From: Clostridia bacterium
Lineage (GTDB): Bacteria > Bacillota > Clostridia > Oscillospirales > CAG-272
Direction of reading: 5' to 3'
Length of the DNA stretch: 52,354 nucleotides
Assembly: GCA_017540175.1 (NCBI GenBank)
Contig: JAFYBN010000020.1
Location: 1-52,354 of the forward strand
A program made the translations under genes and the position numbers. Below, piece after piece: positions 1 to 52,354 of the stretch (position 1 is the first letter of the stretch; each line of letters opens with the position of its first letter). The notes under the pieces were generated by a model, which was not told the DNA's origin, did not search any database, and was given only the letters and a program-made list of their open reading frames with translations.

Positions 1-569
1 CAACTTCAGGAAATCAGGCCGCGATGAACTCGCTTGATTCTTAAGCTGACGCCGTGCGCTTCGCAATCGGAGCCGCTGAAGAGGATCAAGAACAACAGAT
101 TGGATGGCCAAGGGGACCCGCACAGAGGGGCTGCGGCCTGAGCTGCCCCTCCGTGCCGCCGTCCGCGTAGGACAATACAAGTCCGTAATTCTCAAACGCG
201 AAGCGTTTGTTTCCCAAAAGAACAGGCGGTTTCAGCAGACTTCCCCGTGCCGCCGCCCGCGCAGGGCAATATCTCGTCCCACAAACACGGAAGTTCGCCG
301 CGCCGAGTGCGACAGCGTCGGCACGGCAGTCGCGCTGCGCGCGAATTCCACGAGTTCGCAAAGCGAACTCGGGCGCAGCGTTTGTTTCATTAAAAAACCT
401 GCGGTTTCCACAAACTCCATCAAAAGCTTTACGCTTTCAGCAGGCTTTATCATAATCCCCCGCGCTTCGCGCAACCCTCCAAAACGCGGCTTCACCGCCC
501 CCGTCGAAAAATCCTCCTCTCTTCGGCCAAAATTTGTTCTTTTTCCCATGGAAAAATTTGAAAAATCCC
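1..569. other. Gene-free start of window with several small perfect palindromes
   Basis: I see no credible gene here: open frames on both strands lack ribosome-binding sites and have low-complexity, arginine-rich translations. The stretch does contain perfect short inverted repeats with 3-base centres, including CAAACGC-GAA-GCGTTTG at 193-209, CGAGTTCGC-AAA-GCGAACTCG at 351-371 and GCGC-TTC-GCGC near 463-473. None is followed by a T-run that would make a clean terminator. It may be decayed sequence or a small extragenic repeat cluster. Confidence 0.5.
198..410. repeat. Imperfect direct repeat of about 38 bp, two copies
   Basis: Copies at about 198-235 and 373-410 share the core AGCGTTTGTTTC, then an A-rich stretch, then GCGGTTTC. 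They lie about 175 bp apart in the same orientation. No coding role is apparent; the copies look like a diverged extragenic repeat. Confidence 0.4.
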
Positions 570-598
570 TTGCAAAAGAAGAAAAAACGTGATACAAT
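570..598 (+). promoter_or_regulatory. Promoter of rpsT
   Basis: TTGCAA at 570-575 and TACAAT at 593-598 are separated by exactly 17 bases, a SigA-type promoter. Transcription would start near 605, giving a leader of about 95 bases before rpsT. The same TTGCAA-17-TACAAT arrangement recurs upstream of the deacetylase gene at 2402-2430. Confidence 0.8.
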
Positions 599-701
599 AC
601 CATACTGTATGAATCTGTCCCCATCCGTACCCTCTCAGGCGGTGCGGGACGCCGCGGCGCGGAAAACCGACGCCGAATCCAAACTTAGAGGGAGACAAGA
701 C

Positions 702-965
702 ATGCCCAACATCAAATCCGCGAAAAAGCGCGTGAAAGTCATTTCCACGAAGACCCTGCAGAACAAGATGTTCAAGAGCCAGCTCAAGACCACCATCAAG
801 AAGTTCCGCGCCGCCGTTGAATCCGGCGACAAGGAAGCCGCGAAGGCCGCTTACGCCGCCGCGGTCAAGAAGGTCGACCAGGCTGCCGCGAAGGGAATTC
901 TTCACAAGAACAACGTCGCGCACAAAAAGAGCGAATACACCCTTCTTCTGAACAAGATGGCGTAA
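702..965 (+). CDS. rpsT: 30S ribosomal protein S20
   Basis: 87 residues, the usual length for S20. The N-terminus MPNIKSAKKRVKV is the classic S20 signature, and the rest is a Lys/Ala-rich helical protein with the expected C-terminal helix (KKSEYTLLLNKMA). S20 binds 16S rRNA in the body of the small subunit and helps its early assembly. The ATG at 702 follows a GAGGGAGA ribosome-binding site; the longer open frame upstream is not used, because the promoter lies inside it. It is transcribed alone from the promoter at 570-598 and ends at the hairpin at 1052-1086. In many bacteria S20 represses its own translation; nothing in the leader proves that here. Confidence 0.98.
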   Translation: MPNIKSAKKRVKVISTKTLQNKMFKSQLKTTIKKFRAAVESGDKEAAKAAYAAAVKKVDQAAAKGILHKNNVAHKKSEYTLLLNKMA

Positions 966-1051
966 TCGCACCCCCGGCACGGCTGCAAAAGCCGAGCCGG
1001 ACCGGTCCCCCGCCCTCATGGCTGCTGAGAGCGGACAAGGATACAAAATCA

Positions 1052-1086
1052 AGCCCCCGGACATGCTCCGTCCGAGGGCTTTTTTG
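1052..1086 (+). terminator. Intrinsic terminator of rpsT
   Basis: AGCCCCCGGAC and GTCCGAGGGCT form an 11-base stem with one mismatch around a 7-base loop, followed directly by TTTTTT. It lies 87 bases after the rpsT stop codon. Confidence 0.85.
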
Positions 1087-1299
1087 TTTGCTTTCCGGGC
1101 GCCCCGCCAGGCGCCCCGCCGGGCGGCCCGCCGCGCTCCCGCCTCGAGATACGCGTCGGAGCCGACGCTCTTCTCCGATGTCCCGGGAAGGTTCCTCTCC
1201 GGCGTCCCGGTGGGTCCGTTTTCCCATCGCGCTCACTCCTTCCGTCGTTTGTTTCCTTTTGCCGCTTTTCGATCGAACCGTGATCACGTTCCAATATAA

Positions 1300-1332
1300 A
1301 ACGAAAAATCCCCCCTTTTTGTGAAGGGGAGG
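1300..1332 (-). terminator. Possible minus-strand terminator
   Basis: Read on the minus strand, a C-rich arm and a G-rich arm (TCCCC / GGGGGA) enclose a 10-base loop and run into ATTTTTCGTTTT. It could end transcription from the gene at 1488-2117. The stem is short, so this is tentative. Confidence 0.45.
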
Positions 1333-1416
1333 AAAAAAAGTTTTCCGCGGTTTTGACGCGAAAGTACGCGGCCGGTGCGCTCCGGCGCTCAAGGACGAAC
1401 CGCGGCTCAATGGGCG

Positions 1417-1451
1417 GCGCAAAGTGCGGCGCATTGTGCCGCACCTTGCGC
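1417..1451. repeat. Long interrupted palindrome downstream of the 209-residue gene
   Basis: GCGCAA, one base, GTGCGGC, a 7-base centre, GCCGCAC, one base, TTGCGC: a 13-bp stem with one internal mismatch. It lies 37 bases beyond the minus-strand stop codon at 1488 and has no T-run. It may help terminate or stabilise that transcript. The rest of 1087-1487 shows only GC-rich sequence and no gene. Confidence 0.6.
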
Positions 1452-1487
1452 GTGCGGTCCGGCGTTCCCGTCCGATCGGCTGATCCT

Positions 1488-2117
1488 TCACAGACCGTAC
1501 TTTCCTCTCTGCATGCGCGCCTTGTTTTCCGCCATTTCCAGATAGCGGCCGTAATTCCTGTAGATATACTCCGCGGCGCGGCAGAACTCTTCCGTCTGAT
1601 CCGGGGAAAACCACGCACAGCCCTCGCCGACGTCGCCGTTCGCCGCCAGCTCGAGCAGCTCGTCCTCCAGCTCCTCCGCCACGAGCCCCATCCAGTCGCC
1701 GTCGTCGTCCTCGTCATATCCGCGGACGCATACCGCGAAGATCAGATACCTTACGTCCTCCCGTTTGATCCGAAAGGACAGGAGTTCGCTGATCGTCACT
1801 TCGACGAATTCGGAATACATATAGCCGATCAGACCCCTTCTGACGCCGTAATGCTCCGGGAGTTCTCTTTTAATTGTTTCATAGATCGGCTCGAGGTCGG
1901 GGGTTTCGGAAGCCCTCTTCCGTTCTCCGGCGGGCCTGATGAGTTCGCCGAGCAGTTTTTTCACAAACTCCTTGAGGGCGAACCGCACGTACGGCCCGCA
2001 CGGCTTCAGAAAATCTTTCGCGTCCTCGACCTCGTCCTGCTTCAGACAGGCAGGAACATAGACGTCCAGCTTTTCGGTCGCCGCCTCGAATATCTCTTTT
2101 TCCCTGAGCTGATCCAT
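1488..2117 (-). CDS. Uncharacterised acidic protein, 209 residues
   Basis: I do not recognise the family. The protein is soluble: there is no signal peptide or membrane segment. It is mostly predicted helix, with a strongly acidic stretch around residues 125-150 (DEDDDGDW, then EELEDELLEL) and a C-terminal part rich in aromatic and charged residues. The start is secure: AAGGAGG lies 7 bases before the ATG. A promoter with consensus TTGACA and TATAAT lies 51-79 bases upstream, and its -35 box falls in a 9-bp tandem repeat. It stands alone between rpsT and a divergent deacetylase gene, so context gives no clue to function. Confidence 0.75.
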   Translation of the reverse strand: MDQLREKEIFEAATEKLDVYVPACLKQDEVEDAKDFLKPCGPYVRFALKEFVKKLLGELIRPAGERKRASETPDLEPIYETIKRELPEHYGVRRGLIGYMYSEFVEVTISELLSFRIKREDVRYLIFAVCVRGYDEDDDGDWMGLVAEELEDELLELAANGDVGEGCAWFSPDQTEEFCRAAEYIYRNYGRYLEMAENKARMQRGKYGL

Positions 2118-2167
2118 GCGTCATCCTCCTTCGTCCGCACGCAAGCCGCGCTGTCCGCTGTGCTTTC

Positions 2168-2196
2168 ATTATACATCGGTCGGGGGTCTCTGTCAA
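2168..2196 (-). promoter_or_regulatory. Promoter of the 209-residue gene, -35 inside a tandem repeat
   Basis: On the minus strand, TTGACA (2191-2196) and TATAAT (2168-2173) are both perfect consensus and 17 bases apart. The -35 hexamer overlaps the first unit of the 9-bp repeat at 2192-2254, whose other units carry further TTGAC or TTGCC copies upstream. Confidence 0.85.
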
Positions 2197-2254
2197 GCGG
2201 GTCAAGCGGGTCAAGCTGGGCAAGCTGGGCAAGCTGGGCAAGCGATCAAGCGGG
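2192..2254. repeat. 9-bp tandem repeat, about seven units
   Basis: Seven units read roughly GTCAAGCGG, drifting to GGCAAGCTG in the middle. They begin at 2192, 2201, 2210, 2219, 2228, 2237 and 2246. On the minus strand the intact units contain TTGAC, so the array stacks -35-like hexamers upstream of the promoter at 2168-2196. Repeat number could vary by slippage. Confidence 0.85.
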
Positions 2255-2401
2255 AGGGGTGCGTCCTGCCGTTTTTCGGAAACGGTTTTCGAAAAAAGGT
2301 TTCTAAAAAGCGGTGATTCGGAAACCGCGGAGCGAAAGAGAGCCTTCGCGGGCTGCCCGTGCGCACGGCCGCAGTTTTTTGGCTCTTCGCTTTTGCCGCT
2401 G

Positions 2402-2430
2402 TTGCAAATCCGCGCGGCGTGTGGTACAAT
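2402..2430 (+). promoter_or_regulatory. Promoter of the deacetylase gene
   Basis: TTGCAA (2402-2407) and TACAAT (2425-2430) are 17 bases apart, with TGG directly before the -10 as in an extended -10 promoter. The start codon is about 94 bases downstream of the -10. Confidence 0.8.
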
Positions 2431-2523
2431 GGGACGAAGACGAGCGGACGAGCGCAAACCGCCCGCGGCATTTGCGGCAGGCCGAAGCGGCGCAAACCGC
2501 ACGGAAACAAAGGAGGATCCACC

Positions 2524-3240
2524 ATGTTTCAGGGCAAAATGAAAGCCGTGACCTTCAGCTATGACGACGGCGTCACGCAGGATCAGCGGCTCATCAAGAT
2601 TTTCGAAAAATACGGGCTGAAATGCACCTTCAACCTCAACTCCGGCCTGCTCGGCAAGCCGGGGTCGCTCATTCGGGAGGACGTGACCGTCGCCCACGTC
2701 AAGCCCCGCGCGTGCGAGGTCCGGGCGATCTACGACGGGCACGAGATCGCGGCGCACACGCTCACCCACCCCGCGCTCTCGGCTCTCTCCGACGCGGACG
2801 TGATCCGCGAGGTGGAAGAAGACCGTCTCGCCCTGTCCGAGATCGCGGGATACGAAGTCGTCGGCATGGCGTACCCGGGCGGGACGGGGTGCATGAACGC
2901 GCACGTCGCCGACCTGATCCGGGAAAACACCGGCATCCGGTACGCGCGGACCACGACCTCCTCGCACAGCTTCAATCCGCAGAACGATCTCATCGTCTTC
3001 AACCCGACGGTGTACCACCACGTCGAATGGGACGCGCTTTTCCGGCTCGGCGAAGAGTTTTTGAGCCTCACGCCGGACAAGCCGCAGATCTATTATATCT
3101 GGGGACACGCCTACGAATTCGACATTCACGGCGACTGGGAGCGCTTTGAGGATTTCTGCCGTATGATCGCGGGGCAGAAGGACGTCTTCTACGGCACGAA
3201 CCGGGAGGTCCTGCTCGCCCTCAACGGACGGGATCGCTGA
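2524..3240 (+). CDS. Polysaccharide deacetylase family protein (NodB-like)
   Basis: 238 residues. The NodB-type catalytic pieces are visible: TFSYDDG near residue 10 supplies the catalytic base Asp14 and metal-binding Asp15, and HTLTHP at 78-83 supplies the two metal-binding histidines. A PGG motif follows near residue 125, and an IWGHAYEF segment near 200 supplies a late histidine. Such enzymes remove acetyl groups from N- or O-acetylated sugars using a divalent metal. There is no signal peptide, so this copy is probably cytoplasmic; its substrate cannot be read from the sequence. AAAGGAGG lies 8 bases before the ATG, which excludes the longer open frame. It has its own promoter and no same-strand neighbour. 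Confidence 0.88.
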   Translation: MFQGKMKAVTFSYDDGVTQDQRLIKIFEKYGLKCTFNLNSGLLGKPGSLIREDVTVAHVKPRACEVRAIYDGHEIAAHTLTHPALSALSDADVIREVEEDRLALSEIAGYEVVGMAYPGGTGCMNAHVADLIRENTGIRYARTTTSSHSFNPQNDLIVFNPTVYHHVEWDALFRLGEEFLSLTPDKPQIYYIWGHAYEFDIHGDWERFEDFCRMIAGQKDVFYGTNREVLLALNGRDR

Positions 3241-3256
3241 GCTGCCCCCGCCCGCG

Positions 3257-4345
3257 TCAAGTTTTGCTTCCGCACTCCGGGCAGAAATTCGGCGCCGGAT
3301 CGCCGAACTTTTCTCCGCAGGCGGTGCAGTGCTTCGGAGGCTTGCGGTCCGGCTCCTCTCCGCACAGCGGGCAGACGCGCAGCGGGTTCTGCGGGGTGAG
3401 TTTGCCGATGGCTTCGCTGAGCCGGACGCCGCATTCCGTGCAGAAGTTGCCGACCGGGTGCTCGAGCGCGTGCCCGCAGGACGGACAGAACCCGCCCTTT
3501 TTCGGATCGAAATCCGCGATCTTTCCGCCGCACGACGCGCAGTGTGCCGGATAAGCTCTGCCCGGGGTCGGCGGCGCCATGCCAAAAAACGCGGTCATCG
3601 GCATGGGGGGCTCCATGACCTGCGGGCGATACATCATCGTGTTGACCGCGGGCCGCTTCGCCGCCTCCGGGACCTCGATCTTGTCGAGCATGTCGGGGCG
3701 CGCGAAGACCGACAGCGGCGTGCTCATGTCCATGACGATCATGTTCGAGGTCAGCGTGCCGTCCTCCTTCACGTCGAAGGCCGTCCAGCCGGGGAAGAGG
3801 TCGTTCGTGAGGCTCGCGGGGACGAGGCGGATGCGGTCCTTGTCATAGGTATAGCTGACCGCGTGAAACTCCGAGCCGCCGTCGGCGAAGCCGAAGCCGA
3901 AGATCCTGTTCCCGACGATGGAGACGGTATTCCTGCTGCTCTTGCCGCTCGGGCTCCATTCCGCCCACTTGCCCTGAATGCGGCCGAGCACCTCGTCGTC
4001 GCGGATGATGATGTGCGAAAACGGCCCGTTGTCTACCTTATGTAGCTTGTAGAGTTTCGTCTCCGGGGTGTAATCCCCGTACACGAGCTCGAGCGACCCG
4101 TCCTCCCACGAGAGTTCTTCGATCCGCGTGAACGACTCGCCGAGCAGATTGCGGGACAGGGTGTTGTCCGCGAGGGAGATGACGACCCGCTCCCCCCGTC
4201 CGACCGCGTCGGCGTCGTAGGAGACGGTCGTCTCAAGCATCACGCGGCGGGCGTAATCCCGCACCGTCAGCCGTTTCCCGCTGAATTCGAGGTAATAGTG
4301 GTACCCCTCTTCCCAGTATCCTTCGATTTTTTCCGATGTTTTCAT
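3257..4345 (-). CDS. Protein with beta-barrel-like N-terminus and three C-terminal zinc ribbons
   Basis: 362 residues, cytoplasmic by appearance. The first ~260 residues look like two repeats of a lipocalin-like barrel: one starts IEGYWEEGYHYYLEFSGKRL, the other IQGKWAEWSPSG. The last ~100 residues hold six CxxC pairs (CASC, CPSC, CTEC, CPLC, CTAC, CPEC), enough for three zinc ribbons. GGAGG lies 6-7 bases before the ATG. The gene follows the ion channel gene by only 31 bases on the same strand, so the two are probably co-transcribed from the promoter at 6260-6288. I infer a binding or scaffold role; no enzymatic motif is visible. Confidence 0.75.
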   Translation of the reverse strand: MKTSEKIEGYWEEGYHYYLEFSGKRLTVRDYARRVMLETTVSYDADAVGRGERVVISLADNTLSRNLLGESFTRIEELSWEDGSLELVYGDYTPETKLYKLHKVDNGPFSHIIIRDDEVLGRIQGKWAEWSPSGKSSRNTVSIVGNRIFGFGFADGGSEFHAVSYTYDKDRIRLVPASLTNDLFPGWTAFDVKEDGTLTSNMIVMDMSTPLSVFARPDMLDKIEVPEAAKRPAVNTMMYRPQVMEPPMPMTAFFGMAPPTPGRAYPAHCASCGGKIADFDPKKGGFCPSCGHALEHPVGNFCTECGVRLSEAIGKLTPQNPLRVCPLCGEEPDRKPPKHCTACGEKFGDPAPNFCPECGSKT

Positions 4346-4376
4346 GCGCTGCCTCCGGACAGTTTTTTTCTTTTGC

Positions 4377-6203
4377 TCACGACTCCGCGAGAACGATCAG
4401 GGAGTCCTTTTCCCCGAGCTCGAGTTCTTCGTTCAGCGGAGGGTTGAAAACGCTTTCACGGGTTTCGGCGTCGATGTACCCGATGACGATCATGCGCTGT
4501 TCCAGCGCGATTCTACGGATCTCGGCAGTCGTTTTTTTGCCTGCGCACATCATCTCTCCGGCTTCCATCAGATAGAGCTCGTTTCCGCGGTTGGAGATGA
4601 GCTCCCGGAACGCGTCGATCAGCTCGGGGCTTTCCGCGAGCTGGGCGAGGATCAGGGAGGACATGTTGGAGGATACGACGAAATCCGTATTGTCGTCCGT
4701 GACGACGAGGTGCTGGTTGTGCTCCTTCCGCATCTCCGCTGTAATGCTGAACGAAAGACCGCGGCGGATGCGGATGTCGCGCAGGTTGAGCAGGAGAAAG
4801 ATCGTGTCCATGTCCGCTTCGTCATCCCCCTTCTCATAGTCAGAGAGAATGACGATGTGCTCGGACTTCAGGGCGAGCCGCGTGAGGGCGTCGTCCCGCA
4901 GAAGATTGCTGTGGGAGAAATTGACGGCGAAGGGATTCTTCCGCTTCGCGATCGCCGCCGCCACCGCCTCCCGGTCGGGCTCGCGCGCCGTATTGATGGT
5001 CACCTCCGAAACATTCTCCGGAAGCTCGTACAGAACGGTGTCAAGCGATTCCAGCCCCCCGATGACGGTGACCTTTTCCGGTCTCTTCTCCGCACGGCGC
5101 TCCGGATCGACGGCAAATTCCCGCGTTTTCGCCGCTTCGACGAGCTTCGCGGTGTCGTCCTCCTCCGTGAAGACGAGGATCCGCTCCCCTTCCCCGATCA
5201 CGGTATCGCGCGGCGGGTTGATCCGGATCCCATCCCGCGTGCAGATTCCGACGGGGACGGCGCAGTCGACGCGCAGCGCCAATTCACCGAAGGTCATGCC
5301 CCCGGCCTCAAGAGGCACCGCATAGAGCTCGCACCCCTCGAAATTGAAGACCTCCCGGAACGTCTCGGAAAGCCCGCACTGCGTGCAGGAATGCGCGATG
5401 ATCTTGGCGACGACCTCGCTGGTCTGCAGGGTCGTGACGTTGTGCTTTTCGGCGATGGACGGCGGGAAACGGTACTCCGCCTTCGAGACGACCGCGCCGA
5501 CGCGGACGCTCGAGGTATCCTGACCGATGACCGCGGACACGGCGAGAAGGGCTTTCGTCGTCCGGTAATCGTCCGTCGGGCTGATGATGACCGAGCGGCA
5601 GGCGGAAAGGGCGCACCGCTCGAGCGCTTTCGGGTCGAAGATATCCACCGTCCGGCAAATGATCCGGACGTTTTTCGGTTTTTCGACGTTGTCGGCAATG
5701 TACTGCTGCATTTCTTCCTGCTCGATATCGTCCGCGACGACGATGCAGCAGGGCTCTTCGGCCGCCGCCAGAACGAGCTGCTGGAGCAGGGTGTATTCGC
5801 CCGGATAGAAGCCGAGCACGATGATGTGATCCTCTTCGACGACGGCGGACGAGCCCCGTTTGAGGCTGGTGATCTTTTCCTCGATCCCGCTCGAGATGAT
5901 GCCGATGAGGATGCTCGTGATAAAGAGCCCCGCGATCGCGGCGAGGGACATCAGGATCAGATAGACGATCCCGCCGTCTTCAAAGGAGGGCATCCACGCG
6001 TTGATGACGGTCGCCGCGCTGTCCCAGAAGGCGGCGAGAAAACCGTCCTCACCGTTTAACTGAAAGAGCACGATGACGAGCGCGATGAGGAGCACGATAA
6101 AAATCGACATGATGGCGAGCAGCCGGATCAGCCCCATGCTGCCGCCGGAGATCCGGTTGTCCAACCAATAGAGGAACCTCTTTTTGAAACCGGGTTTTTT
6201 CAT
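4377..6203 (-). CDS. CASTOR/POLLUX-type ion channel protein with RCK-like NAD-binding domains
   Basis: 608 residues. Two hydrophobic segments lie at the N-terminus (about residues 22-48 and 83-107). A Rossmann-like regulatory region follows, beginning DHIIVLGFYPGEYTLLQQLV, with further strands (CCIVVADDIEQEE, VRIICRTVDIFDP, CRSVIISPTDDY). This is the architecture of the CASTOR/POLLUX/SYM8 family, related to RCK/TrkA domains gating cation channels. A second nucleotide-binding-like half follows (KVTVIGGLESLDTVLYEL). I prefer the ATG at 6203 over 6209: GGAGG is 6 bases from the former but touches the latter. The canonical K+ selectivity signature is not obvious, so ion specificity is open. It heads an operon with the zinc-ribbon protein. 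Confidence 0.85.
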   Translation of the reverse strand: MKKPGFKKRFLYWLDNRISGGSMGLIRLLAIMSIFIVLLIALVIVLFQLNGEDGFLAAFWDSAATVINAWMPSFEDGGIVYLILMSLAAIAGLFITSILIGIISSGIEEKITSLKRGSSAVVEEDHIIVLGFYPGEYTLLQQLVLAAAEEPCCIVVADDIEQEEMQQYIADNVEKPKNVRIICRTVDIFDPKALERCALSACRSVIISPTDDYRTTKALLAVSAVIGQDTSSVRVGAVVSKAEYRFPPSIAEKHNVTTLQTSEVVAKIIAHSCTQCGLSETFREVFNFEGCELYAVPLEAGGMTFGELALRVDCAVPVGICTRDGIRINPPRDTVIGEGERILVFTEEDDTAKLVEAAKTREFAVDPERRAEKRPEKVTVIGGLESLDTVLYELPENVSEVTINTAREPDREAVAAAIAKRKNPFAVNFSHSNLLRDDALTRLALKSEHIVILSDYEKGDDEADMDTIFLLLNLRDIRIRRGLSFSITAEMRKEHNQHLVVTDDNTDFVVSSNMSSLILAQLAESPELIDAFRELISNRGNELYLMEAGEMMCAGKKTTAEIRRIALEQRMIVIGYIDAETRESVFNPPLNEELELGEKDSLIVLAES

Positions 6204-6259
6204 ATCCATCCTCCTTCGGGATTCTCATTGGCACAGGCGGGCGGCGTTCTCTGTGTATT

Positions 6260-6288
6260 ATTATACACCGCGCCAAACGGAAATACAA
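6260..6288 (-). promoter_or_regulatory. Promoter of the ion channel operon
   Basis: On the minus strand, TTGTAT (6283-6288) and TATAAT (6260-6265) are 17 bases apart, with TGTG before the -10. The start codon is about 57 bases downstream of the -10. Confidence 0.8.
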
Positions 6289-6380
6289 GACCCGGCGCGA
6301 AGATTTGCGTCGGATCGGCGCGCACGGACGCGGACCCTGTCGGGGGGAGTAGGAAAATCGGCCGAAAATCCCGAATCCCC

Positions 6381-6409
6381 TTGACGCGCGGCTTCCGGTG
6401 CGGTACAAT
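6381..6409 (+). promoter_or_regulatory. Promoter of the phosphoesterase gene
   Basis: TTGACG (6381-6386) and TACAAT (6404-6409) are separated by 17 bases. The gene starts at 6528, so the leader is about 110 bases. Confidence 0.78.
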
Positions 6410-6527
6410 GGAAGCGGCAGATCACGGCTCCGCACGGCAGGGGCCGGTTCCGGAGAGGCTGCGCTTTCGGCGGGAAAAAACGAAAGGCGGCCGATCCGAA
6501 GTTGAAAAAAAGAAGGAGCTTTGCATC

Positions 6528-7727
6528 ATGAAACAAGTCGTACTTCGCTTTATGGCGTGCAGCGATCTGCACTACCGGGACGCGGACTGCGTGGAGAAGA
6601 CCCGCTTCGAGGAGGGACTGCGTCAGCTCTATGCCTACGCCGACGCCCAGCCTTACACCGCGGTGGACGCGATCTACGTCGTGGGGGATTTCGCGACCGG
6701 GGGCACTTACGAACAGATGAAGCTGGTCAAGGAATCGCTCGAGTGCGGGGTGCGCCCGGAGACGGTCGTCAACCTGTGCATGGCGTCCCACGAATATATG
6801 GGACCGGACCGGGAGGCGGGCGCGCGGGAGCGGTTCGACGAGATCTTCGCCCAGCCCGCGGACACGCACCGGGTCATCAAGGGCTTCCATTTCATCTCCG
6901 TGACGACGACGGATGGGTGCCGGTTCCGCGAACCGCAGCTGGAGTTTGCCGCGCGGGAACTGGAGGCGGCACGGGCGGATGCGCCGGACAAGCCGATCTT
7001 TTTCTTCCAGCATCCCCATCTCTCGGACACGGTGTACGGCAGCATCGGCTGGGGCGGGGGCGAGCTCATGCCGATCCTTGTGAACTACCCCGGGATCATC
7101 GATTTCTCGGGGCATTCCCACGCGCCGATCAACGACCCACGCTCCATCCATCAGGAGCACTTCACCTCCGTGGGCACGGGGACCTTCAGCTATTTCGAGC
7201 TGGACGAGTTCGACAAGATCTACCGCACCTTCCCGCCGGAAAAAGAAAAAGCCGCCCAGATGCAGATCGTGGAGGCCTTCGACGACGGCAGCGTCGCGAT
7301 CAAGCCCTACGACGTGCTCACCGGACAGTTCTTCCATGCGGGCTGGACGGTCGAGAAGCCGTGGGAGCCGGATTCCTTCGTCTACACCCGCGAAAAGCGC
7401 ATCCGCGCGGCGAAGAAGCCGTTCTTCCGCCTCGGCGCGTTCCTCGCGGCGGAGCAGACGGCGGAGGGCTTCACGGTCGTCTTCGACCACGCGGACGGGG
7501 CGGGAGAGGACGTGAACGATTACGTGATCACGGTGCGGGACGGGGAAAACCGCGTCGCGCGGCGCTTCGTGCTCTGGTCGCCGTACTTCCTCATGGAACG
7601 GCCCGCGCGGATGACCCATACGATCCCGCCGCTCGCCCCCGGCACGTACACCGTCACGGTCCGGGCGCGGGGGTTCTGGTACAACAGCTCGGACGAGGCG
7701 CTCGAGACGACGGTCGTGTGCGGGTAA
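6528..7727 (+). CDS. Calcineurin-like metallophosphoesterase with C-terminal beta-sandwich
   Basis: 399 residues. The metallophosphoesterase motifs appear in order: SDLHY (Asp13, His15), VGDF (Asp54), ASHE in place of the usual GNHD/E near residue 86-89, FQHPHL, and SGHSHAP for the GHxH motif. These normally hold two metals that hydrolyse phosphomonoesters or diesters. The change of Asn to Ser in the third motif removes a usual metal ligand, so activity or metal use may differ. The last ~110 residues look like an Ig/Fn3-like sandwich (GTYTVTVRARGFWYNSSDE). No signal peptide is seen. GAAGGAG lies about 11 bases before the ATG. It stands alone under its own promoter. Confidence 0.85.
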   Translation: MKQVVLRFMACSDLHYRDADCVEKTRFEEGLRQLYAYADAQPYTAVDAIYVVGDFATGGTYEQMKLVKESLECGVRPETVVNLCMASHEYMGPDREAGARERFDEIFAQPADTHRVIKGFHFISVTTTDGCRFREPQLEFAARELEAARADAPDKPIFFFQHPHLSDTVYGSIGWGGGELMPILVNYPGIIDFSGHSHAPINDPRSIHQEHFTSVGTGTFSYFELDEFDKIYRTFPPEKEKAAQMQIVEAFDDGSVAIKPYDVLTGQFFHAGWTVEKPWEPDSFVYTREKRIRAAKKPFFRLGAFLAAEQTAEGFTVVFDHADGAGEDVNDYVITVRDGENRVARRFVLWSPYFLMERPARMTHTIPPLAPGTYTVTVRARGFWYNSSDEALETTVVCG

Positions 7728-7872
7728 AGAAGGAAGCTGAAGGAGACGAAACGACCCCGGCGTCACAGCGCTGTGAAAGTCCCGCCGCGCGCGTTCCACG
7801 CCCGCCCGTCCCGCGCAAAACCGATCTCCCGAAAATCCGCGCCCGCTAAAAAACAAAAAACGCCCCCGGTGC

Positions 7873-7901
7873 TTGCATTCTTCCGGGAACAGAGGTATAA
7901 T
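7873..7901 (+). promoter_or_regulatory. Promoter of a solute-binding lipoprotein
   Basis: TTGCAT (7873-7878) and perfect TATAAT (7896-7901) are 17 bases apart. The gene start is 80 bases downstream of the -10. Confidence 0.82.
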
Positions 7902-7980
7902 CGACTCAGCGGAACCGTCGCCGAATTTCCTGAATCAGTCGGATCGTCACAGAATTTCATTATCAGAAAGAACGCTTGTC

Positions 7981-9501
7981 ATGATGAACGTGAAGAAAAC
8001 CGTTTCCCTGCTGCTTGCCCTGCTTTTGCTTCTGCCCGTCTTCGCCGCCTGCTCCGAGAAAGCGGCGGAGAAACCCGCCGAAACCCCTGCTGCCGAGGAA
8101 ACAGCTCAGATCACGCCCTCGGGCGAGGGAGAAGCCGCGCCCGTTGAAGAGGAGCCCGCGAAGGACATGCTCGACGCCCGCGAGGACGTGAGCGACGACC
8201 TTCCCGCGGCGGACTTCGGCGGCAATACCTTCCGCATCGCGGGGGACGACGAATTCGAGGCGTACTATCTCACCGACGAGCAGATCGGCGAGGTGGTGAA
8301 CGACGCCGTCTTTCTGCGCAACACCGCCGTGGAGGAGCGCTTCAACGTCACGCTCGACGCGCGCGTCTTTACGGAGGGCGAAATAGCCGATCGGGTCAAG
8401 CAGTCCGTGACCGCGGGGGACGACGAATACCAGATGATCTCCGGGCATATCATCTACCTCGGCATCGGGGTCACGAACAAGATCATGTACGACATGGCGA
8501 CCCTGCCCCACATCGATTTTTCGAGACCGTGGTGGGCGCAGAGCACGGTCGACGATCTGACCTACAAGGGGATGACCTTCATCGCGATCGGCGATTTCGC
8601 GCTGTCCTCCATCACGAAAACCTACTGCATGTTCTACAACAAGGGGCTTGCGGCGAATTACAGCCTGCCCGACCTCTATGAGATCGTGCGCGAGGGAGAA
8701 TGGACGAAGGACAAGCAGGTCGAGCTCTCGACCGGAATCTATACGGATACGAACGGCAACGGCAGGCGCGACATCGCGGACACCTACGCGCTCTCGACCT
8801 GCACGAAATCCGCCGCGAACGCCTATCTCTGGGCGTTCGGCAAGAAGATCGCGACCCAGCAGCCGGACGGGACCTACGAATTCTCCTACTTCGACGAAAA
8901 GCTGGTTTCGATCGTGGAATTCCTGTACAACCTGTACTTTGAGTCAAAGCAGGTGTATTTCGAGGCCACTCACAATCCCATTCATGCGTTCGCGAAGGAT
9001 CCGAGCGTCGGCACCGCGCTCTTCGGCAACGGTCTGTTCGAGATGGCGACCTCGACTCTGAGGGACGTGGAATTCGAATACGGAATCATCCCCTATCCGA
9101 AATGGGACAGCGCGCAGCCCGAGTATTACACCTCGGTGGACGGCGGTCACGAGGGGCTTGCCGTGCCGATCACCATCACCGATCCCGAATTCATCGGCAC
9201 GATGTTCGAGGTTCTGTGCGCGGAGAGCTGGAAAAAGACCGTCCCTGCCTATTACGACACCGCGCTCAAATACAAGGGCGCGCGCGACTACGACTCCATC
9301 GCGATGATCGACATGATCATGGCGTCCCGCATTTTCGACTTCGGCTACGTCTACGGCGGCTGGGGTCCGGTCTTCTGGATCCAGTACCTGCTCGAGTCGA
9401 AATCGAAGGACATCGCCTCGTATTACCAGAAGAACCACAAGGGCTTCGAACAGCATATGGAAGACGTCTACCAGATCTTTGACACTTACAGCGTGGAATA
9501 A
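7981..9501 (+). CDS. Extracellular solute-binding lipoprotein (orphan, ~506 aa)
   Basis: About 506 residues. A signal peptide (MMNVKKTVSLLLALLLLLPV) runs to a lipobox, FAAC, so the protein should be lipid-anchored outside the membrane. An acidic Ala/Glu/Pro linker follows, then a large bilobal binding domain. The first strand motif (GGNTFRIAG) and GEVVNDAVFLRNTAVEERFN recur in the three other large binding proteins of this window, so they are paralogues. Family-1-type proteins of this size usually bind oligosaccharides for ABC importers, but no permease or ATPase gene is nearby. A dipeptide ATGATG offers 7981 or 7984 as the start; the upstream site is weak (AGAAAG). It has its own promoter and terminator, so it is a single-gene unit. 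Confidence 0.88.
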   Translation: MMNVKKTVSLLLALLLLLPVFAACSEKAAEKPAETPAAEETAQITPSGEGEAAPVEEEPAKDMLDAREDVSDDLPAADFGGNTFRIAGDDEFEAYYLTDEQIGEVVNDAVFLRNTAVEERFNVTLDARVFTEGEIADRVKQSVTAGDDEYQMISGHIIYLGIGVTNKIMYDMATLPHIDFSRPWWAQSTVDDLTYKGMTFIAIGDFALSSITKTYCMFYNKGLAANYSLPDLYEIVREGEWTKDKQVELSTGIYTDTNGNGRRDIADTYALSTCTKSAANAYLWAFGKKIATQQPDGTYEFSYFDEKLVSIVEFLYNLYFESKQVYFEATHNPIHAFAKDPSVGTALFGNGLFEMATSTLRDVEFEYGIIPYPKWDSAQPEYYTSVDGGHEGLAVPITITDPEFIGTMFEVLCAESWKKTVPAYYDTALKYKGARDYDSIAMIDMIMASRIFDFGYVYGGWGPVFWIQYLLESKSKDIASYYQKNHKGFEQHMEDVYQIFDTYSVE

Positions 9502-9528
9502 CCGAACGATCGGGGAACGCGAAGAAAG

Positions 9529-9576
9529 AAGACCGCTTGAGCATCGGTTTTTGCTCGGGCGGTCTTCCGCTTTTTT
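9529..9576 (+). terminator. Strong intrinsic terminator after the lipoprotein gene
   Basis: A 15-base stem (AAGACCGCTTGAGCA with TGCTCGGGCGGTCTT, two G-U pairs) has an 8-base loop and is followed by CCGCTTTTTT. It lies 28 bases after the stop codon and may also serve the converging minus-strand SLH gene. Confidence 0.9.
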
Positions 9577-9692
9577 CGCTTTTTTACGCTTTTTTGAGAG
9601 AAACGCTGCTGATTCGCGGGGAGCGGTTCAGTCCGCCCCCGCTGCGCGTTCGCTGCCGATCCCCGCCGGGCCCCGCCGGGCGGGCGATCCGG

Positions 9693-11477
9693 TCAGTTCT
9701 GCTCCGGGCTCGGCAGGCGCTCGAACTCAAGGTTGTTTTCGTCCGTCTTGAAATCGGTCCAGGTGAGCTTGCCGTCCTCATTGAAGCGGAACGCCGCCGC
9801 GCCGTCCGTGAAGACGACCGTGGACGAGATCAGCTGACCGTCCTCGCCGTACACGCAGTCCTTGCGCGTGCCGGCGTCGACGCTCGCGAGGTATTCGCCG
9901 TCAAACCAGCAGAAATACTCCCATTCGGAGCGCTCGCTCGCGGAGCTTGCCCAGTACACCCGGCAGAGATAGCCGTCCTCGGAGGGCGTGATCGTAATGC
10001 CGGCGCGGTCCGCCTGCCATTCGCCGACGAAAGCGTCGCCCGTCGGCGCGGCTTCGGCTTCGGCCGGGCCGTCGGAGTTGCCCATCGTGAGCGTGTTCGA
10101 GGTCAAAGTCTCCCAGGAGAGCCAGGAACCGCGGTTTGAGAGATAACCCGCGACCGTGTCCGCGACGCCCGCGTCCTCGTAAACGCCCTTGACCGTCTCC
10201 CAGTCGTTCAGCGCGTCCCGCGCGTCGGTCAGAACAGAGATGAAGTTTCCGTCAAACGCCGCCTGCTCCTCCGCCGTCAAACCGTTCCACGCGGCGAGGA
10301 TGTTCGAGCGCAGGGTTCCGTTGTCGCAAGCCCAGATCGTGCCGCGGCTCGCGAAGCCCATGGCCTCGGCGATCGCCGCCGCCTTTTTCAGCGAAGCGCC
10401 CGCCGTGCCGGTCTCAATACCGCCGATCACACGGAAGAAGCCGTCCTGAAGCTCTTCTGCCGTCGGGGCGGGAAGTTCGGCTCTTTCAAAGCTGAACTGT
10501 GTGCTTCTGTCCTCGCGCGTATCCTCCCAGTGAATGAGGCCGCCGTCGACGAACTTGAAGAAGCCCTTTCCGTCGTCCCATTTTCCGTCCCCGGCGACCG
10601 TTCCGTTCTCGTCATAGGTCACGACAGCCATTCTGCCGCTTTCGTAAACAAGCCAGCCGTTCGCTTCGTCGAACGATGCCTTCATCGTCCACTCGGCGGC
10701 GGAGGACGCGCTGTCCGCCCAATGGATCACGACGTCGTAATACGGATATTCCGCGGACGACATGATCGTCATGGTCGCGCGCTTGCTCGTCAAATCGTTC
10801 CACGTGCCGACGAAATCGCGCGCCGTGACGGCGGGTTCGGGCACGCGCCAGAAGGAGACGCGCTTTTCGGGGTGCATCATGCGGGTGAGGATCGCCGCGA
10901 CTTCCTTGCGCTTGATCGGATCCTCCGGGTTGATGTTGTGGTTCTCGTCGCCCTGCACGATCCCGGCGCGGGCGAGCTTGTAGATTCCTTCGGTGTACGG
11001 CGTATCGGGCTTGACGTCAGAGAGACCGCCGTCGGGGATGGCGTTCACTTCCACGTAGTTCCCTTCCGGGAGCGCGCGGGCGAAGATCGCCATGTACTGT
11101 GCGCGGGTGACGGGCACGTCCCAGTCGAGGTCCCCGTCGATGATCCCCTTTTCCTTCGCGTACGCCGCGTAGGTGGCGTACCACGGATCGCCGTTCTCGA
11201 GCGTGACCGCGCCCGCGGTCCGCGCCTGATTCATGCAGGCGGCGAGCTTGACCGCTTCCGCAGCGGTGAGGTATTCCTCGGGGGCGAATTCGGTTTCGCT
11301 GCGTCCGTTGACGAGTCCTTCGCGGACGGCGGTCGTCACATCCTCGCAATACCACGCGTCCGCGGGCACGTCGGAAAACGCGGGCTCCGCGGCGGATACG
11401 AGAACCGCCGAGCAGAGGAGAGCGGCGAGCAGGAGCGAGAGCCCCGCCCGGATACCGGTCTTATACAGTTTTTTCAT
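9693..11477 (-). CDS. S-layer-homology domain protein with two calycin-like repeats
   Basis: 594 residues. A signal peptide (MKKLYKTGIRAGLSLLLAAL, cleaved near VSAAEP) is followed by three SLH domains at roughly residues 33-85, 95-145 and 150-200 (FSDVPADAWYCEDV; WYATYAAYAKEKGIIDG; YTEGIYKLARAGIVQGDE). SLH domains anchor proteins to pyruvylated secondary cell-wall polymers. The rest holds two related modules starting FVGTWNDL and FVGEWQAD that read like small beta-barrels, separated by a helical region. The role is probably structural or ligand binding on the cell surface. AAAGGA lies 9 bases before the ATG. It lies 42 bases downstream of the PRPP synthetase gene on the same strand, so read-through is possible. 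Confidence 0.88.
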   Translation of the reverse strand: MKKLYKTGIRAGLSLLLAALLCSAVLVSAAEPAFSDVPADAWYCEDVTTAVREGLVNGRSETEFAPEEYLTAAEAVKLAACMNQARTAGAVTLENGDPWYATYAAYAKEKGIIDGDLDWDVPVTRAQYMAIFARALPEGNYVEVNAIPDGGLSDVKPDTPYTEGIYKLARAGIVQGDENHNINPEDPIKRKEVAAILTRMMHPEKRVSFWRVPEPAVTARDFVGTWNDLTSKRATMTIMSSAEYPYYDVVIHWADSASSAAEWTMKASFDEANGWLVYESGRMAVVTYDENGTVAGDGKWDDGKGFFKFVDGGLIHWEDTREDRSTQFSFERAELPAPTAEELQDGFFRVIGGIETGTAGASLKKAAAIAEAMGFASRGTIWACDNGTLRSNILAAWNGLTAEEQAAFDGNFISVLTDARDALNDWETVKGVYEDAGVADTVAGYLSNRGSWLSWETLTSNTLTMGNSDGPAEAEAAPTGDAFVGEWQADRAGITITPSEDGYLCRVYWASSASERSEWEYFCWFDGEYLASVDAGTRKDCVYGEDGQLISSTVVFTDGAAAFRFNEDGKLTWTDFKTDENNLEFERLPSPEQN

Positions 11478-11519
11478 GTTCCAAAGTTCCTTTCGTTTGA
11501 TGATATATTCATGGAATGA

Positions 11520-12608
11520 TCAGCCTTTGTAAAGCTCGAGCGCCTGCTTGATTCTCCCCGCGGGCTTGATGATCTCGGAGAGGGTGGAGCCCTTGTTCAG
11601 CGTGTCGACGAGGGCGGCGACGTAGCGATCCATGTTGACGGAGAAGTACCACGGCTTTTCCTTCAGCTCCGGCTTCTGATACACGAGGTTGGTCGTGAAG
11701 ACCCGGTCGAACCATCCGTCCGCGTACGCCTTGTCAAACTTGTCGAACCCGCTCGTGAAGAGCCCGAAGGTCGAGAAGAGGAAGACGCGGCGGCATCCCA
11801 TTTCCTTGAGCTGGCGGGCGGTATCGAGAATGCTTCCGCCGGACGCGATCATGTCGTCCACGACGATCACATCCTTATCCTTCACGGACGAGCCGCAGAA
11901 CTCGTGCGCGACCACGGGGTTGGAGCCGTTCACGATCCGGGTGTAATCCCGCCGCTTATAGAACATGCCGATGTTGATGCCGAACAGGGACGCGAGGAAC
12001 ACGACCCTCTCCGTCGCGCCCTCGTCGGGTGCGATGAACATCATGTGTTCGCTGTCAAGCCGCAGATCCTCGTATTCCGCGAGGAACGCCTGCGTGAACT
12101 GCAGCGCGGGCGAGACGTTTTCGAAGCTCATGAGGGGAACGACGTTCTGCATCCGCGGATCGTGCGCGTCGAAGGTGATCAGGCTGTGCACGCCCATGCT
12201 CTCCAGTTCCCGGAGCATCACGGCGCAGTCGAGCGATTCGCGGGTCGTCTTCCGGTGCTGGCGTCCCTCGTACAGGAAGGGCATGATCACCGTGATCCGT
12301 CCCGCTTTTCCGTTGCAGGCGGCGATGACGCGCTTCAGATCCTGGTAGTGGTCGTCGGGGGACATGCGGTTCGTCTCCCCCGCCATCTCATAGGTCAGGG
12401 AGTTGTTGCACACGTCCACCATGATGTAGATATCCCTGTCGCGCACGGATTCCCGCACGACGCATTTTGCCTCTCCGCTGCTGAAGCGGGGGCATTCCGC
12501 GGGGATGAGAAACTCTTCCCCGCCCCGCCATTCGGACAGGATCTGATTGACGCGCTGTCCCGCCTTCTGCGCGGATTCCAGCGCGATGATTCCGATCTTT
12601 CCCGTCAT
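11520..12608 (-). CDS. prs: Ribose-phosphate pyrophosphokinase (PRPP synthetase)
   Basis: 362 residues. It transfers pyrophosphate from ATP to ribose 5-phosphate, making PRPP for purine, pyrimidine, histidine and NAD synthesis. The PRPP-binding loop reads VVDDMIASGGSILD, where the common form is VDDMIDTAGT; the flexible-loop lysine/arginines appear as FYKRRDYTRIV, and FDAHDPRMQN matches the DLHA segment. At 362 residues it is longer than the usual ~315, and the changes suggest the divergent clostridial class; a second, standard prs may exist elsewhere. GGAGGAGG lies 6-7 bases before the ATG; the long open frame upstream is rejected because the promoter lies within it. Its 5' leader is about 130 bases. 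Confidence 0.9.
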   Translation of the reverse strand: MTGKIGIIALESAQKAGQRVNQILSEWRGGEEFLIPAECPRFSSGEAKCVVRESVRDRDIYIMVDVCNNSLTYEMAGETNRMSPDDHYQDLKRVIAACNGKAGRITVIMPFLYEGRQHRKTTRESLDCAVMLRELESMGVHSLITFDAHDPRMQNVVPLMSFENVSPALQFTQAFLAEYEDLRLDSEHMMFIAPDEGATERVVFLASLFGINIGMFYKRRDYTRIVNGSNPVVAHEFCGSSVKDKDVIVVDDMIASGGSILDTARQLKEMGCRRVFLFSTFGLFTSGFDKFDKAYADGWFDRVFTTNLVYQKPELKEKPWYFSVNMDRYVAALVDTLNKGSTLSEIIKPAGRIKQALELYKG

Positions 12609-12743
12609 GCTGCCTCCTCCGGAAATGTCAAGAAAGCCTGCGGACTCTCTCCCGTCGGGCCGCTTCTGCGCGTTATCCTTGTTATTAGACGCCGCGCGTT
12701 CATAAAAGTTCCTGTTTTCGAGAAGATTTTTCAACCACACAAG

Positions 12744-12772
12744 ATTATACAGGATTTTCGCGTAAAAGTCAA
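12744..12772 (-). promoter_or_regulatory. Promoter of prs
   Basis: On the minus strand, TTGACT (12767-12772) and TATAAT (12744-12749) are 17 bases apart, with TG two bases before the -10. The leader to the prs start is about 130 bases. Confidence 0.85.
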
Positions 12773-12820
12773 GACGGAATCGGAGAAACACTCCCCTCCG
12801 CGTCCGCCGTCCGGGTTCAC

Positions 12821-12883
12821 ACTGTAAACATACTGTAAACTCTTAAGAAAACGCTTTCCTTCAACACGTTAATGTGGTAAAAT
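12821..12883 (+). promoter_or_regulatory. Promoter region of the amino acid transporter, with a direct repeat
   Basis: An extended -10 (TGG-TAAAAT, 12875-12883) lies 64 bases before the first transporter gene; no good -35 is seen. Upstream, the 9-base word ACTGTAAAC occurs twice with an 11-base period (12821-12829 and 12832-12840), one DNA turn apart, as expected for a site bound by a regulator. The weak -35 fits activator dependence or repressor control; that is inference. Confidence 0.55.
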
Positions 12884-12946
12884 GTGAAAGCATTCAGCCG
12901 CCCGTTCCCTCGCCGGAACGAGCCCGATATCCAAAGGAGAAACAGC

Positions 12947-13732
12947 ATGAAAAAGTATCTCTCTCTTCTGATGGCAGCGATCCTGCTGCTTGCTCTGGCC
13001 GCCTGCGGTTCTTCCTCCGACGACGGCAGCAAATTCATCATGGGCATCGACCCGGAATACCCGCCCTTCAGCTACCTCGGGGACGACGGCTCCTATACCG
13101 GCTTCGACGTGGAAATCTGTCAGGCCGTCTGCGACACCCTCGGCTGGAAACTCGAGATCTTCGGCGTCAACTGGGACCAGAAGCTCATTCAGCTCGACGC
13201 GAAGGAATGCGACTGCGTATGGTCCGGCATGACGATTTTAGACAGCATGAAGGAAGCCGGATATGTGATTTCGAAACCGTATTACTTCAACACGCAGGTG
13301 CTCGTGGTGAAGGATGACAGCGCGATCTCTTCCTCCGCGGACCTCGCGGGCAAAATCGTGGCGGTCCAGCTCGGCACCTCCGGCGAGGCGCTGCTGAACG
13401 AAGACCTGAGCGATCTCGCCGCGACGTTCAAAAGCGTGACCACCTGCGACAGCTTCCTCAAATGCTTCACAGAGCTTTCGGGGAACGCCGTGGACGCGGT
13501 GTTCGTGGATCTGCCCGTCGCGACGAACTACGTCAAGGAGCACGCGGGCTTTAAGATCCTCGACGAGCAGCTCGGCGCGGAGGAATACGGCATCGCGTTC
13601 CGCTCCGGCGACAAGGATCTCTGCGCCAAGGTCGAAGATGCGCTCGCGACGCTCGTTTCAAACGGCAAATACGCCGAAATCGCCGCGAAGTATCCCGACA
13701 TCGTCGACAATCTGATTTTCCTGAACGACTGA
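12947..13732 (+). CDS. Polar amino acid ABC transporter, substrate-binding lipoprotein
   Basis: 261 residues. The signal peptide ends at the lipobox LAAC (residues 18-21). The family-3 binding protein signature follows: FIMGIDPEYPPFSYLGDDGS, then GFDVEICQAVCDTLGW. Family 3 proteins bind polar amino acids, often basic ones, cystine or glutamine, and hand them to an ABC permease; the substrate here is not evident. AAAGGAGA lies 8 bases before the ATG. It is the first gene of a four-gene set (binding protein, permease, ATPase, racemase-like enzyme). A perfect hairpin with a short T-run after the gene should cut transcription so that the binding protein is made in excess. Confidence 0.93.
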   Translation: MKKYLSLLMAAILLLALAACGSSSDDGSKFIMGIDPEYPPFSYLGDDGSYTGFDVEICQAVCDTLGWKLEIFGVNWDQKLIQLDAKECDCVWSGMTILDSMKEAGYVISKPYYFNTQVLVVKDDSAISSSADLAGKIVAVQLGTSGEALLNEDLSDLAATFKSVTTCDSFLKCFTELSGNAVDAVFVDLPVATNYVKEHAGFKILDEQLGAEEYGIAFRSGDKDLCAKVEDALATLVSNGKYAEIAAKYPDIVDNLIFLND

Positions 13733-13771
13733 TTCCGGAAACCGGATCCAAAACTTCAAACCGTACAGGAG

Positions 13772-13813
13772 CCCGAAAGCGCCCCGAAAAGCGCTTTCGG
13801 GAGCTTGTTTTTC
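13772..13813 (+). terminator. Partial terminator between binding protein and permease genes
   Basis: CCCGAAAGCGC and GCGCTTTCGGG make a perfect 11-base stem around an 8-base loop (13772-13801), followed by AGCTTGTTTTT. A second hairpin (CCTTTCCG / CGGAAAGG, about 13817-13840) follows. This placement after the first gene of an importer operon is typical of differential expression. Confidence 0.75.
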
Positions 13814-13895
13814 GCGCCTTTCCGAACGCCGGAAAGGGCTTTCCCGCTCCGGCTTTCCAGTTGATTTTCTATAAATAATACATGAGGTGCGTTCC

Positions 13896-14543
13896 ATGTC
13901 TTTGATGACAATGATCGCAAAGATGAGCGAGGGACTTGAAAAGACCTGCGCCATCTTCTTTCTGACGCTTCTGTTCGCCATTCCCCTCGGCATGATCGTG
14001 GCGCTGCTCCGCATGAGCAAAAACAAGATCATCTCCGGCATCGTGCGGTTCTTCATCACGGTGCTGCGGGGCACGCCCCTGATGCTGCAGCTTCTCGCGG
14101 TGACCTACGGTCCCCACTATCTGTTCGGCGCCGATATTTCCCGCAACAAGCTGATCCCCGTGGTGATCGCGTTTTCCATCAATTACGCCGCGTATTTCGC
14201 AGAGATCTACCGCGGCGGGATCGAGTCCATCCCGAAGGGTCAGTACGAAGCCGCCGCCGTCCTCGGCTACAGCCGGCTCCAAACCTTCATGCGCATCATC
14301 CTCCCGCAGGTCGTCAAGCGCATTCTGCCCAGCATGACCAACGAGGTGATCACGCTCGTCAAGGACACGTCGATCGCCTTCGCGGTGTCGTACGAGGAGA
14401 TCTTCACGATCGGCAAGCAGATCGCGAACTCGCAGACGAGCTTCATGCCCTTCGTCGTGGCGGGCGTGTTCTACTATCTGTTCAATTTCGTCGTGGACCG
14501 GATCATGGGCCTCTTCGAAAAGCGGCTCAATTATTACAGCTGA
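13896..14543 (+). CDS. Polar amino acid ABC transporter, permease
   Basis: 215 residues with about five membrane segments. The inner-membrane permease signature that contacts the ATPase is clear: YRGGIESIPKGQYEAAAVLG near residues 105-125 (the EAA loop). The N-terminal FRGTP-like segment appears as VLRGTPLMLQL. A GTG at 13887 could extend the frame by three codons, but GAGGTG lies 6 bases before the ATG at 13896, which I prefer. It probably works as a homodimer with the ATPase encoded next and the binding protein encoded before it. Confidence 0.93.
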   Translation: MSLMTMIAKMSEGLEKTCAIFFLTLLFAIPLGMIVALLRMSKNKIISGIVRFFITVLRGTPLMLQLLAVTYGPHYLFGADISRNKLIPVVIAFSINYAAYFAEIYRGGIESIPKGQYEAAAVLGYSRLQTFMRIILPQVVKRILPSMTNEVITLVKDTSIAFAVSYEEIFTIGKQIANSQTSFMPFVVAGVFYYLFNFVVDRIMGLFEKRLNYYS

Positions 14544-14561
14544 GAAAGGAGGAGGGTCCCC

Positions 14562-15341
14562 ATGTCAAAGGAAACAAAGCTTGATCAGCCCGCCTCCGCC
14601 CCCATTCTCGAGGTGCGCGGTCTTCAGAAATCGTTCGGCAGCATAGAGGTGCTGAAGGATATCTCGTTTTCCGTCACGCAGGGAAACGTCGTCACGGTGA
14701 TCGGACCATCCGGCTCCGGGAAATCGACGCTGCTCAGATGCGCATCCTTCCTTGAGACCGCGAACGGCGGAGACATCCTCTACGATGGAGAGTACGCGCT
14801 GAAGGACGGCGTCTATGCGGAAAAGAAGGATCTGAACCGCTTCCGGACGCGGTTCGGAATGGTTTTCCAGAATTTCAATCTGTTCCCGCATTATTCCGTC
14901 ATGAAAAACATCTGCGAGCCGCCCATGCTGCGCGGATGCGGCAAGGAAGAAGCGCGTGAGCGCGCCGCGCAGCTGCTTCAAAAGATGGGGCTGGAGGGCA
15001 AGGAAGACGCGTATCCCTGCCAGCTCTCGGGCGGGCAGCAGCAGCGCGTTGCGATCGCCCGCGCGCTCGCGCTCGAACCGGAAATCCTGTATTTTGACGA
15101 ACCGACCAGCGCGCTCGACCCGGAGCTCACGGGGGAGGTGCTGAAGGTCATCCGTCAGCTCGCGGCGGATCGCATGACGATGGTCGTGGTGACGCACGAA
15201 ATGGCGTTCGCCCGGGCGGTGAGTCATCGGGTCGTCTTCATGGCGGACGGCTGCATCGTCGAAGAAGGCAGTCCGGAGCAGGTTTTCGAAGACCCGCGTC
15301 AGGACCGGACCAAACAGTTTTTGAGCAATTATACGAAATGA
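14562..15341 (+). CDS. Polar amino acid ABC transporter, ATP-binding protein
   Basis: 259 residues, usual for the GlnQ/HisP family. Walker A is GPSGSGKST (48-56), the ABC signature is LSGGQQQR, Walker B is [13 protein letters not shown], and the switch histidine lies in [10 protein letters not shown]. It powers import through the permease encoded 18 bases upstream. AGGAGGAGGG lies just before the ATG. Its last codons overlap the next gene by 4 bases (ATGA), which indicates translational coupling with the racemase-like enzyme. Confidence 0.95.
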
Positions 15342-16168
15342 AAGAGATTCGATACGCGCTTCTCGATCCGACGGGCAATCGCACCGTCCTCGTCGAATCA
15401 CAAATCCCGCCTCAAAAACAGCCGTCCGTCGCCGCGCGGATCATGGAATACGAACCCTCAGCGGAGCAGGTCGGTTTCCTTTCCCCCCGGTCCCAGGGCG
15501 TCGCCATGCGCATGGCGGGCGGAGAATTCTGCGGGAACGCGGCGATGAGCGCGGCCGCCCTGTTCGCCCTCGATCACGGGATCGCGGACGGCACGGTCTC
15601 CGTCGCCGTCTCCGGCGAGCCCGCCCTCGTCACGGTCCGCGTGAGCGCCCTGCCCGACGGAAGCATGCGGGGGGAGGAGGAAATGCCCCGCCCCGTCTCG
15701 GTCGGAGAAGAGCGCTTTCCCGACGGGGCGACCCGTCCGGTCGTGCGCTTTCACGGCATTTCCCACGTGATCCTCGAGACCCCGCTTGAGCGGGACGAGG
15801 CGGAAAAGCTCGCGCCGGTCTGGTGCCGCTTCCTCGGCGCCGCGTCGCTCGGGATCATGACGGTCAATTTGACGGTCGACCGGCTCCGGGGGGCGGGGAC
15901 GCTTCTTCCGCTCGTTTACGTTCCCGCGGCGGGTACGCTGTTCTGGGAGAATTCCTGCGCCAGCGGCACGACGGCAGTCGGCGCGTATTTCGCGGCGAAG
16001 GAGGGCGTGGCCTCGCTGTCCCTCCGTCAGCCGGGAGGCGTCCTGCGCGTGGACGCGGCCGAGGACGGCGGACTCCGGCTCACGGGAACGGTCCGTCTTT
16101 TGCACCGCCGAACGGTCGAGGTGGGGGACGCGGCTTTCTTAAAAGAAAGCCTGGCAAACAATTCTTAG
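15338..16168 (+). CDS. Diaminopimelate-epimerase-fold amino acid racemase/epimerase (candidate)
   Basis: 276 residues. Two cysteine motifs define the cofactor-independent racemase fold: GGEFCGNAAM with Cys65 and ENSCASGTTAVGA with Cys207, matching the paired catalytic thiols of DapF. Overall similarity to DapF seems low, and the group with FCGN resembles the DapF-like histidine racemases (CntK-type and the Fusobacterium enzyme) better than true DAP epimerase. It overlaps the ATPase gene by ATGA, so its substrate is probably the amino acid the transporter imports, for instance turning a D- form into the usable L- form. A strong hairpin follows. True DapF is the main alternative. Confidence 0.75.
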   Translation: MKEIRYALLDPTGNRTVLVESQIPPQKQPSVAARIMEYEPSAEQVGFLSPRSQGVAMRMAGGEFCGNAAMSAAALFALDHGIADGTVSVAVSGEPALVTVRVSALPDGSMRGEEEMPRPVSVGEERFPDGATRPVVRFHGISHVILETPLERDEAEKLAPVWCRFLGAASLGIMTVNLTVDRLRGAGTLLPLVYVPAAGTLFWENSCASGTTAVGAYFAAKEGVASLSLRQPGGVLRVDAAEDGGLRLTGTVRLLHRRTVEVGDAAFLKESLANNS

Positions 16169-16188
16169 ACGTTGTTGGTTTGACAAAA

Positions 16189-16258
16189 ACGGTGTCCGAT
16201 GGATGCGGCGCATCCTCCGGACACCGTTCTGATAAAGGCTGTTTCAGCCTTTTTTTCA
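16189..16258. terminator. Tandem hairpins between convergent genes
   Basis: First, ACGGTGTCCG and CGGACACCGT (16189-16198 and 16218-16227) enclose an inner GGATGC/GCATCC stem. Second, AAGGCTG-TTT-CAGCCTT (16235-16251) runs into a T-tract on the plus strand, with AAAGGCTG at the 3' side for the minus strand. The second hairpin begins only a few bases from the stop codon of the thioesterase gene, so it can end transcription from both sides. Confidence 0.85.
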
Positions 16259-16696
16259 ACTTTCGCTTTGCGGTTTCTCCGCCGCCGCGCATTGGCTCAG
16301 CGCTTCGAACAGCTCGGGATAATCCCTCTTCAAGCGAATCGGGCTGCCCTCAGCGTTCAGAAAGGCGTGCGCCGACGTACCGGTGCAGACCTCCGTCCCA
16401 TCCTGCTTTTTCATCTCATACCCGAAGCGCAGGACAACGCCGCGGAATTCCGTGATGAACACGCGGATCGCGACCCGGTCGGCGAACGCCGTGGGATGCC
16501 TGAATTCGCAGCTCACGCCGATCACGGGTGAGACGATCCCCATCTCCTCGAGCTTCGGATAATCCCAGCCGATCTGCCGAAGGAAGTCGATCCGCGCCTC
16601 CTCCATCCAGCGGATGTAATTGGAGTGATGGGCGACGCCCATCTTGTCGGTTTCGTAGTACTGGACCGTGTGGATATAGTCCGCGTTCTCTTCCAT
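16256..16696 (-). CDS. Acyl-CoA thioesterase, hotdog fold (YbgC/4HBT-like)
   Basis: 146 residues, the usual length. The signature of the 4-hydroxybenzoyl-CoA thioesterase group is clear: YYETDKMGVAHHSNYIRWME, where the Asp of the TDxMGVxHHSNY segment is the catalytic residue. It hydrolyses acyl-CoA or acyl-ACP thioesters in the cytoplasm; the substrate is unknown. The gene starts only 16 bases after the stop of the solute-binding lipoprotein gene on the same strand and so is probably co-transcribed with it, which is an unexpected pairing. Confidence 0.88.
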   Translation of the reverse strand: MEENADYIHTVQYYETDKMGVAHHSNYIRWMEEARIDFLRQIGWDYPKLEEMGIVSPVIGVSCEFRHPTAFADRVAIRVFITEFRGVVLRFGYEMKKQDGTEVCTGTSAHAFLNAEGSPIRLKRDYPELFEALSQCAAAEKPQSES

Positions 16697-16712
16697 AAGG
16701 CTTCCCCCACCG

Positions 16713-18239
16713 TCATCCGTCGAGCTTCTTTAAAACCTTTTCGAGGTTTTTGTCCCACGCGCGCTGGTTGCGCGAAAGCACGGACGCGACCTGCGGAGAC
16801 GTGGACGTGAGGCATTTATACAGGACGCCGTTCACGTCGCCGATGCACCAGTTGAAGCAGAAATCCGCCGTGATGCACGAATGGATGAGGTCGATCATCT
16901 GCGCCGTCTCGGGGTCCCGGCTGTACTTGTTCTTCAGCGCGACGTCGTAGTAAACCGGAATCACGATCTTATGCGTCATGGAGCAGGTCGCCTCGAGGAT
17001 CGTCGCGATCATTTCCACCTTCTTCTTCGGCACGGAGGTCGGCAGACCGTAGATCGCCACGCCGTCGTACTGGTTCACGATGTAGTTTTCCTGTTCGGTG
17101 TCGTACTTCGGCAGGGGAATGATACGGTAATCGCTCTCCATGTCGCGGATCATTCCCTCCTCGACGAGGTCGAGGGTATGCGGGCAGAAGAGGACGCGGT
17201 CCTCGCTGAACATCTGCATGGAAATGTCATAGTATTTGTCGTTGTCGAAGCACTCGCCGTAATCCGAATTTCTGAACATATTCCAGAGCTTCGTGTAGAC
17301 GTCGACCGTGTGCTCGTTGTTCAGAACGATCGAATAATTGCCGTCGTCGTCGATGCCGGTGTACTGCACGCCGCCCGCGACGAGCATGCCGTTCAGATGG
17401 TGGCCGTACTGCATGATCGTGCCGTAGCGGTCCTTTTCGTCGCGCTTTCCGTTCGCGTTCACGTCGCGGTACAGACCCTCGGCGAGCTCGTCCATCTTGT
17501 CGAGCGTCCATTCGCCCTCCCACACAAGGTCGTACACGGACTCGTCGGGATGGTAGACGTCCCACAGCGAGGCGTTGACGAACATGCCGTAGATATCGGA
17601 AATGAAGGTGTGGGTCATGTCGCCGGAGACCCAATAGACGTTGTCCTTGTAGTTGATGTTTTTGATCAGCATCTGGCTCCAGTAGGGCTTTTCGATGTCG
17701 ATGACGTCCCACGCGTCGGAGTCGTTCAGCTTCAGCATTTTGCCCTCCGCGGCGAGCCCGACCGTGAACATGCAGTGACCGCAGAACACGTCGTAATCGT
17801 CCGTCCCCGACTGCACCGCCTGCGTGGCGGCAGTGGTGAAGCTCGAGGTCTGCTCCCCGATCGTGAGTCCGGCGTTGCAGCGGTCCTCGAGCGCCTTGTT
17901 GCGCTTCCAGTACGCCTCGTTCACGACGTCGCCGATGTTGTCCGTTTCCTCGTCAAGCTCGATGGACTTTGTCTCGCGGAAGGTGAGGAATCTCAGCTTA
18001 TAGCCGTCATAGTCCATCTTCTCCGGCAGATCGTCGAAGTAGAGCTTCGTTTCCTCCTCCGCGGGCTGCTCTCCGCCCTCTTCTGCCGACGGGGTTTCCC
18101 CCGGCACGGTTTCCGCGGGCGCGGAGGACTTTGCCGCGGGTTTGTTCTCCTTGTTCTGCTTCGATTCGCCGCAGGAGAAGAGGAGCGGCAAAACGAGCGT
18201 CAGCGCAAGCAGAAGGCTGAGTGTTTTTTTCACGTTCAT
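16713..18239 (-). CDS. Extracellular solute-binding lipoprotein (orphan, 508 aa)
   Basis: 508 residues. The signal peptide MNVKKTLSLLLALTLVLPL ends at the lipobox LFSC, followed by an acidic Glu/Pro/Ala linker. The binding domain opens with YDGYKLRFLTF and carries GDVVNEAYWKRNKALEDRCN, the motif shared by the other large binding proteins here. A WEGEWTLDKMDELAEGLYRD segment and an EF-hand-like DVNANGKRDEKDR loop also recur in the paralogues. AAAGGA lies 9 bases before the ATG at 18239, which rejects the longer upstream frame. No permease is adjacent; it is followed by the thioesterase gene and preceded, across a 16-bp tandem repeat, by another member of its family. Confidence 0.88.
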   Translation of the reverse strand: MNVKKTLSLLLALTLVLPLLFSCGESKQNKENKPAAKSSAPAETVPGETPSAEEGGEQPAEEETKLYFDDLPEKMDYDGYKLRFLTFRETKSIELDEETDNIGDVVNEAYWKRNKALEDRCNAGLTIGEQTSSFTTAATQAVQSGTDDYDVFCGHCMFTVGLAAEGKMLKLNDSDAWDVIDIEKPYWSQMLIKNINYKDNVYWVSGDMTHTFISDIYGMFVNASLWDVYHPDESVYDLVWEGEWTLDKMDELAEGLYRDVNANGKRDEKDRYGTIMQYGHHLNGMLVAGGVQYTGIDDDGNYSIVLNNEHTVDVYTKLWNMFRNSDYGECFDNDKYYDISMQMFSEDRVLFCPHTLDLVEEGMIRDMESDYRIIPLPKYDTEQENYIVNQYDGVAIYGLPTSVPKKKVEMIATILEATCSMTHKIVIPVYYDVALKNKYSRDPETAQMIDLIHSCITADFCFNWCIGDVNGVLYKCLTSTSPQVASVLSRNQRAWDKNLEKVLKKLDG

Positions 18240-18286
18240 GAGTCCGTTTCCTTTCCGTATCAGATATCGATCTTTCCCGCGCGCCG

Positions 18287-18359
18287 GTTCACCCGTGCAT
18301 CCGTTCACCCGTGCATCCGTTCACCCGTGCATCCGTTCACCCGTGCATCCGTTCACCCG
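18287..18359. repeat. 16-bp tandem repeat, 4.5 units
   Basis: Four perfect copies of GTTCACCCGTGCATCC (18287-18302, 18303-18318, 18319-18334, 18335-18350) are followed by a partial fifth and a degenerate tail reaching 18367. The array begins right after the stop codon of the upstream minus-strand lipoprotein gene and fills most of the gap to the next one. Perfect identity between units suggests recent expansion. Confidence 0.95.
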
Positions 18360-18367
18360 TTCACCGT

Positions 18368-19882
18368 TCACTCGTTCGCGCCGTAGAAGAAATCGAGGAG
18401 GACGCCCAAATTCTTTTCGAGCTTTCTCGAATACTGCCGGTAAACTCTCGTGATGCTTTCGCCGGAATTCAGAATGTCGCGGATGCGCCACGGGTTGCAG
18501 CCGTCGTTGATGGTCTGGGAATAGAAGTAGCCGAACTGGAAGGAAATGCCGTCGCGGATGATGTCGAGCATATCGGCGGATTCCTCGTCGCGGGTGAATT
18601 TGACCTTCAGCGCCTTGTCATAGAAGGCGGGGATGACCTGCTGTTTGCTCGCCGCGTTGAGCGCGCCCGTCATGACGGCGGTCTTTTCAAGGTTCCTTGC
18701 GTCCTTCGGGATCGCCATGACGCTGTAGCCGTTCCACGCCTGCGAATGATAGATGCTCTGCGACTCGTCCCATTTCGGGTAGGGGAGGATGCCGAAATTC
18801 ATCTCGATCCCGCGGAAGTCGATCGCGCTCTTCAGCCGCTCGGGATAGAACAGCGCGCGGTTGTCGACGAAGATGTCGGCGAGTGGGTTGTCCGTCATAT
18901 TGGACATCATGACGAAGGTATAGACGTCGTTCGTGTCGTGCTCGAACGTGTACAGCTTCGTGATGACGGCGTCGAGCTTTTCGAGGTTGCGGTTCATCTG
19001 CGGCACACCCGCGTCGTCGCGCACGGTGAGCTTGATGTCGAACGCGGCGTAATACGCGTCGGCGATGTTGCCGAAGTCTGTGGCGAACCCGAACGAATCG
19101 GATTTGTCCTTCGCGCCGTCGCCGTTCTGGTCCACGTACACGCCCGTGCTGAGCTCCATGAGCTTGTCAAGAGTCCATTTGCCCTCCCGCACGAGGCTGT
19201 ACAGATCTTCGAGGTTGTACGACTCCGCCATGCCCTTGTTGAAGAAGTACACGAGCATGCTGGGCCAGACGGAATACGTGAAGTCCCCGGCGAGATAGTA
19301 GAGCTTATCGTTCAGCGTGCTCTCGCGGATGATGTCGCGGTAATAATAATCCGCGTCCAGATCGATCCCGTCCACCTCGAGAAAATTGCAAAGACATTCC
19401 ATCACGTCGACAGTGCTCATATACGCCTGATAGCCGAGGATGAGGTCAAACGCGCCGTCGCTCGCCATGACGGATTTCTTCATCACCGTGAGGAAATTGT
19501 CCCGCGCGGGCCAGTTCCCGTTGGTCCGAAGCGCCTCGATTTTGACGTTGTACCGCTCGTTCAGCTCCGCGTTGCGCCGGAAGATCGCGTCGTCCACGAT
19601 GTCGCCGCCGTCGGATTCGATGTCCACCTCGTTGAAGGTGTCGGAGTCCTGAATGGTGCGGCAGAGAACGACGAAATTCTCCCCGCCGAAGTCGTGCTCC
19701 CCGAGAGCGGCAAGGACGTCCGCCTCCGTCTCGGGCTCGGTCTCCGCAGTCGGCGCGGCGTCTGCGGGGGCGGGTTCGGCGGAAGCAGACTCGTCGGCGG
19801 CGCCCCCCTCGGAGCAGGAGGCGAAGAGCATGGGAAGAAGCAGGCTCAAAAGAAGAAGAGAAGCGATCAGCTGTTTTTTCAT
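18368..19882 (-). CDS. Extracellular solute-binding lipoprotein (orphan, 504 aa)
   Basis: 504 residues. The signal peptide MKKQLIASLLLLSLLLPMLF runs to the lipobox FASC. A Glu/Ala/Pro linker precedes the binding domain, which opens FGGENFVVLCRT and contains GDIVDDAIFRRNAELNERYN. A Ca2+-loop-like DQNGDGAKDKSDS stretch lies in the middle. The start follows GGAAAGGA by 8 bases. Its promoter matches both consensus hexamers exactly with a 17-base spacer, so high expression is expected. No transporter membrane subunits are nearby; the binding partner could be a shared permease elsewhere. It may form a transcription unit with the next lipoprotein gene and the thioesterase. Confidence 0.88.
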   Translation of the reverse strand: MKKQLIASLLLLSLLLPMLFASCSEGGAADESASAEPAPADAAPTAETEPETEADVLAALGEHDFGGENFVVLCRTIQDSDTFNEVDIESDGGDIVDDAIFRRNAELNERYNVKIEALRTNGNWPARDNFLTVMKKSVMASDGAFDLILGYQAYMSTVDVMECLCNFLEVDGIDLDADYYYRDIIRESTLNDKLYYLAGDFTYSVWPSMLVYFFNKGMAESYNLEDLYSLVREGKWTLDKLMELSTGVYVDQNGDGAKDKSDSFGFATDFGNIADAYYAAFDIKLTVRDDAGVPQMNRNLEKLDAVITKLYTFEHDTNDVYTFVMMSNMTDNPLADIFVDNRALFYPERLKSAIDFRGIEMNFGILPYPKWDESQSIYHSQAWNGYSVMAIPKDARNLEKTAVMTGALNAASKQQVIPAFYDKALKVKFTRDEESADMLDIIRDGISFQFGYFYSQTINDGCNPWRIRDILNSGESITRVYRQYSRKLEKNLGVLLDFFYGANE

Positions 19883-19935
19883 CACGTCGTTCCTTTCCCG
19901 CATGCGCGCGGCGGCTCGATCAGTCCTTATTGAGC

Positions 19936-19964
19936 ATTATACAATCATACGCGCGAGATGTCAA
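19936..19964 (-). promoter_or_regulatory. Consensus promoter of a solute-binding lipoprotein gene
   Basis: On the minus strand, TTGACA (19959-19964) and TATAAT (19936-19941) are both perfect and 17 bases apart. The -35 directly abuts a 14-bp-arm palindrome. Confidence 0.9.
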
Positions 19965-19993
19965 GCGGGGCGCGCGAATTTCGCGCGCCCCGC
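19965..19993. repeat. Perfect palindrome with 14-bp arms next to a -35 box
   Basis: GCGGGGCGCGCGAA, one T, then TTCGCGCGCCCCGC. It lies between the stop of the MaoC-GNAT gene (20034) and the -35 of the next promoter. It is probably the terminator of the MaoC-GNAT transcript, but it lacks a real T-run (only TTG follows), so an operator role is possible. Confidence 0.8.
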
Positions 19994-20033
19994 CGCCGTT
20001 TTCCGCCCGTGCGGATCCTTCTTCCCCGTTCAT

Positions 20034-20900
20034 CTATAATTCTTTGATCATGATCAGCTCGAGCGGCTCCCCTTCTCCCGCCACGAAGCCTCCGCGGTCG
20101 AGGTAACCGAGGCTGCGCCAGAAATGCTGCCCCTCCTCGTCCGCCTGCGTGGACGTCATGATCTTCCGATGACCGGCTTTTTTCATGTCCGCTTCCCAGC
20201 GCTCCTCGAGCGCTTTTCCGATCCCGCGGCGGCGATGGGCTTCGTCGACGTACAGCAGATTGCAGAAGGGGGTATTGTCCCAGAACATGCCGAACCGGAG
20301 AATTCCGACGACCTTCCTGTTTTCATCTAAAAAGACGTAGCCCTGCCCCGTCCGGAGCTTTTCGTCAAATCCCTCCGGCGTCAGATCGCTGTCGAGCTGA
20401 AACCACGCCGCCCGGTCGCGTTCCTCGACGGGGCGGACTGCGGGCCGCGCTCCCGCGCCCGCGCCTTCGCCGTCCGGTCTGCGTTTCACGACAGCCTCCG
20501 TCACGGCGGTCAGCACGCGCTCGCCGTTCTGATTGTACGCGTCGACGGTCAGCTCCGCCAGCCCGCTGCGCGGGCTTCGCTTCACGAGCTTTGTGAGCGT
20601 CGCCTTCCCGGTCAGCGCGTCCCCGGCGAAGACCGGCTTCATCCATTCGATTTTCGTGGATTTCCCGGCGATCAGCTCCTCGCCGAAGAAATCAGCCTCG
20701 AGGTATTTCGCCCACACCGCGAGAAAGGACAGGACGCCCGGCGCGATGAGCCCGCCGAAGGGCGTCGTCTTCGCGTATTCCTCGTCGGTGTGCAGCGGAA
20801 CATTGTCGTACGCGCGGGCGAAGGCGAGCATTTCTTCTTTTTCGATCACGGCGGGGGCACACTCGACCGTCATGCCGAGCGAAAGATCGTCAAAAACCAT
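20034..20900 (-). CDS. MaoC-like hotdog hydratase fused to a GNAT acetyltransferase
   Basis: 288 residues. Residues 1 to ~145 are a MaoC-type hotdog domain: YDNVPLHTDEEYAKTTPFGG carries the hydratase Asp and His, followed by LIAPGVLSF where most members have IAHG. Such domains add water to enoyl-CoA or bind acyl-CoA. Residues ~155-288 are a GNAT domain with the acetyl-CoA loop RRRGIGKAL and a late FWRSLGYLDRGGF strand. A Gly/Ala-rich linker (GEGAGAGARP) joins them. GGAGG lies 5 bases before the ATG at 20900. I am not aware of this fusion as a named family. No neighbours share its strand closely. Function is unassigned. Confidence 0.82.
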   Translation of the reverse strand: MVFDDLSLGMTVECAPAVIEKEEMLAFARAYDNVPLHTDEEYAKTTPFGGLIAPGVLSFLAVWAKYLEADFFGEELIAGKSTKIEWMKPVFAGDALTGKATLTKLVKRSPRSGLAELTVDAYNQNGERVLTAVTEAVVKRRPDGEGAGAGARPAVRPVEERDRAAWFQLDSDLTPEGFDEKLRTGQGYVFLDENRKVVGILRFGMFWDNTPFCNLLYVDEAHRRRGIGKALEERWEADMKKAGHRKIMTSTQADEEGQHFWRSLGYLDRGGFVAGEGEPLELIMIKEL

Positions 20901-20941
20901 GAATCCCTCCCGATCCGGATACGGCCGGATCAACCGCCTCC

Positions 20942-20947
20942 ATTATA
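20942..20947 (-). promoter_or_regulatory. -10 box of the MaoC-GNAT gene
   Basis: TATAAT on the minus strand 41 bases before the start codon. No -35 of good quality lies at the right distance (TTCACA is 20 bases away). Confidence 0.5.
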
Positions 20948-21023
20948 GCGCGGATTCTTGAGCAAAATGTGAACGTTTTCGTTTTTTCGGCGGTCTTTCG
21001 CCGCGATCCCCGGATTTTTGGCT

Positions 21024-22508
21024 TTATCTCCGGTACGGGACGACCTCGCCGGTGTCTGCCCTTCCGATCAGTGTGCCCGCCGCGTCGAAGACGTACCGGT
21101 ACACCGCGCACGAGGCGCCGATCGTGAACGAGCTCGTCGCGGGGGAGAAGAACGCCGAGGTCAGGCTTTCCGCGTCCCATTCGAGCTCCCCGTTTCCGTT
21201 CACCGCCAGCTTTCCGCCGAGCGAGCCCTTTACGGAATAAAAGGTCTTCGGCTCGCCCCCCTCCGGATCGCACAAGAGCAGGACCGCGGTATAATTGTCC
21301 CGCACGAGGGGCGTCAGCTCCTCCTCGGAAATGTCCCATCCGCCCTCGCGCGAGAAGATGGATGCGAGGATGTCCGCGATCTCGTGCCGCCCGCCCGGAT
21401 CGGTCTGCTTCGGGACGGCATAGGCGGAGAGATAGATCCGCCCCTCAAACTCGATCATGTCCGTGAGATAATAGTCGCAGTCGTCCGCCTCGTAGCGATA
21501 GCTCGACGTCACATTGCCCTCCCGGTCCATCCGGTACAAAAGCGCGGTATCCCCGGTCAACCCGTTCCACAGCTGGACGATATATCCGTCCCCGAGCCGT
21601 GCCGCACCCCGGATGCCGTAATTGCCGACCTCCGTTTTCTGAAAGCCGAGTTCCCGCCCGTCGTCGTCGAGGCGGGTGAGGCAGAGGTATGCTGAATCCC
21701 CCCGCGTGAACACCGCCCACGCGCCGTCCGCGCCGCGCAGGACGGCTGCCGCGTATTCGTACCGGAAGCCGTGGTCGAGGCAGCGCTGCCACAGGATATT
21801 CCCCTCCCCGTCCGCGAGGGCGACCCACGCGCGCGCCGTATCCTCATAGGAATAGGTCGTGTTCATGCCCCATACGACGGTCATGCCGCCCGCGTACGAC
21901 CAGCCTTCCGGTAAAAAGTCCGTGAACGACGCACTCCAGAGCGGCTCGCCGTCTTTCAGGCATTCGAGAACGCTCTCTTCGAGGATCTCAAAGCCCCGCC
22001 GTTCGTCGAGCGCGTACCGGTAATCGACGCGGTATTCGATCCCGTGCCCGGAGAGAGATGCCCGCGCGGCGTTTTGATCCCACAGCGCGGCGAGCTCCTC
22101 GGGCGCGGGCTCCTCTTCGGCGATCTCCCATCCGGGAACGGAGGCGCGCAGAACCTCGGCGGTTTTCTCGTTTGTGAAGCTCTTTGTCGTGATATCCCGG
22201 TACACCGCTTTCACCTCCGACCGGCTCAGCCCGTCCGCCGAAAGACCGTTTTCCTCAAAAAACGCGATCGCCTTGCCGTATTCCCGCGCTTCGGCGGCGA
22301 CGGCGTACGCGGCGGAACCCGCGATCGCGATCAGCGCGGCACAGACGGCCGCCCATCCGATGCGGCGCAGACGGCGGCGCTTCGCTCCCACGGAGCCGTC
22401 GTTCTCCCGCGCGCCGTCGGCCGCGGACGGGAGCGCGAACGCCGCCGCCTCGTCGATAAACTTCGCGTCGATGCCGTCGACGGCACGCGAAACAGTTTCC
22501 TTTTTCAC
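21024..22508 (-). CDS. Membrane-anchored partner of the ECF sigma factor (candidate anti-sigma, sensor ectodomain)
   Basis: About 494 residues from a GTG start that overlaps the sigma factor stop (GTGA), so the two are translationally coupled. The first ~45 residues are cytoplasmic and read KKETVSRAVDGIDAKFIDEA, like the short anti-sigma segments found after ECF genes in Clostridia. One membrane segment follows (WAAVCAALIAIAGSAAYAVA, about 53-75). The remaining ~400 residues lie outside and look like a beta-propeller-type repeat protein (LARAW/WAVFTRGDSAYLCL, LGDGYIVQLWNG). I infer that it holds the sigma factor until an outside signal is sensed. The GTG is supported by GAGGGGG 7 bases upstream. 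Confidence 0.7.
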   Translation of the reverse strand: MKKETVSRAVDGIDAKFIDEAAAFALPSAADGARENDGSVGAKRRRLRRIGWAAVCAALIAIAGSAAYAVAAEAREYGKAIAFFEENGLSADGLSRSEVKAVYRDITTKSFTNEKTAEVLRASVPGWEIAEEEPAPEELAALWDQNAARASLSGHGIEYRVDYRYALDERRGFEILEESVLECLKDGEPLWSASFTDFLPEGWSYAGGMTVVWGMNTTYSYEDTARAWVALADGEGNILWQRCLDHGFRYEYAAAVLRGADGAWAVFTRGDSAYLCLTRLDDDGRELGFQKTEVGNYGIRGAARLGDGYIVQLWNGLTGDTALLYRMDREGNVTSSYRYEADDCDYYLTDMIEFEGRIYLSAYAVPKQTDPGGRHEIADILASIFSREGGWDISEEELTPLVRDNYTAVLLLCDPEGGEPKTFYSVKGSLGGKLAVNGNGELEWDAESLTSAFFSPATSSFTIGASCAVYRYVFDAAGTLIGRADTGEVVPYRR

Positions 22509-23062
22509 AGAAACACCCCCTCGTCGGTCAGAAATCTTCTCAGAGCCTTTCTCAAGCGCGAAAGGCGCACCGATATATTGTGCCGGCTCGTATGAAAGAG
22601 TCCGGCAAGCTCCTCGATGGAATCCGCGTACCAGTACCGCCTCACGAAAAGGATCCTGCTCTCCCGCTCGAGCGCCCCGAGAAAGCGGTTGATCGCCGCG
22701 GCGGTCTCCGCGGCGAAAACCTCGTCCTCGACGGACGCGGGCGACGGGAGGCAGTCCGCGAGCTCGTCCAGCGCGAGATCGTACGCGCCGCCCCGTTTGA
22801 CCGCGGTATTCGCGCGGTACCGCTTGAGCGCTTGATTGCGCGTGATCCGGCAGACGTAGCTGAAAAGCGGGTCCGGTCTCTCGGGCGGCACGGTGTTCCA
22901 GACGGCGAGGCACGCGTCGTTCACGCATTCTTCGGCGTCGCGCGCGTCGTTTAAGATGCCGAAGGCGATCTTTTTGAGAGCGGAGCCGTATTTTTTCAAA
23001 AGCTCCGCGACCGCATCCTCGGAGCGCGCGAAAAACAGCTCGATGATCTCCCTATCGTCCAT
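22505..23062 (-). CDS. ECF-type RNA polymerase sigma factor
   Basis: 185 residues. Region 2 spans about residues 10-80 (KYGSALKKIAFGILNDARDAEECVNDAC is the region 2.1-2.3 pattern), and region 4 spans about 125-180 with the helix-turn-helix SIEELAGLFHTSRHNISVRL. It directs RNA polymerase to a small regulon. It overlaps the downstream membrane partner by GTGA, the usual ECF/anti-sigma layout. GGAGGCGGGAGC precedes the ATG. The target promoters are not evident. Confidence 0.93.
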   Translation of the reverse strand: MDDREIIELFFARSEDAVAELLKKYGSALKKIAFGILNDARDAEECVNDACLAVWNTVPPERPDPLFSYVCRITRNQALKRYRANTAVKRGGAYDLALDELADCLPSPASVEDEVFAAETAAAINRFLGALERESRILFVRRYWYADSIEELAGLFHTSRHNISVRLSRLRKALRRFLTDEGVFL

Positions 23063-23191
23063 GCTCCCGCCTCCTTTGCCCGTTTTATATGTCCGTCCGT
23101 CTCTATACTATATACTACGCTTTCGGGGGAAAATATCTCGGTTCAGACTCAATTTTATCAAAAAAATATGTCCATTTCTTCTTTCGACAGC

Positions 23192-23219
23192 AAAACGGCG
23201 GAGAAAATCCCCGCCGTTT
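23192..23219 (-). terminator. Probable terminator of the PepSY gene
   Basis: AAACGGCGG and CCGCCGTTT form a perfect 9-base stem with a 9-base loop. Read on the minus strand it ends in TTTT. It lies 84 bases beyond the stop codon, with the 16-bp-period repeat in between. Confidence 0.65.
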
Positions 23220-23250
23220 CGCGTTGTATTTGGATTCCTTCCGCCGGAGC

Positions 23251-23298
23251 TTCTCAGGCTCTCGGCTTCTCAGATTCTCGGGTTCTCAGTGCCTCGGC
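23251..23298. repeat. 16-bp-period imperfect tandem repeat, three units
   Basis: Units at 23251, 23267 and 23283 follow the pattern TTCTCAG, two variable bases, (T/C)CTCGG(C/G). The array ends a few bases from the stop codon of the PepSY gene (minus strand), the same position relative to a stop codon as the 16-bp array at 18287. Confidence 0.8.
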
Positions 23299-23302
23299 TG
23301 TC

Positions 23303-24298
23303 TCAGTCGTCCCATCTCTCGACGTCTTCCTCGAGGACGGCGCCGGTCTCCGCGTCGATTTCATATTCGTACTCCATGACGCCGGGGACGAAGAATTCGA
23401 TCTCATAGCTCCAGACGCCGTCGTCGCGCTCGAGCTTCGCTTTGCCGAACGTCACCTCGTCCGCCCGCTTGCCCGCGCGCTCGAGAGCGATGGCTTTCGC
23501 CTCCTCCAAGCTGATGGGCGCGTTGAAGGCTTCCTTCTGCCCGCTGCCCGCGGGTGCGCCGGTCTTTGCGCCGGTATTCCCGGTTTTCGGGGCGGCGGTC
23601 CTGACGGTCTCGATCGACTCTTCGCGGATCTCGCCGGTCACGGCGTCGATCTCGTATTCGTACTTCGTTTTGCCAACGAGCACGAAGTCGACGTCGTAGA
23701 CGCGGACGCCGTCGTCCCATTCGAGCTTCAGTTCGGTAACGGTCACTTCCTCCGCTGTGAGCCCCGCGCGGGAAAGCGCGATCCCGAGCGCGGCGTCGGA
23801 AGACATTACGTCGGCATCCGCGGGAACGGAGGGGACGACCGTCTCGACGGCGGCCGGGACGCTTGCCGTCTGTCCGCCGGCTGTCGCCTCGGCGGCCGTT
23901 CCACCGGCGGGCGTTTCGCGAGCGGGCGTTTCTGCGGCGGCCGCATTTCCGGCAGCCGCTGCGCCGGCAGTTGTTCCGCGGGCATAAATTCCTTCAGCGG
24001 GTTCCATTTCGCGCTCGAGCACGGTTCCGTCCGAGGCTTTGATGTCATAGTCGTATTCCACGCCGTTCGCGACGAATTCGATGTCGTAGATGAGCCCCGA
24101 CGCTTTCCAGTCCTGCTCGGCTTTGATGAGGACGGCGTCCTCGGTCTTCACGCCCGCGTCGTTCATCGCGAAGGCGACGGCGCTGTTCTGATCGATGGCG
24201 TTGATGCGGGCGAGTTCCCCCGCTGCGTAGATGCCGGTCGTTCCGATGGCGGCGAGCGCCGCGAGCGAGACGGCGATGACGGTCGTGCGTTTCTTCAT
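23303..24298 (-). CDS. Triple PepSY-domain secreted protein
   Basis: 331 residues. A signal sequence or anchor (MKKRTTVIAVSLAALAAIGTTGIYAAG) is followed by three PepSY domains at about residues 28-95, 155-220 and 260-331. Each has the helix motif of the type VTEEEAKAIALERAG and ends in YDYDIKASDG or YEYEIDAETGAVLEE. Between domains 1 and 2 lies a long Ala/Thr/Pro/Gly linker. PepSY domains are thought to bind or inhibit peptidases outside the cell. GGAGGA lies before the ATG at 24298; the first two codons of the longer frame are not needed. Its promoter carries the same operator-like motif as the adjacent two-component operon, so it is probably that system's target. Confidence 0.88.
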   Translation of the reverse strand: MKKRTTVIAVSLAALAAIGTTGIYAAGELARINAIDQNSAVAFAMNDAGVKTEDAVLIKAEQDWKASGLIYDIEFVANGVEYDYDIKASDGTVLEREMEPAEGIYARGTTAGAAAAGNAAAAETPARETPAGGTAAEATAGGQTASVPAAVETVVPSVPADADVMSSDAALGIALSRAGLTAEEVTVTELKLEWDDGVRVYDVDFVLVGKTKYEYEIDAVTGEIREESIETVRTAAPKTGNTGAKTGAPAGSGQKEAFNAPISLEEAKAIALERAGKRADEVTFGKAKLERDDGVWSYEIEFFVPGVMEYEYEIDAETGAVLEEDVERWDD

Positions 24299-24370
24299 GT
24301 CGTTTTCCTCCACTTGTTTCAAAAAGGTTTTCCGGTGCGCTGTTAGCTCCCGTTTGATTCTGACGGCGTC

Positions 24371-24403
24371 AGTATAGCACCGGTTTGTGAGAACAGCATT
24401 AGA
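24371..24403 (-). promoter_or_regulatory. PepSY gene promoter with response-regulator-like direct repeat
   Basis: On the minus strand, TCTAATGCTGTTCTCAC (24387-24403) lies exactly 10 bases upstream of the -10 TATACT (24371-24376). TCTAAT and TCTCAC are 11 bases apart, one helical turn, the usual spacing of OmpR/PhoP half-sites. The site covers the place of a -35 box, which is not conserved, so activation is expected. Confidence 0.75.
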
Positions 24404-24423
24404 AACGGAAAATTTCTCAAAAA

Positions 24424-25863
24424 TTATTTTTTCGCGTCCGAAAGCGGGAGCGGGAACAGAACGGTGAAGACGCTTCCCTCGCCCGGTTTGCTTTCCACGC
24501 GGATCTCGGCTCCGTGCAGCTCGGCGATTTTCTTCACCATCGCGAGCCCGAGCCCCGTGCCTTCGGTCGAGCGGCTTTCGTCGCAGCGCCAGAAGCGCTC
24601 GAAGATCCGCTCGAAGTCCTCCTCTTTTATCCCCTGTCCGTCGTCCCGCACGCGCAGCGCGGCGAGAGGAGAGGCCTCCCCGGGATCCCCGGAGTCCTCC
24701 TTGCGGAGCTCCACGGAGACGGTGCCGCCCGGCTTGCCGTACCGGCAGGCGTTTGAAATGAGATTCTGCTCGAGCCGCGCGATGAGGTCCGCCGAGCCCC
24801 GAACCGTGAGCGCGGGTTCGATCTGCGTCTCAAAGCGCGTGCCCTCCGGCGCGATGAGCGCCATAGACGCCGCGGTTTCTGCGGTCAGGGCTGACAGATC
24901 GACCTCCCCGTCCGGCACGGTATCCGCCCGTTCCATGCGGGCGTAGTCGAGCATGTCGCCGATGAGGCTCTTCATCCGGCCGCTCTGCGCGGCGATGACC
25001 TCGAGCGCCTCCACGTAATCCTCCCTCTCGCGCGGCCGCTCGAGCGTGTATTCGCACTCGGCGAGCACGACGGCGAGGGGGGTGCGCAGCTCATGCGACA
25101 CGTCGGAGGTGAGCTGCCGCTCCGTCTCGAAGGCATGCTCGAGCCGCGCGAGCATTTTGTTGAAGACCTCGCCGAGGCGTCCGATCTCGTCCCGGTTTCC
25201 CCCGGTGTCGATGCGCCGCTCAAGATCCGTTCCCTCGGAAATGCGCTCCGCTGTCCATTCGATCTTCCGGATGGGAGAGAGGAGCCGGGACGTCAGAAAC
25301 CAGCCGGACAGCGCCGCGGCGATGAGCAGGGCGGGCAGGAACAACAGCGCGATCCGCGTCATTTCGGAGACCTTCTCGTCGATGTCCGTCTCCGCGACGA
25401 CCCCTCTGATCCAAAGCGTCTCCCCGTCGGGCGCGGGGATATCCAGACGGCGGTCGTAAAAATCATACCGCACGCCCCCGAGGGAGGTGTGCCACAGCCG
25501 CGTGACGGTGAAGGGCTCGGAAGAACTCTCGCGGGAGACGGGATTCTCCCCGTAGAGCATCCTGCCGTCCCCGGCGTACAGTCCGGCGCGGACGTTGTGC
25601 ACGCTGTCCACGAAATCAAGGTCGACGACAAGCGTTCCTCCGCCGTACCGGATCGAGAGCTCCCCGCTGTCCTCCGTCCCGAGGTCGGACCAGACGATCT
25701 TGTCGACGTTTTCCTCCACCATGCCGATCAGATACTGCCGCACGGTCCCTCTCAGGGTCAGGCGGATGGCGAAAATCAGGACGGAAAAGATGATCGCCGC
25801 GAGAAGGAGCAGGGTCAGGGTGTAGAGCAGGGTCATTTTGAACCGGATGCTCCGTTTTTTCAT
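24424..25863 (-). CDS. Sensor histidine kinase
   Basis: 479 residues. Two membrane segments (about 10-33 and 170-192) flank a ~135-residue extracellular sensor domain. A HAMP linker (SRLLSPIRKIEWTAERISEG) leads to the HisKA box DVSHELRTPL with phosphorylated His257. The ATPase part shows the N-box (NLISNACRYG), VRDDGQGI, FERFWR and GTGLGLAMVKKI. It phosphorylates the regulator encoded just upstream; the genes overlap by 4 bases. The signal is unknown. The adjacent PepSY gene with a matching promoter suggests an envelope signal. Confidence 0.95.
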   Translation of the reverse strand: MKKRSIRFKMTLLYTLTLLLLAAIIFSVLIFAIRLTLRGTVRQYLIGMVEENVDKIVWSDLGTEDSGELSIRYGGGTLVVDLDFVDSVHNVRAGLYAGDGRMLYGENPVSRESSSEPFTVTRLWHTSLGGVRYDFYDRRLDIPAPDGETLWIRGVVAETDIDEKVSEMTRIALLFLPALLIAAALSGWFLTSRLLSPIRKIEWTAERISEGTDLERRIDTGGNRDEIGRLGEVFNKMLARLEHAFETERQLTSDVSHELRTPLAVVLAECEYTLERPREREDYVEALEVIAAQSGRMKSLIGDMLDYARMERADTVPDGEVDLSALTAETAASMALIAPEGTRFETQIEPALTVRGSADLIARLEQNLISNACRYGKPGGTVSVELRKEDSGDPGEASPLAALRVRDDGQGIKEEDFERIFERFWRCDESRSTEGTGLGLAMVKKIAELHGAEIRVESKPGEGSVFTVLFPLPLSDAKK

Positions 25864-26552
25864 TCTTCCCCGCCGTCCTTTCCGGGATCGCGCAGCAGGT
25901 AGCCCCGTCCGCGCATCGTCAGAATGAGCTTTTCGGCGCGCCCGCCGTCCAGCTTTTTGCGCAGATAGCTGATATAAACGTCCACGACGTTGGTGCCGCC
26001 CTCGTAGTCGGCGTTCCAGATGTGATCCTCGATCTGCTCCCGCGACAGGACATGGTTTTTGTTGTGCATCAGGTATTCGAGCAGGGCGTATTCCCGGGCG
26101 GACAGCGCGACGGGTTCCCCGCCGCGGGTCACGGTATGCGCGGCGAGGTCCAGCCGCACGTCTCCCGCGGTGAGCACGCTCCCGGACGCGCCGCCCGAGC
26201 GGCGGAGCAGCGCCCGGACGCGCGCGAGCAGCTCCGCCATGGCAAAGGGCTTGACGAGGTAGTCGCTCGCGCCGAGATCGAGCCCGCGCACGCGGTCCTC
26301 GATGCCGTCCCGCGCGGTGAGGAACAGCACGGGGGCGTCGATCCCCTCGCGCCGCGCTTCCGCGAGGACGGAAAAGCCGTCGCGCTTCGGCATCATCACG
26401 TCGAGGATCACGGCGTCGTAGGGCGCCGCGCGGAGATAGTCGAGCGTCTCTTCGCCGTCAAAGCAGCCGTCGACGCTCCAGCCCTCTTCCGTCAGGCGTT
26501 TTTTCAAAATGCGGTGCAGAGTTCTTTCGTCCTCGGCAAGGAGTATGCGCAT
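25860..26552 (-). CDS. OmpR-family response regulator
   Basis: 230 residues. The receiver domain has acidic residues near position 7-8 (LLAEDE), phosphorylated Asp51 (VILDVMMPKRDG), the conserved Thr in FLTARD and Lys in DYLVKPF. The C-terminal winged helix ends YISYLRKKLDGGRAEKLILT and RGRGYLL, typical of PhoB/OmpR DNA-binding domains. It is the first gene of the regulator-kinase operon and probably regulates itself, since its promoter has the same motif as the PepSY promoter. It is transcribed away from the NHLP export operon, sharing a 276-base intergenic region with it. Confidence 0.95.
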   Translation of the reverse strand: MRILLAEDERTLHRILKKRLTEEGWSVDGCFDGEETLDYLRAAPYDAVILDVMMPKRDGFSVLAEARREGIDAPVLFLTARDGIEDRVRGLDLGASDYLVKPFAMAELLARVRALLRRSGGASGSVLTAGDVRLDLAAHTVTRGGEPVALSAREYALLEYLMHNKNHVLSREQIEDHIWNADYEGGTNVVDVYISYLRKKLDGGRAEKLILTMRGRGYLLRDPGKDGGEE

Positions 26553-26621
26553 GCGGGCCTCCGTTCGGGTTCAGCGGATCCGTCCGATCCGCGTGATTTG
26601 TCAGTTTGATGATATACGCTC

Positions 26622-26654
26622 ATTATATACGGAAAAAATGAGAATAAGATTAGA
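26622..26654 (-). promoter_or_regulatory. Two-component operon promoter with response-regulator-like direct repeat
   Basis: On the minus strand, TCTAATCTTATTCTCAT (26638-26654) lies exactly 10 bases upstream of a perfect -10 TATAAT (26622-26627). Together with the PepSY promoter it gives TCTAATNNTNTTCTCAY-10-TATAMT. No -35 consensus is present at the expected place. Confidence 0.75.
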
Positions 26655-26722
26655 GCAATGTAAACGATCAAAGAATGTCTCCCCGCGCGCCGGGCAAACG
26701 CCCGGCACAGCCTCTTTTTTTC

Positions 26723-26751
26723 TTGCATTTTTCCCGCCGCCGTGATATAAT
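26723..26751 (+). promoter_or_regulatory. Promoter of the NHLP export operon
   Basis: TTGCAT (26723-26728) and TATAAT (26746-26751) are 17 bases apart, with TGA before the -10 (extended -10). A GCCGGGC-AAAC-GCCCGGC hairpin (26689-26706) stands just upstream. The response-regulator motif of the divergent operon ends 68 bases upstream of this -35. Confidence 0.85.
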
Positions 26752-26828
26752 CGATACATCGGAAATACGGGACGCCGGGCACAGCCGCCCGACGCCGCCG
26801 TAAATGGGGAGCCCCCCGGAGGATCGAT

Positions 26829-27074
26829 ATGAACGACGGCAAAAACAAGGAATCAAGCGGCATTTTCAGGCAGAAGAGCGTCAAACAGCTCTCGGGACCG
26901 GAGGATCTGAACGACTACATCCGCGTCACCACTCCCTCCGTGTGGATCGTTCTGGCCGCCCTCGCGGTCCTGCTCGTCGGGCTGCTGCTCTGGAGCATTT
27001 TCGGAACGCTCGAGGTGCGGGGCGCGGACGGTGCGGTCGAATTCGTCCATCCGATCTCCTACATCGTGAACTGA
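26829..27074 (+). CDS. Minimal NHLP-system HlyD-like membrane protein, 81 aa
   Basis: 81 residues. The N-terminus (GIFRQKSVKQLSGPEDLNDYIRVTTPSVWIV) matches the start of NHLP/NHLM-system secretion proteins of the HlyD family, which continue after one membrane segment into a coiled-coil and lipoyl/barrel adaptor. Here the protein stops about 20 residues past the membrane segment (VLAALAVLLVGLLLWSIFG). GGAGG lies 6 bases before the ATG, and the next gene starts 13 bases after the stop, so there is no room for a lost remainder. It may be a naturally reduced adaptor in a Gram-positive cell without an outer membrane; deletion of the 3' part is the alternative. Confidence 0.8.
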   Translation: MNDGKNKESSGIFRQKSVKQLSGPEDLNDYIRVTTPSVWIVLAALAVLLVGLLLWSIFGTLEVRGADGAVEFVHPISYIVN

Positions 27075-27087
27075 GAGGCGGGGCGAT

Positions 27088-29280
27088 ATGGCGCGCAAAA
27101 CGATCAAACAGCCCGTGACCCGGGGAAGGGTCAAGGTGCCCGTGATCATGCAGATGGAAGCGCTGGAATGCGGAGCCGCCGCCCTCTGCATGATCATGGC
27201 GTATTACGACAAATGGGTGCCGCTCGAAGAGGTGCGCCGCGACTGCAGCGTCTCCCGCGACGGGAGCAAGGCGGGCAATCTTCTGAAGGCGGCGCGGAAT
27301 TACGGCTTTGTCGCAAAGGGCTTTCGCTGGGAACCAGAACGGCTCAGAGAGAAGGGGAAATTCCCCTGCATCCTCCATTGGGAGTTCAATCACTTCGTCG
27401 TATGCGACGGCTTCCGCGGAAACAAGGTGTACCTGAACGACCCCGCGAAGGGCGACTACGCCGTGGATTACGAGACCTTCGACAAAAGCTATACGGGCAT
27501 ATGCCTGACGTTCGAGCCCGGAGAGGACTTTGAGCCGAGCGGCAGGCAGAAGAGCGTCCTCAGCTTCGCGCGAAAGCGGCTGAAAGGGGCCGGCACGGCG
27601 GTGGCCTTCGTGATCGTCACGACTGTGATCGCCTCCCTCATCGGGATTTTGCGCTCCGGGTTTTCCCGCGTGTTTCTCGACGAGCTGCTCACGCACAGCC
27701 AGCCGGACTGGTTCGTGCCGTTTCTGATCCTGCTTTCCTGCGTCTCGTTCATCGAGATCGCCGCGGCGTGGATCCGCGCGATCTACACCCTGCGGCTCGA
27801 CGGGAAAATGGCGGTCGTGGGCAGCAGCTCCTATATGTGGAAGGTGCTGCGCCTGCCGATGGAATTCTTCTCCCAGCGCATGGCGGGCGACATCCAGACG
27901 CGCAAGGAGGCGAACGCGTCGATCGCGGGCGAGATCGTGAACACCCTCGCTCCGATCGCCCTGAACGCGCTCATGATGATTTTCTATCTGGTCGTCATGA
28001 TCCGCTATTCGTGGCTGCTCACCCTCATCGGAGTCGCGTCCGTGCTGGCGCAGCTGATCGTCTCGGGCTTCATCTCGAAAAAGCGCGTCAACATCACCCG
28101 CGTGCTCATGCGGGACAGCGGCAATCTCTCGTCGACGACCGTCTCGGGCGTGGAAATGATCGAGACCATCAAGGCGAGCGGTGCGGAAAACGGCTTCTTT
28201 GAAAAATGGGCGGGCTATCAGGCGTCGGTCAACACGCAGAACGTGCGTTACGAGCGGATCGACGTCTATCTCGGTCTGATTCCCGAGATCATCTCCGCCC
28301 TTCTCAACGCCGCGGTCCTGATCCTCGGCGTCTGGCTGACGATGCGGGGAGAGTTCACGACCGGTATGATCTTCGCCTTCCAGGGCTTCCTCGCCTCCTT
28401 CGTATCCCCCGCCGAGCAGATCATCGACTCCTCGCAGCAGATCCAGGAAATGCGCACGAGCATGGAGCAGATCGAGGACGTCATGGAATACCCGGAGGAC
28501 GAGGCGCTGAAAAACGACGGCGGCCTCCCGGAGGACGCCGCGGAGGGCGGCTGGGGCAAGCTCTCCGGCAATCTCGAGCTGCGGCACGTCACGTTCGGCT
28601 ATTCGCGCCTCGCTCCGCCCGTCATCGAGGATTTCAGCCTGAGCCTGAAGCAGGGACAGCGGGTGGCGTTCGTCGGCGTGTCCGGGTGCGGGAAATCCAC
28701 CCTTTCGAAGCTGATTTCCGGGCTGTACCGCCCGTGGAGCGGGGAGATCCTCTTTGACGGCAAGCCGATTTCGGAGATCGACCGGAGCGTCTTCACCGGA
28801 TCGGTCGCGGTCGTGGATCAGGACATCACCCTTTTTGAAGACACCGTCGCGAACAACATCCGGATGTGGGACAACTCCATCGAGGATTTCGAAATGATCC
28901 TCGCCGCGCGCGACGCGCAGATCCATGAGGATATCATGAAACGCACGGGCGGCTATCGGCAGAAAATCACCGAGGGAGGCAAGGATCTCTCCGGCGGGCA
29001 GCGGCAGAGGCTGGAAATCGCCCGCGTTCTCGCGCAGGACCCCACGATAGTCGTCCTCGACGAGGCGACCAGCGCCCTTGACGCCCGCACCGAGTACGAG
29101 GTCGTGAACGCCGTCAAAGACCGGGGGATCACCTGCGTCGTGATCGCGCACCGTCTCTCCACCGTCCGCGACTGCGACGAGATCATCGTCATGGACCGCG
29201 GCAAAGCCGTCGAGCGCGGAACGCACGAGGAACTCATGAAGTTCGGCGGCCTTTACGCACGGCTTGTGACCAGCGAGTAA
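27088..29280 (+). CDS. NHLP-type bacteriocin ABC exporter with C39 peptidase domain
   Basis: 730 residues. An N-terminal C39 peptidase domain has Cys28 (EALECGAAALCMIM), His102 (NHFVVCDGF) and Asp118 (YLNDPAKGDY), the triad that cleaves leader peptides after a double glycine. A six-segment membrane domain spans about 165-440. The nucleotide-binding domain has GVSGCGKST, LSGGQRQR and IVVLDEATSALD. It would remove the leader of the peptide encoded at 31751 and export the core. It sits between the short HlyD-like gene and the second ABC subunit, the standard NHLP order, in one transcript from 26723. Confidence 0.93.
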   Translation: MARKTIKQPVTRGRVKVPVIMQMEALECGAAALCMIMAYYDKWVPLEEVRRDCSVSRDGSKAGNLLKAARNYGFVAKGFRWEPERLREKGKFPCILHWEFNHFVVCDGFRGNKVYLNDPAKGDYAVDYETFDKSYTGICLTFEPGEDFEPSGRQKSVLSFARKRLKGAGTAVAFVIVTTVIASLIGILRSGFSRVFLDELLTHSQPDWFVPFLILLSCVSFIEIAAAWIRAIYTLRLDGKMAVVGSSSYMWKVLRLPMEFFSQRMAGDIQTRKEANASIAGEIVNTLAPIALNALMMIFYLVVMIRYSWLLTLIGVASVLAQLIVSGFISKKRVNITRVLMRDSGNLSSTTVSGVEMIETIKASGAENGFFEKWAGYQASVNTQNVRYERIDVYLGLIPEIISALLNAAVLILGVWLTMRGEFTTGMIFAFQGFLASFVSPAEQIIDSSQQIQEMRTSMEQIEDVMEYPEDEALKNDGGLPEDAAEGGWGKLSGNLELRHVTFGYSRLAPPVIEDFSLSLKQGQRVAFVGVSGCGKSTLSKLISGLYRPWSGEILFDGKPISEIDRSVFTGSVAVVDQDITLFEDTVANNIRMWDNSIEDFEMILAARDAQIHEDIMKRTGGYRQKITEGGKDLSGGQRQRLEIARVLAQDPTIVVLDEATSALDARTEYEVVNAVKDRGITCVVIAHRLSTVRDCDEIIVMDRGKAVERGTHEELMKFGGLYARLVTSE

Positions 29281-29410
29281 ACAGCAGGGAGCGGGGAGAG
29301 GAAGTGGGAAAGTTCCTGCGCGGATCCGCGAAAAATCCGCCGGACGACCGATCCCGAAATCCCGCGCTCCCGAATCACGATCTTCTCCGAGCGAAAGGAG
29401 GAAAGGTAAA

Positions 29411-31597
29411 TTGGGCTGGTTTGACGAACAGATCCGCGTGCGCCGGGAAGCGGACCGCGCGGTGTTCGAGGACAGCTTTGTCCGGATGGCGGGAGCCGTC
29501 ATGGGACGAAAGCTGAGCGAAGCTCTGAACGACGACCGGCAGGTGACGACGGACGCCGTCGGCGAAATCCTGAAATACTGCCGCGTGAAGCCCCGCGAGG
29601 TCCCCGACGACATCCGGGACATGAACGAGGTGCTGGAATACCTGCTGCGCCCCTCCGGCATCATGCGGCGCGGCATCACGCTCTCCAAGGGCTGGTACCG
29701 GGACGCGTCGGGCGCCATGCTCGGCACGCGCAGGGACGACGGCAGCGTGGTCGCGCTGATCCCGCGGGGGCTGAACGGTTACTGCTTCTATGACCGGAAA
29801 GCGGAAAAATGGGTGCGGATCAACAAGAAGACCGCCGATCTGATCGAGGAAGAGGCGATCGTCTTCTACAAGCCCTTCCCCCTCACAAAAATGAACGCCG
29901 GCAGTCTGCTCCGGTTCATTCTGAAGGGCATTTCCGCCCCAGATATCGTTCTGCTCGCCGCGTCGATGCTCGCCGTCACGCTCGTCGGTCTCTTCATCCC
30001 GAAGCTGACGAACCTGTTGTTTTCCGACGTGCTCGACTCCGGGAGCGGAGAGGCGCTCTGCGGCATCGCGGCGTTTCTCATCTCGGTGTCGATCGCCGGG
30101 CTGCTCTTCGACGTCGCGAAGACCCTGCTCATCGCCCGGATCGGCACCAAGCTGACTCTCGCGGCGGAGGCGGCGACGATGATGCGACTCCTCTCCCTGC
30201 CCGCAAACTTCTTCCGGAATTTCAGCGCAGGGGAGCTCAGCAGCCGTGCCTGCCAGATCAACGGTCTGTGCGACCGCACGGTGGACATCGTCTTTTCCGC
30301 GGGACTGGGATCCCTGTTCTCCCTGATCTACGTATCCCAGATCTTCCTATACGCCCCCGCCCTCGTCGCCCCCGCGCTGCTCATCACCTTCTTCACCGTT
30401 CTTCTCACGGCCGCGGAGGTGTTCGCGCACATGAGGATCCGAAAGGACGCCATGCTGGCGGAGAGCGAGGAAAGCGGGCTGTCCTATCAGCTCATTTCCG
30501 GCATTCAGAAGATCCGGCTCTGCGGAGCCGAGCGGCGCGCGTTCGCGAAGTGGGGCAGCCGCTATGCCGAAGAAGCGGCCCTCACCTATAATCCGACGCT
30601 CTTTCTGAAGGTCAGCTCGGTCATCACGCTCGCCGTCTCCCTGATCGGCACGCTCGTGATGTACGCGGGCGCGGTGAAGAGCGGCGTGACCGTCGCGGAG
30701 TTCTACGCCTTCAGCACGGCGTACGGCATGGTCAACACGGCGTTTCTCGCGCTCGCCTCCGTCGCGGCGGGCATCGCGGACATCCGCCCGGTGCTCGAGG
30801 TGGCGCGGCCCATCCTCGAGGCTGAGCCGGAGATCTCCGCGGACAAGCACGTCGTCACGAAGCTTTCCGGATCGATCGAGCTGAACAACGTCACCTTCCG
30901 CTACCGGGACGACATGCCCCCGGTGCTCGACGATCTCTCCCTGAGGATCCGTCCCGGTCAGTACGTCGCCGTCGTCGGGAAAACGGGCTGCGGCAAATCC
31001 ACCCTCATGCGGCTGCTGCTCGGCTTCGAGACCCCGCAGAAGGGGGCGGTTTACTACGACGGGCACGATCTCTCGACGATCGATCTCAAATCCCTCCGCC
31101 GCCGGATCGGCACGGTGATGCAGGACGGCAAAGTGTTCACGGGCGACATTTACTCGAACATCGTGATCTGCGCGCCGTGGCTCACGCACGACGACGCGTG
31201 GGAAGCGGCGGAGACCGCGGGTCTGGCGGACGACATCCGCGCCATGCCGATGGGGATGAACACACTCCTCTCCGAGGGACAGGGCGGCATCTCCGGCGGA
31301 CAGCGGCAGCGGCTCCTGATCGCCCGCGCCGTCGCGCCGAAGCCGAAGATCCTCATGTTCGACGAGGCGACGAGCGCCCTCGACAACATCACGCAGAAGC
31401 AGGTCTCCGATGCGCTGGACAAAATGAAGTGCACCCGGATCGTGATCGCGCACCGGCTTTCCACCATCCGGCAGTGCGACCGGATCCTTGTGCTCGATCA
31501 GGGTAAGATCGCGGAGGACGGCACATACGAGGAGCTGATCGCGAAAAACGGCGTGTTCGCCGAGCTTGTCGCGCGCCAGCGTCCGGACGCGGAATAA
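29411..31597 (+). CDS. NHLP-type bacteriocin ABC exporter, second subunit
   Basis: 728 residues from a TTG start: AAGGAGG lies 9 bases upstream and no ATG fits. The first ~160 residues form a non-peptidase domain typical of the second NHLP subunit (GLNGYCFYDRKAEKWVRINK). Then come six membrane segments (about 165-450) and a nucleotide-binding domain with GKTGCGKST, ISGGQRQR and ILMFDEATSALD. It should pair with the peptidase-bearing subunit as a heterodimeric exporter. The 130-base gap before it holds no recognisable feature besides the ribosome-binding site. Confidence 0.93.
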   Translation: MGWFDEQIRVRREADRAVFEDSFVRMAGAVMGRKLSEALNDDRQVTTDAVGEILKYCRVKPREVPDDIRDMNEVLEYLLRPSGIMRRGITLSKGWYRDASGAMLGTRRDDGSVVALIPRGLNGYCFYDRKAEKWVRINKKTADLIEEEAIVFYKPFPLTKMNAGSLLRFILKGISAPDIVLLAASMLAVTLVGLFIPKLTNLLFSDVLDSGSGEALCGIAAFLISVSIAGLLFDVAKTLLIARIGTKLTLAAEAATMMRLLSLPANFFRNFSAGELSSRACQINGLCDRTVDIVFSAGLGSLFSLIYVSQIFLYAPALVAPALLITFFTVLLTAAEVFAHMRIRKDAMLAESEESGLSYQLISGIQKIRLCGAERRAFAKWGSRYAEEAALTYNPTLFLKVSSVITLAVSLIGTLVMYAGAVKSGVTVAEFYAFSTAYGMVNTAFLALASVAAGIADIRPVLEVARPILEAEPEISADKHVVTKLSGSIELNNVTFRYRDDMPPVLDDLSLRIRPGQYVAVVGKTGCGKSTLMRLLLGFETPQKGAVYYDGHDLSTIDLKSLRRRIGTVMQDGKVFTGDIYSNIVICAPWLTHDDAWEAAETAGLADDIRAMPMGMNTLLSEGQGGISGGQRQRLLIARAVAPKPKILMFDEATSALDNITQKQVSDALDKMKCTRIVIAHRLSTIRQCDRILVLDQGKIAEDGTYEELIAKNGVFAELVARQRPDAE

Positions 31598-31678
31598 AAA
31601 GCCGCGCGGATGCGGTGGGCAGCGAGCCGGAAACGCCCGGCCCGCGCTGAAATTTCACACGAAATTCCGCGGCGGGAC

Positions 31679-31707
31679 TTGATTTTCCCCGGAAAAATGT
31701 GTATAGT
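31679..31707 (+). promoter_or_regulatory. Promoter of the precursor peptide gene
   Basis: TTGATT (31679-31684) and TATAGT (31702-31707) are 17 bases apart, 44 bases before the peptide start codon. The peptide, and probably the partner-switch genes after it, can thus be expressed separately from the exporter. Confidence 0.75.
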
Positions 31708-31750
31708 AAAAGTGTAAAAATCCGATAGTTTGAAACAGGAGCGAGAATTG

Positions 31751-32035
31751 ATGGAAAAAGACCCGAAACTGGCCGAGCTGTATCAGCTCGTCTCCGCCTC
31801 CCTGACGGATGAACAGAAGAAAAAGGCGGACGCCTGCAAAACCGCGGACGAGCTCATGAATCTGCTCTCCGAAGAAGACATCCCCCTGCCCGACGAGCTG
31901 CTCGACATGGCGGTGGGCGGAATGGCTGTCGTTTACAACGACAGATTCGGCCCCGGAGGCGGCAGAAAGGAAAGCCCGCTCCGAATCAACGGAGACGGCA
32001 AGCTGAAAGATCCGACCGGCATCATTACCCTCTGA
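31751..32035 (+). CDS. Double-glycine leader precursor peptide (NHLP/Nif11-like)
   Basis: 94 residues. The leader (about 1-57) is an acidic helical segment ending LPDELLDMAVGG, the shape of Nif11/NHLP leaders recognised by C39 peptidases. The predicted core of 37 residues begins MAVVYNDRFGPGGGRKESPL and ends DPTGIITL. It has no cysteine, one serine and two threonines, so classic lanthionine or thiazole chemistry is unlikely, and no modification enzyme lies nearby. Net charge of the core is about +2. The ATG at 31751 follows CAGGAG by 9 bases; a TTG at 31730 in the same frame is less likely. It lies right after the exporter genes and has its own promoter. Role as bacteriocin or signal is open. 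Confidence 0.82.
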   Translation: MEKDPKLAELYQLVSASLTDEQKKKADACKTADELMNLLSEEDIPLPDELLDMAVGGMAVVYNDRFGPGGGRKESPLRINGDGKLKDPTGIITL

Positions 32036-32093
32036 GCCGCGCGGATCATCCCGCCGCCTCGGACCGGACGCCTGACGAAAGGAATAAACAGGA

Positions 32094-32390
32094 ATGACCA
32101 TTCAGAAAAAGAAAGAGGGCGCCGCCCTCACCGTCGAGCTCGACGGACGCCTCGACACCATGACCTCTCCCCAGCTCGAAACAGAACTGCGCACTTCCCT
32201 CGACGGGATCACGGATCTCGTTCTCGACATTACGAAGCTCACCTACATCTCCTCCGCGGGACTGCGCGTGCTTCTCTCCGCCCAGAAGGTCATGAACCGG
32301 CAGGGCGCGATGACCATCCGCGGCGCGTCGGCTGAAATCATGGACATTTTCGACGTGACGGGCTTCTCGGACATTCTGAACATCGAATAA
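32094..32390 (+). CDS. STAS-domain anti-sigma factor antagonist (RsbV/SpoIIAA-like)
   Basis: 98 residues, one full STAS domain. YISSAGLRVLLSAQK contains the serine that an RsbW/SpoIIAB-type kinase phosphorylates and a SpoIIE-type phosphatase restores. In known systems the unphosphorylated protein binds the kinase and frees its partner. Here the candidate partners are the kinase-like domain on the MATE protein and the stand-alone kinase at 36478; no sigma factor gene is in the cluster. GAAAGGAATAAACAGG precedes the start. It lies 58 bases after the precursor peptide gene. Confidence 0.92.
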   Translation: MTIQKKKEGAALTVELDGRLDTMTSPQLETELRTSLDGITDLVLDITKLTYISSAGLRVLLSAQKVMNRQGAMTIRGASAEIMDIFDVTGFSDILNIE

Positions 32391-32439
32391 TCGGCGGATA
32401 ATTCCGCATCCTAATGAGAGTCTGAAGGTTTACGCATCG

Positions 32440-34224
32440 ATGAAAATGACGCAGGACAACCCAAAGGAAACCGAACTGTCGCAGAACGCCGCGTTCATCC
32501 GGAGCACCTACCGCAAGGCGGTGTTCACGGGCATGCTCTCGATCATGAGCGTGAACATCAACGTGTTCGTGGACGGCATTCTGGTGGGCAGCCGCATCGG
32601 CTCCAACGCCCTCGCGGCAATCAACCTGAGCCTGCCGGTCTACTGGACGCTCTGCGTCGCGGGCTCCTTCCTCGCTGCCGGAACCGCCATTCCCGCCGCG
32701 CGCGCCATCGGCATCGGGGACGCAAAGCGTAGGGACGTCTTTTTCCGCACCGGGTTCAACGTCTCCGTGCTGGCGTCGCTCGTCATCACCGCGCTCGCGC
32801 TGGCGCTGCGCGGCCCCTTGGTATCGTTTCTCAGCGGGGACAACTCGACCAGTCGGTACGTGATGGATTACACGGTGATCACGCTGATCGGGGCGCTCCC
32901 CAAGATCCTCATCTACATTCCGTTCTGGTATCTGCGCCTCGACGGGAAAAACGGGGACGTCGCCGTTATGATGTTCGGCATGACCGTCGTCAACATCGCT
33001 CTGGACGTACTGCTTGTCTACGGACTGGACATGGGCGTCTTCGGCGCGGGGCTGGCGAGCGTGATCGCCACGGCTCTGGCGTGCCTTTACGGGGTGATCC
33101 GGCTGTTTTCGAAGGACAGTCCCTACAGCTGGCGCCCCGAGACGGTGCACAGCCGCAAGGACTGGGCGACCGTCACCGCAGCGGGCTTCCCCTCCGCCTT
33201 CAACAACCTCTGCGCGACCGTCCGGCTGCTCTTCGTGAACGCCATGCTGATGGGGTACGGCGGCGCGGGACTGGTCGCGGTGTTCACCGCGGTCAACGGC
33301 ATCTGGGGCTTCGGTGAATGCGTCACGCTGGGCGTGCCCGCCGCGGGCAGCGGCATGATGGGCGTGTTCAGCGGGGAACGCGACAACGGCAGCTGCCGAC
33401 TCCTGCTCCGGGAGGAATGGAAATTCGGCTGCGTCGGCGGAGGCGTTTTCCTCGCGCTGTGCGCGGCGCTGTCCTGGGCGATCCCCGCGATGTACGGGCT
33501 GGGCGAAAGCATCCTCATCCCGCTTATGTGGATGGCTCTCTCCGTCTTCCCCGCCCTGCTTCTGAACATGCTGTCCACCTACTACAATATGGCGGGACGG
33601 AACGCCTGGTCGAACGCCCTCATTTTTCTGAGGACGATCGTGACGACCTATATCTGCCTGCGCGCCGTCATCGCCGCGCGGTTTTCCGTCTTCTCGTTCC
33701 TCTTGTTCTCGGAGCTTGCGGCAGCTCTCCTCTGGTGGGGAGCGACCTTGATCCATCACAAGCGGCGTCCGCGGGATTCCCGCTACCTGATGACCGACAT
33801 GGAAGACGAGATAAACGGACGGGTGCTGAATTTCTCGGTGAACGCCGAGGTCGACGAAATCGTCAGCGCCAGCGAGCGCATCAGCGAATTCTGCGCGCTC
33901 AACGGCATGAACGTCAAGGAGACGATGCGTCTCGAAATGAGCATGGAGGAGGTCATGACGCTGATCCATCAGGTCAACGCGTCGAAAGGCGTCCAAAATC
34001 TCAAGTTCGACCTGCGCGCCTACGCGATCAGCGGCGTACGGGGCATCCGCATCCGCTACAGCGGGACCCCGTTCAACCCGTTCAATTTCACCCCCAGCGA
34101 AGGGCTTGTCGAGGACGATATGTTCATGGGCGTGAGAATGATCAAGAAAATGGTCACGGACGTCAACTATCAGCGCACCTTCGGCGTCAACACGCTGCAA
34201 ATACTTTTGAAAGAGGATCTGTAA
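32440..34224 (+). CDS. MATE-family transporter fused to a degenerate RsbW-like HATPase domain
   Basis: 594 residues. Residues ~20-445 are a twelve-segment MATE-type transporter (typical pieces: NINVFVDGILVGSRIGSNAL, TGMLSIMS). Residues ~454-594 resemble an RsbW/SpoIIAB-type ATP-binding domain with a helical start (FSVNAEVDEIVSASERISEF). Compared with the intact kinase at 36478, the N-box Asn is Leu508 (EEVMTLIHQV) and the G1 Asp is Tyr540 (YSGTPFNPF), while MGVRMIKKM keeps the G2 shape. It therefore probably cannot phosphorylate, but could still bind the STAS protein or ATP. I infer that partner switching gates transport. The next gene starts directly after the stop codon. Confidence 0.88.
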   Translation: MKMTQDNPKETELSQNAAFIRSTYRKAVFTGMLSIMSVNINVFVDGILVGSRIGSNALAAINLSLPVYWTLCVAGSFLAAGTAIPAARAIGIGDAKRRDVFFRTGFNVSVLASLVITALALALRGPLVSFLSGDNSTSRYVMDYTVITLIGALPKILIYIPFWYLRLDGKNGDVAVMMFGMTVVNIALDVLLVYGLDMGVFGAGLASVIATALACLYGVIRLFSKDSPYSWRPETVHSRKDWATVTAAGFPSAFNNLCATVRLLFVNAMLMGYGGAGLVAVFTAVNGIWGFGECVTLGVPAAGSGMMGVFSGERDNGSCRLLLREEWKFGCVGGGVFLALCAALSWAIPAMYGLGESILIPLMWMALSVFPALLLNMLSTYYNMAGRNAWSNALIFLRTIVTTYICLRAVIAARFSVFSFLLFSELAAALLWWGATLIHHKRRPRDSRYLMTDMEDEINGRVLNFSVNAEVDEIVSASERISEFCALNGMNVKETMRLEMSMEEVMTLIHQVNASKGVQNLKFDLRAYAISGVRGIRIRYSGTPFNPFNFTPSEGLVEDDMFMGVRMIKKMVTDVNYQRTFGVNTLQILLKEDL

Positions 34225-34821
34225 ATGAAGCTGTCGATACGAAAGGCCCGGCCGCGCGATCTTCCCGCGCTCAAACGCCTGACGGACGAATACCTCGCCG
34301 AGGATTATTATTCCGTGGAGCTCCTTGACGCGTGCATCCGGGGGGATCGGAATCTCTTCTACGTCGTGACCGACGCGGACCGGGGCGGCGAGGTCATTTC
34401 CTATTTTTACGCGTTTCTCGCCGGTCTGGACGAGGCGCTCGCGGCCATGCACGTGAAGGAGAGGCCCGAGGCGCTCGCAGAGTACGACGGGGATACGCTC
34501 GTGGGCGTCTACAAGCTCTCGAGCACGGAAAAGGCCTACCAGAGAAACGGGCTGTGCACGTCCTTCGTCCGCGTTCTGGAACCGGTTCTGAGGGAGCGCG
34601 GCGCGAAGATGATCCTTGCCACGGCGATGCGTTCCCCCGCGCCGGAGCAGCGCGTCCCCATGCGGAAGATCTTTCATGATCACGACTTCTCCCCGATCGC
34701 GGAAATCATCCGGCCGTGGAACGACCTCACCCTGTACTGTCCGTACTGCGGCAGAAACCGCTGCATCTGCGACGCGGTATTCTATATGAAGAATCTGGAG
34801 GAAGAAGATGTCGGGGAATAA
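34225..34821 (+). CDS. GNAT-family acetyltransferase with C-terminal cysteine cluster
   Basis: 198 residues. A GNAT core is suggested by the N-terminal pattern LSIRKARPRDLPALKRLTDEYL and the acetyl-CoA-loop region around VYKLSSTEKAYQRNGLCTSFVRVL, though the usual RxxGxG is replaced by QRNGLC. The C-terminus carries CPYCGRNRCICDA, four cysteines that could bind zinc. It begins immediately after the MATE gene stop (TAA-ATG) and overlaps the phosphatase gene by 14 bases, so it is a fixed member of the operon. The substrate is unknown; acetylation of an operon protein or of the exported peptide is possible but unproven. Confidence 0.75.
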   Translation: MKLSIRKARPRDLPALKRLTDEYLAEDYYSVELLDACIRGDRNLFYVVTDADRGGEVISYFYAFLAGLDEALAAMHVKERPEALAEYDGDTLVGVYKLSSTEKAYQRNGLCTSFVRVLEPVLRERGAKMILATAMRSPAPEQRVPMRKIFHDHDFSPIAEIIRPWNDLTLYCPYCGRNRCICDAVFYMKNLEEEDVGE

Positions 34822-36481
34822 GACGGAAAAAAACCGCGGGGGCCGGTTCGGCATCAGCAAAAAGCTGCTGCTCAGCGTCATACTGATGACCGTTCTGATC
34901 TGCGCGGTTTCCACGATCAGCGGCTATACCCATTACAACAATACGATCCGGAAACTGTACAACGATAACGGCTATGTGGTCGCGAACATCGTCCGGGATC
35001 ACGTCGACGGCGACAAGGTCGGCCGCTACGCCGGGATCGCGGAGGCTTTGAAGACCGATGAGAACGCCGAACAGCGCGCGAAGGACGTGATGGCGGAAAC
35101 CGATTACGCCGAGATCGCGGATTACCTGAAGGAAGTGGATCGCGTTTCCAACACCGCGTGGATCTACGTCGTGACCGTAAGCGAGGACCAGACGATCTGC
35201 TACGTATTCGATACCTCCGAGTACAACACGCCGATCGGCTATACCGACCCGGTCGCCTCGAATTTTAAAGAAGTGTGGGAAGCCTATACCGAAGGGAAAA
35301 AGCCGGACAGCTATCTCGTCCGCCACTCCCCCTCCTACGGCTATCTGACGTCGAGCATGCTGCCGATCACCGACAGCGAGGGAAAAATCGTCGCCCTGCT
35401 GCTCGTGGACGTCAAGATGGAGCTGATTTTGACCACCCTGCGCAGCTACATCGTCAACATGATCCTGATCTCCCTCTGTGTTCTCGTGCTGTTCATTTTT
35501 GCGTACTGGTTCTTCATGCGCAAAAACTTCATCAGTCCGCTGATGCGGATCCGCGGGAACGTCACGGAGTTCGCGGAGAACAACACGTCGACCACCATAT
35601 CGCTCGACACCATTAAAACAAAGGACGAGATGCAGGATCTGGCAGAATCCATCGGGCGGATGGAGAGCGATATCATCCGGTACATAGACAACATCAAGAA
35701 CATCACCGCCGAAAAGGAGCGCATCGGAGCGGAGCTGAACATCGCCACGCAGATCCAGGCGGATATGCTGCCCCGCATCTTCCCCGCGTTCCCCGAGCGG
35801 AAGGAATTTGACATCTATGCCACCATGACGCCCGCGAAGGAGGTCGGCGGCGACTTCTACGACTTCTTCCTGATCGACGGCGACCACCTCGGACTCGTGA
35901 TGGCGGACGTGAGCGGGAAGGGCGTGCCCGCCGCGCTCTTCATGGTGATCGCGAAGACGCTCATCAAGAACCGGGCGCAGATGGGCGGCACCCCGGGCGA
36001 GATCCTCGCCTACGTGAACGAACAGCTCTGCGAGGGCAACGACGCCGAGCTCTTCGTCACCGTCTGGTTCGCGATCCTTGAGATCTCCACCGGCCGGGGG
36101 ATCGCCGCGAACGCCGGACACGAGCATCCTGCCATCCGCCGCGCGAACGGCGAATACGAGCTTGTGGTCTACCGCCACTCGCCCGCCGTCGCAACGATGG
36201 AGGGCATGCGTTTCCGGGATCACACCTTCGAGCTTCATCCCGGCGACTCGCTCTTCGTCTACACGGACGGCGTTCCGGAGGCGACGAACGCCGAAGAAGA
36301 GCTCTTCGGCACGGATCGGATGCTCGCCGCGATGAACAGGCAAGCGGACGCGGCTCCCATGACGCTGCTTTCGAACGTCCGGACCGACATCGACGCCTTC
36401 GTGGGCGACGCGAAGCAGTTTGACGACATTACCATGCTCGGTCTCACCTATTCGGGACCGGAAAAGGAGGACGAGAAATGA
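34808..36481 (+). CDS. Receptor-type SpoIIE/PP2C phosphatase
   Basis: 557 residues. Membrane segments at about 18-39 and 214-237 flank a ~170-residue extracellular sensor domain (Cache-like, with WIYVVTVSEDQTICYVF). A HAMP-like linker and a coiled coil (about 285-320) connect to a SpoIIE-type phosphatase. Metal ligands are present: EVGGDFYD (Asp349), MADVSGKGVPAAL (Asp367), YTDGVPEATN and DDITML. It would dephosphorylate the STAS protein at 32094 on sensing an outside signal. The start overlaps the GNAT gene; the stop overlaps the kinase gene by ATGA. GAGGAAGA precedes the ATG. Confidence 0.92.
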   Translation: MSGNKTEKNRGGRFGISKKLLLSVILMTVLICAVSTISGYTHYNNTIRKLYNDNGYVVANIVRDHVDGDKVGRYAGIAEALKTDENAEQRAKDVMAETDYAEIADYLKEVDRVSNTAWIYVVTVSEDQTICYVFDTSEYNTPIGYTDPVASNFKEVWEAYTEGKKPDSYLVRHSPSYGYLTSSMLPITDSEGKIVALLLVDVKMELILTTLRSYIVNMILISLCVLVLFIFAYWFFMRKNFISPLMRIRGNVTEFAENNTSTTISLDTIKTKDEMQDLAESIGRMESDIIRYIDNIKNITAEKERIGAELNIATQIQADMLPRIFPAFPERKEFDIYATMTPAKEVGGDFYDFFLIDGDHLGLVMADVSGKGVPAALFMVIAKTLIKNRAQMGGTPGEILAYVNEQLCEGNDAELFVTVWFAILEISTGRGIAANAGHEHPAIRRANGEYELVVYRHSPAVATMEGMRFRDHTFELHPGDSLFVYTDGVPEATNAEEELFGTDRMLAAMNRQADAAPMTLLSNVRTDIDAFVGDAKQFDDITMLGLTYSGPEKEDEK

Positions 36482-36879
36482 TCATTCCCGCAGCACTCGA
36501 CAGGCTTGACGAGGTCCTGGCGCCGATAGACGCGGCGCTCGATAAGCTCGAATGCCCCATGAAAATACAAATGATGATCGACCTCGCCGTCGAAGAGGTT
36601 TTCGTCAACATCGCGCACTACGCCTACGCGCCGGACACAGGCGACGCCGAGATCCTCGTGCGGACGGACGAAGAGACCGGGACGATCGAGATCGAATTCC
36701 GCGACAGCGGCATCCCCTTCGACCCGCTCGCGAAGCCCGACCCGGACGTCACCCTCTCCGCCGAGGAGCGCAAGATCGGCGGACTGGGCATCTATCTCGT
36801 GAAGAAAAACATGGACGCCGTGACCTACCGCAGGCAGGACGGGCAGAACGTCCTCACGCTGACGAAGAAGGTACGGTGA
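36478..36879 (+). CDS. RsbW/SpoIIAB-like serine kinase, anti-sigma factor type
   Basis: 133 residues, one HATPase domain. The Bergerat fold motifs are intact: N-box LAVEEVFVNIAHYAY with Asn44, G1 FRDSGIPFDPL with Asp76, and G2 KIGGLGIYLVKKNMD. It is expected to phosphorylate the STAS protein at 32094 and to bind a partner. With no sigma factor nearby, that partner may be encoded elsewhere or be the MATE fusion. It overlaps the phosphatase gene by 4 bases. Confidence 0.9.
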   Translation: MIIPAALDRLDEVLAPIDAALDKLECPMKIQMMIDLAVEEVFVNIAHYAYAPDTGDAEILVRTDEETGTIEIEFRDSGIPFDPLAKPDPDVTLSAEERKIGGLGIYLVKKNMDAVTYRRQDGQNVLTLTKKVR

Positions 36880-36958
36880 GGAGAGCGTTTCGGGCTGAAC
36901 GGCGGTCCCCGGGGCCCGTCGTCGGTCCGGCGCGGCGAACAAGGGAGGAATAAGGGTC

Positions 36959-37615
36959 ATGAAGGAATATCTGAGCAACCGCAGGCAAATATGGATGACC
37001 TTTGCGGCCTCGCTCGTACTGATCGCGTTCTCCACTCTGCTCTTTGCCGCGTGGTTTTGGTATGATCTGAGGGAAGGGCTCGGCGGGGTGTTCAAGCGTC
37101 TCGGAGACGAAGGAGTCCTGGGAATCCTCGGCGTGCTGTTCGCCCTCCTCCTGTTCGCTCTGGGCGTCTTTCTTCTGGTAAGGAGCATCGTGCTGCTTGC
37201 GGAAAGCGCGGCGGCGAAGAGGAGGATCAAACGGGGCGGGCAGTATGAAAAAATCCGCGCCGACTTCGATTCCGCCCGATCCCTGCTTCTGGACGAGCTG
37301 CGCGCCGGAGAGGAATACCTCTTCGTGAAGCGCGGCGCGGACGTCGCCGCGTATTCCGAAATCGAAAGCTATCTTCCGAAGCTTGAGTATGCCAAGGTGT
37401 TTGACGGAGATAAAATGACCGGCAAAAACGTCATCTTCCGTATCCGAGCCCGCAAAAACGGCAGAAAGCGCACGTTTATCGCGGTCGCGAACTTTACACC
37501 CGCCGCGGGATACGAGGAAAACTCGGTAGACAAGGAGCTCGCAGAGATCAACAAGGTTGTGAGCGTTCTGAAAGAGAAGAATCCGAAAATCGTGCTCGAA
37601 AACAAAGCAAAATGA
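36959..37615 (+). CDS. Small membrane protein of unknown function
   Basis: 218 residues. Two membrane segments (about 12-34 and 52-77) are followed by a charged cytoplasmic domain with YEKIRADFDSARSLLLDELRAGEEYLFVKRG and a basic strand RIRARKNGRKRTFIAVANF. I do not recognise a family. AGGGAGGA lies before the ATG. It follows the partner-switch operon by 79 bases on the same strand with no terminator between, so it may be its last gene. A clear terminator follows at 37657. Confidence 0.78.
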   Translation: MKEYLSNRRQIWMTFAASLVLIAFSTLLFAAWFWYDLREGLGGVFKRLGDEGVLGILGVLFALLLFALGVFLLVRSIVLLAESAAAKRRIKRGGQYEKIRADFDSARSLLLDELRAGEEYLFVKRGADVAAYSEIESYLPKLEYAKVFDGDKMTGKNVIFRIRARKNGRKRTFIAVANFTPAAGYEENSVDKELAEINKVVSVLKEKNPKIVLENKAK

Positions 37616-37656
37616 CCGCGCGATCCGTTCTGCGCGGGGCGCATCCGAAAAAATCC

Positions 37657-37702
37657 GACGGGAGGCACGCTCACATCCGGTGAGGACCTCCCGTCGTTTT
37701 TC
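37657..37702 (+). terminator. Intrinsic terminator closing the export and partner-switch gene cluster
   Basis: GACGGGAGG (37657-37665) and CCTCCCGTC (37687-37695) pair perfectly, with a small inner TCAC/GTGA stem, and GTTTTTC follows. This is the first strong terminator after the exporter operon begins. Confidence 0.88.
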
Positions 37703-37844
37703 ATTTTATTGCGCGGGGAACGCGGCTGCTTTGATCACGGGATCCCGCGCAGGGAACATGGTCCTGCGGAACCGCCGCAAAGGAAGGGGGACGGCATATC
37801 CGAACGCGTCCCGCGGGGCGGAGGGAAAGCCGGAGGGAGATTCC

Positions 37845-39554
37845 TCACGGCAGGGCGCGGATGGTCTTGTCGAGATATTTGACGCGTCTCTGCACGGCGT
37901 TCTCGAAATAGGAGAGGGAATCCGCTGTGCTCGTCTGCGGCCAGCGCTCGAGATTCCTTGCCCACGCGCCGGAGGAATGGAGCAGATCCCAGAATTCCCG
38001 CGCGTCGGCGATGAGCGTGTCGGCGTCCGCGATGTGCCCGGACATGATCTTCTCCCAGCGCTCCTTCACATAGTCCGACGCGCCGGGGACGTATTTCAGA
38101 AGCCGCCTGCCGCACTGGAAATCGTAGGACGCGGTGATCGCGCCCGAATTCTCATAGAGATAATTGTTCGCCCGCTCGCCGTTCCACCCGAGCCCGAAGG
38201 TGATGTCGAGGTCCCATGGATAGGCGGTCATCTTTCCGTCGACCGAGGCGTAATAGGTGTTTTTCCACGTGTTGTCCGCCGCCATCGCGACGTTGAGAAA
38301 CAGCCAGTATTCGAGCATATTGTGCAGATCGGCGACCTCTCCGATGTGCGCGGCGAATTCCTTTCCGTCCGCCTCATAGCAGAGCCGGACGTATTCGGCA
38401 AGATTGTCCCACGGGTTCCCGGTCCCGTCCTGCGCTGACGGTTCCGTCGACGAGTCGGGGTATTTCTTTTCCATCGAAGAGTAGGCCGCGCTGTCCGGCT
38501 TCTGCCGCGCGAGCCCGGCGGAGCCCGGCACGTCCCAGCTCACGCATTTGAACAGCGAATCGCCGCGTCCGGCGTCGAGGGAAAGCATTTTCGCGTCCAC
38601 CCGTTCCATGAGCACGTAGAGCCCGTAATACCGGTTCCCGAGGATCAGCTCCGCGTACTCCGCGCCCATCGGCGCGGCGTTCAGCGCGTCGGAGGACGCG
38701 GTCATGCGCTCCCACAGCCGCCATCCGACCATGTCGCGCACGTGGGTGTTGTCCGAATAGCTCGCGTAGAGGATCCAGTCGTCGTCCCGCCGCATTCCGA
38801 GCAGGGGGAGGTTTTTCTTTTCTCCCTTCTCGTCAAGCAGCGTGAGCCGGAACCCGGTTTTCGAAAGAGAGGCGGAGGACGCGCCGCGCACGCTCACCTC
38901 CGCGCGGGAAGCCGTGTATCGGACGCCGCTCTCCGCCGCTTCCCAAACTTCAAATGCGGCGGGCATGGGGGTCGTGCCGACCGTGCGGCGTTTCTCCTGA
39001 TCCATCCGAACGGACAAAACGGGCAGCGTGGTGAAGACGAGCTCAAAGGAGGCGTGGGCGGACTCCGTAAAAACGGCGATCCGTGCCGGGACGCTCTCCC
39101 GCATCATCCGCGCAAAATCCGCGTCCGGCAGGGCGGCGTCAAGAAGCACGGAGGCTTCCCCGCCCTCCCCGTCCTCTGCCGAAAGCCCGGTGAGGTTTTC
39201 AAGTCCGAAATCCGCCGTCACGGGCAGCCAGAATCGTTCCTCCGCCCGCGGAAGGGGAACGCCGCCGAAGCGCAGCGTGAAGCTGTCCGGGGAATTCTCC
39301 CGCCCCTCGGACACCGCGTCGATCTCGGCCCGGTCCGCGAACCGGGCGGTACCCGTCCCGCTCTCCGGCGCGGGGGCTTTCTCTTTCCCCGCCCCGACTC
39401 CGTCTCCGCGAGCGGGCCGATCCTTCCCGCTTTCCGCACTCTCCCCGGCTTCAGCGGTCTCAGCAGTCTGGACGGGCGCGGGCAAGCTCTCTTTGGCGCA
39501 CGAAAGCAGCAAAAAAAGAGCGGCGAGCAGCAGACAAACGGCACGGCGCGGCAT
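37845..39554 (-). CDS. CotH kinase family lipoprotein
   Basis: 569 residues. The signal peptide MPRRAVCLLLAALFLLLSC ends with a lipobox, then a ~60-residue Glu/Ala/Gly linker. The CotH domain runs from about residue 200: VSVRGASSASLSKTGFRLTL, YGLYVLMERVDAKML and AYPWDLDITFGLGWNG (with the DxD-like metal-binding acidic residues) are typical. CotH proteins are atypical protein kinases; in Bacillus CotH phosphorylates spore coat proteins, while secreted homologues are linked to the cell surface or carbohydrate machinery. GGGGAGG lies 7 bases before the ATG at 39554; the longer frame upstream is not used. It has its own promoter with a palindrome in the spacer. Confidence 0.88.
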   Translation of the reverse strand: MPRRAVCLLLAALFLLLSCAKESLPAPVQTAETAEAGESAESGKDRPARGDGVGAGKEKAPAPESGTGTARFADRAEIDAVSEGRENSPDSFTLRFGGVPLPRAEERFWLPVTADFGLENLTGLSAEDGEGGEASVLLDAALPDADFARMMRESVPARIAVFTESAHASFELVFTTLPVLSVRMDQEKRRTVGTTPMPAAFEVWEAAESGVRYTASRAEVSVRGASSASLSKTGFRLTLLDEKGEKKNLPLLGMRRDDDWILYASYSDNTHVRDMVGWRLWERMTASSDALNAAPMGAEYAELILGNRYYGLYVLMERVDAKMLSLDAGRGDSLFKCVSWDVPGSAGLARQKPDSAAYSSMEKKYPDSSTEPSAQDGTGNPWDNLAEYVRLCYEADGKEFAAHIGEVADLHNMLEYWLFLNVAMAADNTWKNTYYASVDGKMTAYPWDLDITFGLGWNGERANNYLYENSGAITASYDFQCGRRLLKYVPGASDYVKERWEKIMSGHIADADTLIADAREFWDLLHSSGAWARNLERWPQTSTADSLSYFENAVQRRVKYLDKTIRALP

Positions 39555-39586
39555 GGCACAACCTCCCCGAGAAAGATCATGGGAAC

Positions 39587-39615
39587 AGTATAGCACAATC
39601 CGCGACGGATTGCAA
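39587..39615 (-). promoter_or_regulatory. Promoter of the CotH gene with a palindromic spacer
   Basis: On the minus strand, TTGCAA (39610-39615) and TATACT (39587-39592) are 17 bases apart. The spacer region holds a perfect inverted repeat, CAATCCG-CGA-CGGATTG (39596-39612), placed where a repressor would block RNA polymerase. Confidence 0.75.
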
Positions 39616-39664
39616 GAGCCGCCGCGTCGTCGAAGAGCGAGCCAAAAACCAGAAAAACCGGGCG

Positions 39665-39697
39665 GCGCAGTTTTCCCACATGGAAAACAACCTGCGC
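39665..39697. repeat. Two-part inverted repeat in the CotH/methyltransferase gap
   Basis: GCGCAG-TTTTCC, CACAT, GGAAAA, CAAC, CTGCGC: two stacked stems of six bases with a 4-base bulge. It lies between two divergent genes and may be a regulatory site or a transcript hairpin. Confidence 0.5.
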
Positions 39698-39743
39698 AGC
39701 CGGAGAACGGGGCCTCCGCGTTCACGGCCACGACACAAATATG

Positions 39744-39752
39744 TGGTATGAT
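39744..39752 (+). promoter_or_regulatory. Extended -10 promoter of the methyltransferase gene
   Basis: TGG-TATGAT, 36 bases before the start codon. No clear -35 box is seen, as is common for extended -10 promoters. Confidence 0.55.
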
Positions 39753-39788
39753 TTCAGAAGAAAACCGAAGAAAGGACGGCGAAGTCCC

Positions 39789-40553
39789 ATGGAATACAGA
39801 AAAATCTTCGATACGATCCCCGACGCGTTTGACCGCTGGCGTCCGCGGTACTGTTCGGAGCTCTTTGCCTCGCTCATCACCGCCGCAAAGATCGGTCTCG
39901 GAAAAACGGTGCTCGAGATCGGACCGGGCACGGGACAGGCGACGGATCCGATCCTGAAAACCGGCTGTGACTATCACGCCGTGGAGCTGGGCGAGCACTT
40001 ATGCGAAAAGATGTGGGAGAAATACGGGCATTACCCGAATTTCGAGCTCTTCTGCGGCGATTTTGTCACGGAGGATTTCGGGAACGCGCGGTTCGACCTC
40101 ATCTATTCCGCCGCGGCGATCCAGTGGATCCCGGAGCGGGACGCCTTTCAAAAATCCTTTGATCTCTTGAAGCCCGGCGGGACGCTCGCCATGATGCTGA
40201 CCGTGGGCGATTACCGGACGCCGGACGAAGAGCTGTATCAAAAAATCCAGAAGGTCTACGCCGATCACTTCAAACCGGAGACCGCGTACCGGGACATGCA
40301 CGCCCCGTTCCGGTACGAGAACGCGCCGGAATACGGCTTCGTCGGTTTCGAGCGGCGGGAATTTCACGGGCGGCGCGTCTTCACGGCGGACGAATACGCC
40401 GCGCTCTGCGGGACGCACTGCGATCACCTCGTGATCCCCGAGCCGGAGAAGACCCTTTTCTTCGACGGGCTGAGAAAAGCGGTCCGGGAGGCGGGAGACA
40501 GGATCGTGTTCGAGGATACCCATGTGCTGTACCTCGCGCAGAAACCGGGATAA
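39789..40553 (+). CDS. Class I SAM-dependent methyltransferase
   Basis: 254 residues. Motif I is VLEIGPGTGQATDPIL (about 41-56), the acidic end of strand 2 is the Glu in YHAVELGEHL, and motif II/III regions read FDLIYSAAAIQWIPE and LLKPGGTLAMML. This is the methyltransferase-11 type that acts on small molecules; the substrate is not evident. The ATG at 39789 lies 14 bases after AAAGGA, a long spacing; a start at 39741 in the same frame would overlap the -10 box and is rejected. A terminator follows within 10 bases of the stop. Confidence 0.88.
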   Translation: MEYRKIFDTIPDAFDRWRPRYCSELFASLITAAKIGLGKTVLEIGPGTGQATDPILKTGCDYHAVELGEHLCEKMWEKYGHYPNFELFCGDFVTEDFGNARFDLIYSAAAIQWIPERDAFQKSFDLLKPGGTLAMMLTVGDYRTPDEELYQKIQKVYADHFKPETAYRDMHAPFRYENAPEYGFVGFERREFHGRRVFTADEYAALCGTHCDHLVIPEPEKTLFFDGLRKAVREAGDRIVFEDTHVLYLAQKPG

Positions 40554-40558
40554 ATAAT

Positions 40559-40590
40559 GCGGACTCTTTTTCGAGTTCGCAACTTTTTTT
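40559..40590 (+). terminator. Terminator of the methyltransferase gene
   Basis: GCGGACTC and GAGTTCGC pair over 8 bases (one G-U), with a 6-base loop, followed by AACTTTTTTT. Confidence 0.85.
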
Positions 40591-40615
40591 CCGTGAATCC
40601 GGTGTCCGGGTGCGG

Positions 40616-40704
40616 TATAATGGGCATGCCGACGGGGAAAGAACCGCAAAGCGCTTCCTTCCCGCCGACAGCTCCTTGACAACCGCATACACAGATCATA
40701 ACAA
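40616..40704 (+). promoter_or_regulatory. Two candidate promoters of the large structured RNA
   Basis: P1 has a perfect TATAAT (40616-40621) but no clear -35. P2 has a perfect TTGACA (40676-40681), a 17-base spacer and TAACAA (40699-40704). Either would start transcription into the structured region, near 40628 or 40711. Confidence 0.6.
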
Positions 40705-40872
40705 GTTCCTCGAGGCCATTTTGCATCTCAGTGCATAAACGGGATGAAAACCGTTCTGAGAGGCGTCGGCTTTCGGCCGTGGGACGGTCGGAACGCCCGC
40801 ATTGGGGAAAAGCGCGGGGGATACTCCGCGTCAGTGCCCTTCCCTGCCCGGGCGACCGGACGGGGGAATGCC

Positions 40873-41691
40873 GACAGGCAGTAAATGCAGAGCCGTGCCG
40901 GAGGAAAGCAGATCAAAGCGCAGCGTCTGTCGCCGGTCAATAGACGCCCTCCCGAAAGGAGGGAATAACCCGGAATGCCGCGGGGCGGTGCCCGCAGGAG
41001 CGCGGTCGGATTTACGAGGATCCGATCCGTTCCGGGAAGACCGACAAACCGGTTTCCACTGAAGTCCCGAAAGGGATGTATAAGACGGATGGCTGACCCG
41101 AACAGCGGAATCGTGGAAATCTCGTTCCCGTATACGATCACAATAACACCGCTCAAGATGTTATAAAAAGCTTGCCGGAGGATCCGTGAAGGGTAAAGGC
41201 AACCAATCCTTTTTGAGCTCGGCGGTTTAGGCCGCGGGATGCGCGGACAGGAGTCGCTTCCTGTCAACCGGCCGCATCTCCTCAATGGCTGAACAGGTCT
41301 GAATTTTCGGTCGGTACCGTGAAAGCGGGCAAGATGGCCCGGAGGAACTTGTTATGGCGGACGCGGGCGCCGACCTTTGACCGGACGAAAAAACGGGCTG
41401 TGGGGCGCAAGCTCTCCCGCGGCAGACCGGCAAGACCGGAAAGCCCCCGCATCCGCTTTCGATCCAGCAGCTTTCACAACCCGGTGCCAAAGTGTCATCA
41501 CGCGCCCGGGACATGCCCAATGGGAGCTGAACGGAAGGGATACCTTCCGAAATCAGCCCGCGCTCGGCGGCGACGCCGCGCGCACAGGCGAAAACGCCAA
41601 CCCGACGGGCAAGGTGCAGAAGGTCGGAGACCGTTAACGCAGGAATTCTGCCGCCGACGCAATAGACGCCTCCTGTGGAGGAAGAATCCGG
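40873..41691 (+). repeat. Internal duplicated RNA module, copies at 40873-40973 and 41604-41691
   Basis: Both copies read GAC(A/G)GGCA, then GCAGA, then CGGAG, then TCTG(T/C)CGCCG, then CAATAGACGCC, then a hairpin (CCCTCC/GGAGGG or CCTCC/GGAGG) and GAA(T/G)AA(C/T)CCGG. The paired stems differ in length and sequence while the flanking single-stranded words are conserved, as in a folded RNA domain rather than a recent DNA duplication. Confidence 0.75.
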
Positions 41692-41965
41692 TTCCGGCTC
41701 CGAGTCGGTCACTCGGAGCACACACCGGAAACCCTGACCCGGGAAACAAGTCGGCCGCCGTTGAACGCGGTCTGAGAAAGGACCGCGGTATAAGGCAGAG
41801 TTTCCGTACCAGTAGCTTAATCGGTAAAACCAACTGCCGGAAGGCAGCTATTTCAAGTGAAAGCTGGGGGTAACAAATCCCTCCCGGATTCCACGGGTAA
41901 CCGTGGGGGCAGCGCGGTGTTCGGACGGCTACCGGACGCAAGCGGACTTACCGGCGGCGGAACAA

Positions 41966-41989
41966 ACGATGTACGGCACGATGTACGGC
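41966..41989 (+). repeat. 12-bp perfect tandem duplication within the large RNA
   Basis: ACGATGTACGGC occurs twice in a row at 41966-41977 and 41978-41989. Confidence 0.85.
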
Positions 41990-42184
41990 GAAAGCCGGCG
42001 GAAGCTGCTGGATCGAAAGCGGAACACATCATGCGGTATAAGCGGGGCTCAAACGCCCGCGTTCGCGGCAATTGCCTCGGTTCAGGCGGGAAGAGCCCCA
42101 CAGCCCGACGGGAGCATCCGCGTCCCATTCTCCATTCGATCGCTGTCGTTTACGGATCCGCACAAGACGGAAGGAGGGATGTCC

Positions 42185-42589
42185 ATGAACAAACGCTGTA
42201 CGAACTCATACTGCCGGAAAACCTTCTCCACCCTGAATTTCGACGGCCATTGCCCGTGGTGCGGCAAAGCGTATCCCCAGCTTGCTCCTGCCGTAAATGG
42301 CACATGCCGCGGCGCATTCATCAAACTGCAGGCAACGAATGGAAAGAGACCCATGCCTCTGTGGATCGACCTTACAGAGGTCCTCGACCATATCCGCGCC
42401 GATCGGCGCCTTTACGCCGCAAAGGCGCTCCATACCCAGTTTCAGGTCCGCGGGTATCGGGCTGATTTGAGAAGCGTGCTGAACTTCTGCCGGGCTCTTC
42501 AGGATGGGAAACAGCCCTGCACCGTCTGGCACAAAACCGGCGAGATCAGAGACAACCTGCCTGTGGTGAAGGCGAGGGATGGGGGGTAA
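42185..42589 (+). CDS. Small zinc-ribbon protein downstream of the large RNA
   Basis: 134 residues. The N-terminus MNKRCTNSYCRKTFSTLNFD carries CxxxxC, followed by CPWCGKAYPQ, together a four-cysteine zinc ribbon within the first ~28 residues. The C-terminal half has a helical stretch RRLYAAKALHTQFQVRGYRA that loosely recalls the ribosomal L7/L12 C-terminal domain; I treat that as a weak resemblance. AAGGAGG lies 7 bases before the ATG at 42185 and only 1 base before an in-frame ATG at 42179, so 42185 is the start. It directly follows the structured RNA and is closed by a strong terminator, so the RNA and protein may be one transcript. RNA binding is a reasonable guess only. Confidence 0.8.
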   Translation: MNKRCTNSYCRKTFSTLNFDGHCPWCGKAYPQLAPAVNGTCRGAFIKLQATNGKRPMPLWIDLTEVLDHIRADRRLYAAKALHTQFQVRGYRADLRSVLNFCRALQDGKQPCTVWHKTGEIRDNLPVVKARDGG

Positions 42590-42628
42590 AGCGGCACGGG
42601 CACAAATCCCTTTCGCGCGCAGAACCGC

Positions 42629-42676
42629 ACGGGAGCCGTTTCCGAAACGAAATCGGAAGCGGCTCCCGCTTTTTCT
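42629..42676 (+). terminator. Strong terminator after the zinc-ribbon gene
   Basis: GGGAGCCGTTTCCG (42631-42644) and CGGAAGCGGCTCCC (42654-42667) pair over 14 bases with one G-U, loop of 9, followed by GCTTTTTC. Confidence 0.92.
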
Positions 42677-42690
42677 GTTGATGCGCGGAC

Positions 42691-44955
42691 TCACCCCGAG
42701 GTTTCGCGGTATTCCCGCACGAAGCGCAGGATCGGTTCCCGCGGCAGGGATCCTTCTTCCCCGACGAGGAAGAGATAAACCGCGCGGCATGTCGTTCCGT
42801 CCTTTGCGGCCTCGCAGACGACCGAGAAGGACTTTCCCTCGGGGACCGGGAAGGAAACGCGGTTCCCGGAGAGCCCGACCGGGATGCTCAGCTTTTCGTT
42901 GTCCGCGCCGGAGAGGAGCGAATACCCGTCCCGGTACGCTTTGACCGAAAGAGAATCCGCTCCGATCCCGTGATCATCGCAGAGGAACGCGTACCCCTCG
43001 AAACCCTCGCCAACTCTCCAGACGAGCCTGTCGTAGCGAAGCGTGAGCCGGAGCGGCTTCTGCGCGTCGCGCCAGAACAGGAGGGCGAGCTTCGGATTCC
43101 CGTAATAGTCGACCATCGACGTGCAGGAGACGTTCGGCCACGGCTCGTTCAGCTGCCACACGATGGAGCCGACGTTTTCCTGCGCGGCGGGCGCGAACGC
43201 CTCCCCGGGGGCGAGGAGTGCGGGCTTCGCCGTTTTCGCGCGGCGGCGGTGGGCTTCGACGGCATAGCGGATCCCCTCCGCCTGCAGGTACTGGCTGAGA
43301 TCGCAGAGCTCTTCGAGGTCGTCGATCTCCCCGAACAGCGGGCGTTCGCGGTAGGCATAGGTGTCCCACCACTCCCCGCGGTGCCGCCAGACGAGGCTCT
43401 CGCCCATCGTCGTCACCTTTTGATGCTCGGGCGTGAGAACGGAGCGGATGGAATCGATGTTCGACATGCCGTCCACGCCGAATTCGCTGTGCAGAAGGAT
43501 CGTGGATTTGTTGTACAGCTCGTACTGGGTGCGCACGCCCTCGTATTTCCACGGGCCGTGGATGTCCTGATTGCGCTCCGGCCTCATCGGATCAAACCAC
43601 TCCGTCGGACCGGACGCGGAGGTCGGCAGCATGAGCACGTCCGGCGCGAGCTCGTCTGCGATCCCTTTCAGCATGGCGAGGTTTTCGTCCCCGAAGGTCG
43701 AGGGGATCCCGCTCTCGTCCATCAGCTCGTTGCCGCCGCTTAAATAGGTCAGGGAGACGTGGTTCCGCTTTACCGGCAGGGCGGCGCGGGCGGTCTGCCC
43801 GATCAGCTTCAAAAACTCCGGGCGTTTCGACGGGATGTTGTCGATGCCGGAGGAGGACTGGATGAACTCCTGCCAGACCATGATGCCGTATTCGTCGCAT
43901 AGATCGTAGAAATCCTCGCTCTCGATGACGCCGCCGCCCCAGACGCGGATGAGGTTCACCCCGGCGTCCCGCGCGAGGGAGAGCAAGCGCTCGTACCGTT
44001 CGCGCGTCACCGTTCCGATCATGTGGTCGAGCGGGGTCATGTTCACGCCCTTGATGTAGACGGGCACGCCGTTCACGACGGGGATATAGGGCAGCACGTC
44101 CGGGTCGGCGCAGTCCGGCTTTCGGTATTCGACGGTCTTCAATCCGACGCGGAACGTCCTCTCGTCGTCGGCAGTGGTCAGCGTCAGATCGTATAGGGGC
44201 TGCTCTCCCCAGCCGTTCGGATACCAGAATTCGGGGTCGGGAACGGTCAGCGTGAGCTCCCCGCACGTCGTCCATCCGTCGCCGGCGAGCTTCCCGCGAA
44301 GGGAGAGGAGGGCGCGGAACTTCCGGTTCGCCGCCGAAACGGTCAGCTTTCCCCCTTCCCGGCAGCGGATCATCACGTCACGGACAGGGTCGGAGCAAAT
44401 GTCGAGATACGCCGCGCCGTCGAGCCCGAGGTCGACGAGGCGCGTGCCGAAATCCCATTTGTAACCGAACCGCGCCTTCTGCGTCCAGGTGCGGCTGGTG
44501 TACCCGATCTGTCCCATTTCGTCCGGCGCGCTCTCGAGCACGACCGTGAGCGTGTTCTCCTCCTCGCGGAGTACCTCCGTCACGTCGACGGTCAGCGGCG
44601 CGTACATGCCGGTGTGCTCGGCGATCTTTCGGTCATTGAGATAAACGTGCGCGTGATAGTCGATCCCTTCGAGCACGAGCCGGACGCGCCGCCCGCCCGT
44701 CTCCGGCATGGGGAACGAGGTCATATAGCTCCAGAAGCGGTTCGCGACCCATTCGCACAGCAGGGAGTTCATTTCAAAATACGGATCGGGGATCACCCCG
44801 GCGCGGCGCAGGTCGTCGTAAACGCTCCCCGGCACTCTCGCGGGAACGCGCGGCGTGACGGCCGAGAATTTTGCGCCGGTCTCGACGGACGCGCCCTGCA
44901 TCACGGTCCAGGGCCACGACCCGGCGACGGTCCAGTCACAAAGGGGGATTCTCAT
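42691..44955 (-). CDS. Beta-mannosidase-like glycoside hydrolase family 2
   Basis: 754 residues. The N-terminal sugar-binding-like domain has the beta-mannosidase pattern VPGSVYDDLRRAGVIPDPY and KARFGYKWDFGTRLVDLG. In the TIM-barrel, SGGNELMDE supplies the acid/base Glu after Asn, and LLHSEFGVDG supplies the nucleophile Glu. It should release beta-linked mannose from the ends of mannans or N-glycans. No signal peptide is present, so it is cytoplasmic and acts on imported oligosaccharides. At 754 residues it is shorter than many (~820-850), with a reduced C-terminus. The start lies 16 bases after a CGGGAGGT site. It shares a symmetric promoter region with the divergent serine hydrolase. Confidence 0.93.
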   Translation of the reverse strand: MRIPLCDWTVAGSWPWTVMQGASVETGAKFSAVTPRVPARVPGSVYDDLRRAGVIPDPYFEMNSLLCEWVANRFWSYMTSFPMPETGGRRVRLVLEGIDYHAHVYLNDRKIAEHTGMYAPLTVDVTEVLREEENTLTVVLESAPDEMGQIGYTSRTWTQKARFGYKWDFGTRLVDLGLDGAAYLDICSDPVRDVMIRCREGGKLTVSAANRKFRALLSLRGKLAGDGWTTCGELTLTVPDPEFWYPNGWGEQPLYDLTLTTADDERTFRVGLKTVEYRKPDCADPDVLPYIPVVNGVPVYIKGVNMTPLDHMIGTVTRERYERLLSLARDAGVNLIRVWGGGVIESEDFYDLCDEYGIMVWQEFIQSSSGIDNIPSKRPEFLKLIGQTARAALPVKRNHVSLTYLSGGNELMDESGIPSTFGDENLAMLKGIADELAPDVLMLPTSASGPTEWFDPMRPERNQDIHGPWKYEGVRTQYELYNKSTILLHSEFGVDGMSNIDSIRSVLTPEHQKVTTMGESLVWRHRGEWWDTYAYRERPLFGEIDDLEELCDLSQYLQAEGIRYAVEAHRRRAKTAKPALLAPGEAFAPAAQENVGSIVWQLNEPWPNVSCTSMVDYYGNPKLALLFWRDAQKPLRLTLRYDRLVWRVGEGFEGYAFLCDDHGIGADSLSVKAYRDGYSLLSGADNEKLSIPVGLSGNRVSFPVPEGKSFSVVCEAAKDGTTCRAVYLFLVGEEGSLPREPILRFVREYRETSG

Positions 44956-45001
44956 GGGGACCTCCCGTAAAGAAAATTTAGAGTGTTCTGCCCGCGGGGT
45001 C

Positions 45002-45050
45002 TTGAGTCCGCGGCGATTTTATTATATAATAAGAACAGCACGAAAGTCAA
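45002..45050. promoter_or_regulatory. Divergent promoters sharing a palindromic -10
   Basis: Plus strand: TTGAGT (45002-45007), 17 bases, TATAAT (45025-45030). Minus strand: TTGACT (45045-45050), 18 bases, TATAAT (45021-45026). The two -10 boxes overlap in the palindrome ATTATATAAT (45021-45030), so RNA polymerase can open the same DNA for either direction. Confidence 0.8.
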
Positions 45051-45167
45051 GCGTGAACATGAGAAAGCGTCCCGGTCCGTCTCCCCCGCGGCCGCGGGAC
45101 AGGAAACGGGGTATCCCGTCCGCGGACGGTTTTCTCCCATCCAATTTCGAACCATAAGGAGGCAGTT

Positions 45168-46556
45168 ATGTTTGAACGCGTATCCCCCGAGGAAGCAGGC
45201 GTCCACAGCGACGGGATCGTCCGCTTTTTCGACGACATGAAGGCGAAGCGGCTGCACATGCACGCCGTGATGATTCTCAGGCACGGAAAGGTGATCGCCG
45301 AGGCGGAATTCGCCCCGTGGTCGAAGAACAACCTCCACATGCTCTTCTCCCTTTCGAAGAGCTTCACGTCCACGGCGGTGGGCTTTGCTGTACAGGACGG
45401 ACTGCTCAGGCTGAGCGACCGTCTGATCGATTTCTTCCTCGATCTGCTCCCCGCGGAGCCCTGCGAAAACATGAAGAAAATGACCCTGAAGCACCTGCTC
45501 ACGATGAACACCGGGCACGGCGAGGAACCCCGGTGGAACGGGGACAACTGGGAAAAGGTCTTTATCCGCAGCTACGTCGAATTCGAGCCGGGGACGCATT
45601 TTCTCTACAACACCTTTGCCACCTACATGCTCGCCGCCGTCGTGCAGAAGGTCACGGGCAAAAAGCTGCTCGCGTATCTGCGCGAAAAGCTGATGGATCC
45701 CCTCGGCATGAGCCCGGATATCCGGTTCGACGAATCCCCCTCCGGCGTGGCGACGGGCGGCTTCGGTCTGAACGTCCGGGTCGGGGACATCGCGAAGCTC
45801 GGCCAGTTCTATCTGCAGAAGGGAAAATGGGACGGGAAACAGCTTCTCGGCGAGGACTGGATCCGGGACGCCGCGACGCCGTGGTCCGACAACAAAAATC
45901 ACGGCGGAGAAAACTCGGACTGGGGCTCGGGCTACGGGTATCAGTTCTGGATGTGCAGACCGGACGAGGTATTCCGCGGCGACGGCGCGTACGGCCAGTA
46001 CTGTGTCGTGATGCCGGGGCAGGACATGGTGATCGCGATTTTGAGCGGCATCGGCGACATGGGCGCGGTACTCGATTCGATCTGGACGAATATCCTGCCC
46101 TGCGTCGCGGACGGGCCGATTGCCGCATCGGGCGCGGAAAACGCTCTCTCCGCCCTGCAGATGGATGCGAAAACGCCCGCGATCTGGGAGGAGGACGGCA
46201 CGGCGGTGAGCGCTCCCATCCCGGAGGAGGGCTGGCTCGGCACCTACCGGATGCGGCCGAATTCCCCCCTCGGGATCGATACGTTCACGCTCGGCGCCGA
46301 CGGCGTGACCCTCTCAAAAGGGGACGACGCGGAGACTTGGGCGCTTTCGCTCGACGAATGGATCCCCGCGGCGGGTAATCCCGAAGTCGCCGTCCGCGCG
46401 GCAAAGACGCGGGACGGGCTGATCCTGCACAGCTGCCGGGTGTTCACGCCGTTTGAGACGATCCTGACGCTGACATTCACCGCCTGCGGCGTGGAGATCC
46501 GAGGCAGGGGGAACCCGGGCAGCGGGGAGTTCACGGAGATCGGGTACAAGATGTAA
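45168..46556 (+). CDS. Serine hydrolase of the beta-lactamase/transpeptidase-like family
   Basis: 462 residues. The S-x-x-K motif is SLSK (Ser61, Lys64) in LFSLSKSFTSTAVGFA, and the Tyr motif is YNT at 147-149, fitting class C/esterase-like members. A C-terminal extension from about residue 345 (EEGWLGTYRMRPNSPLGIDT) looks like a small barrel. There is no signal peptide. Such proteins act as esterases, amidases or D-amino peptidases; resistance to antibiotics should not be assumed. AAGGAGG lies 7 bases before the ATG. It starts a same-strand run that includes a glycerophosphodiesterase and a second serine hydrolase. Confidence 0.88.
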   Translation: MFERVSPEEAGVHSDGIVRFFDDMKAKRLHMHAVMILRHGKVIAEAEFAPWSKNNLHMLFSLSKSFTSTAVGFAVQDGLLRLSDRLIDFFLDLLPAEPCENMKKMTLKHLLTMNTGHGEEPRWNGDNWEKVFIRSYVEFEPGTHFLYNTFATYMLAAVVQKVTGKKLLAYLREKLMDPLGMSPDIRFDESPSGVATGGFGLNVRVGDIAKLGQFYLQKGKWDGKQLLGEDWIRDAATPWSDNKNHGGENSDWGSGYGYQFWMCRPDEVFRGDGAYGQYCVVMPGQDMVIAILSGIGDMGAVLDSIWTNILPCVADGPIAASGAENALSALQMDAKTPAIWEEDGTAVSAPIPEEGWLGTYRMRPNSPLGIDTFTLGADGVTLSKGDDAETWALSLDEWIPAAGNPEVAVRAAKTRDGLILHSCRVFTPFETILTLTFTACGVEIRGRGNPGSGEFTEIGYKM

Positions 46557-46583
46557 GGTTCACATCATCAGAGGAGGTTTCCC

Positions 46584-47279
46584 ATGGCTGTTATGATCGC
46601 GCACCGCGGTTACAGCGGTAAATTCCCCGGAAACACGGCGCTGGCGTTCCGGGAAGCGGCAAAGCACGGCTCGGGCGGCGCGGAAACGGACATCCGGCGC
46701 ACGAGGGACGGCGTTTTCGTCACGAATCACAACGCGGAGGTCGTCTTCGCGGACGGGGAGGAGATGACGATCGCGGAGCACACCTTCGCAGAGCTTTCAG
46801 CGAAGCCCCTGCGCAATACGCTGACGGAGGACGACGTGCGCCTCTGCTCTTTCCGCGAATATCTCGGGATCATGCGGGAAAACGGCATGATCTGCTTCAT
46901 CGAGCTGAAGGACGATTTCTCCGAGGATGACGTGAAAGCCGTCTTCGCGCTCGCCGCCGAGGTCTACGACCTGAAAAAATGCATCCTGCAGTCCTTTTCC
47001 TTTGAGAACCTCATCCGCGCGCGCGAGCTCTTTCCCGACCTGCCCCTCATGTGGACGTACGGAGGTGAAATGACGGGCTGGGAGCGCTGCTTCGAGCGGG
47101 GCTTCTCCATCGACGCGAGCAAGAAGGTCCTCACGGAAGAGATGATCGAGGCGTTCCACGCGCGCGGCCTCGAAGCCGCCGTCTGGACGGTCAACGACGA
47201 AGAAACCCTCGCGAAATACCGCGCGCTCGGCGTGGACTACATCGAATCGGACGTCTTCGGAGGGGAGGAAAATCCATGA
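46584..47279 (+). CDS. Glycerophosphodiester phosphodiesterase
   Basis: 231 residues, the usual length. The catalytic pattern is H7-R8-G (AHRGY), FPGNT (usually PENT), E34-T-D36 (GGAETDI) and His49 (NHN). It hydrolyses glycerophosphodiesters such as glycerophosphocholine into glycerol 3-phosphate and an alcohol; without a signal peptide it acts in the cytoplasm. The YSGKFPGNT segment replaces Glu by Gly in the PENT motif, which may affect metal binding. GAGGAGG lies 7 bases before the ATG. The gene overlaps the following serine hydrolase by ATGA, indicating coupling. Confidence 0.92.
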   Translation: MAVMIAHRGYSGKFPGNTALAFREAAKHGSGGAETDIRRTRDGVFVTNHNAEVVFADGEEMTIAEHTFAELSAKPLRNTLTEDDVRLCSFREYLGIMRENGMICFIELKDDFSEDDVKAVFALAAEVYDLKKCILQSFSFENLIRARELFPDLPLMWTYGGEMTGWERCFERGFSIDASKKVLTEEMIEAFHARGLEAAVWTVNDEETLAKYRALGVDYIESDVFGGEENP

Positions 47280-48142
47280 GCCGGTTTCTCGACGACTGCG
47301 CCGCTTATCTGCGCGCGAACTCTCTCTCCGTCATCCGCGTGTCCGAAATCAGGGACGGCGGAGAACCCGAAACTCTTGAATTCAAACCGGGCAATCCCTG
47401 TCAGAACACGTACAGCGTCGCGAAGACCTTCGCCATGACCGGGATCGGCCTTCTTTACGACCGCGGGCTGATTTCGCTCGACGAGCCGGTCTGCTCCGTC
47501 CTTGCCGACGAGATCGCGCCGTACCGGGACGAGATCGACCCCCGCTGGTTCACCTCGACCGTAGAGATGGCGCTGACCCACCGGCTCGGCCTGCCCGGCG
47601 GGTTTCTCGACATCGACGTGAATCCCTCCGCCCTCTTCGGGCGGGATTACCTCCGACACATGATGACCCATCCGCTCGACTACGCGCCGGGAGAAGGGGC
47701 AAAATACTCCGACGGCGCGTTCTACCTCGTCTCCCGCCTCGTGGAAAAGAGGGCGGGTATGCCGCTCGACACCTATCTCTGGCGCGAGCTCTTCTGGGCG
47801 CTCGGTTATCAGGAAATGGCATGGAGCCGCTGCCCGCTCGGTCACGCGATGGGGGCGACGGGGCTCTATCTGCATTCGTCCGACATGGTGAAGCTCGCCG
47901 CGCTCTATCTGGACGGCGGGCTTTGGCACGGACAGCGTCTTCTCTCGGAGAAATGGGTCGAGCTCGCCGTGACGCGGGAATTCGCGTGGAACTGGGACGC
48001 GGAGCACCGGATGTGCGCGAAAGGCGGCATGCGCGGCCAGATGATTTTGTTCATCCCAGGGGCGCGGCGCAGCGTCGCGATCCAGTCCTTTGAGGGGGCG
48101 GCAGCAGAGACGGCGACGTTCGCGCGGGATTATCCGGAGTAA
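47276..48142 (+). CDS. Serine hydrolase, beta-lactamase-like
   Basis: 288 residues. The catalytic S-x-x-K is SVAK (Ser47, Lys50) in TYSVAKTFAMTGIGLLYD, and the Tyr motif is YSD (144-146). The protein has no signal peptide or C-terminal extension, unlike the homologue at 45168. GGGGAGG lies before the ATG, inside the end of the glycerophosphodiesterase gene, with a 4-base overlap. Substrate unknown; an esterase acting on the same class of small esters is a reasonable guess. Confidence 0.87.
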   Translation: MSRFLDDCAAYLRANSLSVIRVSEIRDGGEPETLEFKPGNPCQNTYSVAKTFAMTGIGLLYDRGLISLDEPVCSVLADEIAPYRDEIDPRWFTSTVEMALTHRLGLPGGFLDIDVNPSALFGRDYLRHMMTHPLDYAPGEGAKYSDGAFYLVSRLVEKRAGMPLDTYLWRELFWALGYQEMAWSRCPLGHAMGATGLYLHSSDMVKLAALYLDGGLWHGQRLLSEKWVELAVTREFAWNWDAEHRMCAKGGMRGQMILFIPGARRSVAIQSFEGAAAETATFARDYPE

Positions 48143-48185
48143 ACGCCCCAGCCCGAAATCAATCCATCAAAACGGAGGATCGGCC

Positions 48186-49586
48186 ATGTCCATTCTCGCA
48201 TCCTATATCGTTCCCCATCCCCCGCTCATCGTGCCCGAGGTCGGCAGGGGCGGGGAAAAACAAATCGAAGCGACCCGCGCGGCGTATGTCCGGGCGGCGG
48301 AGGAAATCGCCTCCCTCGATCCCGAGACGATCGTCGTCACAAGCCCGCACGCCGTGATGTACCGGGATTGGTTCCATCTCTCGCCGGGGAAATCGGCGGC
48401 GGGATCGTTCTCACAGTTCCGAGCGCCGGGCGTGCGCTTCGACGTGCGGTACGACGCGGAGCTTGTGAGAGAGATCGAACGGCTCGCTGAGAAAGAGGAT
48501 TTTCCCGCGGGCACGGACGGGGAGCGCGACCCCGCGCTCGATCACGGGACGATGGTCCCGCTCTACTTCATCGAACGGGCGTACGCGGGGCGGACCCTGC
48601 CGATGATCGTGCGGATCGGGCTGTCCGGCCTGCCGCTCGAGGATCACTACCGGCTCGGCCAGCTCATCCGGCAGGCGGTCGAGAGCATCGGGCGGCGGAC
48701 GGTTTTCGTCGCGAGCGGAGACTTGTCCCACAAGCTGCGGCAGGACGGCCCCTACGGCTTCGCGCCGGAAGGACCGCTCTACGACGCGCGTCTCATGGAC
48801 GTCTGTTCCCGTGCGGCGTTCGGCGAGCTCTTCGATTTCGACGAGGCGTTCTGCGACAAGGCCGCGGAGTGCGGTCACCGCTCCTTCGTCATCATGGCGG
48901 GAGCGCTCGACGGACAAAAGGTCGACGCGGAGGTGTGGTCCCACGAGGACGTCACCGGCGTGGGCTACGGCATCGCGGCGTTTCATCCGGGCGAAGCCGA
49001 CGAAAGCCGCCGTTTTCTCAGCGTACGGCAAGTGGCTGCACAGGCGCGGCTCGACGGTCTGCGGGAAACCTGCGATCCGTGGGTGCGGCTGGCATGGCAG
49101 TCCGTCGAAAGCTATGTGACAAAGCGCAGAGTCCTGCCCCTCCCGGAAGCGTCCGCTCTGCCGGACGCGCTGACGCGGACGAGGGCGGGCGCGTTCGTCT
49201 CCATCCACAAGCTCGGACAGCTGAGGGGCTGCATCGGCACGATCGCCCCGACTCGGAGCTGTCTCGCGGAGGAGATCATTCACAATGCCGCGAGCGCCTG
49301 CGCGCGCGATCCGCGGTTCGAGCCCATCCGCCCGGATGAGCTGCCCCTGCTTGAGATCTCGGTGGACGTGCTCGGCGAGGCGGAGGACATCAGCTCGCCC
49401 GCCGAGCTCGACGTGAAGCGGTACGGCGTGATCGTGAGCCGCGGGGTGCGGCGGGGACTGCTGCTGCCCGACCTCGACGGCGTGGACACTGTGGAGGAGC
49501 AGATCGACATCGCGCGGCAGAAGGCCGGGATCGCGCCGGGAGAGCGATTCACGCTCCAGCGGTTCGAAGTTGTGAGACACACATAA
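48186..49586 (+). CDS. AmmeMemoRadiSam proteins B and A fused (Memo-like plus AMMECR1-like)
   Basis: 466 residues. Residues ~1-270 are the Memo/LigB-like part, opening ASYIVPHPPLIVPEVGRGGE with the metal-binding His-Pro-His type segment and TSPHAVMYRDWF. Residues ~295-466 are the AMMECR1 part with the hallmark LRGCIGTIAP. The third component, a radical SAM enzyme, is encoded 12 bases downstream. The three-part set is widely conserved from bacteria to humans; its chemistry remains unsettled. ACGGAGG lies before the ATG at 48186; the longer frame upstream overlaps the serine hydrolase gene and is rejected. Confidence 0.93.
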   Translation: MSILASYIVPHPPLIVPEVGRGGEKQIEATRAAYVRAAEEIASLDPETIVVTSPHAVMYRDWFHLSPGKSAAGSFSQFRAPGVRFDVRYDAELVREIERLAEKEDFPAGTDGERDPALDHGTMVPLYFIERAYAGRTLPMIVRIGLSGLPLEDHYRLGQLIRQAVESIGRRTVFVASGDLSHKLRQDGPYGFAPEGPLYDARLMDVCSRAAFGELFDFDEAFCDKAAECGHRSFVIMAGALDGQKVDAEVWSHEDVTGVGYGIAAFHPGEADESRRFLSVRQVAAQARLDGLRETCDPWVRLAWQSVESYVTKRRVLPLPEASALPDALTRTRAGAFVSIHKLGQLRGCIGTIAPTRSCLAEEIIHNAASACARDPRFEPIRPDELPLLEISVDVLGEAEDISSPAELDVKRYGVIVSRGVRRGLLLPDLDGVDTVEEQIDIARQKAGIAPGERFTLQRFEVVRHT

Positions 49587-49598
49587 GGGGGGCGGGAC

Positions 49599-50459
49599 AT
49601 GGCAAGGTGCGGCGTCTGCTTCCGGCACTGCGAGATTCCCGAAGGCAAACGGGGATTCTGCGGCGCACGGATCTGCGAGGACGGGGAAATCCGGGCGGAA
49701 AACTACGGGAAAATCACCTCCCTCGCGCTCGATCCCATCGAAAAAAAGCCCCTCAGCCGCTTCCATCCGGGGAGCATGATCCTCTCGGTCGGGAGCTATG
49801 GCTGCAATCTCCGCTGTCCCTTCTGTCAGAATCATGAGATCAGCTGGTCCGCGGCGGCGATGCGGCTGAGAGAGCGCGCCGAGGCCGTCACCCCCGAAGA
49901 GCTTGTCCGGTGCGCCGTCCGATACAAGCCGCGGGGGAACATCGGGATCGCCTTCACCTACAACGAGCCGCTTGTCGGCTGGGAATTCGTGCGGGACACG
50001 GCGGCGCTCGCTCATGAAGAAGGGCTCGTCAACGTGCTCGTCTCAAACGGCACGGCGGAGCCCGCGGTCCTCGAGGAGCTCGCGCCGTTCATCGACGCGA
50101 TGAACATCGATCTGAAGGGCTTTACGGAGCTCTATTACGCCGACGTGCTCGGCGGAAGCCTCGGGATGACGAAGGCGTTCATCGCCCGCGCCGCGCAGCT
50201 TTGCCACGTGGAGCTGACGACCCTCGTCGTTCCCGGGGAAAACGACTCCGAGGACGAGATGCGCGCGCTCTCCGCCTGGGTCGCGGGACTGACCTCGGCG
50301 GACGGGACGGTGATCGGCGAAGAGATCCCCCTGCACGTCAGCCGGTTCTTCCCCCGCTTCCGCATGACCGACCGGCGCGCGACAGATCCGGCGCTTGTGT
50401 ACCGGCTCGCCGACGTCGCACGGGAGAGGCTGAAATACGTTTATACCGGGAACTGCTGA
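49599..50459 (+). CDS. AmmeMemoRadiSam system radical SAM enzyme
   Basis: 286 residues. The radical SAM cluster motif is CNLRCPFC (Cys69, Cys73, Cys76) after SVGSYG. Four further cysteines lie at the N-terminus (C4, C7, C11, C21: RCGVCFRHC and GFCGAR), a hallmark of this subgroup and likely to bind a second metal. It resembles pyruvate-formate-lyase activases, but here it partners the Memo-AMMECR1 fusion encoded directly upstream. GGGGGGCGGG precedes the ATG. The pair forms a compact two-gene unit. Confidence 0.95.
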   Translation: MARCGVCFRHCEIPEGKRGFCGARICEDGEIRAENYGKITSLALDPIEKKPLSRFHPGSMILSVGSYGCNLRCPFCQNHEISWSAAAMRLRERAEAVTPEELVRCAVRYKPRGNIGIAFTYNEPLVGWEFVRDTAALAHEEGLVNVLVSNGTAEPAVLEELAPFIDAMNIDLKGFTELYYADVLGGSLGMTKAFIARAAQLCHVELTTLVVPGENDSEDEMRALSAWVAGLTSADGTVIGEEIPLHVSRFFPRFRMTDRRATDPALVYRLADVARERLKYVYTGNC

Positions 50460-50504
50460 GACCGGAAATATTCACATTTTGTTCACACTATGCGTGTCCC
50501 TTCG

Positions 50505-50513
50505 TGATATACT
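50505..50513 (+). promoter_or_regulatory. Extended -10 promoter of the last lipoprotein gene
   Basis: TGA-TATACT, 86 bases before the start codon. Upstream, TTCACA occurs twice (50471-50476 and 50482-50487, an 11-base period), which could be a regulator site; a good -35 is lacking. Confidence 0.55.
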
Positions 50514-50598
50514 GTTTTCAACCGAAATCAAAGATCCGGCGGGGAAAAACCTCTCTCACGGAAGGTTCTCCCCGCGGCAAGCGAAAGGAAGGATCGGT

Positions 50599-52113
50599 AT
50601 GAAGAACTCATCCCTGAAAAAGCTTCTCTGCCTCGCGCTGGCTCTCCTGATGCTGACATCCGCGCTCGCGGCGTGCAGCGAAAGCTCGAACGCCAAGGAA
50701 GGCGAATCCGGGCCCGCCGACGCCGGAACGGATGTCGACCCGTCGTCCGTCGACACGGAGCCGGATGAAACGGTTTCCTACGATCCGGGCGTTCCGGTGA
50801 ACAACTACGACGGATATACCTTCACGTTCTATATCCGCGAGTGCCACGCGAATTTCTGGACGGTCAAGGACATCTGGGTGGAAGGCGTGAGCGGCGACGC
50901 GCTGAACGACGCGATCTACAACCGGAACCAATACATCAACGAGCTCTACAACATCGAGGTCGCGCAGGAATTCATGGGCGACAACGGCGCGTGCACGACC
51001 TACATCAACAAAATGGTGTCGTCGGGCGAAAACATGGACGCCATCATCTGCAACGGCAACGACACGACCGCCGTCGCCGGCAAGAGTCAGCTGATGAACC
51101 TGAAGGACGTGCCCTACCTCAATCTGGAGCAGAAGTGGTGGGATCAGAACTCCATCCACGACCTCTCCCTCTGCGGGAAGACCTTCTTCGCGGCGGGCGA
51201 GCTGACCGAGGCGGACAACAACGCCGTCAACGTCATCGCCTTCGTGAAGGACAACGTCACGGACTATCATCTGGACGACCCCTATGAGCTCGTCCGCAAC
51301 GGGACCTTCACCATCGACAAATTCGTGGAAATGTCGAACGCCGTCCTCACCGACAAGAACGGCGACGGGAAGTACAACGAGGACGACGTGATCGGCTACC
51401 TCTATTTCAGCGATTCCGGCCAGACCATGTTCAACGCGCTGGGCAATATGTGCGGACGCCTGAACGCGGAGGGCGATCCGGAAATCACCTTCCTGACCGA
51501 CCGCAGCGCCGCGTCGTGGACGAAGCTCATTTCCTTCATCAAGCAGGACTGCACGCTGTCCATGTCCACGGAGCTTGACGTGTACAAGGGCATGGGCGAC
51601 TACGACGTGAAGGTCAAGATGCTCGGCGGCAAGAACACCCTCTTCTCGTGGGTGCACATGCGCGACATCGAGAACCTGCGCGAGATCGACTCCGACTTCG
51701 GCATTCTCCCGAACCCGAAATTCGACGAGGCGCAGACGACGTACTGCAACGAAAACGACCCCTACGGCACGGGCTTCTTCTCCGTTCCGGTCTCCTGCGC
51801 GAATCCGGAGCGCACGGGCATCCTCATCGAGGCGTTTTCCGCGAAAAGCATGGAGATCGTGCTCCCCGCGTACTATGACATCACCCTGCAGGGCAAGTAC
51901 ATGCGCGACAACGATTCGCAGGAAATGCTCGACATCATCTTCGACAGCGTGATCTACGACATCGGACGCTTCTATAACTGGGGCAGCATGTACGGCACGA
52001 TCTCGAACATGTGGAACGGCAAGCAGGACACCTTCGCCTCCTCGTTCGAAAAGACCTCGAAGATCGTGAACAAAGCCGTCGAACGGACGCTGAAGGCCTT
52101 CAGCGAAGACTGA
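50599..52113 (+). CDS. Extracellular solute-binding lipoprotein (orphan, 504 aa)
   Basis: 504 residues. The signal peptide (MKNSSLKKLLCLALALLML) ends at the lipobox LAAC, with an acidic Ser/Asp/Glu linker after it. The binding domain opens YDGYTFTFYIRE and carries GDALNDAIYNRNQYINELYN, the family motif shared with the proteins at 7981, 16713 and 18368. A Ca2+-loop-like DKNGDGKYNEDD segment lies mid-protein. AAAGGAAGGA lies 6 bases before the ATG. No permease or ATPase genes adjoin, so it too is an orphan binding protein. It has its own promoter. Confidence 0.9.
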   Translation: MKNSSLKKLLCLALALLMLTSALAACSESSNAKEGESGPADAGTDVDPSSVDTEPDETVSYDPGVPVNNYDGYTFTFYIRECHANFWTVKDIWVEGVSGDALNDAIYNRNQYINELYNIEVAQEFMGDNGACTTYINKMVSSGENMDAIICNGNDTTAVAGKSQLMNLKDVPYLNLEQKWWDQNSIHDLSLCGKTFFAAGELTEADNNAVNVIAFVKDNVTDYHLDDPYELVRNGTFTIDKFVEMSNAVLTDKNGDGKYNEDDVIGYLYFSDSGQTMFNALGNMCGRLNAEGDPEITFLTDRSAASWTKLISFIKQDCTLSMSTELDVYKGMGDYDVKVKMLGGKNTLFSWVHMRDIENLREIDSDFGILPNPKFDEAQTTYCNENDPYGTGFFSVPVSCANPERTGILIEAFSAKSMEIVLPAYYDITLQGKYMRDNDSQEMLDIIFDSVIYDIGRFYNWGSMYGTISNMWNGKQDTFASSFEKTSKIVNKAVERTLKAFSED

Positions 52114-52226
52114 TCCGCAACCCGCCTCCGCAGCCGGCTGCCAGCGGCCGAAGCCCTTCCCCGCCGCGGGGAACGCGGCTGATCAATCGACATGACAAAT
52201 CCCCCGTCTGCCCATGAACCGCCCCC
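52114..52226. other. Short gap with one hairpin before the IS element
   Basis: TTCCCCG-CCG-CGGGGAA (52157-52173) is a perfect 7-base stem about 40 bases after the lipoprotein stop. It lacks a T-run, so it is a weak terminator at best. Confidence 0.45.
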
Positions 52227-52354
52227 TGTCAAGTAGACAGTGAAAAAACAAAAGAAATGTTTCATGAATTCCACCCTGCTTTCCGGTAGGGTGGAGTTTT
52301 TTACACGGCAGCACGATGAAATTCCATCGGCGTCATGCATTTGAGCCTGAGCTG
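52227..52354 (-). mobile_element. Right end of an IS3-family insertion sequence, truncated by the window
   Basis: The element appears to begin near TGTCAAGTAGACAGTG (52227 on), a terminal palindrome-containing end of the sort seen in IS3-family elements of Clostridia. A hairpin CCACCCT/AGGGTGG (52271-52294) with TTTTTT follows, typical of these ends, where it limits read-through into the transposase. The transposase C-terminus is inside the window; the other end is not. Confidence 0.75.
52301..52354 (-). CDS. IS3-family transposase (OrfB), C-terminal 17 residues
   Basis: The only frame visible reads QLRLKCMTPMEFHRAAV followed by TAA, the characteristic end of IS3/IS150-type transposases (L-x-x-MTPxE[YF]R). 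The rest of the gene lies beyond 52354. It would encode the DDE integrase-type enzyme that moves the element. Confidence 0.8.
   Translation of the reverse strand, partial: QLRLKCMTPMEFHRAAV

Follow-up and report, generated by a model that had tools for sequence, protein, structure and literature searches.

Two diverged ROOL RNAs in tandem ahead of a zinc-ribbon gene: a candidate RNA cage with two kinds of subunit

The window analysed here, a stretch of 52,354 nucleotides from a Clostridia bacterium (contig JAFYBN010000020.1), contains two full-length ROOL RNAs (RF03087) that lie head to tail, as found at the gathering score in an Rfam search of the whole window. Copy A has a length of 645 nt and copy B of 561 nt, and both cover the full model from position 1 to 574 with scores above the gathering score of 99.1 (Table 1). 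When 39500-43500 was rescanned with looser filters, allowing matches up to E 1, these two copies were still the only ones. Instead of one new giant RNA, the region holds a known cage-forming RNA in two diverged copies, and their tandem arrangement is its unusual part. The presence of the same tandem together with a zinc-ribbon gene in two other genomes suggests a cage made from two kinds of subunit.

Table 1. Features of the tandem ROOL locus (window coordinates)
Feature	Position	Strand	Basis or remark
TATAAT, candidate -10 box of the transcript	40616..40621	+	read from the sequence; no full sigma-70 site by consensus scan
boxA-like motif CCTTGACA	40674..40681	+	motif near the 5' end of 13/23 ROOL loci
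Extended terminal helix P1 of A, 5' strand	40697..40724	+	28-nt arms, 89% complementary to 41329-41356
ROOL copy A	40703..41347	+	RF03087 full length, 177.7 bits; fold z -7.65
A loop L8 (GCGGUG)	40985..40990	+	hairpin 40980-40995; L8 named by own mapping, with bridge B4 of Kretsch 2025 and the Rfam consensus as guides
A strand J6/8 (GACCGA), complement of B loop L8	41039..41044	+	pairing analysis
A linker flank GCCGG	41174..41178	+	pseudoknot partner of 41268-41272, by inspection
A J17/18 CCGGC	41268..41272	+	pseudoknot partner of 41174-41178, by inspection
Extended terminal helix P1 of A, 3' strand	41329..41356	+	pairs with 40697-40724
13-bp helix enclosing B, 5' strand	41394..41406	+	100% complementary to 42095-42107; in the MFE fold
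Terminal helix P1 of B, 5' strand	41452..41473	+	22 nt, 100% complementary to 42002-42023
ROOL copy B, shortened interior linker	41456..42016	+	RF03087 full length, 190 bits; z -9.22 with flanks
B loop L8 (UCGGUCA)	41705..41711	+	hairpin 41697-41719, loop CGGTC
B strand J6/8 (UGACC)	41735..41739	+	pairing analysis
Terminal helix P1 of B, 3' strand	42002..42023	+	pairs with 41452-41473
13-bp helix enclosing B, 3' strand	42095..42107	+	pairs with 41394-41406
Zinc-ribbon protein gene, 134 aa	42185..42589	+	relatives 3' of B in two other tandem loci
Terminator-like hairpin, 16 bp then T-rich tail, closes the unit	42630..42668	+	terminator scan

Two ROOL RNAs in place of one giant RNA

An earlier note on this DNA had taken 40711-42170, which comprises both ROOL units plus flanks, for a single new giant RNA longer than ROOL. 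The apparent length of about 1.45 kb arises because two complete ROOL units of ordinary size adjoin, and a new giant family is ruled out by the two Rfam matches; the note itself had named a match to a known family as what would end that reading. Its description of the stretch, as structured RNA with a duplication, stands nonetheless. Strong structure is found at 40697-42107, the duplicated module corresponds to the two ROOL matches, and the small protein gene does lie 3' of the stretch. Between 40703 and 42016 there are 16 non-overlapping perfect hairpins (stem of at least 5) compared with 7.4 +/- 2.2 in 30 dinucleotide shuffles, and the reported GNRA loops are recovered as two strict cases against a mean of 0.13 in dinucleotide shuffles. 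The stretch had also been called gene-free. Open reading frames are present on both strands, but at E 0.1 Pfam has no family for any of the seven that were checked, one of which continues into the frame of the zinc-ribbon gene, and a protein-coding reading was rejected.

No match to GOLLD, OLE, a group II intron or rRNA was found by Rfam at the gathering score in the window. An assembly artefact is unlikely, because the same order is found in three genomes. ROOL RNA reportedly goes back to Weinberg 2017. Another published example is the lncRNA of L. salivarius (Cousin 2017, PMC5643018). In the accessible portions of Kretsch 2025 (PMC12286853), Cousin 2017 and PMC12191101 no description of tandem ROOLs was found; those of Kretsch 2025 make no mention of paralogous, duplicated or hetero-oligomeric ROOLs, and those of PMC12191101 none of hetero-assembly. 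In excerpts of PMC12248019 and PMC7567579 the word "tandem" refers to other things, and Lou 2025 (PMC12515178) is, judging by its excerpt, a comment on Ling et al.; an earlier mention in Weinberg 2017 is possible.

Folding and structural selection

Both copies are under structural selection. The fold energy of 40690-41360 (A) lies at z = -7.65 and that of 41380-42110 (B with flanks) at z = -9.22, each compared with 20 shuffles, which is the control that the earlier note had proposed. Covariation supports a conserved secondary structure as expected of a ROOL: double changes are seen at 57 of 204 pairs in the A clade (5 rows) and at 48 of 163 pairs in the B clade (3 rows), while the shuffles have a mean of 18.8 such pairs for both clades and none of 500 reaches the observed number. 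The proposal that the pairing words vary while the pairs are preserved is thus borne out within each clade, and the reading as a functional structured RNA is backed by fold energy and covariation together. Sliding the partners by 1-3 columns lowers pairing from 94-95% to 37-47%, a comparison that favours the true over the slid pairing to begin with, as the structures were taken from the same alignments.

The 13-bp helix enclosing B has no counterpart of at least 11 nt in the two other tandem loci (L085 and L094). A separate observation concerns a 30-nt stretch at 41660-41689, around P7 of B, which is identical in all three B copies. The B copies overall differ at 20-28% of aligned sites, and the identity around P7 exceeds what structure alone requires.

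Occurrence of the tandem and phylogeny of the copies

A conserved ROOL pattern led to 18 stretches in viral contigs and a second pattern to 12 viral stretches, and whole-record searches found a ROOL-model match in 17 of 30 viral records, with one match each, some of them near record ends and one partial. Among species genomes the conserved pattern gave 28 stretches. Whole-record searches of 19 genomes gave a match in 6; the other 9 stretches and three more loci, scanned as stretches, held no ROOL at the gathering score. Of 146 genomes searched around G096, three have ROOL, one of them being G096. Nine ROOL genomes were found in total (G000, G089, G096, G098, G099, G101, G103, G537 and G616), and three of them carry the tandem: that of the window, G098 (locus L085, called R here; MAG RGIG7282, water buffalo cecum) and G537 (locus L094, called G here). 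In R, A lies at 5697-6344 and B at 6464-6999; in G, A lies at 1442-796 and B at 763-217 on the minus strand. The order from A to B to the zinc-ribbon gene is the same in all three. Two further A copies are known: in G096 (L087) the contig ends 84 nt after A, and in G103 (L086) no B was found in the contig, nor in the genome, where 30 of 77 candidates were scored.

The A-B pair is rare. The host genome, of 3.9 Mb in 125 contigs and 93.5% complete, yielded no further ROOL, and no second ROOL genome was found among 59 close genomes, 25 of the genus and 395 of the family, which are overlapping groups; among 60 relatives of G098, ROOL was found in G098 alone. Samples above 40 genomes were searched with stricter filters and few candidates scored (at most two per listed genome in the family search), and the negatives from this wider sampling are therefore weak. 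Distant blastn found no similar DNA in phages or plasmids, and the A- and B-specific patterns found nothing in viral contigs.

Elsewhere, a single ROOL lies within an array of 22 tRNA genes (L089:5268-11867), which also holds two sub-threshold matches to YrlA (Y RNA-like). At another locus (L095), a large SRP RNA at 4131-4394 lies about 1 kb from a single ROOL at 5447-6013 (358 bits).

A tree was built from 28 ROOLs, of which 27 are different, over 514 columns and without the partial match L077. All five A copies group in a single clade (100/100, bootstrap/SH-aLRT) and the three B copies in another (100/99), and the two clades are sisters (99/97). The A and B rows differ in base composition from the other ROOLs. 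A RY-coded tree of 27 rows keeps A (99.4/99, SH-aLRT/bootstrap) and B (98.9/100), and the sisterhood of A and B drops to 74.2/61. The two clades are separate, and the two types therefore predate these loci; that A and B derive from one another is probable, though less certain.

Copies A and B are not equivalent

A and B are not equivalent, as B has a shortened interior linker. The interval from GUAGC to GUGAA measures 39-88 nt in single ROOLs, 73-79 nt in A and 22-40 nt in B. According to Kretsch 2025 (PMC12286853), the linker sits disordered inside the cage. On inspection, most single ROOLs carry CUGA at the linker flank and UCAG in J17/18, which can pair (UCUGA:UCAGA). In the A copies GCCGG and CCGGC (CUGGC in R) take the place of these words and remain able to pair. 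By eye, such pairing words between linker flank and J17/18 were seen in all five A copies and in none of the three B copies, so that the linker pseudoknot appears to have been lost in B.

Contacts between L8 and J6/8

Kretsch 2025 (PMC12286853) describes bridge B4 as a contact between two chains, in which the L8 of the first pairs with the J6/8 of the second; both names were transferred onto the Rfam consensus by our own mapping. Single ROOLs have a helix of at least 4 bp between their own L8 and J6/8 in 16 of 18 cases (two near-duplicates left out). In the tandems, the B loop and the A strand match in the canonical register at four of four positions in the window, in G (with one G-U) and in R, with the words CGGU:ACCG, UAGU:ACUG and UCGU:ACGA, respectively. 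The second position is G-C in the window, A-U in G and C-G in R. The outer U and A of the B loop can pair with each other to leave the loop CGGUC, and if this closing U-A pair opens, the contact in the window extends to 6 bp. The reverse contact of A L8 with B J6/8 amounts to 3, 3 and 4 bp at the three loci.

The main rival to mixed assembly is that A and B are paralogous ROOLs which each form a homomeric cage of their own, with the tandem serving dosage or two cargoes and no mixing. We consider this possible, if somewhat doubtful. The ROOL structures described so far are homomeric, as octamers and hexamers, in the accessible parts of PMC12286853 and PMC12191101, and in the window A could pair with A over four of four positions and B with B over 5 bp in another register. 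The A copy of L086, which lacks a B, also fits separate cages, and the lone A of L087, whose contig ends soon after, pairs with itself over 4 bp, which counts against mixed assembly. However, A-A pairing needs two wobbles for its four pairs in G and fails in R (one of four), and B-B pairing falls to 3 bp in both, whereas the pairing of the B loop with the A strand holds in all three loci.

The statistics for the B-A contact are modest. Shuffling at single loci gives p = 0.01, 0.19 and 0.39 for the B loop with the A strand, and the matched arrangement is the best of 6 permutations, for which the floor is 1 in 6; these values concern hand-picked L8 and J strings, which are short words from three loci. 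In a mismatched control the B loop of the window makes four of four pairs with the A strand of G as well, and so do the A loops of these two loci with both of their A strands. The automatic fold of the R segment lacks the B hairpin, and the loop in G is ambiguous. The pairing of B loop and A strand across three loci is thus a lead. The L18 loops (bridge B6), compared by eye, gave no clear homo or hetero signal.

Transcription signals and the zinc-ribbon gene

The motif CYTTGAHA, which we take to be the boxA of rRNA-type antitermination leaders, occurs between -45 and +15 relative to the ROOL 5' end at 13 of 23 distinct loci, viral contigs among them, and at four of the five A copies. Only 0.17 occurrences are expected from 3 matches in 21,965 nt of flank, and this enrichment is inflated to some degree because inspection of these same flanks had guided the choice of motif. 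Literature searches for printed sequences did not confirm the identity of the motif as boxA. ROOL may use rRNA-type antitermination. Promoters upstream of the stretch, as the earlier note had them, are partly recovered: a consensus scan of 40400-42800 found no sigma-70 site, but the TATAAT remains as a candidate. The same region has 4 terminator-like sites where 3.2 are expected, and so no overall excess; on the plus strand of the window there is none between 40581 and 42630. We infer that A and B share one transcript, and a promoter for B may lie within A.

A relative of the zinc-ribbon protein was found by tblastn 3' of B in all three tandem loci. In L085 and L094 the identity is 63-67% across the N-terminal 35-39 residues; the homologue in G is cut by the contig end. 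The tblastn matches at the other ROOL loci, many of which have short flanks, all had E values of 2.2 or more. Neither a Pfam family at E 0.001 nor a PHROG at E 1 matches the 134-aa protein, and the five weak Pfam matches at E 1 all stay under their cut-offs. The gene has one copy in the host genome; the protein was not found in plasmids, nor a relative in viral contigs, nor residues 1-112 of the R homologue in phages. The R protein (L085:7687-8484) also has a domain that resembles the C-terminal domain of RNA polymerase alpha (PF03118, E 3.9e-8). Between B and this gene, at L085:7000-7400, repeats of about 120 nt can be seen by eye, and sequence resembling them also precedes ROOL A.

This arrangement could also mean that the zinc-ribbon gene has B, or A and B together, as its cis-acting 5' leader, a reduced ROOL that has become a regulatory element of the mRNA. 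Such a role would agree with the position of B ahead of the gene in three of three tandem loci and with the terminator-like sites on the plus strand of the window, of which there is none between B and the gene and one after it. We regard it as unlikely, since in L085 about 690 nt with repeats separate B from the gene, and B matches the full ROOL model including P1, which is beyond the needs of a leader.

The flanking genes look ordinary chromosomal. By Pfam they comprise CotH-like, methyltransferase, GH2 glycosidase, two PF00144, GDPD, AMMECR1/LigB and SpoIIE genes and, further, an ABC transporter, a histidine kinase and a radical SAM protein; several other scanned proteins have no Pfam match. 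No tRNA was found in the window by ARAGORN. A prophage location is unsupported, given the lack of tRNA, the chromosomal-type flanks and a comparison of 4 proteins with PHROGs. The locus thus lies outside the phage, prophage or tRNA-island setting that is usual, though not required, for ROOL; ROOL also occurs in non-prophage regions, according to PMC12191101.

A model of mixed assembly

We favour a reading in which A, B and the zinc-ribbon gene form one unit whose RNAs are two specialised ROOL subunits that co-assemble into a cage, and we hold it at a little less than an even chance. The gene and both RNAs would be transcribed as one unit in the order A, B, zinc-ribbon gene, with the boxA-like leader before A giving antitermination. 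A long terminal helix closes each RNA, and at these helices A and B may be cut apart or else be left joined. The two would then co-assemble into a ROOL-type cage as specialised subunits, in which the L8 loop of B would pair with the J6/8 strand of A, and A would supply the long interior linkers that B has lost. We infer such mixed assembly from three loci. A natural heteromeric RNA nanocage with linker-bearing and reduced ROOL subunits alternating in the shell is a more tentative proposal, which we rate as possible rather than probable.

The spacers bear on whether the two RNAs might remain a single covalent molecule of two domains, with four molecules per cage. The spacer of G, at 32 nt between Rfam ends, and the pairing of the B loop with the A strand would suit this, but the spacers range from 32 over 108 to 119 nt (R), and A and B are each closed by a long P1 helix where processing is likely, which makes a joined molecule quite improbable.

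Since the partners are here on separate stretches of RNA, the tandem allows a direct test of selection on inter-subunit contacts in the cell. It connects ROOL with a protein gene and possibly with an rRNA-like mode of transcription. To our knowledge, a conserved pair of unlike ROOLs would be the first indication that subunits of an RNA-only assembly can specialise.

Comparison with known systems

Both copies resemble known ROOLs in matching the full model and in their multibranch fold, P1 closure and L8 and J6/8 elements. Unlike these, the locus has two diverged copies in tandem, of which B has a shortened linker and no visible linker pseudoknot, and it has chromosomal-looking flanks, no tRNA in the window and a zinc-ribbon gene on its 3' side. 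GOLLD is likewise a large cage-forming RNA by the literature, but has no Rfam match in the window. A likeness in working only can be drawn to the rRNA operon, which shares the boxA-like leader and the succession of structured RNAs closed by long helices, whereas no rRNA match exists in the window and the boxA identity is presumed. Hetero-oligomeric protein shells, finally, are built from alternating unlike subunits, as a heteromeric ROOL cage would be.
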